From contig JAPLKB010000016.1 in the NCBI GenBank assembly GCA_026388275.1, forward strand, positions 1 to 64,000: a stretch of 64,000 bases of DNA, given 5' to 3'. Under the pieces are notes generated by a model. That model ran no database searches and had not been told where the DNA came from. It saw nothing but the letters and a program-made list of their open reading frames with translations. The DNA comes from Pseudomonadota bacterium. Lineage in GTDB: Bacteria; Desulfobacterota; Syntrophorhabdia; Syntrophorhabdales; Syntrophorhabdaceae. Positions 1 through 64,000 of this stretch are shown in pieces (the first letter of the stretch is position 1; every line of letters starts with the position of its first letter). The position numbers were made by a program, and so were the translations under genes.

Positions 1-61
1 CTTCCAGTGCCACTTTTGCTTTAAATGCTGCTCCATGATTCCTTCTTGGTCTTTTTGTCAT
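1..61 (-). mobile_element. IS3-family transposase OrfA, 5' end only (runs off window)
   Basis: The minus strand has an ATG at 61-59 followed by 20 codons reading MTKRPRRNHGAAFKAKVALE, the usual N-terminus of IS3-family OrfA (a helix-turn-helix protein that binds the IS ends). A good ribosome binding site (AAGGAG) lies 6-7 bases upstream. The rest lies outside the window, so whether the element is intact cannot be judged. It opens a short zone of mobile-DNA remnants that reaches to the tRNA-Ala gene. Confidence 0.75.
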
Positions 62-393
62 TTCACTGCTCCTTTTTATTTGTCGTATTATAGAGCAGCA
101 AAACCACTTATGTCACTGTCTGAATTTATTGTACCATCTCTGAAGTCAATTTTAATTTATGTAGGATATTTAATACAATGTATGTAGGTTAAATACGATA
201 ATTATTGTAATACTATGAAAGGATACGTTACGTTATTTAGATTTTTACTTTTGACAATTCTCAAAACCCATGATCGTACTTGCTTTCAATCCATTATATA
301 TTCCCATGCATTCAAACCACGCCTCAAAGACTAACAGAGAAAAAAGTTTTTTATCAGTCTACCAAAAAGCAAGGCCTCCTGTTAAGTTGTTAA
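62..393. other. AT-rich spacer, no gene recognised
   Basis: No convincing coding frame, RNA gene or long repeat is seen here. The first part should contain the leader and terminal inverted repeat of the IS3 element whose orfA starts at 61, but the IS end cannot be placed without a second copy. Confidence 0.5.
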
Positions 394-708
394 ATGATGT
401 CCCCACAGCAAAAACGCTTATGGGATATCTATACGAAGGCAAAAACATCCATAGGCTGTGAGGCAACCCCGGCTGCGTCTTTCAAGGGGGGACTCCTTGT
501 CGAGGCATTGCGACAACCCGATGTCATGACTCAGGACACCGACAGTAAGATAGCGGGTGTATGCAAGAGATTCCCCGAGTATACCTATCTTTTAACTATT
601 CCCGGATTCGGTCCCGATATCTCTGCAAAGATACTTGGGCCTATAGGTAATCACCATAGATTCGAGAACGAACAGCAGGTGCTCAAGATGACAGGAGGGG
701 TTTTTTAA
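394..708 (+). pseudogene. IS110-family transposase fragment
   Basis: A 104-codon frame whose second half (YLLTIPGFGPDISAKILGPI, then a region ending LKMTG) matches the C-terminal Transposase_20 (HhH) domain of IS110/IS116/IS902 transposases. The N-terminal DEDD RuvC-like catalytic domain is absent: intact proteins are 300-400 residues, so this is a remnant. The frame ends at the point where a recombinase remnant begins, so two decayed mobile genes are directly fused here. It is not expected to be functional. Confidence 0.75.
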
Positions 709-709
709 A

Positions 710-938
710 TTTCATGATCTCAGGCATACCTTTGCAGGTCAGCTTGTAATAGCAAGGATGGATTTAACTGCGGTTTAAAACTCCTTGGGCATAAAAGTTT
801 GTAATGACTTTAAGATACGCTCATTTATCGCCTAAGCATATGACCCAGACCGTTGATATTCTCGACAGCGTTTTTAAGAATAATGTGAACTCCACTTCAC
901 ATTTACTTCACAATCAGGAGGTTATTCAGGATGGATAA
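710..938 (+). pseudogene. Decayed tyrosine recombinase (phage-type integrase), C-terminal part
   Basis: Three reading frames must be joined to read HDLRHTFAGQLVIARMDLTA, then KLLGHKSL, then MTLRYAHLSPKHMTQTVDIL. These are the HxxR box, the LGHKS motif and the catalytic-tyrosine motif of tyrosine recombinases. Two frameshifts, at about 777 and 803, and the missing N-terminal part make it non-functional. It ends 23 bp from the 3' end of a tRNA-Ala gene, the normal target of such integrases, so it is probably the residue of an excised or decayed integrative element. Confidence 0.8.
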
Positions 939-961
939 GATTCGTAACTTATTGAAAGGAT

Positions 962-1036
962 TGGTGGAGGTGATGGGAATCGAACCCACGACCCTCTCGT
1001 TGCGAACGAGATGCTCTCCCGCTGAGCTACACCCCC
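962..1036 (-). tRNA. tRNA-Ala(CGC)
   Basis: On the minus strand a full cloverleaf can be drawn. The acceptor stem is GGGGGTG/CACCTCC with one G-T pair, the D arm is GCTC..GAGC, the anticodon stem TCTCG/CGAGA carries loop TTCGCAA giving anticodon CGC (reads GCG, alanine), and the T arm is GTGGG/CCCAT with loop TTCGATT. The 3' CCA is encoded (bases 964-962). Its 3' end faces the recombinase remnant. Confidence 0.95.
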
Positions 1037-1109
1037 ATCCTTAACCGATAATGTGATTATATTATTTTATATATATTTCAATATCAAGATATTTATTGCC
1101 AGTATTCCA

Positions 1110-1472
1110 TTAATTGATGCCCAGAAGCCTTTTTATTGTTTGCTTCATTTCACTCAAGTCTGCAGATTTAACCACATATGCATCCGAAACCCAGCTTGAA
1201 AAATCTTGTTTAAATTCTCCGTAGGCTGAACATAGAATTACAATTTGATCCTTGTTCATATTCTTAATTTCATTTAACGCTTGTATCCCGTCCATTCCGG
1301 GCATTTTTATATCCATCACAATTAAATCAAATTTTGAACTTTTTGCCTTTTCAATTGCTTCAAAACCGTTCGAGGCCATTTCTATCTGGTACCCCTCTTC
1401 CTCAAGCTCTTCCTTAAAAAGAAACCTTATATTGTCTTCATCATCCACAACCAAAATTTTTATCGCATTCAT
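1110..1472 (-). CDS. Single-domain response regulator (receiver, CheY-like)
   Basis: A 120-residue protein made only of a receiver domain. The acidic pair D10-D11, phospho-acceptor D54 (in IVMDIKMPGMDG), S82 and K102 are all present. It has no output domain, so it must act by protein contact or as a relay or phosphate sink. Its start overlaps the stop of the upstream histidine kinase by 4 bp (ATGA), so translational coupling is likely and the kinase is its probable partner. The target is unknown; polarity, biofilm or sporulation-type relays are all possible. Confidence 0.9.
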   Translation of the reverse strand: MNAIKILVVDDEDNIRFLFKEELEEEGYQIEMASNGFEAIEKAKSSKFDLIVMDIKMPGMDGIQALNEIKNMNKDQIVILCSAYGEFKQDFSSWVSDAYVVKSADLSEMKQTIKRLLGIN

Positions 1473-3208
1473 AAAAGCTCCTCTTTTATTATATTTTCTT
1501 TTAAAGGGAGATAAACAAAGAACGTGACGCCTTTTCCTGCCATATTTTTTACTTCAATTCTTCCAAAGTGGTTCATAATAATTCTGTTTGATATGGCAAG
1601 ACCTAAGCCAGTGCCTTTTTCTTTTGTTGTAAAAAAAGGATTAAATATATTATCTATAGCTGCAGGATTTATTCCACCTCCAGTATCTGCTATAGAAACA
1701 ACCAGACAGGGATTGTTATCCAACACAGTTTGTTCTGTTCGTATGGTTATTTTGCCGACACCATGCATTGCCTCGAAGGCATTCACTAATATGTTTATAA
1801 ACACCTGTTTAATCTGTTGAACATCACACATTATTACTGGCAGGTTGCTGTCAGTTTCTTTCTCTATTTCAATTTTTTCCCATGTTGGAACAGATGAAAA
1901 GAGGTAAAGAATTTCATCAATACAGTCGTTCATGTTGCAAGTTTCTCTTGGGGCATGTGTTTCTTTTACATAATCAAGGATTTCGTTAAGAACAGCCTCA
2001 AGCCTTGAAACTTCTTTTATGATAATATCCACGTATCTGTTCTCTGTCCGGTCCAAATATACCTTCTTTGCAAGTCTTTTTGCAAAACCACCTATAATCA
2101 CAAGTGGATTTTTTATTTCATGGGCAATATTTGCAGTCATTTCGCCAAGACTTCTGAATTTTTCCTGTTCTATCAATCTTTTTTGTGCATTATTTAATTC
2201 CTCAATTACGTCCCTTAACTTCGAATTCAGTAAGGTATTCTCGAAACCGTTTGTTATATAATTTACTATGGTATTAACAAGATATTGCCCGCTTTGTTCC
2301 AAGGTAAAATTTTGTTGTGACTTTGTCCCACCTATCGTTATTACCCCTATAACTCTATTTTTTGATATAATAGGTGTGGAATACATAGAAAGATCTGCGG
2401 GGGACATATCGTCCTGGTCTAATATATTATTTTTAAGAGTAACAGCGCTTTTTTTCTGCACTGCCTCTTTCTCAAGCCCATTGACATAATTTTCTGTTGC
2501 AGGATCTATTTCGCCATAGGTGATCCTGTGCAAATCAAACTTCAGGAAAGCATGCTCCATCCTGATCGTGACAAATGCTGCATTCAGGGCTTTTGCTACA
2601 ATCAATCCGATGTTCTTAAAAAGTGTATGCGGTTCAATGTTCGACGTTAGAAGTTTTCCAAGCTCTGAAAGAGTGACAAGTTCGCTGATCCTTTTTTTAG
2701 AAGAAATAAACAAATCGTTTGCTTTTAAAATCCCTCCAATTTCTCTTGAAATTATGGATAAAAGGATTTTTTCCGAATCATGCATGGATTCTCTTATCGA
2801 AGAGCATGCCACAAGAACACCGTAAAGGTAACTGTCGTCAGTCAGAGGGAGAAAGGAAAATGTCTTATATTTCTCAATGCAACCATCAAGTTCAGGATAA
2901 AAAAGACAGCCAAACCTCAAGGGAATGTCTTTTTTTGAAAAAAATTGGGGTGTTCTTTTTTGAGCTATACCACCGATTACACCTTCGCCGATATGACACC
3001 TGTACATACAAAGTATCTTAAACAACAAACTTTTTTGGTTCATGTATCTGCATGTAAGTCTTCTGTCTTCGTCGTACGTAAAAACAACTACTTCATCAAA
3101 AGACATTTCCTTCGCTAAAATGTTAAGGATTGCGTTAGTCCTCGATGTTATTTCGAGGTTCGAGTGGGATATTTCAATAATTTTTCCAAGCAAATCAACT
3201 GGATTCAT
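1469..3208 (-). CDS. GAF-domain sensor histidine kinase
   Basis: With the ATG at 3208 the product is 579 residues. An upstream in-frame start at 3277 would overlap glgA by 83 bp and lacks the GAGAAG ribosome binding site seen just before 3208. Two GAF-like regions (about residues 20-160 and 180-320) are followed by a HisKA helix with phospho-acceptor H363 (in IAHEIKNPL) and a HATPase_c domain with N box (about 472-476), G1 DTGGG (508-512) and G2 GTGLGL (532-537). No membrane segment is evident, so it is probably a cytoplasmic sensor. It overlaps glgA by 14 bp upstream and the receiver gene by 4 bp downstream, in a galT-glgA-kinase-receiver run. The ligand is unknown. Confidence 0.85.
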   Translation of the reverse strand: MNPVDLLGKIIEISHSNLEITSRTNAILNILAKEMSFDEVVVFTYDEDRRLTCRYMNQKSLLFKILCMYRCHIGEGVIGGIAQKRTPQFFSKKDIPLRFGCLFYPELDGCIEKYKTFSFLPLTDDSYLYGVLVACSSIRESMHDSEKILLSIISREIGGILKANDLFISSKKRISELVTLSELGKLLTSNIEPHTLFKNIGLIVAKALNAAFVTIRMEHAFLKFDLHRITYGEIDPATENYVNGLEKEAVQKKSAVTLKNNILDQDDMSPADLSMYSTPIISKNRVIGVITIGGTKSQQNFTLEQSGQYLVNTIVNYITNGFENTLLNSKLRDVIEELNNAQKRLIEQEKFRSLGEMTANIAHEIKNPLVIIGGFAKRLAKKVYLDRTENRYVDIIIKEVSRLEAVLNEILDYVKETHAPRETCNMNDCIDEILYLFSSVPTWEKIEIEKETDSNLPVIMCDVQQIKQVFINILVNAFEAMHGVGKITIRTEQTVLDNNPCLVVSIADTGGGINPAAIDNIFNPFFTTKEKGTGLGLAISNRIIMNHFGRIEVKNMAGKGVTFFVYLPLKENIIKEELL

Positions 3209-4652
3209 GCTTCTCAATAGCTTTTTTATATAGTCCCATATATTCCTTTGCAGACCTTTGCCACGAAAAATCCTCATCCATACATCTTCTTATAAGAGAA
3301 GCCCAAGTATCTTTATTTTTATAGACTTTTAACGCCCTTTTTATGGCATCGAGCATTGCTTTATCTGTGTAATCATAGAACTTGAACCCTGTACCACGTT
3401 TAGGTTCTTTCGTATAATCCATAATTGTGTCCTCAAGCCCACCCACGCCCCTTACGATGGGAATGGTACCATATCTGAGGCTGTATAACTGGTTTAAGCC
3501 ACATGGTTCATATCTTGACGGCATTAGAAACATATCTGCTCCTGCTTCAATCAAGTGGGCAAGCTTATTATCATAAGCTATTTTCAGCGAAAACGATTTT
3601 GGAAATTTTTTAGATAATTCCGTAAAAAGGTCGTGATATTTTCTTTCCCCTGTTCCAAGAATTATATATTGCGTCCCGTATGAGAGTATTTCTTCAAGGG
3701 AAGATGCTATGAGATCAAAACCTTTCTGATCAGCAAGTCTCGATATGGTAACAATTAGCGGGATATCTCCCGCCAATGGAAGCCCGAATGCTTCCTGTAG
3801 TGATGCTTTACATATTTTCTTTTTTTTCGTATCCTTATTGTTATAATGTGCGGGGATAAAGGGATCTTTTTCAGGACTCCAATCTTCATAATCTATCCCG
3901 TTTATTATACCGTAAAGGTCTGATTTCCTTGTCCGTAATATACCATCAAGTCCACAACCAAATTCCGGAGTCTGTATCTCCTCGCTGTACTTTTTGCTTA
4001 CCGTGTTAATAATGTCCGAAAAGACTATACCACCCTTTAAAAAATTGATATTGCCGAAAAATTCAAGGTAATCGGGCGCAAAATATTCCCAACCTATATT
4101 CAAAAGATGCATATCATATTGCCAGAAAATCCCTTGGTATCCAAGGTTATGGATCGTAAACAGGCTTGCAATATTTTTTAAAGCAGGCTCATCCTTATAT
4201 AATGTCTTTAAAAACACTGGCGTAAGTGCAGTTTCCCAATCGTTACAATGCAATATATCAGGCACATACCCTGTTACCTTTATTGCCTCAAGGACGCTTT
4301 TAGAAAAAAAGATAAATCTTTCAGCGTTATCAAGGTAGTCTCCATCCGGTGTACTGTATAGATAATCTCTATAATAATATTCATCTTTCTCCACAAGGTA
4401 TGCAGTAACACCATCATACTCGGTCAGAGCAATCTCCCCGTCAATATATCCTTGGGACATGGGGCATGAATATTTGTAGTTTTTATATTTAATTGGAAAC
4501 CCTTGTTCTTCAATTCCTTTGTGTTTGGGTAGGATTATTCTAACATCAACGCCTGATTTTTTGAGAGCCTTTGGCAGCGAGCCTGTCACATCAGCAAGAC
4601 CACCTGTTTTAATAAACGGGAAAACCTCAGGAGATACTATCAAAACATTCAT
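3195..4652 (-). CDS. glgA: Glycogen (starch) synthase GlgA
   Basis: A 485-residue GT5 glycosyltransferase, normal length, which adds glucose from ADP-glucose (or UDP-glucose) to a growing alpha-1,4-glucan. The N-terminal K15-T-G-G-L-A-D-V nucleotide-sugar motif is at the canonical position, and the C-terminal half has the GT-B acceptor motif SRYEPCGLNQLYSLRYG. The start is supported by AAGGAGGT five bases upstream. It lies 9 bp after galT and overlaps the following kinase, so glucan synthesis and this sensor are co-transcribed. It acts in the cytoplasm. Confidence 0.93.
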   Translation of the reverse strand: MNVLIVSPEVFPFIKTGGLADVTGSLPKALKKSGVDVRIILPKHKGIEEQGFPIKYKNYKYSCPMSQGYIDGEIALTEYDGVTAYLVEKDEYYYRDYLYSTPDGDYLDNAERFIFFSKSVLEAIKVTGYVPDILHCNDWETALTPVFLKTLYKDEPALKNIASLFTIHNLGYQGIFWQYDMHLLNIGWEYFAPDYLEFFGNINFLKGGIVFSDIINTVSKKYSEEIQTPEFGCGLDGILRTRKSDLYGIINGIDYEDWSPEKDPFIPAHYNNKDTKKKKICKASLQEAFGLPLAGDIPLIVTISRLADQKGFDLIASSLEEILSYGTQYIILGTGERKYHDLFTELSKKFPKSFSLKIAYDNKLAHLIEAGADMFLMPSRYEPCGLNQLYSLRYGTIPIVRGVGGLEDTIMDYTKEPKRGTGFKFYDYTDKAMLDAIKRALKVYKNKDTWASLIRRCMDEDFSWQRSAKEYMGLYKKAIEKHESS

Positions 4653-4661
4653 GTTACCTCC

Positions 4662-5663
4662 TTAAACATTTATTTCTTTAAGGTATGCCGTAGCCTCTTC
4701 CGGTGGGGTAGGATTAATATAAAACCCAGTTCCCCACTCAAATCCTGCCATTTTCGTCAGTCTCGGTATGATCTCCATGTGCCAGTGATAGTAAGGCATA
4801 TCACCACTGCCTGATGGCGCCGTGTGAATTATGTAATTGTATGGTGGCGAGTTAAGCGCTTTGTCATATTTTTTTAAAACAAAAGAGGTGATCTCTGAAA
4901 TTGCAAAATAGTTATCCTCATTTTTGTGCTGTTCAAAATAAGCTTCATGCTCTTTCGGCAGTACCCATACTTCAAAAGGAAATCGGGCAGCATATGGCGA
5001 GAGAGCTATAAACTTTTCGTTTTCCATAACTACTCTTACATTGTCCTCTTTTTCCTGGGCGATAATGTCGCAAAAAATACATCTGTCTTTATATTTGAAG
5101 TATGCCAGTCCACCCTCAATTTCCTCTGAGACCTTTTTTGGAGCGATAGGGAGTGCTATGAGCTGTGAGTGTGAGTGGTCAAGAGAAGCTCCTGCAACAG
5201 AACCGTGGTTTTTAAACACCATTATATATTTGAACCGTTTGTCTTTGGAAAGATCCAACATTCTTTCCCTGTACGCTACAAAAACCCTTTGTATTTCGTG
5301 CGCGTCCATTTTTGATAATGTTTGCCCGTGTAACGGGGTCTCCACAATAACTTCGTGCGCTCCCACTCCATTCATCTTGTCGTAAAGTCCAATCCCTTCT
5401 TTGTTAAGCCCACCTTCTATTCTTAATGCGGGAAATTTGTTCGGAACAACCCGCAGTATCCAGTCCGGGCCATTAGGTTGCGATAAATGTGGTCTTATTG
5501 CATAGACTTCAGGGGGCGTCATGTTTTCATTGCCTGGACATAACGGGCACATCCCGGCTTTTTGGGGCGGAGTCTCTTCCGTAAAGAAAACAGGTCGTTT
5601 TCCTCTCTCTGTCGATATGATAACCCATCTACTGGTAATTGGGTCTTTTCTTAGTTCGGGCAT
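4662..5663 (-). CDS. galT: Galactose-1-phosphate uridylyltransferase (GalT family)
   Basis: A 333-residue HIT-superfamily nucleotidylyltransferase. It contains the family opening RKDPITSRWVIIS, a Zn-type C39-x2-C42 pair, a second C195-x2-C198 pair and the active-site H163-S-H165-S-Q167 triad, with H165 the expected nucleophile. It should swap UMP between UDP-glucose and a hexose 1-phosphate, but some family members act on ADP-glucose, which would fit its position directly before glgA. It is the first gene of the galT-glgA-kinase-receiver run on the minus strand. Confidence 0.88.
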   Translation of the reverse strand: MPELRKDPITSRWVIISTERGKRPVFFTEETPPQKAGMCPLCPGNENMTPPEVYAIRPHLSQPNGPDWILRVVPNKFPALRIEGGLNKEGIGLYDKMNGVGAHEVIVETPLHGQTLSKMDAHEIQRVFVAYRERMLDLSKDKRFKYIMVFKNHGSVAGASLDHSHSQLIALPIAPKKVSEEIEGGLAYFKYKDRCIFCDIIAQEKEDNVRVVMENEKFIALSPYAARFPFEVWVLPKEHEAYFEQHKNEDNYFAISEITSFVLKKYDKALNSPPYNYIIHTAPSGSGDMPYYHWHMEIIPRLTKMAGFEWGTGFYINPTPPEEATAYLKEINV

Positions 5664-5738
5664 ATGTTAAACCTTTCCACTATATTTTTATACTGATGCT
5701 TTTGACTTGGTTTGCAACACGTGGTAAGAAATACATTA

Positions 5739-6398
5739 ATGATACCCTTAAAGGATAATGTTCCAACACGCATAAAACCCATTATAACAACAAGTATTAT
5801 CTTTGTAAATATATTAATTTTTGTTTGGCAAAGGCTTTCACTAACTTTTGTTGAAAGCAATGACATGTATAAGAATTATGGACTGGTTCCCTACGATTTT
5901 ATTATGGCTTTCACGGATAAATACGAACTACTTCCCTACAATGTCTTAACTGTTTTCACATCTATGTTCCTTCATGGCGGTTTTATTCACTTGGGCGGAA
6001 ATATGTTATATCTGTGGATTTTTGGAAACAACATTGAAGACTCCATGGGACATGGACGTTTTATTTTCTTTTATATTTGCTCAGGTATTGCTGCAGCTCT
6101 TTTTCAGCTTTTATATGATCCGTTTTCGGTTGTCCCGATGATTGGTGCGAGCGGTGCTTTATCGGGTATTCTCGGCGCATATTTGCTGCTTTTTCCTCAC
6201 GCACGTATAAAAACTTTGATATTTATATTCATATTTATAAAGGTCGTTGAACTTCCTGCTGTTGTGCTTCTTACAATATGGTTTTTTATTCAGCTTCTTT
6301 TCTCCCAAGGGGATGGTGTCGCATGGTATGCTCATATAGGCGGATTTATTTTCGGACTCATAACAATTAAAATATTTACCTTAAAGCGTTTCACGTGA
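5739..6398 (+). CDS. Rhomboid-family intramembrane serine protease
   Basis: From the ATG at 5739 (weak GGTAAGAA upstream) the protein is 219 residues. An in-frame TTG at 5712 is less likely because family members start close to MIPLKDN. Several hydrophobic segments carry the rhomboid signatures: the GGNMLYLWIFGN region, catalytic S138 in GASGALSG and catalytic H199 in HIGGF. It should cleave transmembrane substrates in the inner membrane; the substrate is unknown. Its stop overlaps the GTG start of the next gene (GTGA), so the two are likely co-translated. Confidence 0.9.
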   Translation: MIPLKDNVPTRIKPIITTSIIFVNILIFVWQRLSLTFVESNDMYKNYGLVPYDFIMAFTDKYELLPYNVLTVFTSMFLHGGFIHLGGNMLYLWIFGNNIEDSMGHGRFIFFYICSGIAAALFQLLYDPFSVVPMIGASGALSGILGAYLLLFPHARIKTLIFIFIFIKVVELPAVVLLTIWFFIQLLFSQGDGVAWYAHIGGFIFGLITIKIFTLKRFT

Positions 6399-7738
6399 AA
6401 CATTTAAAGGCGCTTATCATCAATCCATATATTTACGATTTTTCAGCATATAGCTACTGGTCAACCCCGATCGGACTTTTGTATGTTGGCAGTATACTGA
6501 GAAAAAATGGAATAGAAATAAACCTTATTGATTGCCTCAAAGTTGATGAAAATAAAAGGAAAGAAGACGGGAGGGCACCTTTTCTAAAGGAACAAGTTGA
6601 AAAACCTCAATCACTAAAGAACATAAGAAAAAGGCTTAAAAGATATGGTATTTCAAAAGAAGTCTTATTAAAGGAGCTTTCCCTTCTTGAGCCGCCGGAT
6701 ATTACCCTCATTACTTCAATTATGACATATTGGTATCCTGGTGCAAAGGAAGTAATGGATGCGACAAGGGATGCGTTTCCTAATACAAAAATCGTGATGG
6801 GTGGTATATACCCATCTCTATGTTATGAACACGCTTTAAAAGAAATGACAAAAGCTGACTTTATCGTCAAAAATAACGAAATAGATAACTTTTACAGTTT
6901 TTTAGAAAAAGAATTGCTTACCGTGCTTCCTTATAAGCCGGACTACTATGACTTTGACGCACTCCCCTATCCATGCTTTGATTTATATGATCATATACCA
7001 TTTGTTCCTTTGCTCACGTCCTATGGGTGTATATACAAATGCACATACTGTGCAACACCGTATATGCATCCAAATATAGTGCGGAGGAAACCGGAAAGCA
7101 CGGCAAATGAAATTTTGTTCTGGCATGATCGCGGTGTAAATAAGTTTGTGATTTATGATGACAACTTTCTATTTAAAAAGGATGCGTTTACAAAACCATT
7201 GCTTAAGCGTATTATTGCTTTCCCTTTTTCAATTAATTTATACAACCCTAATGCGATGAATGCAGCTCTGGTAGACGAAGAGTTGGCATTTCTTCTAATT
7301 GAGGCAGGGTTTAAGGAAGTAAGGATAGGGCTTGAAACTATAAATCCGCTTATTCAAAAATCAACAGGCGGAAAAACTGATCTTATGATCTTTGAAAAAG
7401 CTCTTAATTTCCTGCTTAAGGCAAGGTTCCCCGTTGAAACGATCAGTATCTACATTCTTGCTGGGCTTCCTTTTCAGAAATGGGAGGATGTTAAAAAAAG
7501 CATAGATTACATATCAAGCTTGGGCGTAAAAACACATATAGCAGAGTATACACCCATACCACATACACCGATGTTCGACGAGTTTAAATCCTTTGCCCGT
7601 TACCCAATAGCCGATAACCCTTTATATCAGAATAATGCCCTCTTTCCCTTTGCCTGGCAAGGCTTCACAGAAAATGATCTGAGTTTTTTAAAACAATATG
7701 CAAAAGAAAAGAACGGCAATGTTGATAAAACAGACTAA
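6395..7738 (+). CDS. Radical SAM protein with N-terminal B12-binding-like domain
   Basis: A 447-residue protein starting at a GTG that overlaps the rhomboid stop. The first 180 residues look like a cobalamin-binding domain (LLYVGSILRKNGIEINLIDC and a GGIYPSL strand-loop). The radical SAM core follows, with the Fe4S4 motif C212-x3-C216-x2-C219 in GCIYKCTYC. The layout is that of the B12-dependent radical SAM family (BchE/methyltransferase type), but the substrate cannot be told from sequence. It has no pathway neighbours: rhomboid upstream, tRNA-Leu downstream. Confidence 0.87.
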   Translation: MKHLKALIINPYIYDFSAYSYWSTPIGLLYVGSILRKNGIEINLIDCLKVDENKRKEDGRAPFLKEQVEKPQSLKNIRKRLKRYGISKEVLLKELSLLEPPDITLITSIMTYWYPGAKEVMDATRDAFPNTKIVMGGIYPSLCYEHALKEMTKADFIVKNNEIDNFYSFLEKELLTVLPYKPDYYDFDALPYPCFDLYDHIPFVPLLTSYGCIYKCTYCATPYMHPNIVRRKPESTANEILFWHDRGVNKFVIYDDNFLFKKDAFTKPLLKRIIAFPFSINLYNPNAMNAALVDEELAFLLIEAGFKEVRIGLETINPLIQKSTGGKTDLMIFEKALNFLLKARFPVETISIYILAGLPFQKWEDVKKSIDYISSLGVKTHIAEYTPIPHTPMFDEFKSFARYPIADNPLYQNNALFPFAWQGFTENDLSFLKQYAKEKNGNVDKTD

Positions 7739-7763
7739 ATGATGTTAAATTCTAGTCAAGCAC

Positions 7764-7845
7764 GCGAGAGTGGCGGAACTGGCAGACGCACTGGACTTAG
7801 GATCCAGCGGGTTAAACCGTAGGGGTTCAAATCCCCTCTCTCGCA
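7764..7845 (+). tRNA. tRNA-Leu(TAG)
   Basis: Acceptor stem GCGAGAG pairs with CTCTCGC (7838-7844), followed by discriminator A. The anticodon loop CTTAGGA gives anticodon TAG (reads CTA, leucine). A long class II variable arm and T loop TTCAAAT are present. CCA is not encoded. It lies 25 bp after the radical SAM gene. Confidence 0.95.
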
Positions 7846-7884
7846 ATTAATATATTTTTGTCTATTTATTTTTTTGTAATTCTT

Positions 7885-8076
7885 TCAATCCCGGGCCATA
7901 AAACTTTTCCATTTTTTATTCCGGCTTTTTTTAATTTTAGCTGGAATCACAGAATAAGTTCTGTGGAATTCATCGATTAAATCCATCAAAATAAAATCAT
8001 TTTTAAGAAATTTTGCACCTTCATATTTCATCGCTATTGCAAATAAATGGCATCGTCCATATAAAACTATATCCAA
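7885..8076 (-). CDS. Small hypothetical protein or gene fragment
   Basis: A 63-codon frame from a TTG, with a weak TAAGGG upstream, encoding a lysine-rich peptide with GRCHLFAIAMKYEG near its start. The CHLFAIA stretch looks like part of a larger conserved protein, so this may be a decayed fragment rather than a complete gene. I do not recognise a function. Its AT-rich composition fits the surrounding spacer. Confidence 0.3.
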   Translation of the reverse strand: MDIVLYGRCHLFAIAMKYEGAKFLKNDFILMDLIDEFHRTYSVIPAKIKKSRNKKWKSFMARD

Positions 8077-8294
8077 CCCTTAAAATCGACGTCACAGACA
8101 ATTTTGGGGGTTAGATTATTCATTTAGTGAAATAAAATCACCGTCAGGTTAAACATCTCGCATGCCCGTTTATCAGTTGGATATACCGTAGGGCAACAAA
8201 CATTGTTTTCAGTTATATTCACCATCACGGAATTATCTTTTCAAAGGGGGATTGTTTTTTACCTGACATTCATTTATGCTAATAGCGGTTTTCA

Positions 8295-9089
8295 ATGAAA
8301 AGGCAAAATAAGATTTTTCCAAAGATAGTACGGGTTGTTCTGCTTATCGTCATTTTTGCTTTACTTTCCGTTACGGGTTATTATCTGGTTTTCCCTGATG
8401 TATCAAATATGAAAAAGGGAAACCCGAAGAAGACATCATTTATGGAGTACCGTGAAAAAGAATGTGAAAACAAAGGCAAAAAATTGAAGATTCAGAAGAA
8501 ATGGGTTTCCCTGTCCAATGTCTCTCCCTATCTTATCAAGGCAGTAATTATTGCCGAAGATGACAAATTCTGGTCACACCATGGATTTGATGTAGAGGCT
8601 ATGCAGAAAGCGCTTGAAAAGAATATTGAGAAGGGGGCATTTAAGGTCGGCGGAAGCACCATTAGCCAGCAGCTTGCAAAAAACCTCTACCTTACACCGG
8701 CAAAGAACCCAGTGCGGAAGCTAAAAGAGGCGGTTCTGACATGGAGAATAGAAAGGACTCTCTCTAAGCGGAGAATTCTCGAACTTTACCTTAATGTTGC
8801 AGAATGGGGCGAAGGCATATTCGGAGTTGAAGCGGCATCGCTACATTATTATGGTAAGCCCGCATCAGCCTTGAACCCCGAAGAAGCCGCCAAGCTTGCC
8901 GTTGTGCTCCCGAATCCAAGGAAACTGCGTGTTGTCGGAGAATCCCGCTATGTTGAAGGGCGTGCAAAAATCATCTACAACATTATGGTAAAGCGGGGCA
9001 TAGTAATACCTGAATACGAAGATGTAATGCAAAATCTCCCTGAAGATAACTCGATAAATAGTGTTCCCGCTGTAAACGGTGTACCATGA
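8295..9089 (+). CDS. mtgA: Monofunctional peptidoglycan glycosyltransferase (GT51)
   Basis: A 264-residue protein with an N-terminal membrane anchor (about residues 10-32) and one GT51 domain. The catalytic EDDKFWSHHGFD motif, GGSTISQQLAKNL and the RKLKEAVLTWRIERTLSKRR motif are all present. It polymerises lipid II glycan strands on the periplasmic face of the inner membrane. There is no transpeptidase domain, hence MtgA rather than a class A PBP. The stop is 22 bp before the start of the ABC-F gene. The start lacks a clear Shine-Dalgarno sequence. Confidence 0.92.
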   Translation: MKRQNKIFPKIVRVVLLIVIFALLSVTGYYLVFPDVSNMKKGNPKKTSFMEYREKECENKGKKLKIQKKWVSLSNVSPYLIKAVIIAEDDKFWSHHGFDVEAMQKALEKNIEKGAFKVGGSTISQQLAKNLYLTPAKNPVRKLKEAVLTWRIERTLSKRRILELYLNVAEWGEGIFGVEAASLHYYGKPASALNPEEAAKLAVVLPNPRKLRVVGESRYVEGRAKIIYNIMVKRGIVIPEYEDVMQNLPEDNSINSVPAVNGVP

Positions 9090-9111
9090 ATTGTGGACAG
9101 GTTTTATTATA

Positions 9112-11010
9112 ATGCTTATAGTTACAGACCTTTCAAAGGCATACGGCAGACAGGTTCTCTTCGACAACATCTCTTTTTCAGTAAATCCTGGTGAACGAAT
9201 CGGCTTCACCGGTAGAAACGGTTCGGGCAAGACAACGCTCTTCAGACTTATACTTGGTGAGGAGGAACCTGATTCAGGTAAAATTCGTATTCCCAACGGA
9301 TATACGATCCAATACCTCTCCCAACACATTAATTTTACCAAAAGTTCTGTCCTGGAAGAAGCTTGTCTGGACTTGAAGACTGCGGAAGACGGTAGGGATG
9401 AGGCCTACAGGGTAAAGTCCATCCTCTCCGGACTTGGTTTTTCTCCGGTCGAATTTCATCGTAATCCACAACATTTATCAGGCGGTTTCCAGGTACGCTT
9501 GAATCTTGCAAAGATATTGGCATCGGGGCCAAACCTACTTCTTCTTGACGAACCGACAAACTACCTCGACATTGTGTCGGTTAGATGGCTCATACAATTC
9601 CTGCAGACATGGAAAGATGAACTCATTCTTATTACACATGACCGTGCATTTATGAATAGCGTTACTACTCACACGATGGGCATTCACCGCCAGAACATCC
9701 GTAAGATTGCAGGTTCAACAGAAAAGCTTTATCAGCAGATACTCCAGGATGAAGAGGTTTACGAAAAGACCCGGGCAAATGATGAGAGAAAAATGAAGGA
9801 GGTTGAGCTTTTTGTTAACCGGTTCAGGGCTCAGGCATCGAGGGCAAAGGCCGTCCAGTCAAGGGTAAGGATGCTTGAGAAAAAGGAAAAGCGTGAAAAA
9901 CTAACAGAGATTCCTGAGCTTGATTTCAGTTTTAATTCAGCGCCCTTCCCTGGAAAATGGCTTATAGAGGCTCATAATGTATCATTTTCTTTTTCAGAAG
10001 ATACTCCTCCCCTAATTCATAACTTCAGGGCGGCCATTAAAAAGAGTGACCGTATAGGTATTATCGGCAAGAACGGCAAGGGTAAGACAACCCTTCTCAA
10101 CCTGCTTGCGGGCGAGCTTCAACCCGTGCAGGGCGAAATCAGATACAACCAGAATCTGAAGCTCGCCTATTTCGGACAGACTAATGTTGCAAGGCTTGAT
10201 CCGGATAAAACAGTTCTCGAAGAGGTGCTTGATGCCCATCCAGCCCATAGTCTCGGCTCCGCCCGTGGTATATGCGGATCAATGATGTTTGATGGCGATA
10301 ATGCGTTAAAAAAAGTCTCTGTATTGTCCGGCGGAGAAAAAAGCAGGGTACTGATAGGAAAACTCCTTGTAAGCCCTGCAAATCTGATTCTGCTGGATGA
10401 ACCGGACAACCACCTTGATGCGGAATCAATAGACTCTCTCGTAGCGGCAATCGACATATTCACAGGTGCTGTCCTGTTTGTAACTCACAGCGAAATGATA
10501 CTCAGGGCAATTGCGACCAAGTTAATAATCTTTGATAATGGAAAAATAAGTATCTTCGAGGGCTCGTATGACGATTTTCTCGAAAGGATAGGCTGGGAAG
10601 ACGAAAAAACAATCACAAAGGTAAACAACGAAAACATGTTAGAATCTCAGAATAAAGGGGCCAGCAGAAAGGATATGCGGCGGGTTCGTGCCCGTTTGAT
10701 TGAAAGCCGCTCAAGAGCGTTGGGGCCACTTCAGCAAGAGATTGAAGCGCTTGAAAAAGCAATAACAAAACTTGAAAACCGGATCGAAGACGACAACCAA
10801 TCTCTTATCCGTGCGTCTAATGTGGGCGATGGAAAGACAATCACATCGCTTTCTATCTCTATCCACAGCTCAAAGATAGAGATAGAACATCTTTTTGATG
10901 AACTTGACAGGCTGACCGGCGAACATCACAGAAAATCTATGGAGTTTGAGGAGCAATTCGATGCCCTTGCAGACAGCTTACTGGGCCAAGATAGGAAGGG
11001 GCATTCTTGA
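9112..11010 (+). CDS. ABC-F family ATPase (Uup/EttA-like)
   Basis: A 632-residue soluble protein with two ABC ATPase domains and no membrane segments. Walker A sites are GRNGSGKTT and GKNGKGKTT. Signature regions HLSGGFQVR and VLSGGEKSR and Walker B LLLLDEPTN and LILLDEPDN are present, with a charged linker between the domains and a C-terminal coiled coil. ABC-F proteins act on the ribosome (translation factor or antibiotic protection) or, in Uup, in DNA/ribosome housekeeping. The ATG at 9112 with GGACAGG upstream is preferred to the GTG at 9079, which overlaps mtgA. Confidence 0.9.
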   Translation: MLIVTDLSKAYGRQVLFDNISFSVNPGERIGFTGRNGSGKTTLFRLILGEEEPDSGKIRIPNGYTIQYLSQHINFTKSSVLEEACLDLKTAEDGRDEAYRVKSILSGLGFSPVEFHRNPQHLSGGFQVRLNLAKILASGPNLLLLDEPTNYLDIVSVRWLIQFLQTWKDELILITHDRAFMNSVTTHTMGIHRQNIRKIAGSTEKLYQQILQDEEVYEKTRANDERKMKEVELFVNRFRAQASRAKAVQSRVRMLEKKEKREKLTEIPELDFSFNSAPFPGKWLIEAHNVSFSFSEDTPPLIHNFRAAIKKSDRIGIIGKNGKGKTTLLNLLAGELQPVQGEIRYNQNLKLAYFGQTNVARLDPDKTVLEEVLDAHPAHSLGSARGICGSMMFDGDNALKKVSVLSGGEKSRVLIGKLLVSPANLILLDEPDNHLDAESIDSLVAAIDIFTGAVLFVTHSEMILRAIATKLIIFDNGKISIFEGSYDDFLERIGWEDEKTITKVNNENMLESQNKGASRKDMRRVRARLIESRSRALGPLQQEIEALEKAITKLENRIEDDNQSLIRASNVGDGKTITSLSISIHSSKIEIEHLFDELDRLTGEHHRKSMEFEEQFDALADSLLGQDRKGHS

Positions 11011-11082
11011 TAACTCTGATCTGCTTATTGTAAACCGGGACAAACCGGGGCCGGTGTTTTGCGTAATTGGGTACACCAAGCC

Positions 11083-11712
11083 TTAATCTTTCTCCTTCAA
11101 GTAAAGAGGTGCCATGGGACTTTTGTGTGAGGCACCGTACCGCTTTATTGATGGGTAATATTCGGCGGCAAACTGGACCTTCCCCGCAACCTCCTCACCG
11201 GCAACCTCCGCAATAAAGGTGAGCATGAGATCGATACCGGCAGACACTCCCGCCGATGTCCAAATATCTCCATCATGTACAAAACGCTCTTCAACTACCA
11301 TGACATCCCCAAGGGTCTTCAAACGGCCAAGGGAGCTCCAATGGGTAGTGACCTTTTTTCCATATAGCAAACTGGCCTTGTGCAGCAGGAAAGTCCCGGT
11401 GCACACAGAAAATACAGCTTTGCACAGCCTTGCCTGTTCGGTGATAAAGTTAATAAGTACCGGATTGTCCACCTCCTGGCGAGCTCCCTGGCCGCCCGGT
11501 ACAAGAAGGAAATCAAGTTGAGGGCACTGCTCGAAGGATACATGAGGATTTACAGAGAGACCCTTCGCACAGATGACCGGCTCAAGCGACTCGGCCACAA
11601 TGAAGCGCTGCTCAGGTCCATCGGCGAATTTGCTCCACATGCCAATGATTTCCCATGGACCAACAAAATCAAGCTCTTCAACATCCGGAAAAACAAGAAT
11701 ACCAAAATTCAT
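11083..11712 (-). CDS. DJ-1/PfpI-family protein (isonitrile hydratase-like)
   Basis: A 209-residue single-domain protein of the class I glutamine amidotransferase-like fold. It starts GILVFPDVEELDFVGPWEI, the usual opening of the InhA/AraC-amidotransferase subgroup, and has the nucleophile C104 in SVCTGTFLL and an acidic residue at E13. No AraC DNA-binding domain follows. It could be an isonitrile hydratase-like enzyme or a stress protein. AAAGGA lies just upstream of the ATG. It is transcribed toward the ABC-F gene (convergent). Confidence 0.85.
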   Translation of the reverse strand: MNFGILVFPDVEELDFVGPWEIIGMWSKFADGPEQRFIVAESLEPVICAKGLSVNPHVSFEQCPQLDFLLVPGGQGARQEVDNPVLINFITEQARLCKAVFSVCTGTFLLHKASLLYGKKVTTHWSSLGRLKTLGDVMVVEERFVHDGDIWTSAGVSAGIDLMLTFIAEVAGEEVAGKVQFAAEYYPSIKRYGASHKSPMAPLYLKEKD

Positions 11713-11989
11713 TACAGTCCTTTATGGAAGGTCTAATCCATACTTCCGAGAACGTACAGAACCGGGATTTTTCTGTGTGTACTCTGCGAATAACGGGCAG
11801 ACCTGATTTTCTATTTTATGATAAATCATATCAATATTACAGTACCATTTAAAAATAAAAAAGGGTTTTATAACAAACAGCGACCAGCCTGCCGGGTTGG
11901 CGCTCCGTAGCAGAAGCGAGCCCCGGATAACTATCTTAGGTTTTCAACGTATTAGCACCTGGTAAATACACGAAAATAATGAAATAGCC
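11713..11989. other. Spacer with weak repeat remnant
   Basis: No gene recognised. Bases 11900-11935 (GGCGCTCC..GCGAGCCCCGGATAA) resemble the tail of the repeat elements at 13.6, 16.1, 20.0 and 36.4 kb and may be a decayed copy. Confidence 0.35.
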
Positions 11990-12223
11990 TTATAGTAAAA
12001 GCTCATGCATCTCGCTTATGTGGATGGTAGATTCCAGTGCTTCAATAACTGCTTCCTTCTGTTCCGGGAGGAAGCGCAGGCAGACTCCACAATCGGAGCT
12101 TATGCTCCGCGGTACCGGGATGAGTTTGTGGGGTATGCCTGCTCCTTTGAGTATCTTCTCTGCCTTCATAACATGACTTACAGAGTCAAATAATGCAACG
12201 CAGTAATGCTGATCAGCTTTCAC
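11990..12223 (-). CDS. DUF3343 protein (putative Se/S carrier)
   Basis: A 77-residue protein of the DUF3343 family, with the pattern VALFDSVSHVMKAEKILKGA, the PVPRSISSDCGVCLRF core and a conserved cysteine pair (C-x2-C). These proteins are encoded next to yedF and are thought to handle selenium or sulfur. Here the ATG overlaps the yedF stop by 4 bp, so the pair is translationally coupled. No selenocysteine machinery (selA, selB, selD) is in the window. Confidence 0.85.
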   Translation of the reverse strand: MKADQHYCVALFDSVSHVMKAEKILKGAGIPHKLIPVPRSISSDCGVCLRFLPEQKEAVIEALESTIHISEMHELLL

Positions 12224-12834
12224 GGCTTGACAATCCTTCCTGCTGTTGACAGAGTTCCTGCAATATCATACATATTTGATATAGTCCCTGCGCCGATCCT
12301 GCCGGTAAGATTAAAATAGTTTGCGCAGGTGCCACATATAAGCAGCTTCACGCCCTTTTCCTGGAGTGCCTTCAGGTCGTCGATAACATCAGAGTAGGAA
12401 GCTGTAAGTTGCACGCCGGTATTATAAAAGATCATTATATCCGGCTTATGATCCAGATCAACAGCAGTGTGTATGAATGCCTTCATAAGAACTGCACCCA
12501 GTTCGTCGTTTCCGTGTCCCATGATACTTGATGCTATAACAAATATGGTAGGTCCCTGCGCAGACATCGGTACATCTTCAGAGCACATGCACGTCGATGC
12601 TGCATCTCCTCCGGTCTTTTTATCCTGTTTTTTAATATGCATCCTGAAAATACCGCCGGTCTCCTCTGTTATGTCAACGGCACATCCTGAACTTACAGCA
12701 AGGCGCTTAACGTTTTCCCTTGCAGTCTCATTGTCTACAATAACAGTCACATCATTGTGCGAATCCAAAGCCTTTTTTGTAAGAATAACCGGTTCAGGAC
12801 ATGCAAGTCCCTTTGCATTAACCAATTCCGACAT
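12220..12834 (-). CDS. yedF: YedF-type sulfurtransferase-like selenium metabolism protein
   Basis: A 204-residue two-domain protein. Residues 1-70 form a TusA-like domain with the GLACPEP motif (active C12); residues 90-204 form a DsrE/DsrF-like domain with several cysteines, including CGTCANYF. This is the family named yedF in selenium-utilising anaerobes; the reaction is not established. It sits in a minus-strand run: regulatory leader, reductase relic, TusA-like pseudogene, yedF, DUF3343. The start has AAAGGAGG upstream. Confidence 0.88.
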   Translation of the reverse strand: MSELVNAKGLACPEPVILTKKALDSHNDVTVIVDNETARENVKRLAVSSGCAVDITEETGGIFRMHIKKQDKKTGGDAASTCMCSEDVPMSAQGPTIFVIASSIMGHGNDELGAVLMKAFIHTAVDLDHKPDIMIFYNTGVQLTASYSDVIDDLKALQEKGVKLLICGTCANYFNLTGRIGAGTISNMYDIAGTLSTAGRIVKP

Positions 12835-12882
12835 GATTTCCTCCTTTTGGCTCTGTTATGCCTCAATTCATTAGTCATTTTG

Positions 12883-13163
12883 TTAATATATTCCATCTGT
12901 TCTCAAAACTGAAGTAATATTCTGATCCAACATTGTTTTTCTCAAGCGTATCCAGTAGACATCCCCGGATTCCCCGGTAACATCTACCAAAAATGTTACA
13001 TGCACCCCTGAACAACCTGAGTTGCATCCCCAAAAGCTTGAGGCTTTCCAGGATTGATATTTCATCCACTATGATGGTAATTTCGTCGTACAATTCGAGT
13101 ACGTTTTTTGCCAGAATAACTGTTGCACACAGCCAAGTCCTTTTGCGTTGAACTGTTAGACAT
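12883..13163 (-). pseudogene. Broken TusA/YedF-like gene
   Basis: Three minus-strand frames together give NAKGLGC, then VILAKNVLELYDEITIIVDE, then NSGCSGVHVTFLVDVTGESG. This parallels the intact yedF N-terminus next door (NAKGLACPEPVILTKKALDS, then SSGCAVDITEETGG). At least two frameshifts (near 13130 and 13020) separate the parts, and the proline after the active cysteine is lost. It is an inactivated paralogue lying directly upstream of yedF. Whether it was a TusA-only gene or a complete yedF cannot be told, because only the first domain remains. Confidence 0.75.
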
Positions 13164-13198
13164 TACCAGCCTCACAATAGTTCAATTGTAACAGTTTT

Positions 13199-13306
13199 TT
13201 ATCTATAGCCCTGCCTTTTTGAGATATTAATATGTTCCCAAAGGAGCGCGTCATAGGCATTAAGATAAAGACCCAGATTCGACCACATTTGTGTGTAATT
13301 TGACAT
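13199..13306 (-). pseudogene. N-terminal relic of a double-cubane-cluster reductase / 2-hydroxyacyl-CoA dehydratase-like gene
   Basis: An ATG at 13306 with a near-perfect ACAGGAGG ribosome binding site opens a 35-codon frame starting MSNYTQMWSNLGLYLNAYDA. This resembles the opening of the 2-hydroxyacyl-CoA dehydratase D-like double-cubane-cluster proteins (pattern Y..MW..LG.....HD.L). The frame stops after ISKRQGYR, where the family continues for about 380 residues. Such genes often neighbour DUF3343 and yedF, which supports the assignment. The start signals have survived, but nearly the whole gene is deleted. Confidence 0.55.
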
Positions 13307-13323
13307 GTAAACCTCCTGTGAGA

Positions 13324-13445
13324 TAAAAAAATCCGGCCGCAGGCATCTGCGCCGGATTCACAAGAGGCGTGATAATATGGTTAAGGCGGAGAAACTGCGG
13401 TAACGGTCATAAAGGGAAGCCGCACGGGCTCCCGATTAGTTTCTC
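13324..13445 (-). promoter_or_regulatory. Structured leader with terminator: candidate riboswitch or attenuator
   Basis: Reading the minus strand, an 8-bp closing stem (GAGAAACT at 13445-13438 with AGTTTCTC at 13396-13389) encloses an inner hairpin (GGGAGCC at 13433-13427 with GGCTTCCC at 13421-13414). About 30 nt later comes a strong intrinsic terminator, and about 20 nt after that the ribosome binding site of the reductase relic. A nested junction followed by a terminator in a leader is the layout of a riboswitch or attenuator. I could not match it to the Moco, c-di-GMP, cobalamin, THF, fluoride or SAM consensus from memory. The ligand is unknown. Confidence 0.5.
13325..13358 (-). terminator. 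Intrinsic terminator in the leader
   Basis: Minus-strand hairpin AATCCGGCGCAG (13358-13347), loop ATGC, and CTGCGGCCGGATT (13342-13330), a 12-bp stem with one bulged C, followed by six T. It stands before, not after, the reductase relic start, so it probably controls read-through into the relic-yedF-DUF3343 transcript. Confidence 0.8.
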
Positions 13446-13558
13446 AACTTAATGGAATAAATATATTTTCTATTCTGCACATATCTTATTAAACATCCTT
13501 ATTTTTTGATTATACATATTACCCAAAAAATCTATAAAAAGTCAAGACTTAGACGCTC

Positions 13559-13790
13559 ATACCAAGTCGCATTCAAATGCACATTGAGGCAGCGACGATG
13601 AGCCTACGCAGGCGTACAAGGATTTGCTTAGCTCACTCAGTGAGCGAGAGGGGGAGGCCGGGGTACCCACCACAGTGGGTCGAGATTTGCTGGCGGAGGG
13701 GGCGACCGGTTACCCGCTTGCGGGTGTCCCGGAAATAGGGGAGTGCAAGGAGGAGATATCAAAGATGTGCGATTGAATGCGACTTGGTAT
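13559..13790. repeat. MITE-like element, 232 bp, with terminal inverted repeats
   Basis: The left end 13559-13583 and right end 13766-13790 are inverted repeats matching at 23 of 25 positions, both starting ATACCAAGTCGCATTCAA. Inside are a GCTCAC/GTGAGC hairpin (about 13630), an ACCCAC/GTGGGT hairpin (about 13663) and ACCCGC/GCGGGT (about 13713). No protein is encoded. Parts recur at 16.1, 20.0 and 36.4 kb. Confidence 0.85.
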
Positions 13791-14060
13791 CAAACCCTCC
13801 CTGGTGCCCTCCGGTGTTTTTTAAAACAGAGTAAAAGATAAGAATTTATGAATTATCAGGAATATCATTGGAAGAGGTTTTTAGAACGGCGGGATGTAAA
13901 GGTCAAAAACATATCTCTCGCAGAGCCCGCGGAGTACGCAGAGAGAGGCAGGCTGTATCCGATGTCCGAAGACCTGCCGGAGGTAATGACGGAAACTGTT
14001 TCCGTCATTACGGAAATCCATGAAAACACCAATATCTACAATTAGTTGCATGATTTATAT
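13791..14060. other. Non-coding spacer with a 13-bp perfect hairpin
   Basis: A 65-codon frame from 13848 contains AEPAEYAER, typical of translated repeats, and I do not take it as a gene. Bases 13983-13995 and 13999-14011 form a perfect 13-bp inverted repeat (GTAATGACGGAAA) around CTG. Its centre ACTGTT recalls the palindromes of the repeat family at 14.1, 43.2 and 45.2 kb. Confidence 0.5.
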
Positions 14061-14203
14061 TTAAAACTTAGTTTTTTGTCGGCAAGGCGCTCTTTCTACC
14101 AAATCTATAAGTTGAGTTTGCAGTGGCACAGCGTGTAACACACTGTTTATATTGGCTTTTGAGGCTGATTGTAGATTTGCCGACACAGTGTCGGCAAATT
14201 GCT
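14061..14203 (-). repeat. Hairpin repeat, family B copy 1
   Basis: Contains a 25-nt near-perfect palindrome at 14175-14199 (12-bp arms ATTTGCCGACAC around a central A) and a weaker hairpin CAGCGTG..CACACTG about 45 bp away. Read on the minus strand it gives FADTVSANLQSASKANINSV, resembling the translation of the copies at 43.2 kb (FADNVSATIAENVSTKLKI) and 45.2 kb (TDNVSVAFATNVVAKSKI). It may be a decayed coding repeat or a structured element. Confidence 0.55.
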
Positions 14204-14255
14204 TGAATGAATTTTTCGGAATGACGTCATTGGCGGATTTTTTCCCTGTCGAAAA

Positions 14256-14390
14256 TAATCTCCCCGTAGCAGAGCTGCGAGGTATCAGAGGAATGGGGAA
14301 CATGATTATCCCCCCTCACACTGCCCTCTCCATCAAGGGGCGAGGGAATGTGGTCACCCCGAAGCAGAGCTTCGAGGAATCAATTGATTT
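14256..14390. repeat. C/G-rich hairpin repeat, family C copy 1
   Basis: The order is CCCCGTAGCAGAGCTGCGAGG, then TCCCCCCTCAC, GCCCTCTCC, AGGGGCGAGGGA and CCCCGAAGCAGAGCTTCGAGG. The same order with different stem bases is found at 49.28-49.40 kb. The hairpins are imperfect here. Non-coding. Confidence 0.6.
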
Positions 14391-14773
14391 AAAATCCAGG
14401 TGCGGATCTTTCTTTCTAAAAGCCCATGTCTTTTTTTAGGATCTCGTAGTCTGTCCGGGTTTTGTTTTTCCTTTTTACTGCCAGAGTGGACTGATAATCC
14501 TTGCTGTCCTGCTCAATCTCTTTGAGAGGTAATATTCTTCGGATATTTCCGGCATTTCGGCTTGCGACTCACCAAATAGTCGAAAGATGATTTGTGTCTC
14601 ATATTGTTGTGATAATGATACAAAAAGCATCTCTTTACTAATATATGAGACTCAAAATTATTTCAACCTTAGCGCATACCTTTGTTGTACACAATCCTCC
14701 TTGTGGTATAATAAAAAAGGTTGGGAAAAAAACCATAAAAAATCCGGAGGATTTTTACAAAAGGAGGTAGCTT
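14391..14773. other. Spacer upstream of the symporter gene
   Basis: No gene recognised. A 9-bp inverted repeat (GTCTCATAT at 14596-14604 with ATATGAGAC at 14643-14651) lies upstream of the probable promoter at 14685-14712 and could be an operator or simple secondary structure. Confidence 0.4.
14685..14712 (+). promoter_or_regulatory. Sigma-70-type promoter for the symporter gene
   Basis: TTGTAC (14685-14690), a 16-bp spacer and TATAAT (14707-14712) lie about 60 bp before the start codon. Confidence 0.55.
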
Positions 14774-16132
14774 TTGAAAGGCATTCTTCTTTTTTCCATT
14801 TTCGGGTATGTTTGTCTGCTCTGGCTTACCGGCATATATGTGACGCGAAAGTCGAAATCCTCCGAGGCATACCTTGTGGCGTCACGGGGTCTTTCGGTGC
14901 CCTTTATTTCCGTGCTGATCGCCGGTACGTGGATTGGCGGCGTGTCTATTGTAGGGATGGCTCAGGGCGCTTTTATACATGGCATAAGCGCCCTCTGGTT
15001 CCAGGTCGGCATATGGATTGCTATGTTCGTCACGGCACTCCTTTTTGACAAGATTCTTGGCGGCAGAAAGACCTATTCTATTCTCGATGTCGTGGGAAAC
15101 CTCTACGACAGCAAGACCGCAAAACTCGCCGGAATCCTGCAACTGATTTTCTCCATATGGGTAGTAACCATGCAGATCGTCGGAGGGGGCGCTATCCTTT
15201 CTGTTATTCTAAAAGGACAGGTGTCTTTTGTTGAAGGAATGATCCTCACTGCCTTTGTTTTTACTCTTTACAATGTAATGGGCGGATTTGTTGCAACCGC
15301 CTATACCAACCTCATCCACATATGTGCTATCTTTATCGGCATTTTTATGGGCGGCATTTATGTTATTGTAAACAGCGAGGCCCTGGGAAGAATGGCGATG
15401 CATACCCATTACCTTACCCCTTTCGGAGACCTCGGGATCGGTCAGGCCCTGAGTTGGGCTTATATAAACTTTACCCTTGGTGTGCTTGCCCAGCCGGTAA
15501 TCAACACGGCATCGTCAGCCAGAAGTTCCGCTGAAGGCAGGATGGGGATTATCATAGGCAACCTCATCGCAATCCCTGTCGTTGTAATGGCGGCCCTCTG
15601 CGGCATTATCGCACGCGATATCTTCCCCGACACCCCTTCTCTTGCTGCCTTGCCGTCCTTGCTGACTGTAGTGCCTCCCGTCGTTGCCGTTTTTTTTCTC
15701 ATAAGTATGTGGGCCCCCCTTATGAGTTCCGGGTCACCCTTCCTGATGGGTGCCACTACCCTGGCCGTGAAAGGATACATAGGCCCGGTTTTCAATATAC
15801 AAAACGACCGGACATTACTTCTTGTATCCAGGGTCACAACACTTCTCATAGGCGCTGTGGCATTGCTTCTCGGGTTTTTTGTAAAAGAGATTCTCAGGGA
15901 AGTAACATGGCTTGCCGTTTTTCTAAGCGCCATAGTCTATATCGTCTTTATAGGCTGGTCCGGGAAGAAAGTGGGCAGCGGATATGCCTTTGCATCTTTG
16001 TTGGGTACCGCCATTATTGTTATCCTTTGTTTTTTCAGCGGGTTCCATAAGATCATCCATCCAATTTGGATCGTAACGGCATATATTATCATTGTTATGG
16101 GTACCGGTATGTTTTGCGGAAAGAAAGTATAA
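14774..16132 (+). CDS. Sodium:solute symporter (SSS family)
   Basis: A 452-residue integral membrane protein with about 12-13 hydrophobic segments. Family marks include SSEAYLVASRGLS near the N-terminus, GTWIGGVSIVGMAQGAF and the YNVMGGFVATAYTN region of sodium:solute symporters. It should import a small organic solute with Na+; the substrate cannot be read from sequence. The start is a TTG at 14774 with a perfect AAAGGAGGT five bases upstream, the only well-placed start. The stop is followed after 2 bp by a repeat element. Confidence 0.88.
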   Translation: MKGILLFSIFGYVCLLWLTGIYVTRKSKSSEAYLVASRGLSVPFISVLIAGTWIGGVSIVGMAQGAFIHGISALWFQVGIWIAMFVTALLFDKILGGRKTYSILDVVGNLYDSKTAKLAGILQLIFSIWVVTMQIVGGGAILSVILKGQVSFVEGMILTAFVFTLYNVMGGFVATAYTNLIHICAIFIGIFMGGIYVIVNSEALGRMAMHTHYLTPFGDLGIGQALSWAYINFTLGVLAQPVINTASSARSSAEGRMGIIIGNLIAIPVVVMAALCGIIARDIFPDTPSLAALPSLLTVVPPVVAVFFLISMWAPLMSSGSPFLMGATTLAVKGYIGPVFNIQNDRTLLLVSRVTTLLIGAVALLLGFFVKEILREVTWLAVFLSAIVYIVFIGWSGKKVGSGYAFASLLGTAIIVILCFFSGFHKIIHPIWIVTAYIIIVMGTGMFCGKKV

Positions 16133-16134
16133 TA

Positions 16135-16306
16135 ATACCAATTAGGTTTCATGCATAGAACGAGGCGACGCAGGCATTAGCTCACACAGTGAGCGAGAAG
16201 GGGGGGCTCCGCGAGCTTTGCTTGTGGAGGGGGCGACGTGAGCCCCAGAAATAGCGGAGCGCGAAGAGGAGGCAACGAAGTTATATGATTGAAGGCGAAT
16301 TGGTAT
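16135..16306. repeat. MITE-like element, 172 bp (related to 13.6 kb copy)
   Basis: Ends are imperfect inverted repeats beginning ATACCAATT (16135 onward and complement up to 16306). Internal hairpins are GCTCAC-ACA-GTGAGC and GGGGCTC..GAGCCCC. It starts 2 bp after the symporter stop codon, so it forms that transcript's 3' end. Confidence 0.75.
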
Positions 16307-16381
16307 AATATATTTCCTGTTAGGATAAGCATTCGGTGTCGGGCTATCTCTCGAAAAGTACAGAAATAGCTATAAACAACC

Positions 16382-17572
16382 TTAGGCATGTTTTTTATTT
16401 GGAATGCGGATCCACCAGGCAGCAAAGAAATTGCAGATCGCAATCAATGCTCCTAACAGAAAAACATATTGAAATCCCAGTACGTCCCAGATTACGCCGC
16501 CCAGCAGTCCAACGGCAATAGAAAAGATATGATCAATGCTAACAGAACTCGTCAGGGCCGCCTGAACGTGAGAATCGTGAAGGGCGATCTTTTTCATATA
16601 CGTTGAGCGGGCCATATTGACTGACATAAGCATCTGATCCAAAAGGAAGCATATACAGGCAACAATAAAGGCAGGTCCTTCCGCCAAAAGAAACTTTGAA
16701 AATCCATAGCCGAGACAGACAAATACAAGCAGCACTGACTCTGACAAGAGTACTATTTTCTCACCGAGCTTGTCGATAGCCCAACCAAGAAAGGGCTGAA
16801 AAATAATGCCGATCCCACCTCCAAGCAGGACGAGTGTGGCGATTGTCTGCGTCGGTTGATGATAAATTGTCACCAGAACCCAGGGGCCGAAGGTTAGAAA
16901 TATCTGTTTCCGCGAACCGAAGAGCACTGAGAGAAGATAGTACAACCGATATTCCTTGTACAGCTTCAAATACACTTTGGGCTTATGTGTCTCCTCAGGC
17001 TTCATAACAAACATAAGCACCGCTGCCACTATAAAAGCAAAACAAGACAGCGCAAATGTGTGATGAAATGTAAATCCCAGAAACTTAAATCCCAGCAGCA
17101 CCAGAAGACTTCCTGCGATAACTGCGAAGTTTCTGATCGCGTTGAGTTGTCCCAGACGTTGTCCTATCCTGCCTTCTCTGGCAAGTTCCATACCAATAGC
17201 CGAAGACAGGGGTATAAAAAGATGCAGACCCGCACTATAGACGAACAGCCAGGCCACCATGATCATGTAGACAGGCGAAGCAAAACCGATAAGAAAGGCA
17301 CCCGCGGCACACAAAAGCATTGCCACTGCGCTTTGCCGACGACTGCAGAGAAACCAGAGCGAAACGGACACAAAAACGACAAGAAGGCCTGGCAATTCAC
17401 GCGGAAATTCAAGAAATGATCGTTGAAAGCCGGTTAGAGCAAAGCGTTCATTAAGAAAATTATTAAACGTAGAGTCAACAATGCTGAATGCTATACCCAT
17501 GGCCAACGACGCCAGAATAAAGAGCTTCAGTTCCCGTGACATTTGGTTTATGCGTGAAAAATATTTCATCAA
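16382..17572 (-). CDS. MFS transporter
   Basis: A 396-residue protein with about 12 hydrophobic segments and the MFS layout. The first half carries SIVDSTFNNFLNERFALTGF and ELAREGRIGQRLGQLNAIRN; the central loop is charged (KPEETHKPKVYLKLYKEYRL); the second half has FQPFLGWAIDKLGEK. The substrate is unknown. It lies convergent to the symporter gene and alone on its strand. The ATG start has no strong ribosome binding site. Confidence 0.87.
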   Translation of the reverse strand: MMKYFSRINQMSRELKLFILASLAMGIAFSIVDSTFNNFLNERFALTGFQRSFLEFPRELPGLLVVFVSVSLWFLCSRRQSAVAMLLCAAGAFLIGFASPVYMIMVAWLFVYSAGLHLFIPLSSAIGMELAREGRIGQRLGQLNAIRNFAVIAGSLLVLLGFKFLGFTFHHTFALSCFAFIVAAVLMFVMKPEETHKPKVYLKLYKEYRLYYLLSVLFGSRKQIFLTFGPWVLVTIYHQPTQTIATLVLLGGGIGIIFQPFLGWAIDKLGEKIVLLSESVLLVFVCLGYGFSKFLLAEGPAFIVACICFLLDQMLMSVNMARSTYMKKIALHDSHVQAALTSSVSIDHIFSIAVGLLGGVIWDVLGFQYVFLLGALIAICNFFAAWWIRIPNKKHA

Positions 17573-17677
17573 TCGTTATGTTAATCCAAAATATTTTTTT
17601 ACGGCCGTTTTTTAGAACAGAGGGTTTCCCTCTAATACCTGCTGCAAGCAGCAGTATATTTCACTGATGCTTGCAGA

Positions 17678-18025
17678 TCATACCTTTTTAACCGGCTCCA
17701 CATCCACCTCGCCCCCGAAGGTATCGAGAAGGGCATCGTTCAGCTTCTTTACATCCTCTTCGTTTTCCAACACGACGACCAGTTCTCTGTCATCCAGAAC
17801 CTTTAATTTTCCATACTTTTTTACCACATCTATGACCTGCTGCGGGTCTGTGGTAACCCATCCCTTCATCCGGCGGACAAGTTCCTCACCGTTAAAAGCT
17901 CTTTCAATCGTAAGATCTACCCTTCTTTTTTTTGCTTCCCAGCCGACAAGTGCCGGCTGTGCAACCATGGGGGTAACAGGATCGTGCATTGCCGCGCATC
18001 TGAACCACAATTTAGCCCTGATCAT
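17678..18025 (-). CDS. Conserved-looking hypothetical protein, 115 aa
   Basis: A 115-residue soluble protein opening MIRAKLWFRCAAMHDPVTPM, with strong AAAGGAG five bases before the ATG. The second half alternates strands and helices (VIDVVKKYGKLKVLDDRELV, then VLENEEDVKKLNDALLDTF), like a small alpha/beta domain. I do not recognise the family. A repeat element starts 30 bp upstream of the gene. Composition matches neighbours, so it is probably a resident gene. Confidence 0.65.
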   Translation of the reverse strand: MIRAKLWFRCAAMHDPVTPMVAQPALVGWEAKKRRVDLTIERAFNGEELVRRMKGWVTTDPQQVIDVVKKYGKLKVLDDRELVVVLENEEDVKKLNDALLDTFGGEVDVEPVKKV

Positions 18026-18055
18026 ATTAACTCCTTTTTTTATTCGATCGATGTT

Positions 18056-18181
18056 ATTCTAATCCTAAATCAAAGATGAAATCAAGGCGGCAAGGAAGAA
18101 ACGACGTAGACGTACATAAATAGTACGTCGAGGAGATGATGACGAAGCCAACGATGATAGCGCTTTGATTTAGAATAGAAT
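18056..18181. repeat. MITE-like element, 126 bp
   Basis: Terminal inverted repeats at 18056-18075 and 18163-18181 differ by one gap and one mismatch (core CTAAATCAAAG). The centre is a 7-bp hairpin GACGTAC-ATAAATA-GTACGTC (18109-18129) followed by GAGGAGATGATGACGAAGCC. The same plan, with other termini, occurs at 49926-50063. Confidence 0.8.
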
Positions 18182-18272
18182 TACACATAAAGTAATAGTT
18201 TGCCTCTATAATGTCAAGCTGCTGTATAGACTATTCGGGAGTTTCCTGCTGATCCGGTTCATAGCTGGTCAT

Positions 18273-19076
18273 TCATTTCTTTCCAACAGCTTTGAAAAAG
18301 GTGTAGCAAAACACTCCATCCGGCTCTGTCGTTCGGTATAAGTCCTTTATTCCCTTGTCGAAAACATGCGGCTCAATTATTTCTGCCCTGATCGCCGATT
18401 CACGAACACCCTCTATCATGGCTGTAAATGTTTTTTTCGTGAAACCTTCGACCAGCCCAGGCTTGCTCGAATCAACATAGACCATCCTGGGAGATACATG
18501 GATTGAATTGTAGCCTGCGCCAAGTAAAAGCGGATAAAGTTCTCTCCCTATCATAGCATTTCCGCCGGCCCGGCGCTGCAATTCGACCTGACAATGAATC
18601 GCCTGGTGTGCGGCATCACTGTCAGGATGAAAATAGGCAGAACCATGGTCTCCTTCAATGACCGTGATTGTTCCACCAGGCCGCAGATAGTCGTTCAACG
18701 TCTGTAGTGCTATTATCGGCTTTACGAGATGCTCCAGGACAAAGCAGACAAAAACATGATCAAAGGAGTTTGGCCTATAGGGTAAATTGAAGATATCGCC
18801 CTGTTGGAATTGCACATTGTTCAAGCCTGCCATTGTGACTTTTTGCCTGGCTTCAGCAACAGAGACATTGGAAATATCTATGGAAGTAATCAAGGCGCCC
18901 GGGCTGTTTTTCGCCAGGGTAACTGTCTGCGCACCAATACCACAACCGGCTTCCAAAACACGGCTTCCTGCCGGATATGCAGTATCGGAATGCAACAAAT
19001 CGACAAGGGTGGATGCCTGATCCTGTAATCTTATATTTTCCCGATGATCGTAGCCGTGAACATATACTTTACTCAT
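18273..19076 (-). CDS. Class I SAM-dependent methyltransferase
   Basis: A 267-residue Rossmann-fold methyltransferase (Methyltransf_11/25 type). Motif I VLEAGCGIGAQTV binds SAM, followed by the acidic strand end ITSIDIS, motif II GDIFNLPY and motif III region LRPGGTITVIEGDHG. The substrate is unknown; similarity to the UbiE/arsenite class is only general. The start MSKVYVHGYDHRE has AGAGGAA upstream. It diverges from the J-like membrane protein gene with about 110 bp between the starts, so the two may share a control region. Confidence 0.88.
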   Translation of the reverse strand: MSKVYVHGYDHRENIRLQDQASTLVDLLHSDTAYPAGSRVLEAGCGIGAQTVTLAKNSPGALITSIDISNVSVAEARQKVTMAGLNNVQFQQGDIFNLPYRPNSFDHVFVCFVLEHLVKPIIALQTLNDYLRPGGTITVIEGDHGSAYFHPDSDAAHQAIHCQVELQRRAGGNAMIGRELYPLLLGAGYNSIHVSPRMVYVDSSKPGLVEGFTKKTFTAMIEGVRESAIRAEIIEPHVFDKGIKDLYRTTEPDGVFCYTFFKAVGKK

Positions 19077-19184
19077 TGTTCCTCTAAAAAATCATAGAAG
19101 TATATGCAATGTCAAGCTGCTGTATAAGAAAATCGTTTAAAAATTGGAGCGGATAGGATAAAATCACATTTGACAGGTTCCAAC

Positions 19185-20021
19185 ATGGATGACTTGATAA
19201 AAAACTGCTATCAAACACTCGGGCTTTCACCGGATGCATCAAGAGAAGAGATTGAAGAAGCCTTTGCAAAAATCAAGAATAAGTTTAGCACAAAAGAAGA
19301 AGGGTGGGAAAAGCTAAAGGAAATAAGCTGGGCATATGAGACCCTGATTGATTACATTACCGCTACTGCCGGAAAAGAAAATATTTCGGGGAGTAAGATA
19401 AAATCAAAGAAACGCAGAGACAGCAGCGAACCGGATACTACAACCTTTAAGGACTTCTTCTTTTCCGTTGGAGAAAAGATCAACCCCTTCGTTTTTGCCG
19501 GCAGGGTCTTTGTTTTTCTTATAACCATTATATGGGGCTTTAAATATATTACACATTCTGTTAATAGCAATTATGCCGGAGAGTCCTTTCTCCATAATGT
19601 AAGCCTCCCTTTCCATGAAGCCGGGCATATTATCCTTTCACCCTTTGGAGATTTTATGGGCGTGCTTGGTGGAAGTCTCTTTCAAATCCTTATCCCTGCA
19701 ATTTGTATGGGAGCATTTTTAAAGCAGAGCGATGTATTCAGCGCCTCTATTTCTCTATGGTGGATTGGGCAGAACTTTATCGATTGCTCGCCCTATATAA
19801 ACGATGCCCGCGCCCAGGTGCTAATGCTGCTGGGGGGTGTAACAGGCCAGGATGCACCCGGCTACCATGACTGGAATAACATCCTGGGAACACTCGGCTT
19901 ATTAAAACTTGACCATGTAATAGCCAATATATCCCATTGGTTCGGGATATTATTGATGCTCATTTCTTTCCTATGGGGAGGATTATTACTCTGGCTCCAA
20001 TGGAAAAATATAGATTCGTAA
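19185..20021 (+). CDS. J-domain-like / HEAGH membrane protein (M50-like)
   Basis: A 278-residue protein from the ATG at 19185 (a TTG at 19170 is less likely). Residues 1-60 have the helix pattern of a J domain (CYQTLGLSPDASREEIEEAF, then LKEISWAYETL), but the HPD tripeptide is missing, so it should not stimulate DnaK. After a basic linker and a membrane segment comes LPFHEAGHIILSPFGDFMG, an HExxH-type zinc motif in a hydrophobic context. It is followed by GGSLFQILIPAI, WWIGQNFIDCSPYINDARA, GQDAPGYHDW and a last membrane segment. I take it as a putative site-2-protease-like membrane metalloprotein. The 3' end is duplicated downstream. Confidence 0.7.
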   Translation: MDDLIKNCYQTLGLSPDASREEIEEAFAKIKNKFSTKEEGWEKLKEISWAYETLIDYITATAGKENISGSKIKSKKRRDSSEPDTTTFKDFFFSVGEKINPFVFAGRVFVFLITIIWGFKYITHSVNSNYAGESFLHNVSLPFHEAGHIILSPFGDFMGVLGGSLFQILIPAICMGAFLKQSDVFSASISLWWIGQNFIDCSPYINDARAQVLMLLGGVTGQDAPGYHDWNNILGTLGLLKLDHVIANISHWFGILLMLISFLWGGLLLWLQWKNIDS

Positions 20022-20192
20022 TGTCCCGGATTGCTCGATAGCACGCACGGCGTGCGAGAGGGGAAGGCTCCACGAGCTTTGCTTGTGGAGGGGGCGACGC
20101 AAGCCCCGGTAATAGTCAGGGATATTATTGATGCTCATTTCTTTCCTATGGGGAGGATTATTACTCTGGCTCCAGTGGAAAAATATAGATTC
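19944..20192. repeat. 74-bp direct repeat flanking a small repeat element
   Basis: Bases 19944-20017 and 20119-20192 are identical except for one A/G difference. Between them (20018-20118) lies a 101-bp copy of the GCTCAC-type repeat family. The first copy is the last 25 codons of the J-like/HEAGH gene; the second is an orphan copy that would also end NIDS-stop. Confidence 0.9.
20018..20118. repeat. Repeat element, family A copy 3 (no terminal repeats)
   Basis: Contains GCACGC-ACG-GCGTGC (20041-20055), GGCTCCACGAGCTTTGCTTG and GGGGGCGACGCAAGCCCCGG. At the first hairpin the other copies have GCTCAC..GTGAGC, so both arms have changed together. It lacks the ATACCAA ends seen at 13.6 and 16.1 kb. 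Confidence 0.75.
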
Positions 20193-20330
20193 CTGACAGG
20201 TAAACCCGTGGTTCCGGCTTACAGGTGTTACAGCAACAAAATCGTTAATAATAATTCTTTTTCACTTTGAGTGGGTAAACCGTTGGTTGTCCTGCTGTAG
20301 TGTGTGCCTGCTTGTTGAGTATACGGCCTT

Positions 20331-20804
20331 TTACTTTGATCGTAAATTACTGGAAGAAGTGTGGGACAGGGGGTATTCCTTCTCAAATTCGAATAATTCA
20401 AATCCTACTCCTCCCGGGCCTTCAAAAAAAATTAATCGGAGTAACCCCAGTTCTGTATGCGTAAAACCGGTTTTGGGAAACTCCTCAGAAACAGCGTATC
20501 CGTGGGTTTGAAGTTTCTGCCGCCAAGCCGGTACATCCGTTACCCTCAGGCATATATGAGGAATCCCAACCACATGGCCCATCGGGTGAACAGGGAAATC
20601 GGGACGCGGTGTAACGTTCGGTTCTGTCAGTAGTTCTATCACCTGCTGATCACCAGCATGAACAAGGGCTCGTTCCCCCGGCCCGATACTGCCTCGCGGG
20701 CCGCGTGTCAACAAACGAAACCCCATTATATCAGTGAAAAAAGAGATTGCCTCATCGATGTTGTCAACCCACATGCCCACATGATGGATATTGGTACATT
20801 TCAT
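20331..20804 (-). CDS. VOC-family (glyoxalase/bleomycin resistance-like) protein
   Basis: A 157-residue vicinal-oxygen-chelate protein. It starts KCTNIHHVGMWVDNIDEAIS, with the first metal-ligand His, and contains HICLRVTDVPAWRQKL and ends with FFEGPGGVGFELFE, the last strand with the metal-ligand Glu. It probably binds a divalent metal and acts on a small molecule or CoA ester (methylmalonyl-CoA epimerase relatives share the pattern), but no pathway is evident. The ATG at 20804 with AAGGGAG upstream is preferred to 20822. Confidence 0.83.
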   Translation of the reverse strand: MKCTNIHHVGMWVDNIDEAISFFTDIMGFRLLTRGPRGSIGPGERALVHAGDQQVIELLTEPNVTPRPDFPVHPMGHVVGIPHICLRVTDVPAWRQKLQTHGYAVSEEFPKTGFTHTELGLLRLIFFEGPGGVGFELFEFEKEYPLSHTSSSNLRSK

Positions 20805-21199
20805 TATAACTCCCTTCATCAAATATATGCGCAGGAAACGTTCTTATGGAAGTCAATAAACTCTTCCGCCAAGATTTTACTCATGTTCCACCTTTATTCT
20901 ATTTTCCTTCTATTTCAAATATTTTGCAAGGGAGAATCCAACGATTGTCAGTTAATATCTTTAATGCTTTGGAGAACATTGATTTCGCGGATAACAGGAA
21001 GACATTAGTAAAATTTCACGTTTTTTCTTATTAAAAATAAAAATAGCAAAATTATTGCATGCACTTATACAGTATATAGCCTTTTCTGTAAATCTGAGCA
21101 TTATTTATTGAAAATGTACCACTGTGCAGAGATGTCGTAAAGATAGCCTATTTAGAACTTTTTATTGAATATTCAGATTTTTCCGGCTATATTGGAGCG
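20805..21199. other. Non-coding spacer
   Basis: AT-rich and without a credible gene. It should contain the divergent promoters of the VOC gene (minus) and the MFS gene (plus), but I cannot place either with confidence. Confidence 0.45.
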
Positions 21200-22384
21200 A
21201 TGATCAGGTTCGGTTCGTTAAAAGGTATATCATTCCTATATCTCCTATTCCTAAGCTCTCTCTGGTCTATCAATTTTATCGGCAGAACCATCCTCTCCCC
21301 TGTCTTACCGTTGATTGAAGATGAGTTCCTCATCAGTCATGCAAAGGCGAGTAGTATTTTTATATTTCTCTCTATCGGCTATGGGATATCGGTGTTTTTG
21401 TCCGGGCTGCTTTCCGGGGTATTTGGTTACAAAAAATCCATTATAGTCTCCTTGCTAGTAACAGCCCTTATGTTTTTCCTGATTCCCCTCGTCAAGACCT
21501 TTACTTTTCTTTACGTTGTCGCCTTCATTATCGGGATCGCAACAGGCATCTATATCCCGGCTGTTATTCCCCTTATTACCAGCTATTATGAAGAAAATAT
21601 CTGGAGCAAGACGATTGCAATTCACGATTCGGCTGCTTCAATAGGGGTTTTTGCAGCCCCATTGATTGCCCTTTTTCTCCTTCGTTTTTTCTATTGGCGG
21701 GGAGTTTTAGGGATAATGGGTTTTGTTTTTGTGGCTGCTGCAATTACATTCTACTTTCTCTTTAATGAGCTTACAGTCGCCCGTGTTACCAGGGCTGCTT
21801 TCGGTAAATTCATCAGAAGGCGGGCACTGTGGATTCTGAGCATCATCTGGGTATTTGCCGCATCAACAAGCATCGGGGTTTATTATGTCACCCCTTTATT
21901 TCTTACCAAGGAGCTTCATCTTGATTTAGGATACGCCAACACTATTTTCGGCATATCAAGGCTTGGCGGATTTGTTGTAGCCATTAGTTCAGGTTTTCTG
22001 GTTAGTCGGTTCAGTATACGTGCAATCATGGTCTCCATTTTGATTATTTCCGGTGCCTCTACGGCATTTGTAGCATTAGCGGGCATTAAGTTTGTCGGAA
22101 TAGCCCTTTTTCTCCAGGCAAGTTTCATTTATGGCTTTTTCCCAGCCGGGCTTATAGCGATTTCAAAGATTTTTGATTTAAATGTTCGAGGAATAGCCAC
22201 CGGTTTTATATTTGGGTTTGGTGTAATCATCGGTTGGGGGGTTACCCCATACCTTCTCGGACTTTCAGGTGATCTGCTGAGCTTCCAGTTTGGCATATTG
22301 ATACTTGGAATATTGGTTATTATGTCGAGCGGGCTTGTATTTTTTTTAGAAGAATTGAGCCCAAAAACTTCTCACAGGGCATGA
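21200..22384 (+). CDS. MFS transporter
   Basis: A 394-residue protein with about 12 hydrophobic segments. Family marks include FIGRTILSPVLPLIEDEFLI, the loop GVFGYKKSIIVSL between helices 2 and 3, and ISRLGGFVVAISSGFLVSRF in the second half. The substrate is unknown; it belongs to the general organic-anion type MFS. GGAGCG precedes the ATG. An SDR dehydrogenase gene follows after about 130 bp on the same strand and may be functionally linked. Confidence 0.87.
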   Translation: MIRFGSLKGISFLYLLFLSSLWSINFIGRTILSPVLPLIEDEFLISHAKASSIFIFLSIGYGISVFLSGLLSGVFGYKKSIIVSLLVTALMFFLIPLVKTFTFLYVVAFIIGIATGIYIPAVIPLITSYYEENIWSKTIAIHDSAASIGVFAAPLIALFLLRFFYWRGVLGIMGFVFVAAAITFYFLFNELTVARVTRAAFGKFIRRRALWILSIIWVFAASTSIGVYYVTPLFLTKELHLDLGYANTIFGISRLGGFVVAISSGFLVSRFSIRAIMVSILIISGASTAFVALAGIKFVGIALFLQASFIYGFFPAGLIAISKIFDLNVRGIATGFIFGFGVIIGWGVTPYLLGLSGDLLSFQFGILILGILVIMSSGLVFFLEELSPKTSHRA

Positions 22385-22516
22385 ATGCCAGCTGAAAGCT
22401 GCTATCCGCCTCAATACATACAATAACAATTTATCCTCATGAGACCGGGGGAGATACCTTGTTTGCACTTGAGTCATCATAACAATTTTTGCTATGATAT
22501 TTACTGGAGGAATCAC

Positions 22517-23272
22517 ATGAAACTTGAAGGAAGAGTTGCTTTACTTACAGCAGCAGCCGGCGCAGGCATTGGCCAGGCAGTTGCCAGAACATTCGCCCGG
22601 GAAGGCGCCCGCGTTGTAGTGACCGATGCTCATAAAGACCGGTCGATTTCAGTTGCCGAAGCACTCAAGCAAGAATATGGTATTGAAGCCCTCGGCATCG
22701 GATGTGATGTAACAAGCCGTAATGATGTGGAACGTTCTGTAAATATTGTGCTTGAGAAATTCGGTCACATAGATATACTCTTCAACAATGCAGGGACAAA
22801 CCGGCCTGTACAGATAGTGGACATGTCTGACGAGGAATGGGAACTGGTAATAAATGTATCACTGCGTGGAACATTCTATTGCTGCAGAGCAGTCCTGCCT
22901 GCCATGATGAAACAGAACTACGGGCGAATCGTGAGCGTCACATCTGTTGCAGCATTCAGGGGACTGAAGGCCGGACATGCCCACTATGCAGCTGCAAAAG
23001 CCGGGGTTATGGCATTTACACGATGCCTTGCCGCTGAAGCGGCACAATTCCATATAACTGCGAATACAATTGCGCCGAGTTTTATATATAATGAATTTAT
23101 TCCCCATATATACCCTGAAGAAGAAATAGAACGGATGTACGAGGAAATACCCTATCCGAGAAAAGGGACGCCACAGGACATTGCGAATACAGCCCTGTTC
23201 CTTGTCACCGATGAGGGTGAATATGTTACCGGTCAGACAATATGCGTTACCGGCGGAAGCTGGATGAGATAA
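22517..23272 (+). CDS. SDR-family oxidoreductase
   Basis: A 251-residue classical short-chain dehydrogenase/reductase. The cofactor site is a glycine-rich TAAAGAGIGQAVA variant of TGxxxGxG. The structural NNAG motif, catalytic Ser in VTSVAAF and Y-x3-K (HYAAAKAGV) are all present. It should oxidise or reduce a carbonyl/hydroxyl substrate with NAD(P), possibly a 3-hydroxyacyl derivative. The ATG at 22517 has CTGGAGG upstream; the longer frame from 22439 lacks support. It lies between an MFS gene and the Lon-like gene. Confidence 0.9.
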   Translation: MKLEGRVALLTAAAGAGIGQAVARTFAREGARVVVTDAHKDRSISVAEALKQEYGIEALGIGCDVTSRNDVERSVNIVLEKFGHIDILFNNAGTNRPVQIVDMSDEEWELVINVSLRGTFYCCRAVLPAMMKQNYGRIVSVTSVAAFRGLKAGHAHYAAAKAGVMAFTRCLAAEAAQFHITANTIAPSFIYNEFIPHIYPEEEIERMYEEIPYPRKGTPQDIANTALFLVTDEGEYVTGQTICVTGGSWMR

Positions 23273-23373
23273 CCATGCCGCTGACCGACCAGGAGAAAAG
23301 GGCTGAAATTGCTTAAGAAACAGAATAATATGATGAAAACCGGCAATACCGTAATAGCACAAAGGAGGCATAG

Positions 23374-25815
23374 ATGATTAACAAATTAAGCCCGGAAGAA
23401 CTTTACAAGCGTTGTGACCCAAATCTGTTTACATTCAACACAACAAATGAAATAAATGATTTTAAAGGAACTATCGGTCAGGAAAAGGCGCTGCGAGCCA
23501 TGGATTTCGGGCTTACCATGGATAGTAAAGGATTTAATATCTTTGCCCTTGGGGAGAGCGGGACAGGAAAAATGTCAACCATCCTGGCCCTGCTGAAAGA
23601 GAAAGCTTCACAAGAAAAGGTGCCGGATGACTGGTGCTATGTGTTCAATTTCAAAAACCCGGATGCGCCTATAGTCATCCCTCTCAGCTCAGGCATGGGA
23701 CTTTCCTTTCAAAAAGAAATGGATGGCTTTGTTAAGATACTAAGGATTGAGATACCAAAGGCTTTCGAATCAAAGGAATATGAAGAACAGAAGGGTAAAA
23801 TCATTGAACAGTTTCAGCAAAAGCAATCGGAATATTTTTCAAAACTTGACGAAGAAGCAAAGACAAGAGGCTTTGCTGTAAAGAGGGGACCGACAGGCGT
23901 TATTATTGTGCCCTTGAATGAAAAGGGCGAGATGTTCTCAAAAGAAGAATTCGAGGCCCTTGATGAAACGATTCGAAGACAGATGGAGGAAACAGGCAGG
24001 ATGCTCCAGGGACAACTGAATGATGCCGTCAGAATTCTCAAGGAAACGGACAAAATAGTAAGAGATATGCTGGCTAAACTTGAAAAGATGATAGCTCTCG
24101 ATATTGTGGGGCCTCTTGTTGAGGCAATGAAAAAGAAGTATAGCAAAAACGAGAAAATGCTTGCATACCTTGAGGATTTGAAAGAGGAAATATTATCACA
24201 CCTTGATGAGTTCAAGTCTGTTGGTGAAGAACAACAGCCAACGCCCCTGTCCTTTTTAAAGATGCCGCAGCAGGAAGTCTCCGTTACAAAGTATGCGGTA
24301 AACATGTTCGTAAATAACGGTGAAAACAAAGGTGCTCCTGTTGTTTTTGAAAGCAACCCCACATATCTGAACCTCTTCGGCAGGATAGAATACAAGGTGA
24401 CCTACGGGATGGCAACAACGGATTTTACTCTCATTAAGGCGGGTTCTGTCCATAAGGCAAACGGTGGTTATCTTGTAATCAATGCCACAGACCTTTTAAA
24501 GAACCCGTTCTCTTATGATGCACTGAAGAGAGCGCTTAAGAACAGGGAAATAAAAGTAGAGGATATTCTGGAGCAGTACAGAATGATTAGCACCTCTACC
24601 CTGAAACCTGAAGCGATACCTCTTAACGTAAAGGTCATCCTCATGGGTAATCCCCAGTTGTACTACCTCCTTTATGCATATGATGAAGAATCGAGGGAGC
24701 TTTTCAAGGTTAAGGCCGACTTTGACAGCAGGATTGACAGAACAACGGAAAATATAAATAAGTATGCTGCATTTATTGCACACTGCCAGAAAGAAGAAGC
24801 GCTTCTTCCTCTGGACAGGAGTGGGGTTGCAAAGATTATTGAATTCGGCTCCCGTTTTGCCGACCACCAGAACAAGCTGTCTGTGAAGTTCAGCGATATT
24901 CTGGATCTGCTCAGGGAATCACATTACTGGGCTCTTAAAGCAGGCAGCAGCATTATCGCAGCAGAACATGTATCCCTTGCAGTAGTGGAAGGTATTTACC
25001 GGGTAAACAGGGTTGAGGAAAGACTACGGGAAATGATGCTTGAAGGAACACTTATCGTGGATACGGAAGGCACCAGGATTGGACAGGTGAATGGTCTTGC
25101 CGTGCTTGATCTGGGAGATTACAGTTTCGGAAAACCTTCAAGGATAACTGCCAAGACATTTGCCGGAAGAGCCGGGGTTGTAAACATCGAGCGCGAAACA
25201 AAGATGAGCGGCAAAATCCACGAAAAAGCAATCATGATTATATCAAGTTATCTCGGTAGTAAATATGCAGTAAAAAAACCTATCAGTCTTTCGGCATCCA
25301 TTACTTTTGAGCAGCTCTATGAAATGATAGAAGGCGACAGCGCCACCTGCGCCGAATTATATACCCTTCTTAGCAGTATATCCGGGGCACCCCTGAAACA
25401 ATGTTTTGCCGTAACCGGCTCAATGGATCAGAATGGTGATGTTCAACCGATAGGCGGCGTAAATCAGAAAATTGAAGGCTTTTTTGAGCTTTGCAGGATG
25501 CGCGGGCTTGATGGAAGCCATGGCGTGATAATACCGAAGAAAAATGCTTTAAATCTCTTTCTCAAGGAAGAAGTGGTAAATGCAGTAAGGGACGGGAAAT
25601 TCGCTGTATACACAATTGATAAAATGGAAGAGGGGCTTGAGATACTTACCGGCATATCTGCCGGTGAAATTAACGAATCCGGGGAATATCCGGAAGGCAC
25701 TATTAATTACCTTGTTGCAAAGAGACTTCTGGAAATATCTGAGGCACTTGAGAAGAAAAAAGACAAGGAGAAAGAAGGGGAAACGGCTGCTTCGAAGGAC
25801 GGAAATGATAGTTAG
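23374..25815 (+). CDS. Lon-related ATP-dependent protease (LonB/AAA_32 type)
   Basis: An 813-residue protein with an N-terminal AAA_32-type ATPase (Walker A GESGTGKMS at 60-68), a long helical insertion rich in E and K (about 130-280), a second ATPase half and a C-terminal Lon protease domain. The catalytic dyad is S656 (EGDSATCAELY) and K699 (GGVNQKIEGF), 43 residues apart as in E. coli Lon. This is the bacterial soluble Lon-like family of unassigned substrate, not canonical Lon (no LAN domain). AAAGGAGG precedes the start. The last 25 residues are a charged tail. Confidence 0.92.
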   Translation: MINKLSPEELYKRCDPNLFTFNTTNEINDFKGTIGQEKALRAMDFGLTMDSKGFNIFALGESGTGKMSTILALLKEKASQEKVPDDWCYVFNFKNPDAPIVIPLSSGMGLSFQKEMDGFVKILRIEIPKAFESKEYEEQKGKIIEQFQQKQSEYFSKLDEEAKTRGFAVKRGPTGVIIVPLNEKGEMFSKEEFEALDETIRRQMEETGRMLQGQLNDAVRILKETDKIVRDMLAKLEKMIALDIVGPLVEAMKKKYSKNEKMLAYLEDLKEEILSHLDEFKSVGEEQQPTPLSFLKMPQQEVSVTKYAVNMFVNNGENKGAPVVFESNPTYLNLFGRIEYKVTYGMATTDFTLIKAGSVHKANGGYLVINATDLLKNPFSYDALKRALKNREIKVEDILEQYRMISTSTLKPEAIPLNVKVILMGNPQLYYLLYAYDEESRELFKVKADFDSRIDRTTENINKYAAFIAHCQKEEALLPLDRSGVAKIIEFGSRFADHQNKLSVKFSDILDLLRESHYWALKAGSSIIAAEHVSLAVVEGIYRVNRVEERLREMMLEGTLIVDTEGTRIGQVNGLAVLDLGDYSFGKPSRITAKTFAGRAGVVNIERETKMSGKIHEKAIMIISSYLGSKYAVKKPISLSASITFEQLYEMIEGDSATCAELYTLLSSISGAPLKQCFAVTGSMDQNGDVQPIGGVNQKIEGFFELCRMRGLDGSHGVIIPKKNALNLFLKEEVVNAVRDGKFAVYTIDKMEEGLEILTGISAGEINESGEYPEGTINYLVAKRLLEISEALEKKKDKEKEGETAASKDGNDS

Positions 25816-25848
25816 GGAGAAGGACAAAAATAGAATTGAGGGTATTGT

Positions 25849-25992
25849 ATGTTTTCTTTGAAAATGAAAGGCATGTTTTTATGCATCCTTTTGGAAAGCC
25901 TCTTATTTTTAAACGGTTGCAGTTCTATAAGACTTTTTTTTACAGGAGACTTGATATTAAAGAAATGGAAAAATACGATGGTTATATATTAA
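25849..25992 (+). CDS. Possible tiny lipoprotein, 47 aa
   Basis: An ATG at 25849 with GAGGG six bases upstream encodes 47 residues. The first 24 look like a lipoprotein signal: basic MFSLKMKG, then MFLCILLESLLFLNGCSS with lipobox LNGC. The mature part would be only about 24 residues. An overlapping 65-codon frame starting with TTG at 25836 is the alternative. It lies between the Lon-like gene and the PPOX-fold gene. Expression is uncertain. Confidence 0.3.
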   Translation: MFSLKMKGMFLCILLESLLFLNGCSSIRLFFTGDLILKKWKNTMVIY

Positions 25993-26022
25993 TTGTTATC
26001 AATCAAATAAGAGGAGGTCATA

Positions 26023-26523
26023 ATGACATATAGAATCAAACCCACAGAAACAAACAATGAAGAGTGTGAAGGCATTATCAAAGGGACATATCACGGAGTG
26101 TTGTCATTTAGCCATGAAAGCGAGCCCTATGCCGTACCGATTAACCACGCATATGAAGATGGATGCTTTTACTTTCACTGCGCTGTCGGCGGAAAAAAGA
26201 TTGATTTCATAAAAAGAAACCCATCTGTTGTGTATACCATTATGAAATATTATGGAACTCCGGAGGATTTTAAAAGCAGGAATAATTGTCATGGGAAATG
26301 GGAGAGCATAATAGCCTACGGTAATGCAAGGTATGTTGAGGATGAACAGGAACTTCAGGAAATATTAAATAATAAATTCCTGAAATATTACGGGAAAGAC
26401 AAACGTGAGATATCGCGTTCGTCCCTCCTGGAAACGAGAGTAATAGTGATGGAAGTAAAGAAGATGACAGCAAAAAGAGAATTGGAACCACATCAAAATG
26501 AATTTTATGAATGGGAAAAATAG
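26023..26523 (+). CDS. Pyridoxamine 5'-phosphate oxidase-fold flavoprotein (NimA-like)
   Basis: A 166-residue split-barrel flavin-binding protein. The stretch GVLSFSHESEPYAVPINHAY followed by GCFYFHCAVGGKKIDFIKRN is the standard opening of the PF12900/NimA-like group, which includes nitroimidazole reductases. It likely binds FMN or F420/haem and its substrate is unknown. AGAGGAGG stands seven bases before the ATG. The gene is monocistronic; the sequence just after its stop (GACCGAACGGGGACAG) recurs near 45.36 kb. Confidence 0.86.
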   Translation: MTYRIKPTETNNEECEGIIKGTYHGVLSFSHESEPYAVPINHAYEDGCFYFHCAVGGKKIDFIKRNPSVVYTIMKYYGTPEDFKSRNNCHGKWESIIAYGNARYVEDEQELQEILNNKFLKYYGKDKREISRSSLLETRVIVMEVKKMTAKRELEPHQNEFYEWEK

Positions 26524-26710
26524 TGACCGAACGGGGACAGTTGTTTTCTTTGCGTTGTCTCCTATGTAAGTCGCTTTTATTTGCTAATTCGTAACTCTGC
26601 ACAAAAAGTCATATACTCGATTAGTAGGCGCTAAGCGGGCAGTCAACAGCGAATTCTCCTGTTTCATTTTTATCAAAAGTACGCATCAACCGGTTGAACT
26701 ATAAATGAAT

Positions 26711-27298
26711 TCAAATATCATATTTTAAACGATTATTGCTTTCCGATATCTTACCTTCAATAAAAAGCTGCTCCATTATTGTCTCAATATCTTTTTCATC
26801 CATGCGGCCGGAGAACGTATTTTTAAGGTGCGTTGCCAGCGATGATTTTGTTCTGGGCCTTCTGGCAGCAGGTATTTTTGAAAGATTTATTACAACTGCA
26901 TCTGTGTGGGTAGACTTCGGAGAGCCCTGATCAGAGGCAGGCATCTGTGAAAGATTGACTATACGCTTTACTTTCAAACCCAGGCGGTTTGCATACTGTA
27001 CTACCGGATCAAAGCCTTTATCTTTCGAGAGAAGGTATATCTCTCCTGCTTTTTCTTTTTCCATACTAAGCCTGCCGAGTTCGAAGATCATATGGAAATC
27101 GAGATTATTCTTTCCGTTACCCTCGATCTTGATCCACCTTAAAGCACTGCCAAAAGACTGTGTTGATTCAACAAGTTCAAAAGGTATTTTATTTTGTGAT
27201 TTGCCGACAAAAAACCAGACTTCCACAATACCCGGGTCTAAGCTGTTTAATGTAAGACCCTGGACATTTTCATAGTCAATCATAAGTATAATTCTCAT
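26711..27298 (-). CDS. NYN/PIN-like domain protein
   Basis: A 195-residue protein opening RIILMIDYENVQGL, with the first acidic residue of the NYN/PIN nuclease fold. Further acidic residues lie at KNNLDFHMIFELGRLS and the SKDKGFDPVVQYANRLGLKV motif follows, as expected for a NYN-type RNase core. The C-terminal 60 residues (after about 130) are basic with a possible small helical domain. It may cleave RNA, but the target is unknown. It is alone on its strand. Confidence 0.75.
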   Translation of the reverse strand: MRIILMIDYENVQGLTLNSLDPGIVEVWFFVGKSQNKIPFELVESTQSFGSALRWIKIEGNGKNNLDFHMIFELGRLSMEKEKAGEIYLLSKDKGFDPVVQYANRLGLKVKRIVNLSQMPASDQGSPKSTHTDAVVINLSKIPAARRPRTKSSLATHLKNTFSGRMDEKDIETIMEQLFIEGKISESNNRLKYDI

Positions 27299-27732
27299 AG
27301 ACGCCCCCCCCTTCAGGAATGATTGTATATTATTATAGTTCTCGTGTTAATCAAAAAACTCATCTGCTTTAATTATAGACCCATAGCCTAATGTAATCAA
27401 CAAAAGAAAAACCTGTGAAACCAATATATTATCAAATAAATCTTACTCCGGGGCCGCGAAGTACGCATGACCCATATTCCGACATCCGGAGATGAAGCCG
27501 GGCCAAGAAGGCTTGGAGTAAATCTGACCAGTGACCCTAATTTCTCAACAAAAGACCTCTTTATATCTTAACGGTTTGTGTTACCCGAATGGGCTGATGA
27601 TCTGTCTTTTCCTATAGACAAATTTGGAATTTGGTAGTAAAATATCCTGTGTTAACAAGCAAGTTGTTATCCTGAATATCATAATAACTTTGTTATCCAA
27701 TATATCATAAATAACCTTTGGAGGATTTTACC
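27299..27732. other. Spacer upstream of the CoA-transferase gene
   Basis: No gene recognised. 27440-27550 is a GC-richer island (CTTACTCCGGGGCCGCGAAG..GGCTTGGAGTAAATC) with short imperfect inverted ends ending TTACTCC/GGAGTAA and may be another small repeat. No sigma-54 motif was found here. Confidence 0.4.
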
Positions 27733-29343
27733 ATGGACAAGCTCATGTCAGCTGAACAAGCAGTAAAATTAATAAAGAACGGTGACACCATCAATATTGT
27801 GGCGTCCGGTGGTGGTTTTCAGGATGCCGATATGGTTTATGCGGCTCTTGAAAAGAGGTTCCTGGAAACAGGTGAGCCCAAAGACTGTACTTTCGTACAT
27901 ATCACAGGCGTCGGCGGTCGGAATTTTTTACACGGCGAGGGCCGCGAATCAGGCATGGGCTATTTCGCCCACGAAGGTCTGGTTAAAAGGATTGTCGGCG
28001 GCCATTGGCGCTGGTCAAGGGTAATGGGTAAACTGGCACTGGATGAAAAAATCGAAGCATACAACCTTCCCCAGGGTGTTCTGTCGCTTCTTATGCGCGA
28101 AATTGCCGCACACCGGGTTGGACTCATCACACCTGTAGGACTGAGGACCTGCGTGGATCCTCGAGTTGAAGGCGGAAAATTGAACAAGAGGGCCCAGTCA
28201 GAAGACCTCGTCGAACTGATCAATATACACGGCCGCGATATGCTTCTTTACAAGGCTTTCCCAATCAATGTTTGTATTGTCCGTGGTACTACTGCTGATG
28301 AAGACGGGAACATATCCGTTGAACTGGAAGCGCTCGACCTGCACATGTTGCAGGCAGCACAGGCAACATTCAACAGCGGCGGAATCATCATTGCCCAGGT
28401 AAAGCGTATCGCCAAGAGAGGAACCCTGAATCCCCGCATGGTTCGCGTACCGGCTCACATGGTTACTGCAGTTGTTCAGGATCCCAATCAGTGGCAGACA
28501 TATAATGCGGAATATGATCCGGGCCTCTGCGGTCATATTAAAGTTCCTGTTAGCGCCATTGCCCCCCTTGAATTCGGACTTCGGAAACTGGTTGCACGTA
28601 GGGCTGCCCTGGAACTGAAAGCTGGCGCTGTTGTAAATCTGGGAATCGGTATAGCAGACGGTATCGGAAATGTGGCAAGTGAAGAAGGGGTTATCGATGA
28701 TTTTATCTTCAGTATCGAGATGGGCATCGTCGGCGGAGTGCCGACCAAAGGTGTACAATTCGGTGGAGCATGGAATCCTGAGTGCATTATGAGCATGCCT
28801 TCCCAGTTTGATTTCTATCACGGCGGCGGTTTGGATTTTGGATGTCTGGGCATGGGCCAGATGGACGAAGAAGGAAACGTCAATGTGAGCAGGCTCGGCA
28901 CGGATATTACCGGCACCGGCGGTTTTATTGACATCTCACAAAATGCGAAAAACGTGGTTTTTTGCGCCCCCTTTATGAACGGTAAGCCACAGATCGAGAT
29001 GAAGGACGGGAAACTTAGCATCATCAAAGATGGCGCCGGTAGAAAATTCCTGAAAAAGGTAGATCAGATTACCTTCAGCGGCAAATATGCCACTGAAACA
29101 AATCAGAACGTAGTTTATGTTACCGAGCGGGCTGTCTTCAAACTGGAGAACGGCAAGGTGGTTCTGAAGGAAATCGCTCCGGGCATAGATTTGCAGAAAG
29201 ATGTTCTTGCACAAATGGATTTTGCCCCTGTAATTGCCGATGATTTGAAGACCATGGATGCTGCCATTTTCAAACCGGAAAAAATGTTGAAAAACAATCC
29301 GGACATCTTCACTGGTTTTCCTAAAAAGCATAAAAAGTATTAA
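27733..29343 (+). CDS. Acyl-CoA:carboxylate CoA-transferase (family I, fused subunits)
   Basis: A 536-residue protein with two CoA_trans domains in one chain, like propionate or acetoacetate CoA-transferases. The first domain has SGGGFQDADMVYAAL; the second has LGIGIADGIGNVASEEG and the catalytic glutamate E329 in FSIEMGIVGG. It should move CoA between an acyl-CoA and a free acid, an energy-saving activation in anaerobes. The ATG at 27733 with TTGGAGG upstream is preferred. Enoyl-CoA hydratase follows after 250 bp on the same strand, with a strong hairpin between them. Confidence 0.9.
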   Translation: MDKLMSAEQAVKLIKNGDTINIVASGGGFQDADMVYAALEKRFLETGEPKDCTFVHITGVGGRNFLHGEGRESGMGYFAHEGLVKRIVGGHWRWSRVMGKLALDEKIEAYNLPQGVLSLLMREIAAHRVGLITPVGLRTCVDPRVEGGKLNKRAQSEDLVELINIHGRDMLLYKAFPINVCIVRGTTADEDGNISVELEALDLHMLQAAQATFNSGGIIIAQVKRIAKRGTLNPRMVRVPAHMVTAVVQDPNQWQTYNAEYDPGLCGHIKVPVSAIAPLEFGLRKLVARRAALELKAGAVVNLGIGIADGIGNVASEEGVIDDFIFSIEMGIVGGVPTKGVQFGGAWNPECIMSMPSQFDFYHGGGLDFGCLGMGQMDEEGNVNVSRLGTDITGTGGFIDISQNAKNVVFCAPFMNGKPQIEMKDGKLSIIKDGAGRKFLKKVDQITFSGKYATETNQNVVYVTERAVFKLENGKVVLKEIAPGIDLQKDVLAQMDFAPVIADDLKTMDAAIFKPEKMLKNNPDIFTGFPKKHKKY

Positions 29344-29355
29344 ATCAAGAACTTA

Positions 29356-29408
29356 GACTTGCCGTTAGGGGATATGGGATATTCCCATCCCTTGGCAAGT
29401 CCTATTCT
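29356..29408 (+). terminator. Extended hairpin after the CoA-transferase gene
   Basis: GACTTGCC (29356-29363) pairs with GGCAAGTC (29394-29401), enclosing AGGGGATATGGGA/TCCCATCCCT. A short T-rich stretch (CCTATTCTT) follows. Likely a factor-independent terminator or 3' stabiliser 12 bp after the stop. Confidence 0.65.
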
Positions 29409-29594
29409 TCACAACGTATCATCAACCATGATTTTAACCTGCAAGTTTGTATAGCAAGATTTTTCTTGAAATGCACGGTTACAAGTGATAATCCAATAAA
29501 AAGATTGCTTTTACATGAGTGAATCTGTGGCTAACTACCGACTTAGCAACATGATTAACGAATGGAATACGTCTTAATTGAAGGAGGCTCGCTA

Positions 29595-30374
29595 ATGTAC
29601 GATACGCTTCATTTTGACCTGGACGGGACAATAGGAACACTGACATTGGACGTTCCCGGAAAACTGAACGCCCACACGAAAAAAATGCGGCAGGAACTGC
29701 TCCATTTCTGGCGCGAACGTCAAAATAATCAGGACGAGTGTCGTGTCGTGATTATGACCGGAAAAGGAAAGGCCTTTTGCTCCGGTTCGGATATCGACGA
29801 GATGGACGACGAGCATCGCCCATTCTACAAACAGAATGTGGAGGAACTCTACGCCTTCCAGAACCAGATCGCAGAGGTAATCCTTATGATGCGGCGCGCC
29901 CCGCAACCGATTGTCGGTGCCATACACGGATGGGCTGCAGGCGGAGGATTCAGTTTCGCGCTGGCATGTGACGTCAGGGTTGCCGACCCGACAACCAAAT
30001 TCCTTGCCGCCTATATCAATATCGGATTAACAGCCGCTGATATGGGCAGCAGCTTCCACTTTCCTCGACAGGTACCCCTTGGAATCGCTGCCGAATACCT
30101 TCTGACCGGTGAGACGATGGACGCGGAGACTGCCTACCGTTACGGCCTGGTGAATTACATCGTGCCCGAGGGGCAGGTCATAAAGAAAGCACGGGAGCTG
30201 GCGGACAAGATGGTTGCCAAGTCGGTCCTGGGTTTACGGATGACCAAAGAGGCGATCAATCAGAATATCTCGGCCAGCCTGGAGGCGGCGCTTTATCTGG
30301 AAAACAGGAACCAGGTGCTCTGTCTCGGCTCGAAACCGATCCAGAACCCGTTCAAGAAGCGGGACGAGAAGTAA
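29595..30374 (+). CDS. Enoyl-CoA hydratase/isomerase family protein
   Basis: A 259-residue crotonase-fold protein. The oxyanion-hole regions GKGKAFCSGSDIDEM and HGWAAGGGFSFALACDVRVA are present. The usual catalytic glutamates are not clearly identifiable by eye, so hydratase, isomerase or hydrolase activity is open. The ATG at 29595 has AAGGAGG seven bases upstream; the longer frame from 29562 is not needed. It probably works with the CoA-transferase in acyl-CoA metabolism. GC content and codon use look somewhat higher than in the neighbours. Confidence 0.88.
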   Translation: MYDTLHFDLDGTIGTLTLDVPGKLNAHTKKMRQELLHFWRERQNNQDECRVVIMTGKGKAFCSGSDIDEMDDEHRPFYKQNVEELYAFQNQIAEVILMMRRAPQPIVGAIHGWAAGGGFSFALACDVRVADPTTKFLAAYINIGLTAADMGSSFHFPRQVPLGIAAEYLLTGETMDAETAYRYGLVNYIVPEGQVIKKARELADKMVAKSVLGLRMTKEAINQNISASLEAALYLENRNQVLCLGSKPIQNPFKKRDEK

Positions 30375-30680
30375 AAGTATCGCATAAGGGGCCCTTCTCA
30401 GGAATGCCGTATATGCCCCTCATCGTGTCTTGCCAGGCGGCTTTTATGCAAAGGGCTCCTTTTTATTATGATAATTATAGCAATGCAATATAAATTTGAA
30501 TATCGGCATGTTGATGAATTCGCTGTAGGCCATTTACCTACAAACCATCGGCGCCATCCTTACGGTGTCGGTGGTTACCCGCATTTTCACTCGAAAATCA
30601 ATAACATGCAATTGATTTAATTAATTTTCTTATTGATTTTTCGCACTGATGGGATTACTTTTCACAAAAAGGGGGTGTCT
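30375..30680. other. Spacer between enoyl-CoA hydratase and pldA
   Basis: AGGGGCCCTT (about 30387) and AAGGGCTCCTTTTT (about 30449) could form a long-loop terminator for the hydratase gene. Otherwise no feature recognised. Confidence 0.4.
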
Positions 30681-31769
30681 ATGAAAATGTTGCAAGGTGC
30701 AATCCAATGCCGGAGATACTTTTCGTGGAGCCCCGTATGCAGCCCGATTCTTTTCCTCACAAGCCTCTTTCTTCTATGCGGCACCGCAATGGCTGACATT
30801 ACCGACCGCATGGCTGAATGTACAAAAATACCGGATGATGCTGCAAGGTTGAAATGTTTCGATGATCTGACCGGGAGGAATATCCCGGTAAAAACAGCAG
30901 TCCCTGCAACAAAAACAGAAGATAAGTCGTCTCAAAAGATTGCCCGGCCTTCGGTAATGTCCGAACATTGGGAATTGGATACCTTGAGCCGGAAAACCTC
31001 ATCAATTATCAGAATTCATCGGCCTAATTATATTCTGCCGCTTGCATACAATGGATCACCGAATCGTGAGCCTACTCTCGATATGGATAGGCAGGCAAGA
31101 TCCGAACATACCGAGGCAAAATTTCAGATAAGCTTTAAGATAAAGCTTTGGGAAGATGTGATGAATAAGGATGTGGATCTTTGGTTTGCCTATACCCAGC
31201 TTTCTTTCTGGCAGCTATATAACTCAACATTTTCATCCCCTTTTCGTGAAACAGATTATGAACCCGAACTCTTCCTGAATTTCCGTACAGATTACAATCC
31301 TTTCGGCCTTGATCTTTTCGGACTGAAGGGGCGTACAGTCAACATAGGCATTGACCATCAATCAAACGGCCGTTCCAGACCGCTTTCACGGAGCTGGAAT
31401 CGTATTTTTACAAATCTTGGATTTGAGAAAGATAATTTTAATTTATATGTAAAAGCCTGGCACAGACTGCCTGAGAGCTCCCGTGATGACGACAATCCTA
31501 ATATTGAAAAATATCTGGGGTACGGTGAGATCTTGGGAGCATATTATTGGAATAAACACAAATTCGGCATAATGCTGCGCAACAATCTGCGAACCGCTGA
31601 CAATAAAGGCGCTATACAGCTTGATTGGGGGTTCCCTTTCCCCTTTATAAAGAACGACCGTTTTTGCGGTTATATACAGTATTTTAACGGCTACGGCGAG
31701 AGTCTTCTTGATTATAACGCAAATTCAAATCGCATAAGTATCGGCGTCATACTGGCAGACTGGAATTAA
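30681..31769 (+). CDS. pldA: Outer-membrane phospholipase A (OMPLA/PldA)
   Basis: A 362-residue secreted protein: a signal peptide (about residues 1-38, ending near GTAMAD), a periplasmic linker of about 80 residues and a beta-barrel domain. The catalytic block IDHQSNGRSRPLSRSWNRIF carries the His and Ser of OMPLA, and the barrel ends in a terminal strand closing ADWN. It hydrolyses phospholipids in the outer membrane on membrane damage. The start at 30681 follows GGGGG; a longer frame from 30633 would spoil the signal peptide. This gene shows that the host has an outer membrane. Confidence 0.9.
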   Translation: MKMLQGAIQCRRYFSWSPVCSPILFLTSLFLLCGTAMADITDRMAECTKIPDDAARLKCFDDLTGRNIPVKTAVPATKTEDKSSQKIARPSVMSEHWELDTLSRKTSSIIRIHRPNYILPLAYNGSPNREPTLDMDRQARSEHTEAKFQISFKIKLWEDVMNKDVDLWFAYTQLSFWQLYNSTFSSPFRETDYEPELFLNFRTDYNPFGLDLFGLKGRTVNIGIDHQSNGRSRPLSRSWNRIFTNLGFEKDNFNLYVKAWHRLPESSRDDDNPNIEKYLGYGEILGAYYWNKHKFGIMLRNNLRTADNKGAIQLDWGFPFPFIKNDRFCGYIQYFNGYGESLLDYNANSNRISIGVILADWN

Positions 31770-31796
31770 ACTGCATCCGGCATTTCAATAATACTC

Positions 31797-31826
31797 TTGA
31801 CCGATAACTATATATAAGGCTACAAT
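31797..31826 (+). promoter_or_regulatory. Sigma-70-type promoter for the PAS kinase gene
   Basis: TTGACC (31797-31802), an 18-bp spacer and TACAAT (31821-31826). Transcription would start near 31833, the A of the ATG itself, and no Shine-Dalgarno sequence is present. Confidence 0.5.
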
Positions 31827-31832
31827 TTTTAC

Positions 31833-33350
31833 ATGGACCTTCCCCGGATCCTGAAGAAATATCGGAAACAGATTATCGAGGAGTGGGTGCATTCCCTGCA
31901 CACAGCCACCAGTGAGCGCTACAGGGAAAGACCCCTTGAGGAACTGTTTATCACCGTATCCGCAGCCTATGATGCATCCTGTACTGTATTGACAATTAAT
32001 GATTTTTCCATGATAGACTGCCATATCCAATGGATCACCAATATCCGCCTACGGGGCAGTTTTTCCCTTTCAGAGGTTCAGAATGCCTATGAGTATTTCA
32101 GGACAGGTCTTCTCCCTGTGCTTGTAAGGGAACTGAAAGGGCCTATGTTGCAGGATGTTCTCCGGAAATTAAATGGATGTCTGTTTTATACCATAACGAA
32201 GTTCAGCGACTATTTTCAATCTTTGCACGAGAGGCAGATAAAGAATTATGCCCAGAACCTTGAAAGAGAGGTGGAGAAAAGGACAAAGGAGCTTGCCGAG
32301 TCCGAATCAAAATACCGTGTCCTTGTGGAAGACATAAATGACGGGTATTTTGTAAATCAAAACGGAAAAATAGTGTTTGCAAATCAGGCTTATTGCGATC
32401 TGCACGGTTTTACATCTCGTGAAATGATAGGAAAGCCATATACTGAACTGGTAACGCCTAAATCATTGCCTGTGGTGCGGCAACTGTACGAGAGGAGAAT
32501 GTTAGGCGAAGATTCTGATGAGATGTATATCTATTTCAGACGCCATAAGGACGGAAGCAGTCTGCCGACAGAAAACATGGTAAAGCGCATTATTTATCGG
32601 GGTGAACATGCTGTTGCAGGAATCTGCCGGGATATTACCGAACGCATGGAAACAGAAAAAAGGATACGTGAATCAGAACGCCTTGCCCACATCGGAAAAC
32701 TCACCACTTCACTTGCCCATGAGATAAGGAACCCTCTGTCATCGGTAAAGATGAATATCCAGATAATCTTGAAAAACACGGTATTTAGCGGTAATGACAA
32801 GAGACGTATGGAGATAATAGCTAATGAGATATCAAGGCTTGAAGGGATTCTCAATGAAATGCTCGATTTTGCAAGACCGGTCCGGTTGAATCTTGAACCT
32901 GCTTCGATAAACGAAGTAATTGACTCCTGTCTTGAAATGATGGAGGCAAAAATCAGGGAAAAAAATATAACTGTTGTTAAAAAATATTCGAAAAAGATTC
33001 CTCTTGTTTCAGTGGATCATGAAAAAATGGAACAGGCAATCATTAACATATTGCTTAACTCTGTTGAGGTATTGCAGGAAAAAGGCAGCATAGAAGTCGT
33101 GACAAAACAGACGCTGAGAAACAATAAGGCTATAAAAGTAGAAATCTCCGACAACGGACCGGGAATAAGCACATCGGATCTCCCGTATATCTTTGACCCC
33201 TTTTTCAGCAACAAGAAGAAGGGTACCGGTCTCGGTCTCTCGAACGTGAAAAAGATAATAGAGGCTCACGGAGGGGTGGAAAGCGTTAATTTGCGAAAAC
33301 CGCAGGGCATACGCTTCTCCTTCACTGTACCCTTCAGGGAGATTAATTGA
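31833..33350 (+). CDS. PAS-domain sensor histidine kinase
   Basis: A 505-residue cytoplasmic kinase. Residues 5-140 resemble the RsbRD N-terminal sensor domain, 140-160 are a coiled coil, 160-275 a PAS domain (ESKYRVLVEDINDGYFVNQN), and then HisKA with H296 (SLAHEIRNPLSSVK) and HATPase_c with DNGPGIS and GTGLGLSNVKK. No membrane segments are evident, so it senses a cytoplasmic signal. Its stop overlaps the TTG start of the NtrC-type regulator by 4 bp, making them a cognate pair. The last 88 codons recur as a fragment at 41735-42001. Confidence 0.9.
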   Translation: MDLPRILKKYRKQIIEEWVHSLHTATSERYRERPLEELFITVSAAYDASCTVLTINDFSMIDCHIQWITNIRLRGSFSLSEVQNAYEYFRTGLLPVLVRELKGPMLQDVLRKLNGCLFYTITKFSDYFQSLHERQIKNYAQNLEREVEKRTKELAESESKYRVLVEDINDGYFVNQNGKIVFANQAYCDLHGFTSREMIGKPYTELVTPKSLPVVRQLYERRMLGEDSDEMYIYFRRHKDGSSLPTENMVKRIIYRGEHAVAGICRDITERMETEKRIRESERLAHIGKLTTSLAHEIRNPLSSVKMNIQIILKNTVFSGNDKRRMEIIANEISRLEGILNEMLDFARPVRLNLEPASINEVIDSCLEMMEAKIREKNITVVKKYSKKIPLVSVDHEKMEQAIINILLNSVEVLQEKGSIEVVTKQTLRNNKAIKVEISDNGPGISTSDLPYIFDPFFSNKKKGTGLGLSNVKKIIEAHGGVESVNLRKPQGIRFSFTVPFREIN

Positions 33351-34708
33351 AAAGAAAAAAAATCCTCATCATAGATGATGAACATTCTTTGCTTGAATCT
33401 CTGGATATGTTTCTTACCGAAAAAGGTTATGCAATAGAATGCGCCACTACAGCGGCAGAGGGTTTTGAAAAAAGCGATTCCTTCAACCCGGACGTGACCA
33501 TTCTGGATATCCATCTCCCTGATATGGACGGCCTCGAGGTGCTGGAAAAGCTGAGGCGTAATGATAAGAAAAATATAATTATTATAACGGCATTCCATGA
33601 TATGGATACGACAATAAAAGCGGTAAAATCAGGTGCCTTCGAATATATCCCAAAACCTATAGATGTGGAAGAACTCGAAAAAGCTATCGCCAGGGCAATG
33701 AAATGTTCGAGTACTGCTCACAGCGCCGATGCCACACCAGTTCCTCCTTTTGTTTATCAAGAGGGAAAGATCATCGGTAAAAGCAGGGTGATGAAGGAGA
33801 TTTTTAAAACCATCGGTGTACTCTCAGAAAACAGGGTTACGGTTCTCATAGAGGGTGAGACAGGCACTGGAAAGGAGCTAATAGCACGAGCAGTCCATTA
33901 CCATAGTCCATTCAGAAATCATCCTCTCCGCATTATTAACTGCTCGGCCATAGTGGGTACGCTACTGGAAAGCGAACTTTTCGGTCATGAGCAGGGGTCT
34001 TTTACCGGTGCCTCTTATACCAAAAAGGGGAAATTTGAGCTTGCCGGAGAAGGAACTATCTTTCTCGATGAGGTAGGGGAGATACCCCTTGAACTCCAAT
34101 CGAAACTCTTACGTTTTCTTCAGGAGAAAGAATTTGAACGTATAGGCGGTGAAAAGAAGATTAAATCGAATGCACGGGTGATTGCGGCAACAAACAGGGA
34201 TTTATGGAAAATGGTTCAGGACGGCAATTTCAGAGAGGATCTGTATTACAGGCTCAGCGTTGCAACAATAAAGCTCCCTCCTCTGAGAGAACGAAAACCG
34301 GATATCCCTCTCTTAATGGAATATATATTGAAGAAGATAAATCATGAGTTAAAGAAGGGTATTAAGAAAGTCGAACAGGAAGCTGCCCGGCAGATGCTGG
34401 AATATGACTGGCCCGGCAATGTGAGAGAACTGGAAAATGTCCTTACCCATGCTGCAATAAATACTCAGGGAGAGGTTATCCTGGAGGAGCTTATAACCCC
34501 TCTTCTTGGTAAAAGAGTGGTGAAAGAAACAAATGAAAAGGAAACATCACACGAACAAAGCCTTCAGAACATAGAAAAAGAATATATTATAAAAATATTG
34601 GACCGCACACACTGGCATCTTGGAAAAACATGCAAACTGCTTGATATGTCCCGTCCGACTCTACGCAACAAGCTCAAAACCTATGGCATCTCCCCCAATG
34701 GGAAATGA
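33347..34708 (+). CDS. Sigma-54-dependent NtrC-family response regulator
   Basis: A 453-residue regulator: a receiver domain (1-120; D10-D11, phospho-site D54), an AAA+ domain with Walker A GETGTGKE, GSFTGA in place of the usual GAFTGA sigma-54 loop, GTIFLDEVGEI and the R finger region, and a C-terminal Fis-type helix-turn-helix (LGKTCKLLDMSRPTLRNKLK). It starts at a TTG overlapping the kinase stop. It should activate sigma-54 RNA polymerase; a fitting -24/-12 promoter lies 240 bp downstream, before the transporter operon. The receiver half is duplicated at 41998-42363. Confidence 0.93.
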   Translation: MKRKKILIIDDEHSLLESLDMFLTEKGYAIECATTAAEGFEKSDSFNPDVTILDIHLPDMDGLEVLEKLRRNDKKNIIIITAFHDMDTTIKAVKSGAFEYIPKPIDVEELEKAIARAMKCSSTAHSADATPVPPFVYQEGKIIGKSRVMKEIFKTIGVLSENRVTVLIEGETGTGKELIARAVHYHSPFRNHPLRIINCSAIVGTLLESELFGHEQGSFTGASYTKKGKFELAGEGTIFLDEVGEIPLELQSKLLRFLQEKEFERIGGEKKIKSNARVIAATNRDLWKMVQDGNFREDLYYRLSVATIKLPPLRERKPDIPLLMEYILKKINHELKKGIKKVEQEAARQMLEYDWPGNVRELENVLTHAAINTQGEVILEELITPLLGKRVVKETNEKETSHEQSLQNIEKEYIIKILDRTHWHLGKTCKLLDMSRPTLRNKLKTYGISPNGK

Positions 34709-34946
34709 TCTACCCCGCTGTAGTTTGCGGGGCAATGAATCACCCCTCGGCAAAACTCTTAAGATATTGGTAAGAAATGCTGAATAGATTCGTTTTTCAA
34801 AGCAATCTTCGAGCTATGAACCAGCGGGGCAAAACCATTTGAAAATTTTTTTCAAAAAGTAAAATAATATTTCAGTAGATTGAAAATTTGTATACATTTA
34901 TATTAAATGCTATATTGATATAATTGGATATTTTAATAAAATTTCC
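34709..34946. other. Control region upstream of the transporter operon
   Basis: Contains a GC hairpin just after the regulator stop (CCCCGC-TGTAGTTT-GCGGGG, about 34713-34732), which may end its transcript. A palindrome TTTGAAAA-TTT-TTTTCAAA lies near 34840, about 100 bp upstream of the sigma-54 promoter and at a suitable distance for an activator site. The binding site is a guess. Confidence 0.4.
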
Positions 34947-34962
34947 TGGCATAGTTATTGCT
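34947..34962 (+). promoter_or_regulatory. Sigma-54 (-24/-12) promoter
   Basis: TGGCATAGTTATTGCT: the GG and GC elements are exactly 10 bp apart, in the TGGCA-N5-TTGC pattern of sigma-54 promoters. It lies about 75 bp before the substrate-binding protein gene and downstream of an NtrC-type regulator gene. Confidence 0.8.
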
Positions 34963-35033
34963 TGTTGATATAACAGCCAGATAACATAAATATTTAAACA
35001 GGGTTTTACTGAAAAAATTAAAAGGGGGTTCAA

Positions 35034-36293
35034 ATGAAGAAGCTGATGTATTTTTCTATCTTTTTCCTGTTTATAATTTCTTGTTTTATCGGCCCATCAA
35101 TTGCCGCAGAAAAACCGGTAATAATAGGGGCACCTCTTTCTACGGCCTTTCTCTATGGATGGGATGCCGAGAGGGGAATTAAACTTGCCGTCGATGAAAT
35201 AAATGCTAAGGGCGGTGTAGTCGTTGGCGGGAAGAAAAGGCCCTTTCAGGTTGAAGTAATCGATACAAGGGACCTTGAGGCTGGCGTTCCGGTGAGCGAG
35301 GCACTTCTTGCCCTTGAAAAGCTTATCCTTGAGAAAAAAGCGGATTTTATCATCGGAGGGCCTGTCCGTTCCGAAGCAGCCCTGGCAGCTATGGATCTTT
35401 TGAACAAGCACAAAAAGGTAAGCATCCTCACTACAGGGGTTCTCACGCCCGCCTACACCAAAAGAGTGGAAGAGAACTACGGGAAATATAAATACTGCTT
35501 CAGAAATACAAGCCATGTGCCTGTGATGATGAAGGAGTTTATCGCGTTGCTCGAAGACCTTAAAAAGGGACATAATTTTACCAAAGCATATATCATGGTA
35601 CAGGACGTGGCCCATGCGCGTGGCGGCGGAGAATTTATGAAAAAGGCGCTGGCTGAGAAAGGCTGGGAAGTGATCGACATGAAGATATACCCCACAGGGA
35701 CCAATGATTATTCTGTCGGCCTTTCAGACGCAAACAAAAAGGGCGCACAGATACTTTTCCTATGGATGGATATGCCTGAAAGCGCTGTGCTGCTAAAACA
35801 GTGGAGCGATATGAAGTTAAAATGCCTCCCCATAGGGTTTGTGAATGCGGCCGAGCAGCCGGGGTTCTGGAAGGCAACCGGTGGAAAGGGCGAGTATCTT
35901 ATCGTAAACCTTGTCAATGGCGGCAACGCCCCGGCAAAGATCACTCCCTGGACTATGAAATTTTCTGATGCATATAAGAAAAAATGGGGACTTGAACCTG
36001 AAGGATACGGGACATCATCGAGCTATATGGCAGTATACCAGCTTAAGGATGCCATCGAAAAAGCAAACAGCACAGATTCTGAGGCTGTCATAACAGCATT
36101 GGAAAACCTCGATATCATGGGAGTATACGGAAGAATGCGCTTTGATAAAAAATCACACCAGATTATACCATCTTTTGACGCTAAAGAAGGAGCAGTAACA
36201 GGTATCATACAATGGCAGGCAGGCAAAAGGATCCAGATATTCCCTCCGAAATATGCTGAGGGAAAGGTTTTATTACCGCCCTGGATGAAGTAA
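35034..36293 (+). CDS. ABC transporter substrate-binding protein (branched-chain amino acid type)
   Basis: A 419-residue periplasmic protein with a cleavable signal peptide (about residues 1-25, ending SIAA). It is followed by the type I periplasmic binding fold of the LivJ/HAAT family: IIGAPLSTAFLYGWDAERGI, the FIIGGPVRSEAALA hinge strand and YGTSSSYMAVYQLKDAIE. In anaerobes such receptors often bind aromatic or other organic acids rather than amino acids. AAAGGGGG precedes the ATG. It is the first gene after the sigma-54 promoter and is separated from the permease by a repeat insertion of about 200 bp. Confidence 0.92.
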   Translation: MKKLMYFSIFFLFIISCFIGPSIAAEKPVIIGAPLSTAFLYGWDAERGIKLAVDEINAKGGVVVGGKKRPFQVEVIDTRDLEAGVPVSEALLALEKLILEKKADFIIGGPVRSEAALAAMDLLNKHKKVSILTTGVLTPAYTKRVEENYGKYKYCFRNTSHVPVMMKEFIALLEDLKKGHNFTKAYIMVQDVAHARGGGEFMKKALAEKGWEVIDMKIYPTGTNDYSVGLSDANKKGAQILFLWMDMPESAVLLKQWSDMKLKCLPIGFVNAAEQPGFWKATGGKGEYLIVNLVNGGNAPAKITPWTMKFSDAYKKKWGLEPEGYGTSSSYMAVYQLKDAIEKANSTDSEAVITALENLDIMGVYGRMRFDKKSHQIIPSFDAKEGAVTGIIQWQAGKRIQIFPPKYAEGKVLLPPWMK

Positions 36294-36308
36294 TATCAAT
36301 AAAAGAGT

Positions 36309-36336
36309 GGTAGAGACGCGATTTTGCGTCTCTACC
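36309..36336 (+). repeat. Perfect 11-bp hairpin after the binding-protein gene
   Basis: GGTAGAGACGC (36309-36319), loop GATTTT, GCGTCTCTACC (36326-36336). No T-run follows, so it is more likely an RNA-stabilising or attenuating hairpin than a full terminator. A palindrome GGGGTCGACCCC lies just after it. Confidence 0.7.
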
Positions 36337-36407
36337 ATACAGGGGTCGACCCCCTACGGGGGGGATATTGTGAGCCCCGGTGGATTAAAGTGTCAGAGCG
36401 ATAAATA

Positions 36408-36492
36408 GCTCACACGGTGAGCGAGAAAGGGTGGCCGGGGTACCCACCACAGTGGGTCGAGATTTGCTGGTGGAGGGGGCAACGTGAGCCCC
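36408..36492 (+). repeat. Repeat element, family A copy 4, inside the transporter operon
   Basis: GCTCAC-ACG-GTGAGC (36408-36422), GGTACCCACCACAGTGGGTC, GAGATTTGCTGGTGGAGGG and GTGAGCCCC. The middle part is nearly identical to the 13.63-13.70 kb copy. It ends 8 bp before the AAAGGAG of the permease gene. Confidence 0.8.
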
Positions 36493-36512
36493 ATAAAATA
36501 AAAGGAGCAGAT

Positions 36513-37382
36513 GTGGAAATACTCATTTATGGCATTATAAACAGCATTACTCTGTCTCTTCTGTCTTTGGGATTTGCGCTGGTATACAGTATAAGCAGGG
36601 TACCTAATTTTGCCCACGGCGCCCTCTATATTATGGCAGGTTATATAACATGGCTGTTTCTCAACAAATTTATCGCCTTTCCTTATCCCCTTGCCATCAT
36701 CCTGGCAATTGGCCTGACAAGTCTCGTAGGCGCTCTGATCTACCGTTTTGTACTAATCAGGATAAGAGGCATGGAAATCTCCGAGATCATTGCCACATAC
36801 GCAATAGGTCTTGCTATCCTGGAAGGCCTGCGGTGGGGAGGGCTAAGAGGCATGACATTTACTCTTCCTCCTTTTATTCCAGGCTCTATGCAGATCTTCG
36901 GAGCCAATATTGATTATCAGAGAATCATCATTGTCGGATCAGGCATCCTCATCTTTGCCCTGCTTTACCTGTTTACACATTTCAACAAGATCGGCCTTGC
37001 ATTAAGGGGGATTGCCCAGGATGAAAGGGCGGCCATGATGCTCGGTATAGATTCCGATATGACAGCCATAATCTCCCTTGCAATCGGTTCGGGGCTTGCC
37101 GGTTTTGCAGCAATACTCCTTCTGCCACTTGGGAGCATCATCGTAGAAGCGGGATACAATGTCCTTATCTTTGCAATAGCGGTCTGTGTTATCGGAGGAC
37201 TGGGGAGCTGGGGAGGGACTGTAGTTGCTTCATTTATCATAGGCTTTGCCCAGATTCTTACAGAAGCCTTTCTTTCTTCACACTACCAGATGGTCGTGGC
37301 CCTGCTTGCTATCATCATCACCCTGTTGATCAAGCCTTCAGGGATATTCGGAAAGCAGAAAGAACTGGAGGAGAGGGTATAG
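36513..37382 (+). CDS. livH: Branched-chain-type ABC transporter permease (LivH)
   Basis: A 289-residue inner-membrane permease with about eight hydrophobic segments. Family marks are ISRVPNFAHGALYIMAGYIT, FNKIGLALRGIAQDERAAMM (the EAA-like ATPase contact loop) and the VIGGLGSWGGTVVASFIIG end. The GTG at 36513 with AAAGGAG five bases before it is the natural start; a longer frame from 36417 runs back through the repeat element and is rejected. It works with LivM and the two ATPases. The partner gene follows after 3 bp. Confidence 0.9.
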   Translation: MEILIYGIINSITLSLLSLGFALVYSISRVPNFAHGALYIMAGYITWLFLNKFIAFPYPLAIILAIGLTSLVGALIYRFVLIRIRGMEISEIIATYAIGLAILEGLRWGGLRGMTFTLPPFIPGSMQIFGANIDYQRIIIVGSGILIFALLYLFTHFNKIGLALRGIAQDERAAMMLGIDSDMTAIISLAIGSGLAGFAAILLLPLGSIIVEAGYNVLIFAIAVCVIGGLGSWGGTVVASFIIGFAQILTEAFLSSHYQMVVALLAIIITLLIKPSGIFGKQKELEERV

Positions 37383-37385
37383 TCT

Positions 37386-38402
37386 ATGGATAAACAATCG
37401 ATGAGAAAAGAAAGAATTGACAGAGGATTGAAGGTAAGAACCGAAGGGATATATGCGATCTCATCGGCACGGGAAATCCTTTATCTTCTGGGCCCGAGGC
37501 TGTTATTGATTGGAGGGATTATTCTGCTTCCCTTTGTGCTTGAACTTGCTCCGTATTGGAAAAGAGTTATAAATATTATGTGCGTTTATGCGCTGCTTGC
37601 CCTGTCTTTTGACTTTCTTTCAAATTATGTCGGGCTTGTCTGCCTTGGCGGGGCCTTTTTCACCGGCGTTGGAGGATATCTATCAGCCATATTTAATGTT
37701 TACCTGGGTTTGCCCATATATCTTTCCATTCCCCTTGCAACAGTTGTCGGCGCCGCACTGTGCACAGTGCTCCTGCTGCCCTGCCTGCCCTTACGTGGGG
37801 TCTATTTTGCAATAATTACCCTGATGTATCCCCTCCTGCTTACCCGTGTCATAGAAGCACTAAATATCCTCGGAGGAACAAACGGGATAACCGGTCTGGA
37901 CAGTTTTCCAAACGCGTATGTCGAACAATATGCAATCATCATCATGATGCTGGTTTTTCTCTTCGGGATGAGGCGGTTTGTCAATCAGGATATAGGGCTT
38001 GTATTAAGAGGTGTAAAAGACAACGACCAGTCAGTCAGGGCATCGGGAATAAATGTTACCCATATGAAGCTGCTTGCAGTATTTGTGGCATCATTTATCG
38101 GGTGCTTCAGCGGGGCTTATGTGGCTCATCTGTATATGTGGGCAGGTCTTTCTCTGTTTGCCCTTGATTTTTCAATTATACCGATAGCTTCTGTTGTTAT
38201 CGGCGGAGGGGGAACGTTAGTAGGTGCTCTTATAGGAAGTTTTATTCTTGTCCCTCTCAGCGAAATTTTAAGGGCCTTCGGCTCCTTCAGAATTGTTATT
38301 TACTGTGCTATATTAACAGGTTTTATCGTTTTTAAGAGTGAGGGTATAATGGTTTATCTCCAGAGGAAATATCATCAATTTGAAAGATGGGTGAAAGTAT
38401 GA
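37386..38402 (+). CDS. livM: Branched-chain-type ABC transporter permease (LivM)
   Basis: A 338-residue permease of the LivM family. After a 40-residue charged N-terminus, about 8-9 membrane segments carry ALSFDFLSNYVGLVCLGGAF and the LRGVKDNDQSVRASGINVTH contact loop. The gene ends with the VVIGGGGTLVGALIGSFILV segment typical of LivM. It pairs with LivH as the membrane channel of the uptake system. Its TGA overlaps the next ATG by 4 bp. Confidence 0.9.
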   Translation: MDKQSMRKERIDRGLKVRTEGIYAISSAREILYLLGPRLLLIGGIILLPFVLELAPYWKRVINIMCVYALLALSFDFLSNYVGLVCLGGAFFTGVGGYLSAIFNVYLGLPIYLSIPLATVVGAALCTVLLLPCLPLRGVYFAIITLMYPLLLTRVIEALNILGGTNGITGLDSFPNAYVEQYAIIIMMLVFLFGMRRFVNQDIGLVLRGVKDNDQSVRASGINVTHMKLLAVFVASFIGCFSGAYVAHLYMWAGLSLFALDFSIIPIASVVIGGGGTLVGALIGSFILVPLSEILRAFGSFRIVIYCAILTGFIVFKSEGIMVYLQRKYHQFERWVKV

Positions 38403-39166
38403 GCGCCGAACCTGTCCTGTCAATTAAAGGCATCTCAAAGACTTTCGGAGGACTAACGGCGCTCTCTGATGTGAGCTTTGATATTCAGCAGGGAGATGTT
38501 TTCGGGATTATCGGGCCGAACGGGTCCGGCAAGACCACCCTTATAAATTGTATAACCGGTTTCATAAAGCCTGGGTCGGGTCATGTATTTTTTAAAGGAA
38601 AAGAGATTACAGCATGGCAGCCCCATAAGATAGCACACGTCGGCATTGCGAGGACGTTTCAGATTATGAGACCATACTATTCGCTCCCTGCATATAAGAA
38701 TCTTATCATACCCCTGTGGTCTCCGAGGGCGCGAAAGACGGGCGGATGGCGAGGCGGAGGAAAACACGGCGACAGGGATACCGTTGCCGTTGACATCCTT
38801 GAAGAAATCGGATTTGAAAGGGACTCGAGAGTTCCATACAAGCTTGCATCAGCCCTGCCTACAGGCTACCTGAAGCGCCTTGAACTCGCACGGTGTATGG
38901 CATTGAGACCTGAGATCATATTTTGCGACGAGGTTTTTTCAGGCTTAAGCATGAGCGAGATTGCCGGAATGCTACCCCTGATCGAAAAGATGAAAACAGA
39001 GGGCATAACCCTTATCATGGTCGAGCATAGATTAAGAGAGCTTTTCCGGGTTGCCAACAGGGTCATGGCACTGAATTTCGGTGAGAAGATAGTTGAGGGT
39101 GAGCCTAATTTTGTTATTGAGGACAAGCGGGTAAGAGAGGCATACCTTGGTAGTGAAGAGGTATAG
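38399..39166 (+). CDS. livG: ABC transporter ATPase (LivG)
   Basis: A 255-residue ATPase with Walker A GPNGSGKTT, a Q-loop, Walker B IIFCDE and the H-loop in IMVEHRLREL. The signature sequence, normally LSYGQQ or LPYGLQ in LivG, reads LPTGYLKRLELAR, an unusual variant at the residues that contact ATP across the dimer. The start at 38399 (ATGA overlap with livM, GGGTGAAAG upstream) is preferred to 38387. It energises uptake with LivF. Confidence 0.9.
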   Translation: MSAEPVLSIKGISKTFGGLTALSDVSFDIQQGDVFGIIGPNGSGKTTLINCITGFIKPGSGHVFFKGKEITAWQPHKIAHVGIARTFQIMRPYYSLPAYKNLIIPLWSPRARKTGGWRGGGKHGDRDTVAVDILEEIGFERDSRVPYKLASALPTGYLKRLELARCMALRPEIIFCDEVFSGLSMSEIAGMLPLIEKMKTEGITLIMVEHRLRELFRVANRVMALNFGEKIVEGEPNFVIEDKRVREAYLGSEEV

Positions 39167-39227
39167 ATCGAAAATGAAAGGTGAAAAGTGAAAAGTAAAA
39201 CAGAAAAAACAAAGAGGAAATCGAGAA

Positions 39228-39974
39228 ATGCTTGAAGCCTTTGAATTGATGGTTTTTTATGAGAATATGATTGCCCTCAACAATGTAAGCATCAAATGCG
39301 ATGAGGGTAGTATTATCGGGATATTCGGTTCCAACAGTGCCGGCAAAAGCACGCTTATGTATGCTTTATCAGGCATTATTCTGGATATTAAAAAGAAAGA
39401 GGAAATGCGGGGTGGAGAACGAATATCTGTATATGGGAGAATCTTTCTCGACGGAAAAGATGTTACGACGCTCAAGCCACACCAGAGGGCAAAGGCCGGG
39501 ATTGTCCTGTGCCCGGAGCGCAGGCGCATATTCGCTGAAAGCTCGGTTTTGGAGAACCTGAAAATTGGTGCCTATCTTGCCAATGCAAGAGAAACTAAAT
39601 CGAATCTCGAGTATGTCCTGAACCTCTTTCCCAGGTTAAAGGACCACCTGCATCGGCAGGGGGGCTTTTTAAGCGGTGGAGAACAACAGATGCTCGCTAT
39701 CGGAAGGGCGCTTATGGCTAATCCGAAGATCCTGCTGCTTGACGAACCCCTCCTCGGTTTAAGTCCGGCATATCAGGAAATTGTTATCAATGGCACAAAA
39801 GAGATTCGTGATACAAAAGGCATCAGTGTAATTATAACGGAGCAGTATGCAAGGCCTGTTATACCTATTATTGATCAAGGATATATACTTGAAAACGGTT
39901 CGAGCGTCCTTTCCGGGTCTGGAGAAGAACTTATGGATAACCCGGACGTAAAATCTGCATACTTTGGTGTGTGA
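39228..39974 (+). CDS. livF: ABC transporter ATPase (LivF)
   Basis: A 248-residue ATPase with Walker A GSNSAGKST, signature LSGGEQQMLAIGRAL and Walker B ILLLDEP. The family feature VLCPERRRIFAESSVLENLK is present. A 61-bp spacer separates it from livG, longer than elsewhere in this operon. The LivG-LivF pair would drive the LivHM channel. AGAGGAAA precedes the ATG. The acyl-CoA ligase gene begins 11 bp after the stop. Confidence 0.92.
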   Translation: MLEAFELMVFYENMIALNNVSIKCDEGSIIGIFGSNSAGKSTLMYALSGIILDIKKKEEMRGGERISVYGRIFLDGKDVTTLKPHQRAKAGIVLCPERRRIFAESSVLENLKIGAYLANARETKSNLEYVLNLFPRLKDHLHRQGGFLSGGEQQMLAIGRALMANPKILLLDEPLLGLSPAYQEIVINGTKEIRDTKGISVIITEQYARPVIPIIDQGYILENGSSVLSGSGEELMDNPDVKSAYFGV

Positions 39975-39985
39975 GGGGTCTATCT

Positions 39986-41641
39986 ATGGGATCATTTGAT
40001 GAGGAAAAAACATTTACCCGTTTTAGTGAAAATTGCAAGAAATATGCTTCCAAAATAGCCATTGTTTATCTTGGGCAGGAGTTTACCTATGGATATCTGG
40101 AGACACTCATAGATAAATTTGCAACAGGACTTGCCGATCTTGGGGTAAAAAAACAGGATAAGATAATGCTTTACATCTCCAACTGTCCCCAATGGATCAT
40201 TGCAAATTTTGCCATCAATAAGATCGGGGCTGTAGTTGTGCCGGTATCTCCCATATACACGACTTTTGAGATTGAATATATGATAAGAGATGCGGGCATA
40301 GAGACAGTCATATGTCTCGATACAAATTTCGTATATGTAAAAGAGATAATGGAGAAAACAGATCTCAAGCGGGTGATTGTTACAAACCTTGTTGATTTTG
40401 TATCCCCGGTGAAGCGGCTTATCGGTTTTATGTTCGATAAAATTCCCCATGGAAATGTCCAAAAGGGTGATAAAATCTACTTTTTTAAAGATATCGTAAG
40501 GAAAAGCTGGCCAAGACCGCCGCAAGTCGAGATTGATCCGATGAATGACCTTTCTTATATAATGTACACTGGCGGTACTACCGGTTTTCCGAAAGGCGTG
40601 CCGGGTAACCACATCGGAGAAGTCTCATATATCAACGACATTATGGAAGATGTTATTAAGGATTATGTTGATGAAGGAAACGATGCCGTGCTGATGGTAA
40701 ACCCCCTATTCCATATCATGGCAAAAGGCTTCTCTATAGCCTTCGGGTTCAATTTCGGGAATACGGTTATATTGATGCCGTTACCCGAGGTTGATCCTGT
40801 GCTTTCTGCAATTGAGAGGTACAGAGTAAAATGGATGCTCGGGGTTCCGGCACTATACCGAATGATGCTTGAGAACGACAGGATTGACCAGTATGACCTG
40901 GGTTCGCTCCGCTACTGTTATTGCGGCGGCGATGTCCTGCCTGCCGAGGTATTTAAGTCCTGGAAAGAAAAATACAATATACCGCTTTACCAGGTGTACG
41001 GTTCTACGGAAATAGGCCATGTTGCCTACAGTCCACTTAACAAAGAACCGTCCGCTACAACGATCGGAATACCTTTAAAAACAAGAAAATCCATTGTTTG
41101 TGACAGGGAAACCCTCGAAAAAGTCCAGCCAGGCGAACTGGGGGAACTCCTTGTTACTTCCCCCTACACAATCAAGCAATATATAAACAAACCGGAAGAA
41201 ACAGAATATTGCTATATCAACATTGATGGAGACACCTACTACCGGATGGGCGATTTTGTAAAGATGAACGAAGGTGGTGAGCTTGAATTCGTCGAAAGGA
41301 CTGCCGACATCATCAAATATAAGGCTTACAGGGTCTCGGCATCAGAGGTTGAAGCTGCCCTGCAGGATCATCCGACGGTAATCGGCGCCTGTGTTATTGG
41401 TATCCCTGACCCGAAAGTAGGTGAGAGGATAAAAGCCATTGTTGTGCTGAAAGATGATGCCAAGGGCATCGGGAGCACTGAGCTGATAAAATGGTGCAGG
41501 GATAGGCTTGCTCCTTACAAGGTCCCCGGCTACATAGAGTTCAGAGATATGCTCCCGAAATCAAAGGTTGGGAAACTGCTCCGTCGTGAGATCAGGGACG
41601 AAGAAAAGCGAAAAATGGAGAAAGAAAAGAAGCGGGTATAA
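39986..41641 (+). CDS. Acyl-CoA (organic/aromatic acid) ligase, ANL family
   Basis: A 551-residue AMP-forming ligase. The P-loop-like YIMYTGGTTGFPKG, the GSTEIGH adenine region, YYRMGDFV and the C-terminal catalytic lysine region (KSKVGKLLRRE) are all present. It activates a carboxylic acid to its CoA ester with ATP. Placed last in a sigma-54-controlled uptake operon, it probably activates the imported acid; benzoate-type, cyclohexane-carboxylate or medium-chain fatty acid are candidates. The start at 39986 with GAGGGG is preferred to the GTG at 39971. Confidence 0.9.
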   Translation: MGSFDEEKTFTRFSENCKKYASKIAIVYLGQEFTYGYLETLIDKFATGLADLGVKKQDKIMLYISNCPQWIIANFAINKIGAVVVPVSPIYTTFEIEYMIRDAGIETVICLDTNFVYVKEIMEKTDLKRVIVTNLVDFVSPVKRLIGFMFDKIPHGNVQKGDKIYFFKDIVRKSWPRPPQVEIDPMNDLSYIMYTGGTTGFPKGVPGNHIGEVSYINDIMEDVIKDYVDEGNDAVLMVNPLFHIMAKGFSIAFGFNFGNTVILMPLPEVDPVLSAIERYRVKWMLGVPALYRMMLENDRIDQYDLGSLRYCYCGGDVLPAEVFKSWKEKYNIPLYQVYGSTEIGHVAYSPLNKEPSATTIGIPLKTRKSIVCDRETLEKVQPGELGELLVTSPYTIKQYINKPEETEYCYINIDGDTYYRMGDFVKMNEGGELEFVERTADIIKYKAYRVSASEVEAALQDHPTVIGACVIGIPDPKVGERIKAIVVLKDDAKGIGSTELIKWCRDRLAPYKVPGYIEFRDMLPKSKVGKLLRREIRDEEKRKMEKEKKRV

Positions 41642-41734
41642 TGCAACTTTGCAATGGCTTGCATCCATTCGGCAACCTGTTGCTTAAACATCTTTACTAA
41701 ATATTCGCTGCTCACGGGAATATTTTCTTATAGG

Positions 41735-42001
41735 GGCAGGATAGAGGTTGTGACAAAACAGACACTAAGAAGCAACAAGGCAATAAAGATCGAAATCTCC
41801 GATAATGGACTTGGAATAAGCACATCGGATCTCCCATACATTTTTGACCCCTTTTTCAGCAACAAGAAGAAGGGTACCGGCCTCGGCCTCTCAAACGTGA
41901 AAAAAATAATAGAGGCGCATGGCGTGGTAGAAAAGGTGACTTTACGAAAACCTCAGGTCATACGTTTTTCTTTTATAGTGCCCTTCAGGGAGATTAATTG
42001 A
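41735..42001 (+). pseudogene. Histidine kinase C-terminal fragment (duplicate of the 31.8-kb kinase)
   Basis: Bases from about 41735 encode RIEVVTKQTLRSNKAIKIEI to the end REIN, matching the last 88 residues of the PAS kinase (31833-33350) with about a dozen substitutions. Only the end of the HATPase domain is present (G1 and G2 boxes but no N box, no HisKA, no sensor), so it cannot phosphorylate. Its junction with upstream DNA is abrupt, 94 bp after the ligase stop. It keeps the TTGA overlap with the receiver copy. Confidence 0.88.
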
Positions 42002-42363
42002 AAAGAAAAAAAATACTTATCATAGACGATGAACGTTCTTTGCTTGAATCCCTGGACATGTTCCTCACTGAAAAGGGTTATACAGTGCAATGCGCTACCA
42101 CAGCGGCAGAAGGGTTTAAAAAAAGTGATTCCTTTAACCCGGATGCAACTATTCTTGATATACGGCTTCCTGATATGGACGGCCTTGAGGTGCTGGAAAA
42201 GCTGAGGAGTAATGATAAGAAAAATATAATTATTATCACAGCATTCCATGATACGGATACAAAGAAAAAAGCGGTGAAATCAGGCGCCTTCGAATATATC
42301 CCAAAACCTATAGATGTGGAAGAACTCGAAAAGGCAATAGACAGAGCCATGAAGTGCCGGTAA
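41998..42363 (+). CDS. Free-standing receiver domain (duplicate of the NtrC-type regulator N-terminus)
   Basis: A 121-residue receiver, about 88% identical to residues 1-120 of the regulator at 33347, ending abruptly at RAMKCR-stop where the parent continues into its AAA+ domain. The acidic pair D10-D11, phospho-site D54, T81 and K103 are kept, so it could still take phosphate from the PAS kinase. It has the same TTG start overlapping the kinase fragment stop. It lies at the end of the operon that the parent regulator probably controls. Confidence 0.8.
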   Translation: MKRKKILIIDDERSLLESLDMFLTEKGYTVQCATTAAEGFKKSDSFNPDATILDIRLPDMDGLEVLEKLRSNDKKNIIIITAFHDTDTKKKAVKSGAFEYIPKPIDVEELEKAIDRAMKCR

Positions 42364-42534
42364 AAATGATATCTGTTTAATCCCGGATTTATCATTAGGG
42401 TGTACCTCTATGTCATTATTGACTGCTAACACCGAGTTCACCGGGAGCGTAAGCGATCCCTTGCATGACATGGTTGGGCATTTGTTTTATCGTTCTATTT
42501 GTCTCTTGTCAGCGGCTGGCCCCTTAGCTCTGCT

Positions 42535-42864
42535 TTAGGGTATTCCTACCAGAATATCTGTTCCTTCAACCTTGACAGCATAACACTCTTCATCCTCGGT
42601 TTTTATTTTTCCAAACCCAATTTTGGTCTCCCCGACAGCTTCTCCTGTCTTCACGCTGAATCGAGCGCCATGGTTTGGACATGTGACAATGCCTCCTTTA
42701 AGAACACCTCCGGCCAGTGAGCCTCCGGCGTGAGTACACCTGCTGGCGATGGCATAGTAGGAACCATCCACATTCACCAGGAGAACTTCCTTACCGTTTA
42801 CAACAACGGTTATCATCGTGTTTATAGGTAATTCACCTGTTGCGGCAACTCTTGTGTATTCCAT
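42535..42864 (-). CDS. Rieske [2Fe-2S] ferredoxin-like protein
   Basis: A 109-residue small soluble Rieske protein. The cluster ligands are C43-T-H45 and C62-P-N-H65 (SRCTHAGG and TCPNHGARF). It resembles the ferredoxins of dioxygenase systems and NirD-like domains, but no partner oxygenase or reductase is in the window, so its electron partner is unknown. The start at 42864 has AAAGGAG six bases upstream; an ATG two codons earlier would overlap the ribosome binding site. It is convergent with the preceding duplicated receiver gene. Confidence 0.9.
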   Translation of the reverse strand: MEYTRVAATGELPINTMITVVVNGKEVLLVNVDGSYYAIASRCTHAGGSLAGGVLKGGIVTCPNHGARFSVKTGEAVGETKIGFGKIKTEDEECYAVKVEGTDILVGIP

Positions 42865-43173
42865 TCTCATCTCCTTTCAAGGCATCGAGTAATAAGCTAT
42901 ATTATATAATAATTGAGTTGAGACTACTATGCTTGTTTATACTGCCAAACAATGAAATCAGCGCGACGCTTCGGGGATATACTCCATCAATTTGTTGGAA
43001 CTTTTTGCCTCTATCGGCTTTTCCATATTTTTGTTTTATTATATCTTCTATTCCGTTTTTTGTCTTTATTCTTATCTCAACTTTCAATAAGATAGAAAAC
43101 CCACCATTTTCAAAAACCTTCTTTCTTTGCTGTTATGTACTCCATAAAATACAATTTGAAATAGGTTTCCATG
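42865..43173. other. Spacer, no clear gene
   Basis: A minus-strand frame from a TTG at 43087 encodes 61 residues beginning KVEIRIKTKNGIEDIIKQKY; I do not recognise it, and it may be a fragment. The DNA is AT-rich. Confidence 0.4.
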
Positions 43174-43300
43174 TTTGCATTCACAGTGAATGCAAAATAT
43201 ACTTAATTGTTCAAACCAAAGCCTGTATTGACTTTGCTGGGATTTTTAATTTTGTAGAAACATTTTCTGCAATTGTTGCAGACACGTTGTCTGCAAAGTC
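43174..43300 (-). repeat. Hairpin repeat, family B copy 2
   Basis: Palindrome 43174-43196 (TTTGCATTCAC around a central A) and hairpin 43276-43296 (TTGCAGACA-CGT-TGTCTGCAA), with GTAGAAA-CAT-TTTCTGC between them. It shares order and spacing with the 45.14-45.26 kb copy, including the conserved run CAAACCAAAGCCTGTATTG. Confidence 0.75.
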
Positions 43301-43320
43301 TCATTATTGAAGATTTAGGC

Positions 43321-43528
43321 TTAATACGATTTTTGAGGGCTTTTTTATCTCCTTAATGGCCTCTTTAAGTATTTTACTCTTCAGCATTTATAGGCTTTCA
43401 CATCTGATGGATAAACCACAGGACGTTATTTGTTCACCCATTTTCTCAGCCTCTTGAGCTTTTGATAGTGTAGATCATTGGTAATATAGCATGTAGAGGC
43501 TATTTTCGGCCCTCAAAAATCGTATTAA
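43321..43528. repeat. Pair of perfect 20-bp inverted repeats, 168 bp apart
   Basis: 43321-43340 (TTAATACGATTTTTGAGGGC) and 43509-43528 are exact reverse complements. The DNA between encodes nothing recognisable. It may be a small mobile element with terminal inverted repeats. Confidence 0.8.
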
Positions 43529-43601
43529 CCCAAGATTTATGACTTTTCATTTTACTTCCCGCCGCCAGTTTAATTGAAATAATGAAGGATGTCCTCTTAT
43601 C

Positions 43602-43623
43602 GTCCTTGTCCTGTGACAAGGAC
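43602..43623 (-). repeat. 9-bp perfect hairpin after the phosphoesterase gene
   Basis: GTCCTTGTC (43602-43610), loop CTGT, GACAAGGAC (43615-43623), 23 bp beyond the stop of the minus-strand phosphoesterase gene. The adjacent AATTGAAATAATGAAGGATGTCC recurs near 46.02 kb. It may be a REP-like or RAYT-associated tail; no T-run. Confidence 0.55.
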
Positions 43624-43645
43624 TGAACCCTTTGTTTCCCTTTTG

Positions 43646-44905
43646 CTATCCCAGCGCGGCGTTCCAAACTTCGAAGTTGTAAGGGCCATTTTCCGATGGT
43701 TTGAAGATTGCCACATAAGTGAGAACATGCCAGCCGATGAATTCGCGATTCGCAGGATCGAATTTCACCTTGTTCCATGTCTTTCGCCAGGTTCCCGTAT
43801 TAAAATAGATTTTGTCCTGATTCGATCCGTCCGGCAGGGGCGTTTGATCCATGGGGATCATCAGGTAGTCATGGGTATGGCCATATACAATGAAACTGGC
43901 CTCGCCGGACCTGAACCTCGGTTCTGCGTAGGCATGCCGGTCATATCCTCCGGCCGCATCCTCCGGAAACCACTTTTCTTTAAGACCGGCGATCTTTTCC
44001 AGGGTCTTTTTTGATGTGTGCGACGAAAGCTGCAGGGCAATTTGCAAAAAGTCGACTATGTCAGGCCACAGAAACTTGTCCTGTTCCTTGATAAAAGGCA
44101 CTTCGAAAAAGGCGTCCACACAGGCGTCCCAAGCCTGTTCAATAACCCCACGGGCAGCCTCGTTTTCCGTTTTATTGGCCACCATGAGCACCCAGGAAGG
44201 TGCGTCGAGAAGCGGCCGAATGTTGTCCAATTCCTTGAGCTGTGCGGCAATCCGGTCTGCTTCCGCCTGTGTAACTGAACCCGTGGTAACCTGCTCATTC
44301 AGGCTCCTAATCACCTGCTCGGGATACTTGTTGAGCAATTCGATAACAATGGCGTCGCCAATCGAGGAAGCGTCGCGTTTACCCATGTAATTGAAGTCAT
44401 CATAAACATCGCCGTGCCGTGCAAAAACCTTGTAATCCGGCTCAAACAACTGGGAGGGAAAGGGATCGCTCCCGGCAATTCCCAGGGCCGCTGCCGCTGC
44501 CTTCCTGCAGGCGGGGTAGCGGTTGATCAGCCAATCGTGATTGCCGATAACATAGGTGATGTCGAAGGGGATCTTTTTCTTCTGGGCCCATTCCCGAAGG
44601 CCGAGAAGTTCCGCCACGGAATCCTCGTTGTTGCTAAGAATTCCATTAAGAATTTGTTGAACGATCGCCTCCTGTTTGGGCCCGGCGTCGTCCCATGGTC
44701 TGTCACTAGTGGAAAGCCATTTCGTGGATCGGATGATGTCAAAAATATCACCCAGTAGGACCAGCCGCATTTCTTCGGGAGGTTGAGGCTTCAAGGTATC
44801 CGCGAGTTTTCGAATATTTTCCGCAAAAATCCTGAATGCCGCGGGTTTGATGGTCTCTCCGGAACTGCCGTCAGTCATGTGGACATCACTCAAAAACACT
44901 AACAT
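43646..44905 (-). CDS. Calcineurin-like metallophosphoesterase
   Basis: A 419-residue cytoplasmic protein with the full set of metallophosphoesterase motifs: D7-x-H9 (SDVHMTDG), GDIFD, GNHDWL, a distal His and GHTHDYL. A dinuclear metal centre is expected. There is a long helical insertion (about residues 190-330) between the GNHD and GHTH parts. The substrate is not evident: phosphoprotein, nucleotide or nucleic acid are possible. It is GC-richer than its flanks and bounded on both sides by family B repeats, which suggests acquisition. AAGGAGG lies close upstream of the ATG. Confidence 0.87.
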   Translation of the reverse strand: MLVFLSDVHMTDGSSGETIKPAAFRIFAENIRKLADTLKPQPPEEMRLVLLGDIFDIIRSTKWLSTSDRPWDDAGPKQEAIVQQILNGILSNNEDSVAELLGLREWAQKKKIPFDITYVIGNHDWLINRYPACRKAAAAALGIAGSDPFPSQLFEPDYKVFARHGDVYDDFNYMGKRDASSIGDAIVIELLNKYPEQVIRSLNEQVTTGSVTQAEADRIAAQLKELDNIRPLLDAPSWVLMVANKTENEAARGVIEQAWDACVDAFFEVPFIKEQDKFLWPDIVDFLQIALQLSSHTSKKTLEKIAGLKEKWFPEDAAGGYDRHAYAEPRFRSGEASFIVYGHTHDYLMIPMDQTPLPDGSNQDKIYFNTGTWRKTWNKVKFDPANREFIGWHVLTYVAIFKPSENGPYNFEVWNAALG

Positions 44906-45138
44906 GGTTTTCCTCCTTTGAATATTGAAGGTTTATCCGCATCATTGCCACTCTTTCCGATACATCCATGACCTTATTCATTCCTTACTCGCAACACAGG
45001 TTTCAGCCGGAACAATACACGATCCGCCGCAAGTAATGATTAGAGCAGTGTTATGCTGTTCCTTTTGTACATTGTCAGCGCCCGACCCCTTTGTTTTCCT
45101 GTACTCCAATAAAGACATTTTTCAAAAGGGTTATATGC
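44906..45138. other. Spacer, no gene recognised
   Basis: No credible gene. It should hold the promoter of the minus-strand phosphoesterase gene. Confidence 0.4.
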
Positions 45139-45260
45139 TTTCGTTCACTGTGAACGAAAAATTTACTTAATTGGCCAAACCAAAGCCTGTATTGGCTTTA
45201 CAGAGATTTTACTTTTTGCTACAACATTTGTAGCAAACGCAACGGACACGTTGTCTGTAA
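45139..45260 (-). repeat. Hairpin repeat, family B copy 3
   Basis: Palindrome 45139-45159 (TTTCGTTCAC around a central T), perfect hairpin 45216-45236 (TTGCTACAA-CAT-TTGTAGCAA) and ACGGACA-CGT-TGTCTGT (about 45242-45258). The single-stranded parts match the 43.2 kb copy closely while most stems differ in both arms. Confidence 0.75.
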
Positions 45261-45312
45261 TCACACGAAATGATATAAAATCGATATTTTCGATCATCTT
45301 GTTCCAACCCAT
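45163..45312 (-). CDS. Possible 49-aa protein with hairpin-sequestered start
   Basis: An ATG at 45312 with AAAGGAGGT four bases upstream opens a 49-codon frame (MGWNKMIENIDFISFR, then overlapping the family B repeat). The ribosome binding site lies in the loop and stem of ATAGACAC..GTGTCTAT (45311-45318 with 45330-45337), so initiation could be controlled by structure. The gene sits 42 bp downstream of the ParE-like toxin gene on the same strand. No function recognised; it may be a decayed remnant. Confidence 0.3.
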   Translation of the reverse strand: MGWNKMIENIDFISFRVITDNVSVAFATNVVAKSKISVKPIQALVWPIK

Positions 45313-45354
45313 AGACACCTCCTTTCTGTGTGTCTATGAATTAATACTAAAGTG

Positions 45355-45666
45355 TTATCTGTGTCCCCGTTCGGTCATTTCTCTTGTTTTCCAATAATCA
45401 GGCGCTCTGTTTAGATGCATGACGGCAATTATAAATATTTCCTCATTGGTGGTTTGATATATAACACCGTATGGGAAGCGCTTCATCAAGCACCTTCTGG
45501 TATTTGCTGACAGAGGCGGCCATGCATTTGGAAATGATATAATATTTTGAATTGCCAAATGAATCTCTTTCGCAAATGATAGACCAAGACCACCCTGGCA
45601 TTCATTGTAGTAGTCCACAGCTTGATTCAACTCTTTTTCCGCTGTTGGATGAAAAGAATACTTCAA
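45355..45666 (-). CDS. ParE/RelE-type toxin
   Basis: A 103-residue RelE/ParE-superfamily toxin. It starts KYSFHPTAEKELNQAVDYYN and ends with the FIIAVMHLNRAPDYWKTR strand-helix typical of ParE (gyrase poison or mRNA nuclease). Its ATG overlaps the antitoxin stop by 4 bp, the normal antitoxin-first order. The last bases overlap a REP-like motif (GTCCCCGTTCGGTCA) that also occurs after the PPOX-fold gene at 26.5 kb. Confidence 0.9.
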   Translation of the reverse strand: MKYSFHPTAEKELNQAVDYYNECQGGLGLSFAKEIHLAIQNIISFPNAWPPLSANTRRCLMKRFPYGVIYQTTNEEIFIIAVMHLNRAPDYWKTREMTERGHR

Positions 45667-45890
45667 GAACCGGTCCTGTCGAGTATTTTTCTAAATACCT
45701 GATCTCCTGGTATCGTTTCTGCCTTGCCTTTTCTTATTTCTTCAACCCGCTTCTCTGCCTCTTTTGCCCACAGTTTGTCTATCTCAGTCCGAGTGGGATT
45801 TAAACTTTGCAGAAGCTTGTCTACAAGTAATGTTCTTGTTTCTACAGGCAATGAAATAGCCTCATCAAAAAGCTCTTCGGTTTTAATCAT
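45663..45890 (-). CDS. Antitoxin, putative addiction module component family
   Basis: A 75-residue protein of the addiction-module-component family (TIGR02574-like). It has a helical ALPVE-type N-terminus (SLPVETRTLLVDKLLQSL), then EIDKLWAKEAEKRVEEIRKG, and ends with PGDQVFRKI. It should bind and silence the downstream ParE-like toxin and repress its own promoter. AGGAGGT stands just upstream of the ATG. Confidence 0.88.
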   Translation of the reverse strand: MIKTEELFDEAISLPVETRTLLVDKLLQSLNPTRTEIDKLWAKEAEKRVEEIRKGKAETIPGDQVFRKILDRTGS

Positions 45891-46012
45891 GTTACCTCCT
45901 TGTCGAATCTATTCTTCTATTATATCATGTTTCCCCGATGTGCGGTGATATCATTCTTTTGGTTACATAACACAAAGGTGCAGCGAACGTGGGCTGGGTT
46001 TTGGTTTCATAT

Positions 46013-46537
46013 CTATTTCTCAATTGAAATATTGAAGGACGTCCCCATGTCCCCTTTCCTGTATTCAAACCTTTTTGCTTCTATCTCCATTATTTCTTCC
46101 AGCTTCTGAGTATTGAATACTAAAACAAAGCCGCCTCCAGATCCATAACCACGCCACTGACTCAATAGCCCATTGTTGTTGATGTGAGGATTTTTGTGCT
46201 GCCCGCAGAATGAAAGAATATAGATTTCATGACCAGTCGCGCGGTATTGTGCACCAACGACTACTTCCGCGTCGTGCTGAATAATTTGGCCCAGGCCACC
46301 TTTCCGGCTAATTTTCTCTTCTATGTGTGGAGATTGCTTAACAAATTTCTCGTATGCTTCACGCACATAGGGAAGAATCAAGGATACCAGTTTGTCCCTG
46401 AAAAAAACGATCTCTGAATAATCGTTAAGAAATTTGTAGTGAGTTGCCCACAGAGTTTGGGTTTTCAGGATTCCGAGTAACCCATCCCAAGTGGTGTAGT
46501 GATACAGTTTCTCATAGATGTCAGATGTCTTTTCCAT
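46013..46537 (-). pseudogene. DUF2971 protein, apparently truncated at the C-terminus
   Basis: A 174-residue frame with the DUF2971 opening LYHYTTWDGLLGILKTQTLW and the core SFCGQHKNPHINNNGLLSQWRGYG. Family members are usually 230-300 residues. Here the frame ends KGDMGTSFNISIEK, where the DNA turns into a REP/RAYT-like motif (GGGGACGTCCTTCAATATTTC). A similar motif is found near 43.57 kb, so an insertion has probably replaced the C-terminus. DUF2971 genes are frequent in defence and accessory islands. Function unknown. Confidence 0.65.
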
Positions 46538-46650
46538 CTCTTTCCTCTTTTATTGGGCACTTAACGCCACGCATCACCGGCGGCAAAAAGCAGAGCGACT
46601 AAAGGAGCGGCGCTTTTTGCTGTCCGGGTGTATGCAATTGTTAGCACTTT

Positions 46651-47636
46651 TCATTGCAGCTCAGCCCAACGAAACAGCGCCATCTCGATTTCTGATAGTC
46701 TCCAAAGACCTGAATTCGATAAGTTGTCATAAGGTTTCTTAATTTGTTGCTTTTCTAACCGGCCCTTCAGATTATTTAAAAGCTTCAAGAATTCGAGATA
46801 GCCATCTACCATACTGTTGATATGTCCGTCATTTATCTTGCGCAGTAGGTTCCGCTTTAATAGAGCGCCGCGAATTCTTGAATCAAGCGCGCCATATTTT
46901 TCCGGTGCCATAAAGCGCAAAAATTTTGATGCGTAAGTTAAACCAAGACCTGGCAGCGAAAGCGAGCTTGTGATTGCCCTTTGTGGAGCATCCAGGTTGG
47001 CAATAATCTCTTGAACCAGTTGGAGGAGATTTATCTCTCCACTTCCATCATTGAATTTCTGTAACACTCCGTTCTGGCTTCCACCCCACTCAATCATTTC
47101 TTGAATCAGGTACTTGGAAGCGGTGTTCTGCTCCAATGAGTTATTACGCAACCAGATAAACCTTTTTTCGAGAGAATCTATCCAATGAAAGTCTGGATAT
47201 GAATCGGCTGGATACCCGAATAATTTATGTTTTCCATTCCAAGAATATTGTTGGTAATAATCTGGAAATCTTGTTAATTTCAATGACTGTTTCATTTGCA
47301 GGCCAATAGAGATTTCCGGCTTTTTTTCTTTTTGGGGTTTGGATACGTTGACATCAACTGCAACACCTCCAGCCACAACAAATTTCCAATCATTAATGAC
47401 GCTTTTTATGTCGGGATATTTCCTCGGGTCACCATCTCCGGAACCTGACACACTTGAGACATTTTCGGGGATGCAATATTTCTGCAAAAACTTCAATGTG
47501 GCGTAATACTTACCCGAATCTGTGGCATCCAAAATATCATCGGCTATTTTATATACAGCATGATATCCGAATACCTCTTCCAGACAATCTGGATATTTCC
47601 TTATATATATTCATTTATTTTTTCTTGATTAGTCAT
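46651..47636 (-). pseudogene. HhH-like hypothetical protein with a frameshift in an AT-repeat near its start
   Basis: The main frame (46651-47532) encodes 293 residues. A central LPGLGLTYASKFLRFMAPEKYGALDSRI is like the helix-hairpin-helix part of the 8-oxoguanine glycosylase fold, but no catalytic Lys/Asp pair is certain. Upstream of the TTG at 47532 the frame stays open back through AVYKIADDIL and RKYPDCLEEVFGYH to an ATATATAT tract near 47603-47610. With one TA unit fewer the reading would join MTNQEKINEYI from an ATG at 47636. The gene is therefore broken, phase-variable or mis-sequenced there. Confidence 0.55.
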
Positions 47637-47728
47637 GTTTTTATCCAACTGCTTATGTGTTCGTGCTAACACCCTTGTCAGCCAGAGCTCGCTTTATGGG
47701 CGATTGGCTGCACCAAGTGGTTCGGCGG

Positions 47729-48781
47729 TCATTCCTTCAAGCCATGCTTTTTGATCGCTTCCACAACATCTTCAATCCAATCCAGCACAGCCGAGACTTC
47801 AGCTTCAGAAAAGCTTCGATTAATCGGACATTTCAGTTCTCGACCTGCCGGGCTGAACAGACGCGTTGCCTGGGCCTTTCTTCGAAGCTCTTTGATGACG
47901 TCTTCAGGTACTGCCGTCTTGCTTGTCATGCTGCCTTGACCGGCCATGCTAGTGTAAACCGACTGTTTGTAAACGGCTCCAATTGGATAGCCGTAGCAGA
48001 CGGCAACGTGGGTACCGTCAAGATCGACATTGAGGGAGAAACCCTTGGTTCCCCAATGAATGGGCATGAATTTGTCTTTTGCGAGTGCCAGTATTCGCGA
48101 AAAGACGGCTTTGCCGTTGTCGTCGAGTGAGGATAGAAAAGCCCCCTCGGTAACCGTTGGCAAGGAACCCGAAGCCACTTGGGAGGGTTTGTCAGCTTCA
48201 TTGCCGACGACAATCTCCTGCGACAGAAGGCGTGTCCCGCCTTCGCCTTGAAAAAAGGTGAACTCGACACAGGTAACCTTAATTCCCTTAGACCGAAGAA
48301 AAGAAGCCGTTTGTCTTATCTCAGGCGTGACCCGCTGGCCTACAATCACCACCCGTTGGTCCTTATTGAAGGCGATGGCTTCGTCAAGGCCAAGCTCGAA
48401 ATATGCCCGGTGGTGTTCTGCCAGGTTCAATGACTCGTCATTAAGGTACAAGCGGAGTATACCCTCAAGCTGTCCGGTATCAAGACGCGCAGCGAAGGAC
48501 GCATATTCAAGCGCCTGCGCGAGCGTGTCGCGCGGTGTTCTATTCCTCTTCAATTCGACAACGACAACTGTTCCCTGCCTGTCAACGCCTACGAGGTCAA
48601 TAAAACCTCCGAAATTCGTGACGACCTGACGACCGATGATAAGGATTTTGCCATCTTCGACAATGCCGTCGGGATTGGTCTCAAGCCAGCCTTCTAGCAC
48701 GGCCTCTTCATGGTCTACGTGGAAAGGTGTCTGTACGTATTCGCCAAACTTGCCGTTGCTATGTATGCCGAAGAGTCTCAT
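47729..48781 (-). CDS. NucS-like PD-(D/E)xK endonuclease
   Basis: A 350-residue protein with a nuclease core near the N-terminus: D62 in GGFIDLVGVD and E76-L-K78 in VVVVELKRN, the NucS/DUF91 arrangement. It is followed by QALEYASFA and a C-terminal domain (about residues 215-350) that I do not recognise. NucS proteins cut mismatched or branched DNA; in accessory regions such nucleases often serve in defence. A small gene lies 1 bp upstream in the same operon. The GC-rich codons differ from the AT-rich genes just downstream. Confidence 0.78.
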   Translation of the reverse strand: MRLFGIHSNGKFGEYVQTPFHVDHEEAVLEGWLETNPDGIVEDGKILIIGRQVVTNFGGFIDLVGVDRQGTVVVVELKRNRTPRDTLAQALEYASFAARLDTGQLEGILRLYLNDESLNLAEHHRAYFELGLDEAIAFNKDQRVVIVGQRVTPEIRQTASFLRSKGIKVTCVEFTFFQGEGGTRLLSQEIVVGNEADKPSQVASGSLPTVTEGAFLSSLDDNGKAVFSRILALAKDKFMPIHWGTKGFSLNVDLDGTHVAVCYGYPIGAVYKQSVYTSMAGQGSMTSKTAVPEDVIKELRRKAQATRLFSPAGRELKCPINRSFSEAEVSAVLDWIEDVVEAIKKHGLKE

Positions 48782-48782
48782 G

Positions 48783-49028
48783 TCATTTCCTCAATTCGTT
48801 AAGCTTTGCGACGTTCCATTGTCCTAGGATTCTCAGGAGTTCGCCGGCATCATTGAATTTCTTCACCTCACCTGTATCGGCATGGGTAGCTTGCCCCTTG
48901 ATCCATAAACGAGCCGATTCAGAGTCGAATTCGTCTTTTACCTTTTCCAATGACCAAAGATTGATCTTAACGGTGAGGCCTGAATTGCCTTTTCGCATTG
49001 TCACATGTGAATCTTCAGTTTTTCTCAT
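48783..49028 (-). CDS. Small hypothetical protein preceding the NucS-like gene
   Basis: An 81-residue protein from the ATG at 49028 (CGGAGGAAA upstream; a 5' extension to 49049 is less likely). The sequence reads MRKTEDSHVTMRKGNSGLTV, then KINLWSLEKVKDEFDSESAR and a WIKGQATHADTGEVKKFNDA part with polar strands. No family recognised. Its stop is 1 bp before the nuclease start, so a stoichiometric partner, inhibitor or specificity subunit is possible. Confidence 0.7.
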   Translation of the reverse strand: MRKTEDSHVTMRKGNSGLTVKINLWSLEKVKDEFDSESARLWIKGQATHADTGEVKKFNDAGELLRILGQWNVAKLNELRK

Positions 49029-49277
49029 GATTTTCCTCCGTCCCAACAATTAATATACGAATATCGTTTTTATTTCAATACTACATGAATTGATTAAGGA
49101 AATACAAGCAATAAATGTGTAATTTTCTTTCTTTTTATTACATGGTATTCCCTTTTAGTGATAATAAATACCAAAAACTAATATCGTAATTTACGGTGAT
49201 TGTGGCAAAGGAGAGTCTATAGCGGATTTTGCTATAACTTCGGATATTATTAAATAATTTCTGTTGGTAATGAACCT
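49029..49277. other. AT-rich spacer upstream of the nuclease operon
   Basis: No gene or repeat recognised; it probably holds the promoter of the small-gene/NucS operon. Confidence 0.4.
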
Positions 49278-49400
49278 CCCCGCAGCAAGCTGCGGGATAT
49301 CATCGGAAAGAGGCTCATATCCCCCTCACCCCGCCCTCTCCCCCGGAGGGGCGAGGGAAAGTAGTAACCCTGCAACAAGCTGCAGGGAATCGTTTGGATT
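49278..49400. repeat. C/G-rich hairpin repeat, family C copy 2
   Basis: CCCCGCAGCAAGCTGCGGG, then TCCCCCTCAC, GCCCTCTCC, GAGGGGCGAGGGA and CCTGCAACAAGCTGCAGG, in the same order as 14256-14390. Stem bases differ between copies. Confidence 0.65.
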
Positions 49401-49472
49401 GAAAAAAGCCATGAATCGCAGGAAAATAAGTAACTGCTTTATATTTTCCCCTTATCTGCCGATAAGTCTTTT

Positions 49473-49691
49473 ATGGCAACAACAATCCGCATCGAAGCAA
49501 AGTCGGTAACCATTTCAAACGACTTCAAGCTTTTCAGGGGAAAGGTGTGGGAAGGTACAATAGAAGAGGCGATAAGCAACTGGGTAGGAAAAAGATTCAC
49601 CCGTCTTGATTCCAGGTGTATTGTACGAAGGGACTTTCTGAATGCCCAGGGCACTTTCAAACAGGGTATAAAGCAAACAGTTATTCAATAA
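49473..49691 (+). CDS. Possible small protein, 72 aa
   Basis: A frame starting MATTIRIEAKSVTISNDFKL with little upstream Shine-Dalgarno support. Composition is protein-like (balanced charged and hydrophobic residues), but no family is recognised. An inverted repeat CTGAATCAAT-CCTTA-ATTGATTCAG (49712-49736) follows its stop by 21 bp and might end the transcript. A minus-strand frame covers the same region. Confidence 0.25.
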   Translation: MATTIRIEAKSVTISNDFKLFRGKVWEGTIEEAISNWVGKRFTRLDSRCIVRRDFLNAQGTFKQGIKQTVIQ

Positions 49692-49885
49692 ACAAATATC
49701 TTATTCCAACGCTGAATCAATCCTTAATTGATTCAGGAAGATTCTTTCCTCACAAAAACAAATGGTAGTGTATAAATTGCGACAGACGCTTTTTGCCTAT
49801 TAGCATATATTTCTAAAAATCTGGAAAGCTTGCTGAAACCTATTTAAGAAAAAACCGAAATATACCAAAAGAACTATATTTTACT

Positions 49886-49919
49886 TCCGGTTTCACATAA
49901 GCGCTTATGTGAAACCGGA
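49886..49919. repeat. 34-bp perfect palindrome
   Basis: Each 17-base arm reads TCCGGTTTCACATAAGC and its complement, with no loop. No T-run on either side. It lies 6 bp from the next repeat element and about 180 bp beyond der. It could be a dyad operator, a cruciform-forming site or the end of another element. Confidence 0.9.
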
Positions 49920-49925
49920 TTGAGT

Positions 49926-50063
49926 GGGCACCAGCATGGAAGCAATACAGCAGATGTGGATGGGCTGTAAGCCTTGCAGGCCGGAGGCGTACTCAATGTA
50001 CGTCGAAGGATCGCAAGGCGAAGCAGATCGCCGCAGATGGGTATTGCAATCATGCTGGTGCCC
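49926..50063. repeat. MITE-like element, 138 bp
   Basis: Terminal inverted repeats 49926-49948 and 50041-50063 match at 20 of 23 positions (GGGCACCAGCATG..GCAATAC). The interior GGCGTACTCAATGTACGTCG and GCGAAGCAGATCGCCGCAGA has the same plan as the 18.06 kb element. It sits 32 bp after the der stop. Confidence 0.8.
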
Positions 50064-50095
50064 GTTCAAAGAAAAAACCCGAAACAGCAATGTCG

Positions 50096-51412
50096 CTATT
50101 TCTTCCTGAACACCAACCGTATAGGCGCACCCATGAAGCTGAATTTATCGCGGAGTGAGTTCTCAAGATATCTCTTGTAATGTTCGGGTATGAACTTGGG
50201 ATAATTTGAGAAAAGCATGAAGGTCGGCGGCGAGGTCTTGGTCTGGCTTGCATAGAATATCTTTAGCTGTTTACCCTGGACATGCGGGAGACTTACCCTT
50301 TGGATAGATTCTTCAATGGCTTTATTCAGCTTTGGCGTGCCTATCTCTTTTTCCATCTGGCCATGTATCCTCAAATCCGTATCAATAATACCCCCTATGT
50401 TCAATCCGGTTACAGCAGATACGAAAATCACCGGAGAAAATGAGGCATGGGGAAGTTTTTCTAAGACCATCTTTTTATAGACTTTTGTGTCCATTTCTCC
50501 CTTTACAAGGTCCCATTTATTGACAACAATGCACAGACCCTTGCCCCGCGATACAACTGTATGGGCAATGCCTGCGTCCTGATGGGTTACCCCCTCCTGG
50601 GCATCTATGATCAGATTTATTATGTTTGCCCTGTCTATGCTGTGAATGGCGCTTGATACGGAATGTTCTTCAACCTTTACGGAGACCTTGCTTTTTCTCC
50701 GTAGCCCTGCAGTATCAATAAGTATGACCTCATTGTCTTTATAAAGTATCTTAGAATCGATGGAATCCCTTGTAGTTCCGGGTATGTCGCTTACGATCAT
50801 CCGCTGAGACCCGAGCAGTTTGTTCGTAATGGAGGATTTTCCTGTATTCGGCTTCCCCACAATAGCAATGCGAATTCCCGACGTCGGTTCAGCCTCCGGC
50901 GAAGGCTGAAATCCCTGATTGTTGACTACATCGCATATTTCATCCAGCAGCTCCCCGATCCCTATGCCGTGGAGGGCGCTGATCGTAAAAATCTTTTCTA
51001 CGCCCAGCTCGTAAAATTCGGCTGAAGCGGTCTCTGTTTTGTTGGAATCAACCTTGTTTATCACATAAATAACCGGTTTATCATGTTTTCTCAAATCCGT
51101 TGCAATTTCTTTGTCCTGCGGAAGAAGGCCGTCCTTGCCGTCCAGAATAAAGATAATGGCCGTAGATTCTTCCATAGACACATGTATCTGTTCCTTTACC
51201 AACCGGAAAATGCTGTCTTCCGAGGAAGGTTCGAAGCCTCCGGTATCAACAAGGATAAAATTGTTCCCGTCAAACTCGAACTCCCCGTAATTTCTGTCCC
51301 TTGTAACACCAGGTGAATCTTCTATTATTGCCTTCCTGTAACCGATAATCCTGTTGAAGAAGGTGGATTTGCCTACGTTCGGCCTGCCGACGATACTTAT
51401 AATAGGTTTCAT
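50096..51412 (-). CDS. der: Ribosome biogenesis GTPase Der (EngA)
   Basis: A 438-residue GTPase with two tandem G domains (G1 motifs GRPNVGKST and GKPNTGKSS; G3 DTGG and DTAG; G4 NKVD and NKWD) and the C-terminal KH-like domain (KQLKIFYASQTKTSPPTFML). It acts in 50S subunit maturation and is essential in most bacteria. It is the last gene of the minus-strand housekeeping run, after the MFS gene. AAAGGAG precedes the ATG. Confidence 0.96.
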   Translation of the reverse strand: MKPIISIVGRPNVGKSTFFNRIIGYRKAIIEDSPGVTRDRNYGEFEFDGNNFILVDTGGFEPSSEDSIFRLVKEQIHVSMEESTAIIFILDGKDGLLPQDKEIATDLRKHDKPVIYVINKVDSNKTETASAEFYELGVEKIFTISALHGIGIGELLDEICDVVNNQGFQPSPEAEPTSGIRIAIVGKPNTGKSSITNKLLGSQRMIVSDIPGTTRDSIDSKILYKDNEVILIDTAGLRRKSKVSVKVEEHSVSSAIHSIDRANIINLIIDAQEGVTHQDAGIAHTVVSRGKGLCIVVNKWDLVKGEMDTKVYKKMVLEKLPHASFSPVIFVSAVTGLNIGGIIDTDLRIHGQMEKEIGTPKLNKAIEESIQRVSLPHVQGKQLKIFYASQTKTSPPTFMLFSNYPKFIPEHYKRYLENSLRDKFSFMGAPIRLVFRKK

Positions 51413-51485
51413 ATGCTCCTTTTATACTAAATTTATTAGCATTATAACATTGACAAAGCATGTATAATGGAAATTTCTTTACTGT

Positions 51486-52649
51486 TCATCCTTTATACCT
51501 TACTATCAAACTTAAAATAAAGCCGATAAAAGGCAGGATCATTATGGACTCAAGAGCAAAGGGCACGCCGAAATTGTCTGCTACAACGCCGAGCAGTGTT
51601 ACCCCTATGCCGCCCGTCCCTATAGCAAAACCTACCATGAGGCCGGAAGCAACGCCAAGCCTGTTCGGGAGGAGCTTTTGCGCCATAACAATAGTTACGG
51701 AAAATGTTGAGATCATCAACATGCCTTGCAGTCCAAGAACTACAAAGAGAAGATAGCTTTTCTGGACAAAGGGCACGAATATAAGCGGGAGTGTAACGGC
51801 TCCAAGCAGCATGGATACTGTCAGGAATAATTTATGTCCCCACCTGTCGGCAAAAGGCGCGCCGATGAGTGTCCCTGCCGCACCGCAGAAGAGGTATGTA
51901 AATACAAGCTTGCCTGCAAACAGCGGATCACCCTTCAGATAATTTATGTAATAAAAGGGAATGTATGTTACAAGGCCCATTTGTGTCCATGTCCTCATCA
52001 CAACAATTCCAATAATAATGAAAAGAGAGATATAAGCGCCCGCGGGTGCTTTAGTGGCTGTTTTTTGTTGTTCTGCATGTTCGAGCACAGGAACGGCAAT
52101 GGCCTTTCTGTAGTAGATGATTATTGCCGTACATACAAGCGCCGGCAGTATAATCAGAGGGAGAGAAGAAAACCCGAGGTATTGGATAATAAGAATAGAA
52201 AGGAGGGGTCCCAATGAAAAACCGATGTTCCCGCCGACAGAGAATATGGACATGCCGGTAACACTCTTTTCTCCAGTAAAAAAATGGGCAGTCTTGTACC
52301 CCTCCGGGTGGTAGGACGCAGCGCCAAGTCCGCTTATTATAACAAGCACAAGGACAACGGTGTAGCTCGAAAATACCGGGAGAAGGGATAGGCCGACACC
52401 TGCACACAGCAAGCCGACGGGAAGAAGAACCGCTCTTCCCTTTTTGTCCGAATAAAAACCGAATAGCGGCTGGAGTATAGAAGAGCTGAAGTTTGATACC
52501 ATCATTATAAGGCCTGTCATGGTATACGAAAGCCCGAGGCTCTCCTTCAGAAAGGGGAGTGTGGCCGGGAGCGCACCCTGATAAATATCGACGGTAAGGT
52601 GGCCGAGTGAAAGTATGAGAAGCACTTTCAGGTTGAATTTTTTATTCAT
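51486..52649 (-). CDS. MFS transporter (FSR/fosmidomycin-resistance-like)
   Basis: A 387-residue protein with about 12 hydrophobic segments. The opening LLILSLGHLTVDIYQGALPA, then LQPLFGFYSDKKGR, is the pattern of the fosmidomycin-resistance-like MFS group. It probably exports a small molecule; the substrate is unknown. Its start lies 3 bp after the hisH stop, so it is co-transcribed with the histidine genes although no functional link is evident. Confidence 0.87.
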   Translation of the reverse strand: MNKKFNLKVLLILSLGHLTVDIYQGALPATLPFLKESLGLSYTMTGLIMMVSNFSSSILQPLFGFYSDKKGRAVLLPVGLLCAGVGLSLLPVFSSYTVVLVLVIISGLGAASYHPEGYKTAHFFTGEKSVTGMSIFSVGGNIGFSLGPLLSILIIQYLGFSSLPLIILPALVCTAIIIYYRKAIAVPVLEHAEQQKTATKAPAGAYISLFIIIGIVVMRTWTQMGLVTYIPFYYINYLKGDPLFAGKLVFTYLFCGAAGTLIGAPFADRWGHKLFLTVSMLLGAVTLPLIFVPFVQKSYLLFVVLGLQGMLMISTFSVTIVMAQKLLPNRLGVASGLMVGFAIGTGGIGVTLLGVVADNFGVPFALESIMILPFIGFILSLIVRYKG

Positions 52650-52652
52650 TTT

Positions 52653-53255
52653 TTATCTGCAGATATCTATAAAGTTTTGCAGGAGTTTAAGACCGGCTCT
52701 CTGGCTTTTCTCCGGGTGAAATTGACATGCAAAAAGGCGGCCTCTTTGAATAGATGATGCAAACTCAACATCATATACGGTTTTTGTTGCTGTTACATCT
52801 TCTACGGGCCTGCAATAATATGAATGAACAAAATAAAAAAACTCTCCGCTGTTTATGCCTTTAAAGATATCGTTCTCCCCTTGAATCTCTATGCTGTTCC
52901 ATCCCATGTGCGGCACCTTCATTGAACCACTGAATCTCGGCACATCGCCCTTTATCACACCCATCCCCTCGATACCCGGCGCTTCCTCGCTTGATTCGAA
53001 CAATGTCTGCATGCCCAGGCATATCCCGAAATATCGTTTATCATTCATTATCAGATCTTTTATCAGATCAAAGAGTTCAAATTTCTTCAGGTTCTCAATA
53101 CACCTTCCAAAGGCGCCGACACCGGGCAGTATGATGGCATCTGATGACTTGATTGTTTCTTTTTTCCTTGTTACAACAACGTCGCCGCCGAGCTTCCTGA
53201 AAGCGTTTGTTACACTTCTTAAGTTGCCCATGCCGTAATCAACAATTGCTATCAT
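52653..53255 (-). CDS. hisH: Imidazole glycerol phosphate synthase, glutaminase subunit HisH
   Basis: A 200-residue class I glutamine amidotransferase. It starts IAIVDYGMGNLRSVTNAFRK and has the nucleophile Cys in GICLGMQTLFE and the His-Glu pair in CQFHPEKSQ. It supplies ammonia to HisF in histidine synthesis. hisF and hisA do not follow; an MFS gene does, so the other histidine genes must be elsewhere. It lies 47 bp after hisB. Confidence 0.95.
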   Translation of the reverse strand: MIAIVDYGMGNLRSVTNAFRKLGGDVVVTRKKETIKSSDAIILPGVGAFGRCIENLKKFELFDLIKDLIMNDKRYFGICLGMQTLFESSEEAPGIEGMGVIKGDVPRFSGSMKVPHMGWNSIEIQGENDIFKGINSGEFFYFVHSYYCRPVEDVTATKTVYDVEFASSIQRGRLFACQFHPEKSQRAGLKLLQNFIDICR

Positions 53256-53302
53256 GGCCTGTCCGTTCCTGTTTTTAATGATTAATTCTTGCTGTTATTG
53301 CC

Positions 53303-53887
53303 TTACAGCGTGCCCTTTGTTGAAAGCACTCCCTTTATGTTTTCGTCTTTTTTTGTTGCATCTTTCAATGCCCTGCCGAAAGACTTGAAGATAGCCTCTA
53401 TTTTGTGATGGAGATTCTCACCATAAAACAGATTCATGTGCAGGGTTATCTTTGCTTCGTTTACAAAGGCCTGGAAAAATTCTTTAACAACCCCTGCATC
53501 AAAAGTCCCCGTTGTGCCCTGCACCTTGCCTTTCCACACAAGGGCCGGCCTGCCGCTGATATCTATAGCCATCATACACAGGGATTCGTCCATAGGTGTC
53601 ACAGCATATCCGTAACGTTTCAATCCTTCAAGATCAGCTATGGCTTTCCTGAATGCTTTGCCCATAGCAATGCCTATATCTTCTACTGTATGGTGGCAAT
53701 CTACGTCCGTATCTCCCTTTGCTTCAATTTCAAGGTCAAAGAGACCGTGCTTTGAAAACAGGTGAAGCATGTGGTCAAAGAAGGGGATGCCTGTCGATAC
53801 GACATATTTTCCTTCTCCGTCGATGACCCAGTTAATTTTAATAGCCGTTTCCTTTGTTTTTCTGCTTACCCTTGCTTCTCTTTTCAT
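53303..53887 (-). CDS. hisB: Imidazoleglycerol-phosphate dehydratase HisB
   Basis: A 194-residue monofunctional dehydratase (no phosphatase domain). The metal-binding motifs are FFDHMLHLFSKHG, DCHHTVEDIGIAMG and a C-terminal HHKIEAIFKSFGRAL. The start at 53887 with GAGGGGGA upstream is preferred to the 14-residue extension. It catalyses the sixth step of histidine synthesis and lies between hisG and hisH. Confidence 0.95.
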   Translation of the reverse strand: MKREARVSRKTKETAIKINWVIDGEGKYVVSTGIPFFDHMLHLFSKHGLFDLEIEAKGDTDVDCHHTVEDIGIAMGKAFRKAIADLEGLKRYGYAVTPMDESLCMMAIDISGRPALVWKGKVQGTTGTFDAGVVKEFFQAFVNEAKITLHMNLFYGENLHHKIEAIFKSFGRALKDATKKDENIKGVLSTKGTL

Positions 53888-53948
53888 GGCTCCCCCTCTT
53901 GTTTGGTGTTTTAACTTAACATTTAACACTCAAAACTCAAAACTGTCT

Positions 53949-54818
53949 TCATGGGATTACCTTGTTCAGCGGATATTCAACAATATCAACTGCTCCTGCC
54001 CTTTTTAAGTTAGGTATAATATCTCTTACAACCTTTTCATCTATAACAACCTCAATTGCCACCCAGTCGCTATCGGAAAGGGTAGAAACTGTGGGTGTGC
54101 GCAGGCACGGGAGCGTCTTTACCACTTCATCCAATCTGCCCTTGGGCAAATTCATCTTGAGCCCCACCTTTTCCTCTGCGAGAAGCGCTCCCCTCAACAA
54201 TATGACGATGTTTTCCATCTTCCTTCTTTTCCACTCATCCTTCCATGAGTTTTTGTTCGCGATGAGCACTGTCTCCGATTCAAGGATGGTTTCCACAATC
54301 CTCAGATTGTTTGCTTTAAGTGATGCCCCTGTTTCCGTAACCTCTATTATGGCATCGGCCAGAAGCGGCGGTTTTACTTCTGTGGCACCCCAGGAGAATT
54401 CTACAGCAGCACTTATTCCCCTCTCTTTCAGGTATCTTTTGGTAAACCCCACAAGCTCTGTTGCAATCTTCTTGCCTTGCAGGTCCTCCACTTTCTGTAT
54501 GGGTGAGTCCATCGGCACTGCAACAACCCACTTAACCCCTCGAAAACCAATTTTCCCGTATCTTAATCTTACAAGTTCTTCAACTTTTGCATTCTGCTCA
54601 AGGACCCAGTCATAGCCTGTAATCCCCAGGTCAAGTATGCCGTCTTCAACATATCTTGCCATTTCCTGCGCCCTGATAACAAGCCCTTCCAACTCAGGGT
54701 CATCTATTGTAGGCACATAGGCTCTGTCATGAAGTTTTATATTATAGCCTGCGTTTTTAAAAAGCCTGAATGTTGTTTCCTGCAGACTTCCCTTGGGTAA
54801 ACCGATCTTTAATTTCAT
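53949..54818 (-). CDS. hisG: ATP phosphoribosyltransferase HisG (long form)
   Basis: A 289-residue long-form HisG: a catalytic domain ([20 protein letters not shown], then DLGITGYDW and the PRPP-loop [15 protein letters not shown]) and a C-terminal ACT-like regulatory domain that binds histidine (about residues 210-289). It needs no HisZ partner. It performs the first, feedback-inhibited step of histidine synthesis. It starts 1 bp after the hisD stop. Confidence 0.95.
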
Positions 54819-54819
54819 T

Positions 54820-56094
54820 TTACAACCCCTTTCTTGCTTTTATAGATTCTCCGTGCGCAAAAAGTCCTTCAATCCTTGACAGTCTTATTGCATTGTCGGC
54901 GTATTTTTCTAAAAACTCTTTTTCTATCCTGACCGTTATCTTTCTTCTTGTAAACCTGTCCACGGAAAGTCCTCCTGTAAACCTGCCCGCACCTCCTGTG
55001 GGCAGAACATGGTTCGTTCCGATATAGTAATCACCCATAGCAACCGGGGTGTTCGGGCCAACATATATGATGCCGGGATACCGTATATCAGAGGCAATAC
55101 TCTCTTCTCCCAATAACTCCATATGTTCAGGCGCAATAGTATTTATGGCACGGACTGCTTTATTCACATCCTTATAATGAACAAAAAAACTGTTTCCTGT
55201 TAAAGCTTTCTCGATAATTTCCTTTCTCTCATTTATATTCATAAGCTTTTCCACACTCTTTAAGACATCCTCTATGTGTTCTTTTGAGTGTGAAAAAATA
55301 CCCACTGTGGCCATTGCATCATGTTCAGCCTGCGAGAAAAGATCCCAGGCTACTGCATCCGGTGAAAATGCTTCAGTACATAGGACAATAAGCTCTGTGG
55401 GTCCGGCCAGCATATCAATGCCAACCATTCCGTAAACATCTCTCTTTGCCTCATCTACATAGGCATTGCCCGGCCCCACAATCATATCCACTTTTGGTAT
55501 GCTCCCGATTCCATATGCAAAGGCATACACCGCCTGAGCCCCGCCAATGCGATAGACATCTTTTATTCCCAGAAGCAAAGCTGCGGCAGACACATAGGAG
55601 TCCAAACGCCCGTCAATAGTCGGGGTTGCAGCATATATCCTGTCGACTCCTGCAATCTGAGCAGGCACAACTCCCATAATCAGAGACGAGGGGTACGTCG
55701 CTCTTCCCCCGGGCACATAAACCATCACCCGTTCAACGGGCATAGAGGTTTCGTATGCAACAACACCTTTTCTCCTGTATGTCCTTTTGCGCCCACCCTG
55801 TGTTTTGTGGTAATGGGCAACATTTTTTATCATCCCCTTGAGCACTGCAAGGTCTTTTTTATTTACCCTGGACGCCGTTTCCTTTAGTTCGTCATCGCTT
55901 ACTTTCAGCGGATAATCCCTTGTCCATCCATCCCATCTTTTTGAAAATGACGTTAACGCCTCTTCTCCTGATTTGAGCAATTCCTTTTTTATATCTTCAA
56001 CGGAAGTTCTTATATCTTTCTTATTCTTTTCTCTTCCTTCAATGACAAAGGAGAGCAGTTCGTCATATTCCTTTTCAAGATCCCAGATCTTCAT
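54820..56094 (-). CDS. hisD: Histidinol dehydrogenase HisD
   Basis: A 424-residue Zn-dependent enzyme oxidising histidinol to histidine in two NAD-linked steps. Signature parts are [32 protein letters not shown], the zinc region with SQAEHDA and the late [10 protein letters not shown]. It begins the histidine group and overlaps the murA stop by 20 bp, so it is translationally coupled to murA. Confidence 0.95.
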
Positions 56095-57349
56095 CCTTTT
56101 TCCTTTCTATCTTTGCACCGAGCTTTTTCAGTTTTTCTTCTATAGATTCATAACCTCTGTCAATATGGTAAATTCTTGATATTTCAGTAATGCCGTAGGC
56201 GGCAAGCCCTGCAAGCACAAGGGAAGCGCTTGCACGCAAATCTGATGCCATAACCCTTGCCCCGGAAAGCATCTTAACGCCTTTGATTATTGCAGTATTT
56301 CCTATTACCTTAACATCAGCGCCCATCCTCCTGAGTTCCGCCGCATGCATCATCCTGTTTTCGAAAATAGTTTCTGTTATTGCGCTAACACCCCTTGAGA
56401 TACTCATAAGCGCCATAAACTGAGCCTGCATATCCGTGGGAAAACCTGGATAAGGGGCTGTTTTTATGTCCGCTGCCACCGGTTGTTTTCTTGACATGGA
56501 AGCTTTTATTGTGCTGCCGTCCTCTGTAATATCCATGCCTGCTTCTCTTAATTTTTCAACAATCGGCATTACGTGCATCGGGGTGCACCCTTCAATAACT
56601 ATGCTGCCCCTTGTGATGCCGCAGGCAACAAGGAACGTGCCTGTTTCTATCCTGTCCGGTATAACTGTATAATCGCAGGGGGTCAGTTCATCAACCCCTT
56701 TAATTCTGATAATCTCTGTTCCCTCGCCTTCTATTTTGGCCCCCATTTTTTTCAACATATTTGCAAGATCAACCACTTCGGGTTCACGGGCAGCGTTTTC
56801 TATAATCGTCTCTCCCTTTGCTTTAACCGCCGCCATCAGGATATTTTCCGTACCGCCTACCGTAGTTGTGTCAAAGTGCACCGTTGCACCTTTCATTTTT
56901 TTTGCTGTCACATCCACGTAACCTTTTTTAACCTTCACTTTACAACCAAGAGCTGAAAGCCCCTTCAGGTGCAGATTTATAGGCCTTTCACCTATTGCAC
57001 ATCCACCGGGATATGATACCGTTGCCCTCTGTAATCCGCCGATTAGCGAACCAAGGACAAGCACGGAGGCTCTCATCTCCTTTACAAGCTCATAGGGGGC
57101 AACATGATTATCGACACCGCGCGTATCTATCTCCAGCGTATCATTGCCGGACCAGACTGCGTTGCTGCCCAGCAGATTAATAAGCCGCATCATTGTATCC
57201 ACATCTTTCAGGCGCGGCACATTGCTGATATTATAAATACCTTTTTGCAGAATGGTGGCGGCAAGCAACGGCAAAACGGCATTCTTTGATCCGCTGATTT
57301 TTACCGTTCCCCTAAGTCTTTCCCCGCCTTCTATAACAAATTTATTCAT
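56075..57349 (-). CDS. murA: UDP-N-acetylglucosamine 1-carboxyvinyltransferase MurA
   Basis: A 424-residue EPSP-synthase-fold enzyme. It begins MNKFVIEGGERLRGTVKISG, then SKNAVLPLLAA with the catalytic K22-region, and carries the loop GGCAIGERPINLHLKGLSALG, with the phosphoenolpyruvate-binding cysteine of the CxxGxR motif (the fosfomycin-sensitive form). It performs the first committed step of peptidoglycan synthesis in the cytoplasm. It overlaps prmC by 4 bp. Confidence 0.96.
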   Translation of the reverse strand: MNKFVIEGGERLRGTVKISGSKNAVLPLLAATILQKGIYNISNVPRLKDVDTMMRLINLLGSNAVWSGNDTLEIDTRGVDNHVAPYELVKEMRASVLVLGSLIGGLQRATVSYPGGCAIGERPINLHLKGLSALGCKVKVKKGYVDVTAKKMKGATVHFDTTTVGGTENILMAAVKAKGETIIENAAREPEVVDLANMLKKMGAKIEGEGTEIIRIKGVDELTPCDYTVIPDRIETGTFLVACGITRGSIVIEGCTPMHVMPIVEKLREAGMDITEDGSTIKASMSRKQPVAADIKTAPYPGFPTDMQAQFMALMSISRGVSAITETIFENRMMHAAELRRMGADVKVIGNTAIIKGVKMLSGARVMASDLRASASLVLAGLAAYGITEISRIYHIDRGYESIEEKLKKLGAKIERKKDEDLGS

Positions 57350-58167
57350 GATCCTGTAATTACCCTTTCCCTGCCGGATAAGTCTGTTTTTAGTGTTGTT
57401 TTGAGACCCAGAGATTCTAACATATTTCTCATTTTCCGGCTCTGTAAATCGCTGCCGATTTCACACAAAACATGTCCGTTTTTTTTCAGATAATACGGCA
57501 GCCCGGCTACAAATCTTGCATAAATCTCCACGCCGTCTTCCCCGCCGTAAAGCGCGCTTCTCGGTTCAAAGGCTTTTACATCTTCAGCCAGATCATCCCA
57601 CTCCTGTTGAGAAATATACGGCAGGTTAGCCAGAATTAAATCAAATTTTCTGTCCTCTTTTATGCCCTCAAACAGATTTGAGCAAACAAAACTTATATTG
57701 TTTTTTATCCCGAGATGCGCTGCGTTTTTTTTCGCAATACATAGTGCATCGGGTGAAACATCCACGCAAAACAGTTCGCATGTCGTTTTTTTCGCCAATA
57801 TTATTCCTATTGCTCCTGAGCCGGTTCCCATATCCATTACACTAACAATGCCAGGGTTATTTTCAATTATTCTCAAGGCTTCCTCAACCAGAATCTCTGT
57901 TTCCGGCCTTGGTATAAGTACGTGTTGATCCACGTGGAACACCTCGGAAAAAAACTCCTTGCTTTTCGTGATATATGCAAGCGGTTTTCCTGTTTTTCTT
58001 TCATTGATCAACTTATCTATGTGCAGCGCCTCTTCTGCTTTCACTTCCCTGTCGAGGTTGATAAAGATTTTTTCTTTGCTTAATGCAAGGGTATGTGAAA
58101 CGATGTTTATAAGATCGAGAGGTGCAATAATGTCTTTTTTTTCTGTAAATATGTCTCTAATGCGCAA
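57346..58167 (-). CDS. prmC: Release factor glutamine methyltransferase PrmC
   Basis: A 273-residue methyltransferase with an N-terminal helical domain and a SAM-binding core (VMDMGTGSGAIGIILAKK). The catalytic motif, normally NPPY, reads NLPY (LANLPYISQQEW). It methylates the GGQ glutamine of release factors and lies directly after prfA, its substrate gene, which confirms the call over other N5-glutamine methyltransferases. The start is TTG at 58167 with a CAGG stretch upstream. Confidence 0.93.
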   Translation of the reverse strand: MRIRDIFTEKKDIIAPLDLINIVSHTLALSKEKIFINLDREVKAEEALHIDKLINERKTGKPLAYITKSKEFFSEVFHVDQHVLIPRPETEILVEEALRIIENNPGIVSVMDMGTGSGAIGIILAKKTTCELFCVDVSPDALCIAKKNAAHLGIKNNISFVCSNLFEGIKEDRKFDLILANLPYISQQEWDDLAEDVKAFEPRSALYGGEDGVEIYARFVAGLPYYLKKNGHVLCEIGSDLQSRKMRNMLESLGLKTTLKTDLSGRERVITGS

Positions 58168-58180
58168 GCCTGATTCCTGC

Positions 58181-59245
58181 TTACCCTTTTTTCAAGGCTT
58201 CTGATTGAAAATGGGCTACCAAAGGATTTAAAATGTCATCAATGTTTCCGTTCAATACATCCTGAAGCTTGTAAAGCGTAAGGCCGATACGGTGGTCTGT
58301 AACTCTGCCCTGTGGAAAGTTGTAAGTCCTGATGCGTTCGCTGCGGTCGCCTGTTCCTACCTGTTTTCTCCTTTCCTCGGAAATCTCCTGTTCTTTTTCT
58401 TCCTCCATCTTTTCTTTGAGCCGGGCACGGAGCACCCTTGTGGCCTTTGCCTTGTTTTTATGCTGTGACTTTTCATCCTGACAGGTAACGACTATGCCGG
58501 TCGGTATGTGCGTAACCCTCACGGCAGAATCTGTCGTATTAACATGCTGCCCACCGGGGCCGCTTGATCGGAACACGTCTATTCTCAGCTCATCCGGATT
58601 TATATTAAATTCCGCCTCTTCAGGCTCAGGCAAAACAGCAACGGTTACTGCCGAAGTGTGTATCCTCCCCTGGGCCTCTGTAACGGGGACTCTTTGTACC
58701 CTGTGAACACCGCTTTCATAACGTAAAAGACCGTAGGCGTCTTTGGCTTCTATGGCCATTATGACCTCTTTCAGGCCTCCGAGGTCCGACATGCTTGCCT
58801 CTATTAACTCTGTTTTCCATTTCATTTTCTCAGCATATTTCATATATACGGAAAAGAGATCCCTTGCAAAAAGGGCTGCCTCCTCTCCCCCTGTTGCCGC
58901 TCTTATCTCGAGGAACATATTCTGAACCGGTTTTTCGTGACTTTTTAAGAGCTTTTCCCGAAGGAGCGCTTCGAGTCTGACCTTTTCCCCATTAAGGTTC
59001 GCGGCTTCCTCTTTTATCAACAACTTCATTTCTTCGTCTGTTTCGACCCTGAGCATCTCCGCGGTTTTCTCTTCTTCGGCAGCCCTGCTTTTCCAATCCC
59101 TGTAAATATCTACAACTTCTTTTAGTTCCGTATATTCCTTGGCAAGTTTTCTGTATGCCTCCAGATCAGCTGTTGCATCAGGTTTTGCCATATCTTCTTC
59201 AATTTGGCAGTATCTTTCTTCAATTTCTTTCAGTCTTTCAAACAT
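58181..59245 (-). CDS. prfA: Peptide chain release factor 1
   Basis: A 354-residue class I release factor. The codon-recognition tripeptide lies in QRVPVTEAQGRIHTS (PVT, RF1-type) and the peptidyl-hydrolysis motif in GPGGQHVNTTDSAVR. It reads UAA and UAG. Length and domain order are normal. It lies 5 bp after rpmE and 13 bp before prmC in a conserved rpmE-prfA-prmC order. Confidence 0.97.
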   Translation of the reverse strand: MFERLKEIEERYCQIEEDMAKPDATADLEAYRKLAKEYTELKEVVDIYRDWKSRAAEEEKTAEMLRVETDEEMKLLIKEEAANLNGEKVRLEALLREKLLKSHEKPVQNMFLEIRAATGGEEAALFARDLFSVYMKYAEKMKWKTELIEASMSDLGGLKEVIMAIEAKDAYGLLRYESGVHRVQRVPVTEAQGRIHTSAVTVAVLPEPEEAEFNINPDELRIDVFRSSGPGGQHVNTTDSAVRVTHIPTGIVVTCQDEKSQHKNKAKATRVLRARLKEKMEEEKEQEISEERRKQVGTGDRSERIRTYNFPQGRVTDHRIGLTLYKLQDVLNGNIDDILNPLVAHFQSEALKKG

Positions 59246-59250
59246 TGCGA

Positions 59251-59457
59251 TTATGCGCTTTTCTTGCCGTATCTCCTTTCAAATTTCTCTACCTGACCGG
59301 CTGAGTCCAACCGCTTTTCCTTTCCGGTAAAAATGGGATGACACTTTGCACATATTTCTACGGTTATTTTGTCTCTCACAGACAGTGTTTCAAAGGTATG
59401 TCCGCATGCGCACCTTACGGAAGCGTTTTTCAGATTCGGATGAATTCCTTTTTTCAT
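59251..59457 (-). CDS. rpmE: 50S ribosomal protein L31
   Basis: A 68-residue ribosomal protein of the zinc-binding (C+) type: C16-x-C18 (RCACGHTF) and a later C-x2-C (EICAKCHPIF). AAAGGAG lies inside the end of rho. It follows rho by 1 bp. Confidence 0.96.
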   Translation of the reverse strand: MKKGIHPNLKNASVRCACGHTFETLSVRDKITVEICAKCHPIFTGKEKRLDSAGQVEKFERRYGKKSA

Positions 59458-59458
59458 T

Positions 59459-60712
59459 TCAAACTCCTTTGCTCATATTATTTAAAAAATCTTTGTTTGA
59501 TTCGGTATCCAATAACTTTTCAACGAGAAACTCCATTGCATCAACCGGATTCATAGGCTGAAGCACTTTCCTTAATAGCCATGTCCTTGACAAATCGCCA
59601 TTGTTGAGGAGAAGCTCTTCTTTTCTTGTCCCTGATTTATTTATATCAATGGCAGGGAATACCCTTTTTTCAGCAAGCTTCCGATCAAGGTATATTTCCA
59701 TATTGCCTGTTCCCTTAAATTCTTCAAAAATTACCTCGTCCATCCTGCTCCCTGTATCTATAAGCGCTGTGGCAACTATTGTCAGGCTTCCGCCTTCTTC
59801 TATGTTTTTGGCAGCACCGAAAAATCTTCTTGGCTTCTGCATGGCAGATGCGTCTATACCGCCGGAGAGTATTTTTCCGCTTGACGGAACAACGGTATTG
59901 TAAGCTCTTGCAAGCCTTGTTATGCTGTCGAGTAAAATAACAACATCCCTTTTGTGCTCCACAAGTCTTTTGGCCTTTTCTATGACTATTTCAGCCACCT
60001 GAACGTGTCTTGTTGCCGGCTCATCAAAAGTGGAGCTGATAACTTCGCCCTTAACCGATCTCATCATATCCGTTACTTCTTCCGGTCTTTCATCGATCAA
60101 AAGAACGATGAGGCTGATCTCTTTGTGGTTTTCCGTAATGCTGTTTGCTATGTGCTGCAGGAGCATGGTTTTCCCTGTTCTGGGCGGGGCAACTATCAAT
60201 CCCCTTTGTCCTTTTCCAACAGGTGTAAAGAGATCCATAACCCTTGTTGACATATTTTCCATGATCGTTTCGAGATTTATTCTCTCGTTAGGATATATGG
60301 GTGTAAGGTTGTCAAATATGATCTTGTCTTTAGCCACACTTGGATCATCAAAGTTAATCGTCTCAACCTTCAGCAGGGCAAAGTATTTTTCGTTGTCCTT
60401 TGGTGGTCTTATCTGTCCCGATACGGTGTCACCGGTTCTTAATCCGAACCTTTTTATTTGTGACGGGGAGATATATATATCGTCGGGACCTGGCAGGTAG
60501 TTAGAGTCGGTTGACCTTAAAAACCCGAAGCCTTCCGGGAGGATTTCGAGCACCCCTTCGCCGTTTACAGATTCGTTTTTATCCACAAATGCCTGAAGTA
60601 TAGAAAAAATTATCTCCTGTTTTCTCATGCCGGAAGCGTTGTCCACACCCTGTTCTTTTGCTATGGCTGTTAGCTCCCCAATCCTTTTCCTTTTTAAATC
60701 GTTAAGATGCAT
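59459..60712 (-). CDS. rho: Transcription termination factor Rho
   Basis: A 417-residue hexameric RNA helicase. It has an N-terminal HTH/SAP-like domain ([20 protein letters not shown]), an OB-fold RNA-binding region ([14 protein letters not shown]) and a RecA-like ATPase with Walker A PPRTGKT and [15 protein letters not shown]-type Walker B. The start at 60712, with GGGAGGAAG upstream, overlaps the coaE stop by 11 bp; the longer frame to 60736 is less likely. Confidence 0.96.
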
Positions 60713-61310
60713 ATAGTTCTTCCTCCCATGCTTCAATCCTGCTTAAAAGATTGTCTACCTCTTTTTCGAGTTCTTCCACTGTACCGTTGTTATGAATAAC
60801 AAGATCTGCCATTGCCTCTTTTTCCTTAAGTGGTATCTGGATTGCCGTCCTTTTATCTATATCGTCTTCGTCCATGCCTCTTCTTTTTAGTCTTTCCTTT
60901 GTCTTTACGGCATCCGTAGAAACAACCACGATCTTATTAAGCTCTTTGTTAAGACCCTTTTCAAATAATAAGGGGGCATCTATCACTATGGCTTTTACGC
61001 CTTTTTTCTCAAGTTTTTTTATTTTGCTGTACATCTGCTCCCCGACCTTGGGGTGAATTATATTTTCAAGTTTTTTCAATTTCTCTTTATCCTTAAAAAC
61101 CAATTCTCTTATTTTCTCAACGGCTATATTGTCTTTTGTTATACAGTGGCCGCCGAGGGCTTCCTTAATATCATTTCTTACATCTTCCCGCTCTGCGACC
61201 TCTTTTGCTGTTTTATCGAGGTCTATTACTTCTATACCTTTTTTTCTAAGCATGCCCGATACGGTTGTTTTACCGCTTCCGACAACTCCTGTTATACCGA
61301 TAAGAATCAT
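60702..61310 (-). CDS. coaE: Dephospho-CoA kinase
   Basis: A 202-residue P-loop kinase (Walker [10 protein letters not shown]) with the CoaE features [33 protein letters not shown] and [11 protein letters not shown]. It performs the last step of coenzyme A synthesis. It overlaps gyrB by 4 bp and rho by 11 bp, so the three genes are tightly coupled. Confidence 0.95.
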
Positions 61311-63682
61311 ATATCGAGGTTTTTGACATTCATGGCATTTTGTTCAATAAACGCCCTTCTTGTTTCGATGTTGTTACCCATAAGCACTGTGAACATTTGG
61401 TCTGCTTCTATGGCATCTTCTATTGTGACTCTCAAGAGGCTTCTTCTCAAGGGGTCCATCGTGGTTTCCCAAAGCTGCTCGGGGTTCATTTCACCCAAAC
61501 CTTTATATCTCTGTATGGTTATGCCTTCTTTTCCTTTTTCATTAATGAATCTTAGAAATTCTTCTGCACTTGCAATCGTTTCCTCTTTTCCACTGCTTAC
61601 AACTTTAACCTTCTTTTCATAGAAGTCATGTACTGTCGTATATTTTTCCAGGGTTTCAACATAATCAGCCTGGTTGCATATCTCATAATCTATTGTGTTG
61701 CCCTCTCCTTTCTGGTCATTTCGTTCTATATTTATTGTAAACAGGTTATGTTCTCTGTCCCTTGCTATCTCAGTGCTGTATCCGTAACCATCCAGATATT
61801 CCTTGAATTTATACAGCTTTTCCCCTCCTTCAAAATCCTCCCTGTTACGGATCTGTGCCCTGAGGAGGCTTATAATAACCTTCTTTCTCTTGCCAAGCCT
61901 TTTCATGTCCCTCAGATAATATTCTATACTCCTCACTTTTTCGACGCTCTGCATAAATTCGTCTTTACCGATCTCTATATCACCAATATAACAAACTGTT
62001 TTTTCTATTCCCCTTTGTGTTACAAACTTTTCAAACTCATCCTCGTCTTTTATATACAGTTCTTTTCCGCCATGTTTTATCTTATAAAGAGGCGGTTGTG
62101 CAATATACATATACCCGTTTGCTATCAGGTCCGGCATCTTTCTGTAAAACAGGGTGAGAAGTAGCGTCCTTATGTGTGCGCCGTCAACATCTGCATCTGT
62201 CATGATGATAATCTTTTTATATCTCAGCCTGTCGATGCCGTTCAGATTGGTGCCCAGGGCAAGGTAGACGTTCCTTACCTCCTGATTTGAAAGTACCTTT
62301 TCCGGCCTTGATTTTTCAACATTTAAAATTTTTCCTTTTAAGGGAAGTATTGCCTGTATTTTTCTGTCTCTTCCCTGTTTTGCAGAACCTCCAGCGGAAT
62401 CGCCCTCAACAATAAACAGTTCACACAGGTCCGGGTTGGTTTCCTGACAATCAGCAAGCTTTCCCGGTAAAATACCGCTTTCTATTAAACTCTTGCTCTT
62501 TATAAGATCCTTAGCCTTTCTTGCTGCTTCCCGTGCTCTTTTTGTTTCTATTACTTTACTTACAATAATCTTTGCAATGTTTTGATTTAATTCGAAATAT
62601 TCAGCAAGTTTTTCATTTAAAACAGATTCTACTAAACCTTTTATTTCGCTATTTCCAAGTTTTGCCTTTGTTTGTCCTTCAAATTGAGGGTTTTGAATTT
62701 TTGTATTAATAACCGCAACAAGTCCCTCTTTTACATCGTCTCCCGATATCGGTTCTTTTGTTTTTTGTGAGCTATTCGTTTGAATGAAATTATTGATACA
62801 CCTTGTCAGGGCGCTCCTGAAGCCTGCTACGTGCGTACCGCCCTCCTGGGTGTTTACATTATTTACAAAACTATATACATTTTCATTATATCCTTCATTA
62901 TACTGAATGCCAACTTCTAATGAATCAAGCAGATTTTTCGAGCTTGCTATAAAAATTGGTTCGTCGAACAGAACATTTTTATTGCTGTTTAAAAATTTTA
63001 CGAATGCTTTTATGCCGCCTTCGTGTTTAAACTCCTGTCGTTTCCCTTTTCTTTCATCCATAAGAATTATGTATATACCGTTGTTAAGAAATGATATTTC
63101 CCTCATCCTGTGTGCCAGTGTTTCATTGCTGAATTCTATGGATTCGAATATTTCTTTATCTGGTTTAAACCATATCTTCGTCCCTGTTTTTTCCGTATCA
63201 CCTATTATTTTCAACTCTGTTTTTTTATTTCCGCCTTCATACCTCTGAGAAAATACACTGCCGCCCCTTCTTACCTCAACTTCGAGAAACTCCGAGAGAG
63301 CATTTACAACAGACAAACCCACCCCATGCAACCCTGCAGAATATTTATATGAATCTTTATCAAATTTTCCGCCTGCATGCAGTTTTGTAAGTACAACTTC
63401 CAATGCGGGCATGTTTTCTTCTTCATGCATCTCTGTGGGTATTCCCCTTCCGTTATCCTCACATGTAACGCTGTTATCCCTGTGTATCGTAATGGTTATT
63501 CTGTTGCAGAATCCCTCCAGTGCCTCATCAATACTATTATCAACAATTTCATACACAAGGTGGTGGAGTCCTTCAAACCCGGTATTTCCTATATACATAG
63601 ACGGCACTTTTCTAACAGCATCAAGCCCGCCCAGTATTTTTATGCTTCCTGCTCCATACTCCCTTATTTCATTTTCACTCAT
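61307..63682 (-). CDS. gyrB: DNA gyrase subunit B
   Basis: A 791-residue type IIA topoisomerase subunit: GHKL ATPase (VDNSIDEALEGFCNRI, then DNGRGIPTE and the K loop GGKFDKDSYKYSAGLHGVG), a transducer domain, and a TOPRIM domain with EGDSAGGSAKQGRDR and DADVDGAHIRTLLLTLFYR. It ends near KNLDI. GyrB rather than ParE is favoured by its position next to dnaN and by its insertions. It lies 4 bp after dnaN. Confidence 0.96.
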   Translation of the reverse strand: MSENEIREYGAGSIKILGGLDAVRKVPSMYIGNTGFEGLHHLVYEIVDNSIDEALEGFCNRITITIHRDNSVTCEDNGRGIPTEMHEEENMPALEVVLTKLHAGGKFDKDSYKYSAGLHGVGLSVVNALSEFLEVEVRRGGSVFSQRYEGGNKKTELKIIGDTEKTGTKIWFKPDKEIFESIEFSNETLAHRMREISFLNNGIYIILMDERKGKRQEFKHEGGIKAFVKFLNSNKNVLFDEPIFIASSKNLLDSLEVGIQYNEGYNENVYSFVNNVNTQEGGTHVAGFRSALTRCINNFIQTNSSQKTKEPISGDDVKEGLVAVINTKIQNPQFEGQTKAKLGNSEIKGLVESVLNEKLAEYFELNQNIAKIIVSKVIETKRAREAARKAKDLIKSKSLIESGILPGKLADCQETNPDLCELFIVEGDSAGGSAKQGRDRKIQAILPLKGKILNVEKSRPEKVLSNQEVRNVYLALGTNLNGIDRLRYKKIIIMTDADVDGAHIRTLLLTLFYRKMPDLIANGYMYIAQPPLYKIKHGGKELYIKDEDEFEKFVTQRGIEKTVCYIGDIEIGKDEFMQSVEKVRSIEYYLRDMKRLGKRKKVIISLLRAQIRNREDFEGGEKLYKFKEYLDGYGYSTEIARDREHNLFTINIERNDQKGEGNTIDYEICNQADYVETLEKYTTVHDFYEKKVKVVSSGKEETIASAEEFLRFINEKGKEGITIQRYKGLGEMNPEQLWETTMDPLRRSLLRVTIEDAIEADQMFTVLMGNNIETRRAFIEQNAMNVKNLDI

Positions 63683-63686
63683 TCCG

Positions 63687-64000
63687 CTATATCCTTATTG
63701 GCATTATAATATTTCTGTGATCTGTTCCTTCTTCTCCCTCAAAGAGTACTGCACCATACGACTCGGGTGTTTTTATAATAATTTTATTCCCTTGCACGTG
63801 CGATACCACATCCATTATAAACTTCACATTAAAGTTCATATTTACTTCTTCACCTTCATAATTTATGTCTATAACTTCTTTCGCCCTTCCAACATCCGAT
63901 TCTGCTTCAATTTCCATCCTGTTTTTCAAAAAGCTTATCTTAACTGGTTCTGATCTCCCGATTATTGCTGAAACCTTTTTTATACCTTTATAAAAGGTTT
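63687..64000 (-). CDS. dnaN: DNA polymerase III beta subunit, 3' part (runs off window)
   Basis: The frame is open from the window edge and ends with NMNFNVKFIMDVVSHVQGNK, then AVLFEGEEG and NIIMPIRI, the C-terminal strands of the sliding clamp (family pattern P..F..........MP.R). The part upstream of the ATG at 63929 (SEPVKISFLKNR) continues in frame, so the gene extends beyond 64000. dnaN followed by gyrB is typical of the origin region; recF is not between them. Confidence 0.9.
   Translation of the reverse strand, partial: TFYKGIKKVSAIIGRSEPVKISFLKNRMEIEAESDVGRAKEVIDINYEGEEVNMNFNVKFIMDVVSHVQGNKIIIKTPESYGAVLFEGEEGTDHRNIIMPIRI

Follow-up and report, generated by a model that had tools for sequence, protein, structure and literature searches.

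A conserved leader with an in-frame UGA and a SECIS-like hairpin as a probable selenocysteine attenuator of selenium genes

The conserved leader described here is, as judged from sequence analysis, quite probably a transcription attenuator with selenocysteine (Sec) as the sensing codon, which would read the supply of Sec-tRNA. It was analyzed in a stretch of 64,000 nucleotides (positions 1 to 64,000 of contig JAPLKB010000016.1; hereafter the window). The element is real and conserved, and it lies on the minus strand. The analysis showed a short ORF with fixed spacing, SECIS-like geometry, mutually exclusive pairings, promoters belonging to the leaders themselves, and an association with selenium genes and Cys isoforms. 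From these observations we infer translation of the ORF, Sec insertion, the positions of the ribosome and the direction of regulation.

Structure and conservation of the leader

The leader reads on the minus strand of our contig G000:C16 (the genome consists of 71 contigs). Read leftward, a promoter-like site is followed by a nested stem, a hairpin with a U run, a Shine-Dalgarno sequence (SD) and a reductase relic of 35 amino acids. The parts of the locus are as follows.

13509 to 13545, minus strand: promoter-like site of the leader, TTGACT/TTTATA and TAATAT/TATAAT (promoter scan)
13381 to 13482, minus strand: leader ORF, 33 codons with an in-frame UGA, MCRIENIFIPLS-U-ETNREPVRLPFMTVTAVSPP* (predicted)
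13444 to 13446, minus strand: UGA, proposed Sec codon, invariant in the 17-sequence alignment
13439 to 13452, minus strand: 5' strand of the closing stem P1, containing the UGA (81.8% of cells paired)
13415 to 13433, minus strand: SECIS-like hairpin GGGAGCC-CGUGC-GGCUUCC, 10 nt 3' of the UGA (folding, published model)
13385 to 13395, minus strand: GUUUCUCCGCC, 3' strand of P1 and antiterminator strand, directly 5' of the leader stop codon
13359 to 13367, minus strand: CCUCUUGUG, able to pair with the SD CACAGGAGG across the terminator hairpin (minimum-energy fold)
13346 to 13353, minus strand: GGCGCAGA, 5' arm of the terminator hairpin, which pairs with the antiterminator strand
13324 to 13358, minus strand: terminator-like hairpin and U run (94.5% of cells paired)
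13312 to 13320, minus strand: SD CACAGGAGG of the downstream gene
13199 to 13306, minus strand: relic of a double-cubane reductase (DCCP) gene, 35 codons and then a stop
12220 to 12834, minus strand: yedF, selenium metabolism protein, intact (TIGR03527 above cut-off)
11990 to 12223, minus strand: Se/S-carrier-like protein (DUF3343), by likeness to the homologue L074:7948-8175 (PF11823)

A first-pass annotation of this DNA had described a nested stem with an 8-bp closing stem and an inner hairpin, followed by a terminator and the ribosome binding site of a reductase relic, and all of these parts were located on the minus strand. The 8-bp closing stem is formed by GAGAAACU and AGUUUCUC, with more pairs extending it outward, and the SD CACAGGAGGU precedes the 35-aa relic. 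Intact homologues of the relic, which are found behind the same kind of leader, belong to NF040772. The window has an intact leader, but only a remnant is left of the first gene behind it; the expected targets are yedF and the Se/S-carrier gene. Immediately 5' of the leader promoter, at 13559-13790, lies an inverted repeat with 26-nt arms (92% complementary, 180 nt apart), which resembles a small mobile element of the non-autonomous kind. Of 46 leaders, 30 have their own promoter-like site, compared with a mean of 6.1 in shuffles.

Folding of the region 13300-13470 on the minus strand gave -53.7 kcal/mol (z = -3.87), and none of 200 shuffles was as stable. The interval of the first-pass annotation, folded as the plus strand, gave z = -3.07. 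The terminator-like hairpin was not among the listed matches of a consensus terminator scan, probably because its stem has a bulge. A search of Rfam found nothing at gathering scores, with chance-level matches only up to E = 10, and a known Rfam riboswitch or leader family was rejected on this ground. The earlier remark that the leader resembles no known riboswitch class agrees with this.

Among 40 relatives searched at the DNA level, 12 have homologous leaders, at 18 places in all, our own genome counted. A covariance model was built from 17 of these 18 leaders; L016, which is near-identical to the L010 leader, was left out of alignments A1 and A2. The model found 41 places in 22 of the 46 genomes of the order, three of them in our own genome; the class-level search covered the same 46 genomes. 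In an alignment of 42 model matches, one of them found beyond the class, the pairing covers 90.0% of cells, and both sides have changed in 19 of 32 pairs; the alignment was itself fitted to the structure, and none of 500 shuffles reached the pairing or covariation values. L091:2115 was left out of alignment A5 by the E-value limit. The search for homologous leaders that the first-pass annotation had proposed thus gave covarying stems, and neither a lack of conservation nor an Rfam match, which it had named as evidence against the element, was seen. The element therefore stands.

Beyond the class, eight candidates per genome were scored, so that absence there tells little. Matches in the phylum with E-values of 1e-6 to 1e-3 were mostly plain hairpins without an ORF, L062 being an exception. 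At L140:335-463 the full layout of ORF, UGA and hairpin precedes a DoxX-like gene, and yet its model E-value of 0.01 misses the threshold, which indicates that the models miss real copies. In another locus (L093:3263-3739; G015:C1:142262-142738), a single HdrA gene is preceded by two near-identical leaders, which lie 337 nt apart in tandem.

The leader ORF and the SECIS-like hairpin

An upstream start, in most copies 12 codons away, shares its frame with the UGA of the closing stem. Between this UGA and the next stop, 36 of 42 copies have exactly 20 sense codons. In the remaining six, the tail has 19 codons in two, 22 in one and 39 in one, and the UGA is lost in two. The last two, L073:2837-2971 (TAA) and L090:4213-4344 (CGA), are natural counterparts of stop and sense mutants. 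Indels in the ORF are of 3 or 6 nt, that is, in frame. Tails of 17-23 codons were also found in distant copies, where the layout is kept despite a different sequence, both at DCCP genes in other MAGs (L137, L138, L142 and L143) and elsewhere in the phylum (L062, L242, L244 and L248); L140 has such a tail as well.

In the 36 copies with 20-codon tails, the synonymous fraction was 0.252 in frame versus 0.171 and 0.145 in the other frames; of 2000 column shuffles, 56 reached the in-frame value, and the bases concerned are also under constraint from the RNA fold. The codon test supports coding modestly, short of proof. A leader-peptide attenuator is expected to carry a short ORF with a regulatory codon, and the ORF found here, the translation of which is predicted, has a fixed UGA and a fixed stop.

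All fetched loci were also scanned without a covariance model for a start codon, a UGA, a gap of 4-18 nt, a CC-NG[GU]NN-GG hairpin and a limited tail. In these loci, about 2 Mb of DNA that was enriched in leaders by the way the loci were obtained, the gap between the UGA and the hairpin was exactly 10 nt in 46 of 50 matches, and the other four had four different gaps. The commonest hairpin loops were CGGGU, CGUGC and CGGGC.

The inner hairpin fits the published consensus of bacterial SECIS elements, and Sec would be inserted through SelB. As set out in PMC13188914, the bacterial model has an apical loop of 3-9 nt on an upper stem of 4-16 bp, a G at loop position 1 or 2 with G or U as the usual next base, a distance of 16-37 nt from the UGA to the apical loop, and a minimum free energy (MFE) of -7.5 kcal/mol or lower. 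The stem of the leader hairpin has 7 bp and its loop 5 nt, with the helix paired in 95-97% of cells. The apical loop lies 17 nt from the UGA. The G stands at loop position 2; it was required by the scan, and yet it is invariant in the earlier 17-sequence alignment. The isolated 19-nt hairpins reach -7.5 kcal/mol in 38 of 48 cases and miss it in 10, the copy in the window having -10.3 kcal/mol.

The native selenoprotein genes of these genomes were also inspected. The HdrA genes have the loop AGGU from nucleotide 23 in all four examined. Most FdhA copies have GGUCU at nucleotides 19-23, and the MFE fold shows the loop in 5 of the 14 listed UGA copies. In a stretch confirmed as E. coli fdhF, the position at which GGUC begins matches that of native FdhA.

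Alternative pairings and proposed mechanism

The strand GUUUCUCCGCC can pair either with the UGA-holding 5' strand (81.8% of cells) or with the 5' arm of the terminator. The latter, antiterminator pairing was found in 93.5% of cells in alignment A3 and 92.4% in A5, with slid controls at 56% or less, and its value was reached by none of 500 shuffles. When the copy in the window was folded, the closing stem formed 11 of 12 pairs without a ribosome, the antiterminator 7 of 7 pairs with a ribosome placed at the UGA, and the terminator 10 of 13 pairs with a ribosome placed at the final stop. Antiterminator and terminator are thus mutually exclusive, as expected of an attenuator, with mixed folding across copies: over 45 copies, the antiterminator was supported in 18 and the terminator in 33. 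By eye, the terminator hairpin is flanked in many copies by CCUCC on its 5' side and GGAGG on its 3' side, and the SD may thus be buried too.

A mechanism can be proposed on this basis. The ribosome would translate the short leader ORF up to the UGA, next to which lies the SECIS-like hairpin. With enough selenium, SelB would bring Sec-tRNA, and the ribosome would read 20 more codons and halt at the final stop. There it would cover GUUUCUCCGCC, the terminator would form and the downstream genes would be off; the outer stem of the terminator would also bury the SD. In the absence of selenium, a release factor would end translation at the UGA, and the ribosome there would hold the 5' strand of the closing stem. 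The strand GUUUCUCCGCC would then be free to pair with the terminator's 5' arm, and the polymerase would read on. Since Sec readthrough would mean termination and a stop at the UGA antitermination, the downstream genes would be induced by selenium starvation.

Genes behind the leader and their Cys and Sec isoforms

Curated family models identified the following behind the leaders: DCCP, its activase, a cysteine-desulfurase-family protein, YedF, the Se/S-carrier protein, HdrA2-like and VhuD-like proteins, SelD, SelB, the formate dehydrogenase alpha subunit, MetNIQ-like transporters, a rhodanese related to a selenoprotein family, corrinoid methyltransferase proteins, and the arsenosugar radical SAM (rSAM) (seleno)protein ArsS with its glycosyltransferases. 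Some family scores lie under the curated cut-offs, so that those names denote likenesses. Several of these families are tied to selenium by others (PMC5322559, PMC10418091). The targets of an attenuator are expected to be tied to the sensed amino acid, and the genes found here are selenium genes and Cys isoforms.

The isoforms were compared at the site where HdrA carries either NDCSMC (Cys) or NDCSMU (Sec). HdrA behind a leader on the same contig had no in-frame UGA in 9 of 9 cases. Among leaderless HdrA with at least 60% identity and the site covered, a hand count gave a UGA in 37 of 46 and none in 9 of 46; the count leaves out less similar rows, rows that stop short of the site, and G042:C183, in which the leader is linked via split contigs only. 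In the fetched flanks of 30 HdrA loci, every leader that was detected belonged to a Cys-type copy. The UGA form of HdrA is also present in 7 of the 9 genomes with a leader-linked Cys HdrA. No leader was detected at nine Cys-type copies of 62-72% identity (G000:C31:30330, G006:C150, G024:C41, G025:C81, G026:C2, G027:C52, G029:C144, G030:C11:67474 and G031:C145), which may represent another subfamily or be under other control. Both FdhA genes contiguous with a leader lack a UGA (Cys), and a third, split over two contigs, is also of the Cys type. Among the other FdhA genes covering the site, an in-frame UGA was found in 43 of 44, a count that omits G031:C379 (site uncovered) and the split G042 copy.

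By a hand count over the 46 genomes, SelB or tRNA-Sec scored above cut-off in 22 of 22 leader genomes and in 22 of 24 leaderless ones. The leaders thus occur within Sec-decoding genomes and are not implied by Sec decoding. SelB was under the cut-off in three leader genomes (G004, G019 and G020), and tRNA-Sec was present in all three; the objection that the leader does not track SelB is weakened by this finding.

At two loci, L096 (G012:C131:4584-6598) and L079 (G023:C5:19400-21422), a tRNA-Cys(GCA) that is scored as tRNA-Sec as well, and then a second SelB, come directly behind the leader. Each is likely a selC*/selB* pair controlled by selenium. Short remains of the DCCP start were observed between the leader and the next gene in the window (13199-13306), at L070:461-682, at L079 just after 4155 and between the two leaders of L093. 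The leader often outlives the DCCP gene, as if leader and DCCP 5' end had been copied to new genes. A general link to YedE transporters was tested and not found, a UGA-hairpin leader being present at 1 of the 30 best YedE loci versus 2 of 600 shuffled regions. Three matches of the leader model (R2), in G197, G130 and G158, do precede YedE-like genes.

Discussion

Other interpretations of the leader have to be weighed. If the ORF were accidental, a riboswitch for a selenium metabolite such as selenide or selenophosphate would account for a structured, conserved leader before selenium genes and for a terminator and antiterminator that exclude each other. An aptamer, however, gives no reason for a fixed frame, in-frame indels and a kept stop position and UGA, and the core bases here are codons and a SECIS-like hairpin; we regard a riboswitch as distinctly improbable. 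Our first idea was repression by SelB, which would bind the hairpin together with Sec-tRNA while the UGA stays untranslated and the ORF is secondary. In the E. coli selAB leader, a SECIS-like element and SelB act in translational control, and no UGA is read. Binding of this kind would agree with the fit of the hairpin to the SECIS model and with Sec decoding in the leader genomes. It leaves unexplained, however, the ORF, the conserved UGA at a fixed 10 nt and a tail of 20 codons with its end immediately 3' of the antiterminator strand. It was dropped once the open reading frame through the UGA was seen, and we consider it unlikely.

The UGA might also be an ordinary stop of an attenuator that answers general translation or another signal without Sec. 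A ribosome at the UGA is indeed enough by itself for the antiterminator in the window copy, but the frame stays open to an end fixed at 20 codons past the UGA in most copies, the spacing is SECIS-like, and the regulon is one of selenium genes with Cys isoforms; such an attenuator seems very improbable. It is scarcely credible that the ORF encodes a small functional selenoprotein acting in trans, with a terminator that merely ends the transcript. The C-terminus of the peptide is kept, with AVSPP in 21 of 36 copies (the distant L142 ends in AVSPP and L138 in AVFPP), but the rest is poorly conserved, several copies per genome each precede a different gene, and the antiterminator pairing covaries. 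Attenuation at a Sec codon remains our preferred reading. Of the earlier description as riboswitch- or attenuator-like, the attenuator part is borne out by the exclusive pairings, and the small-molecule riboswitch part is disfavoured by the translated-looking ORF, its in-frame UGA and the SECIS fit. Likewise, the suggestion of a selenium-, sulfur- or cofactor-related ligand holds as to selenium, the signal being, in place of a ligand, most likely the supply of Sec-tRNA(Sec) read by the ribosome. The first-pass observation is correct and was undersold.

In attenuators of the trp, his and ilv type, a short leader ORF contains the regulatory codons, and the position of the ribosome chooses between antiterminator and terminator. 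The present leader would share with these the leader ORF, the regulatory codon, the choice made by ribosome position and the control of genes tied to the amino acid. Unlike them, it would use a single UGA with a SECIS hairpin as regulatory codon, the failure of decoding would be termination at the UGA instead of stalling at a hungry codon, and the default targets would be Cys isoforms and selenium genes. The hairpin resembles bacterial SECIS elements in its stem, in the loop G followed by G or U and in its distance from the UGA. Known elements serve protein synthesis, whereas this one lies inside a 33-codon leader ORF and not in a selenoprotein gene. Regulation of the leader would depend on SelB and a hairpin of the SECIS type, as it does for E. 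coli selAB; unlike there, an ORF, a terminator and a conserved in-frame UGA before the hairpin are present.

In Methanococcus maripaludis, according to PMC11097638, a shortage of selenium turns on Cys isoforms of HdrA and related enzymes, the LysR-type repressor HrsM acts, and the step that senses selenium is stated to be unknown. The Sec/Cys isoform logic is alike in the two cases, and the expected sign here is therefore also on when selenium is short; unlike in M. maripaludis, an RNA leader would be the sensor. The selC*/selB* pair, a tRNA-Cys with a tRNA-Sec-like shape and a second SelB, was described in PMC7609411. The pairs at G012:C131 and G023:C5 are like it, and they stand directly behind a leader, while the accessible text of that review names no upstream control element. 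We found no precedent for a Sec-codon attenuator in the open-licence papers searched, which agrees with the earlier suggestion of an undescribed class; a description elsewhere is possible.

We consider it fairly likely that the leader is a gauge made from the genetic code, in which one Sec codon and a SECIS element measure charged Sec-tRNA and switch between the selenoproteome and a cysteine backup. On this reading it would also control selenium uptake and trafficking (DCCP, YedF, SelD, MetNIQ-like), arsenosugar-type rSAM clusters and the selC*/SelB* pair, and would reach beyond one class to several families of the phylum and to MAGs labelled Spirochaetota. A short ORF, a UGA, 10 nt and a CC-NG[GU]NN-GG hairpin make up a simple signature for finding such leaders elsewhere. 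If true, the leader would define a selenium regulon that gives context to DCCP, DUF3343, the MetNIQ-like transporters and the DoxX and rhodanese genes, and would tie the puzzling selC*/selB* pair to selenium status. The 21st amino acid would then join the codons used by attenuators, and the leader would be one group's answer to how microbes sense selenium.

Follow-up and report, generated by a model that had tools for sequence, protein, structure and literature searches.

A truncated kinase/regulator copy behind a sigma-54-type operon in Syntrophorhabdaceae: seemingly a decaying remnant whose receiver may still be made

Directly behind the last gene of a transporter operon, we noticed a partial copy of the kinase/regulator junction that stands upstream of the same operon. 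On balance, this copy seems to be a remnant, now decaying, of a second pair of kinase and regulator, with a receiver that is possibly still made; selection probably does not maintain the short receiver as a regulator. The duplicated block lies at 41735–42356 (+) of the window, the whole 64-kb stretch of DNA that was analysed, is 86% identical to 33084–33705 (BLAST, E = 2.8e-208) and comprises the 88 codons at the end of the kinase, the TTGA overlap of stop and start (TGA/TTG) and the receiver. There are just two copies of this junction block in the whole 3.5-Mb genome (BLAST). The receiver frame of the copy closes at a TAA (42361–42363), two codons past the end of the homology, and the truncation point of its regulator is within a few residues of the receiver domain edge. 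The original prediction had proposed a repeat of about 630 bp at high similarity (33083–33716 recurring at 41735–42363), limited to the kinase tail, the TTGA overlap and the receiver, with a frame ending right after the domain, and the BLAST extent, the reading frames and the modelled fold agree with it on each of these points. No third remnant of the pair was detected in other parts of the genome; a 76-bp match turned out to be the end of recO. An Rfam search around the locus of the copy gave no credible match, and the stem behind it (42410–42500) was not more stable than shuffled sequences (z = -0.67).

The upstream, active pair is composed of an AtoS/NtrB-like PAS histidine kinase (505 amino acids; 31833–33350, +; Pfam PAS, HisKA and HATPase_c) and an AtoC/NtrC-like sigma-54 activator (453 amino acids; 33347–34708, +; Pfam Response_reg, Sigma54_activat and HTH_8), whose TTG start overlaps the kinase stop. 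The nearest NCBIfam model for the kinase is AtoS and the regulator is nearest to the AtoC model, both scoring below the cutoff of the respective model. The N-terminus of the kinase (31833–32130) has a weak, sub-threshold RsbRD_N match (E = 5e-4), and because of this the kinase may have a cytosolic, stressosome-like domain at its sensor end. A sigma-54 -24/-12 site, TGGCATAGTTATTGCT (34947–34962, +), the sole strict match in the window, precedes an operon of branched-chain-type ABC transporter genes and an acyl-CoA ligase (35034–41641, +; Pfam Peripla_BP_6 and AMP-binding). The site is identical, and at the same place, in the congener of the analysed organism, and a strict match is present behind the regulator in most relatives; indeed, the family as a whole conserves a sigma-54 site in the stretch from regulator to transporter operon, and two of them occur there in some relatives. 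Since this site is conserved and the order of kinase, regulator, substrate-binding protein and ligase is retained across the relatives read, the architecture indicates that the operon is very probably driven by the upstream regulator. The predicted location of the copy, at the end of a controlled operon, is thus borne out by the family-conserved site in front of that operon.

No terminator-like site was found in 41500–42900, which includes the stretch from the ligase to 42900, and the next gene after the copy (42535–42870, -) is convergent, so that transcriptional read-through from the operon may plausibly reach the copy. Around the copy, the promoter-like sites, 6 in number where 2.6 are expected, are all weak 9-of-12 matches and were not counted as evidence. 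The convergent gene, which faces the operon end, encodes a small Rieske-type [2Fe-2S] protein (CTHAGG...CPNHG motifs, by direct reading); a related sequence is found elsewhere in the congener.

The kinase part of the copy is an open frame of 115 amino acids (41654–42001, +) holding an ATPase remnant of 88 codons, which correspond to kinase codons 418–505. It covers only positions 23–109 of the Pfam HATPase_c profile and has neither the N-box nor a HisKA domain. Three of the five changes in the tail are at invariant or near-invariant sites, namely P26L, G64V and G75V (tail numbering), which affect positions conserved in all 16 aligned homologues. This tail cannot work as it stands.

The receiver part is a free receiver of 121 amino acids (41998–42363, +), in which Pfam identifies Response_reg only, with no output domain. 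Its AlphaFold2 model has the full five-strand/five-helix receiver fold (mean pLDDT 92) and ends right after helix 5. The alignment shows that D10, D11, D54, T81 and K103, that is the two acids, Asp, Thr and Lys of the pocket, are retained; all phosphorylation residues are therefore kept, as had been anticipated, and the complete fold and pocket correspond to the architecture of a single-domain response regulator. A Shine-Dalgarno sequence, AGGGAG (41987–41992, +), is also kept 5 nt before the receiver TTG, as read from the sequence. The short receiver and that of the active regulator share ~90% identity, and the surface usually used for kinase docking (helix 1, residues 13–25, and the beta5-alpha5 loop) is the same in both except for H13R, Arg being common at this position among relatives. 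Three of its five changes are at invariant or near-invariant sites, the alignment and the model placing M86T, T89K and I90K at near-invariant positions of helix 4. The chance that the five pocket residues survive five changes in 120 in the absence of constraint is ~80%, so the kept pocket carries no weight as evidence of function.

The genus is represented by two genomes, one per species, and the one congener was compared with the window. It has a copy in the same place, behind the ligase, following the same 77 bp of spacer and with the same 3' truncation. The kinase scraps of the congener's copy match window positions 32280–32313 and 32355–32519 and then jump to 33324 onward into the receiver. 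Thus, the window keeps the ATPase tail, lost in the congener, and the congener keeps PAS pieces, lost in the window. The first congener contig stops after 39 receiver codons of the copy and a second one resumes at codon 79, ending with the stop and TAAAAACAATATCTGTTTAATCC; the two contigs were joined by synteny across a 117-nt assembly gap inside the receiver of the copy. The window has TAAAAATGATATCTGTTTAATCC at the position matching TAAAAACAATATCTGTTTAATCC, and the common 23-nt 3' junction, TAAAAAYRATATCTGTTTAATCC (42361–42383, +), has a single exact match in each genome, directly behind the copy, being unique to this spot in both. Moreover, codon 89 is AAG (Lys) in both copies and Thr in 24 other receivers (the two active ones and 22 homologues). 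Because of the same position, the common 3' junction and the common K89, we consider the two copies orthologous, judging from their sequences, and the 3' truncation would most simply predate the species split. The duplicate, being also present in the congener, is thus older than it seems at first sight and not a recent local duplication. Since the window retains the ATPase tail and the congener PAS pieces, the ancestor must have had at least both, and it probably carried a longer kinase together with a truncated, receiver-only regulator.

Independent truncating lesions, a trait of decaying duplicates, were found in the kinase part, with deletions that differ between the two species. A broken receiver frame, another such trait, was not found: this frame is fully open in the window and open in the assembled 39 + 41 codons of the congener, with the ribosome-binding site kept in both species as far as read. 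As to the disabling mutations in close strains, which the original prediction had named as counter-evidence, the kinase part is indeed broken in the congener, but its receiver is open where readable. The cassette of kinase, regulator, transporter, ligase and copy is in different neighbourhoods in the two congeners, with the copy at its downstream edge: upstream there is a pldA-like gene in the window and recO, adjoining the kinase, in the congener, and the genes after the copy differ too. Adjacency to recO as the ancestral location was discarded, as it is absent from the relatives checked. A dispersed repeat family of ~220 bp is present on the congener's contig C7 (about 200–430) and at many places in the window's genome: a query of 501 bases, taken from the stretch following the congener's copy, finds ~50 places in that genome and, in the window, matches only the copy itself.

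The branch leading to the copy was analysed with a codon model (five taxa, one branch). For tail and receiver together, omega on this branch was 0.31 against a background of 0.076 (p = 0.010), that is, constraint is relaxed relative to the functional copy, as in decaying duplicates. The receiver alone gave 0.52 (p = 0.58 against 1 and p = 0.04 against the background, on this single branch). For the tail by itself, omega was 0.18 (p = 0.02 against 1). The unambiguous changes were 5 nonsynonymous to 6 synonymous in the receiver and 5 to 8 in the tail, amino-acid changes thus being below the neutral expectation in a binomial count test (p = 0.045 and p = 0.009, respectively). Counts below neutral and a raised omega together indicate that constraint held for part of the branch and was later relaxed. 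The simplest reading is past selection on a longer product, because the non-working tail looks no less constrained than the receiver.

At synonymous sites, the window copy differs from the congener's active pair by dS 0.27 [0.13–0.45] in the receiver and 0.39 [0.21–0.65] in the tail, against 0.75 and 0.89 from its own active pair; the two active pairs differ from each other by 0.93–0.95 at the same codons. In the junction tree, the window copy groups with the congener's active pair and the window's active pair stays outside (support 0.93). In the congener, the copy is identical to its active pair over 141 bp at the receiver start, including the first 117 nt of the receiver. Identity in the PAS scrap is 98%, and over the last 126 nt copy and active pair differ at seven positions. 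Since the window copy is nearer to the congener's active pair than to its own, and since copy and active pair hardly differ in the congener, some sequence has been exchanged between copy and active pair. The exchange may have gone in either direction, as ordinary genes of window and congener differ by dS 0.47–0.68 (recO 0.68, lolA-like 0.62, ftsK 0.47) and the operon genes by 0.23–0.38. Replacement of the window's active pair by a foreign allele, suggested by a dS of ~0.93 against 0.23–0.38 for the operon, was considered and is weakened by these baseline genes at 0.47–0.68.

Among 39 genomes of the family, the copy is present in two, both of one genus. Outside the genus, the best match of comparable length to the copy is 69% identical, and what the other family genomes contain is the active junction or paralogues that are more distant. 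In the other genera whose stretch behind the ligase was read (up to 1.5 kb), a receiver was not seen there. In one relative (locus L023, 10001–11357) the main regulator is split over two frames (residues 1–227 and 221–449) with one stop between, and a more distant full-length paralogue is present elsewhere in apparently the same genome.

Taking these data together, the history leading to such a remnant would be as follows. The common ancestor of the genus would have had a second kinase-regulator pair following the last gene of the operon, and the regulator of that pair would have been cut just after the receiver before the species split, as the common 3' junction suggests. The kinase part was then lost through deletions that differ between the lineages, so that the ATPase tail remains here and PAS scraps remain in the congener, and the second copy and the active pair have exchanged sequence, in either direction; both steps have left their traces in the sequences. 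Today, transcription of the operon may include the receiver, which may be translated thanks to a ribosome-binding site of its own. Several observations speak against a mere relic: the receiver frame and its ribosome-binding site are open in both species as far as read, despite the kinase being lost twice; the cut is within few residues of the domain edge; the 5:6 and 5:8 counts are below neutral, which points to purifying selection for part of the branch; and the first 117 receiver nt of the congener's copy equal those of the active receiver. Nevertheless, a maintained phosphate sink or competitor, as originally predicted, is not supported, given its restriction to one genus (2/39), an omega of 0.52 that is not distinct from 1, three changed helix-4 residues and a kinase shredded differently in the congener.

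A working single-domain receiver, made with the operon, that docks on the upstream kinase and drains its phosphoryl groups or blocks it, exerting negative feedback, is the main alternative to the decaying remnant, if a rather unlikely one. It would be in line with the complete fold and the kept Mg2+/Asp/Thr/Lys pocket, with a kinase-docking surface as in the active receiver except for H13R, with the location on the same strand directly behind an operon with a sigma-54 site and no terminator-like site found, with the truncation at the domain edge, and with the receiver and ribosome-binding site being kept in both lineages while the kinase was lost. However, omega of the receiver is not significantly below 1 and the copy is restricted to one genus. 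The parent pair resembles AtoS-AtoC and NtrB-NtrC, with a PAS kinase and an NtrC-type sigma-54 activator adjoining a sigma-54 promoter site, whereas the copy is devoid of the AAA+ and DNA-binding parts and of most of the kinase. Rhizobial CheY-type receivers act as phosphate sinks. The short receiver resembles these and LovR in being a complete, phosphorylatable receiver with no output domain; nevertheless, LovR with LovK in Caulobacter are maintained genes with measured phosphotransfer (PMC5964349), whereas maintenance and phosphotransfer of the short receiver are putative.

Free receivers are well known to exert feedback (PMC7078487, PMC9430884). FixT, a free receiver of Sinorhizobium and Caulobacter, acts as an inhibitor of FixL, being a negative-feedback product itself (PMC7078487); as would be the case for the short receiver, its production is controlled by the very system that is damped, and the possible target is the cognate kinase (PMC7078487). 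In contrast, FixT has no acidic pair, is not phosphorylated and has, in Caulobacter, a 4-Cys motif that binds an Fe-S cluster, whereas the short receiver keeps the pocket and its function is putative. Osp inhibits CckA in Rhodobacter sphaeroides, acting on the transmitter domain of this kinase (PMC9430884), and is likewise a single-domain receiver, of 120 residues, activated by the system's own regulator (PMC9430884). It differs in lacking the acidic pair and the Lys, in not being phosphorylated and in being widespread in Rhodobacterales, the short receiver being genus-limited in a decaying neighbourhood. With acidic pair, Asp, Thr and Lys all present, the short receiver is not a degenerate, non-phosphorylated receiver like FixT or Osp. 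These two support an inhibitor role more than a sink, because both are devoid of the acidic pair and not phosphorylated, and they give no precedent for a phosphate sink (PMC9430884).

We hold improbable a role for the copy in recombination with the active pair, in which gene conversion would rewrite or homogenise the kinase-receiver junction. The identity over 141 bp at the congener's receiver start, the PAS scrap at 98%, the window copy being nearer to the congener's active pair (dS 0.27–0.39) than to its own (0.75–0.89) and the tree support of 0.93 all argue for it. However, these come from two genomes only, a similar tree would also result if sequence had come from a congener that was not sampled, the baseline dS of 0.47–0.68 makes the 0.93–0.95 of the active junctions not clearly anomalous, and the exchange may be a by-product and not a function. 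Also quite doubtful is a feedback receiver born by truncation of the duplicated regulator and located at the end of the operon under this regulator's control, in which conversion from the active pair would keep the docking half matched to the kinase, as the identical first 117 nt in the congener would suggest, while the output half, helix 4, drifts. Helix 4 (T89K in both copies, M86T and I90K in the window) would drift freely in such a receiver because no activator domain is left to contact. An assembly or binning artefact is barely credible: both genomes resemble draft assemblies, and in the congener the contig ends fall within the repeat, but the window's 76-kb contig passes through the copy unbroken, the copies are 14% different, too much for duplicated reads, and two independent assemblies agree on the position and the 3' junction.

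If the receiver works, the locus would be a snapshot of the origin of a feedback receiver, in which a pair is duplicated, the regulator cut at the domain edge, the kinase lost and the receiver kept at the operon end. If the copy is a relic, an open frame and unaltered phosphorylation residues would say little about function in a nearly identical duplicate, and a neighbouring relic would be able to exchange sequence with an active signalling pair.
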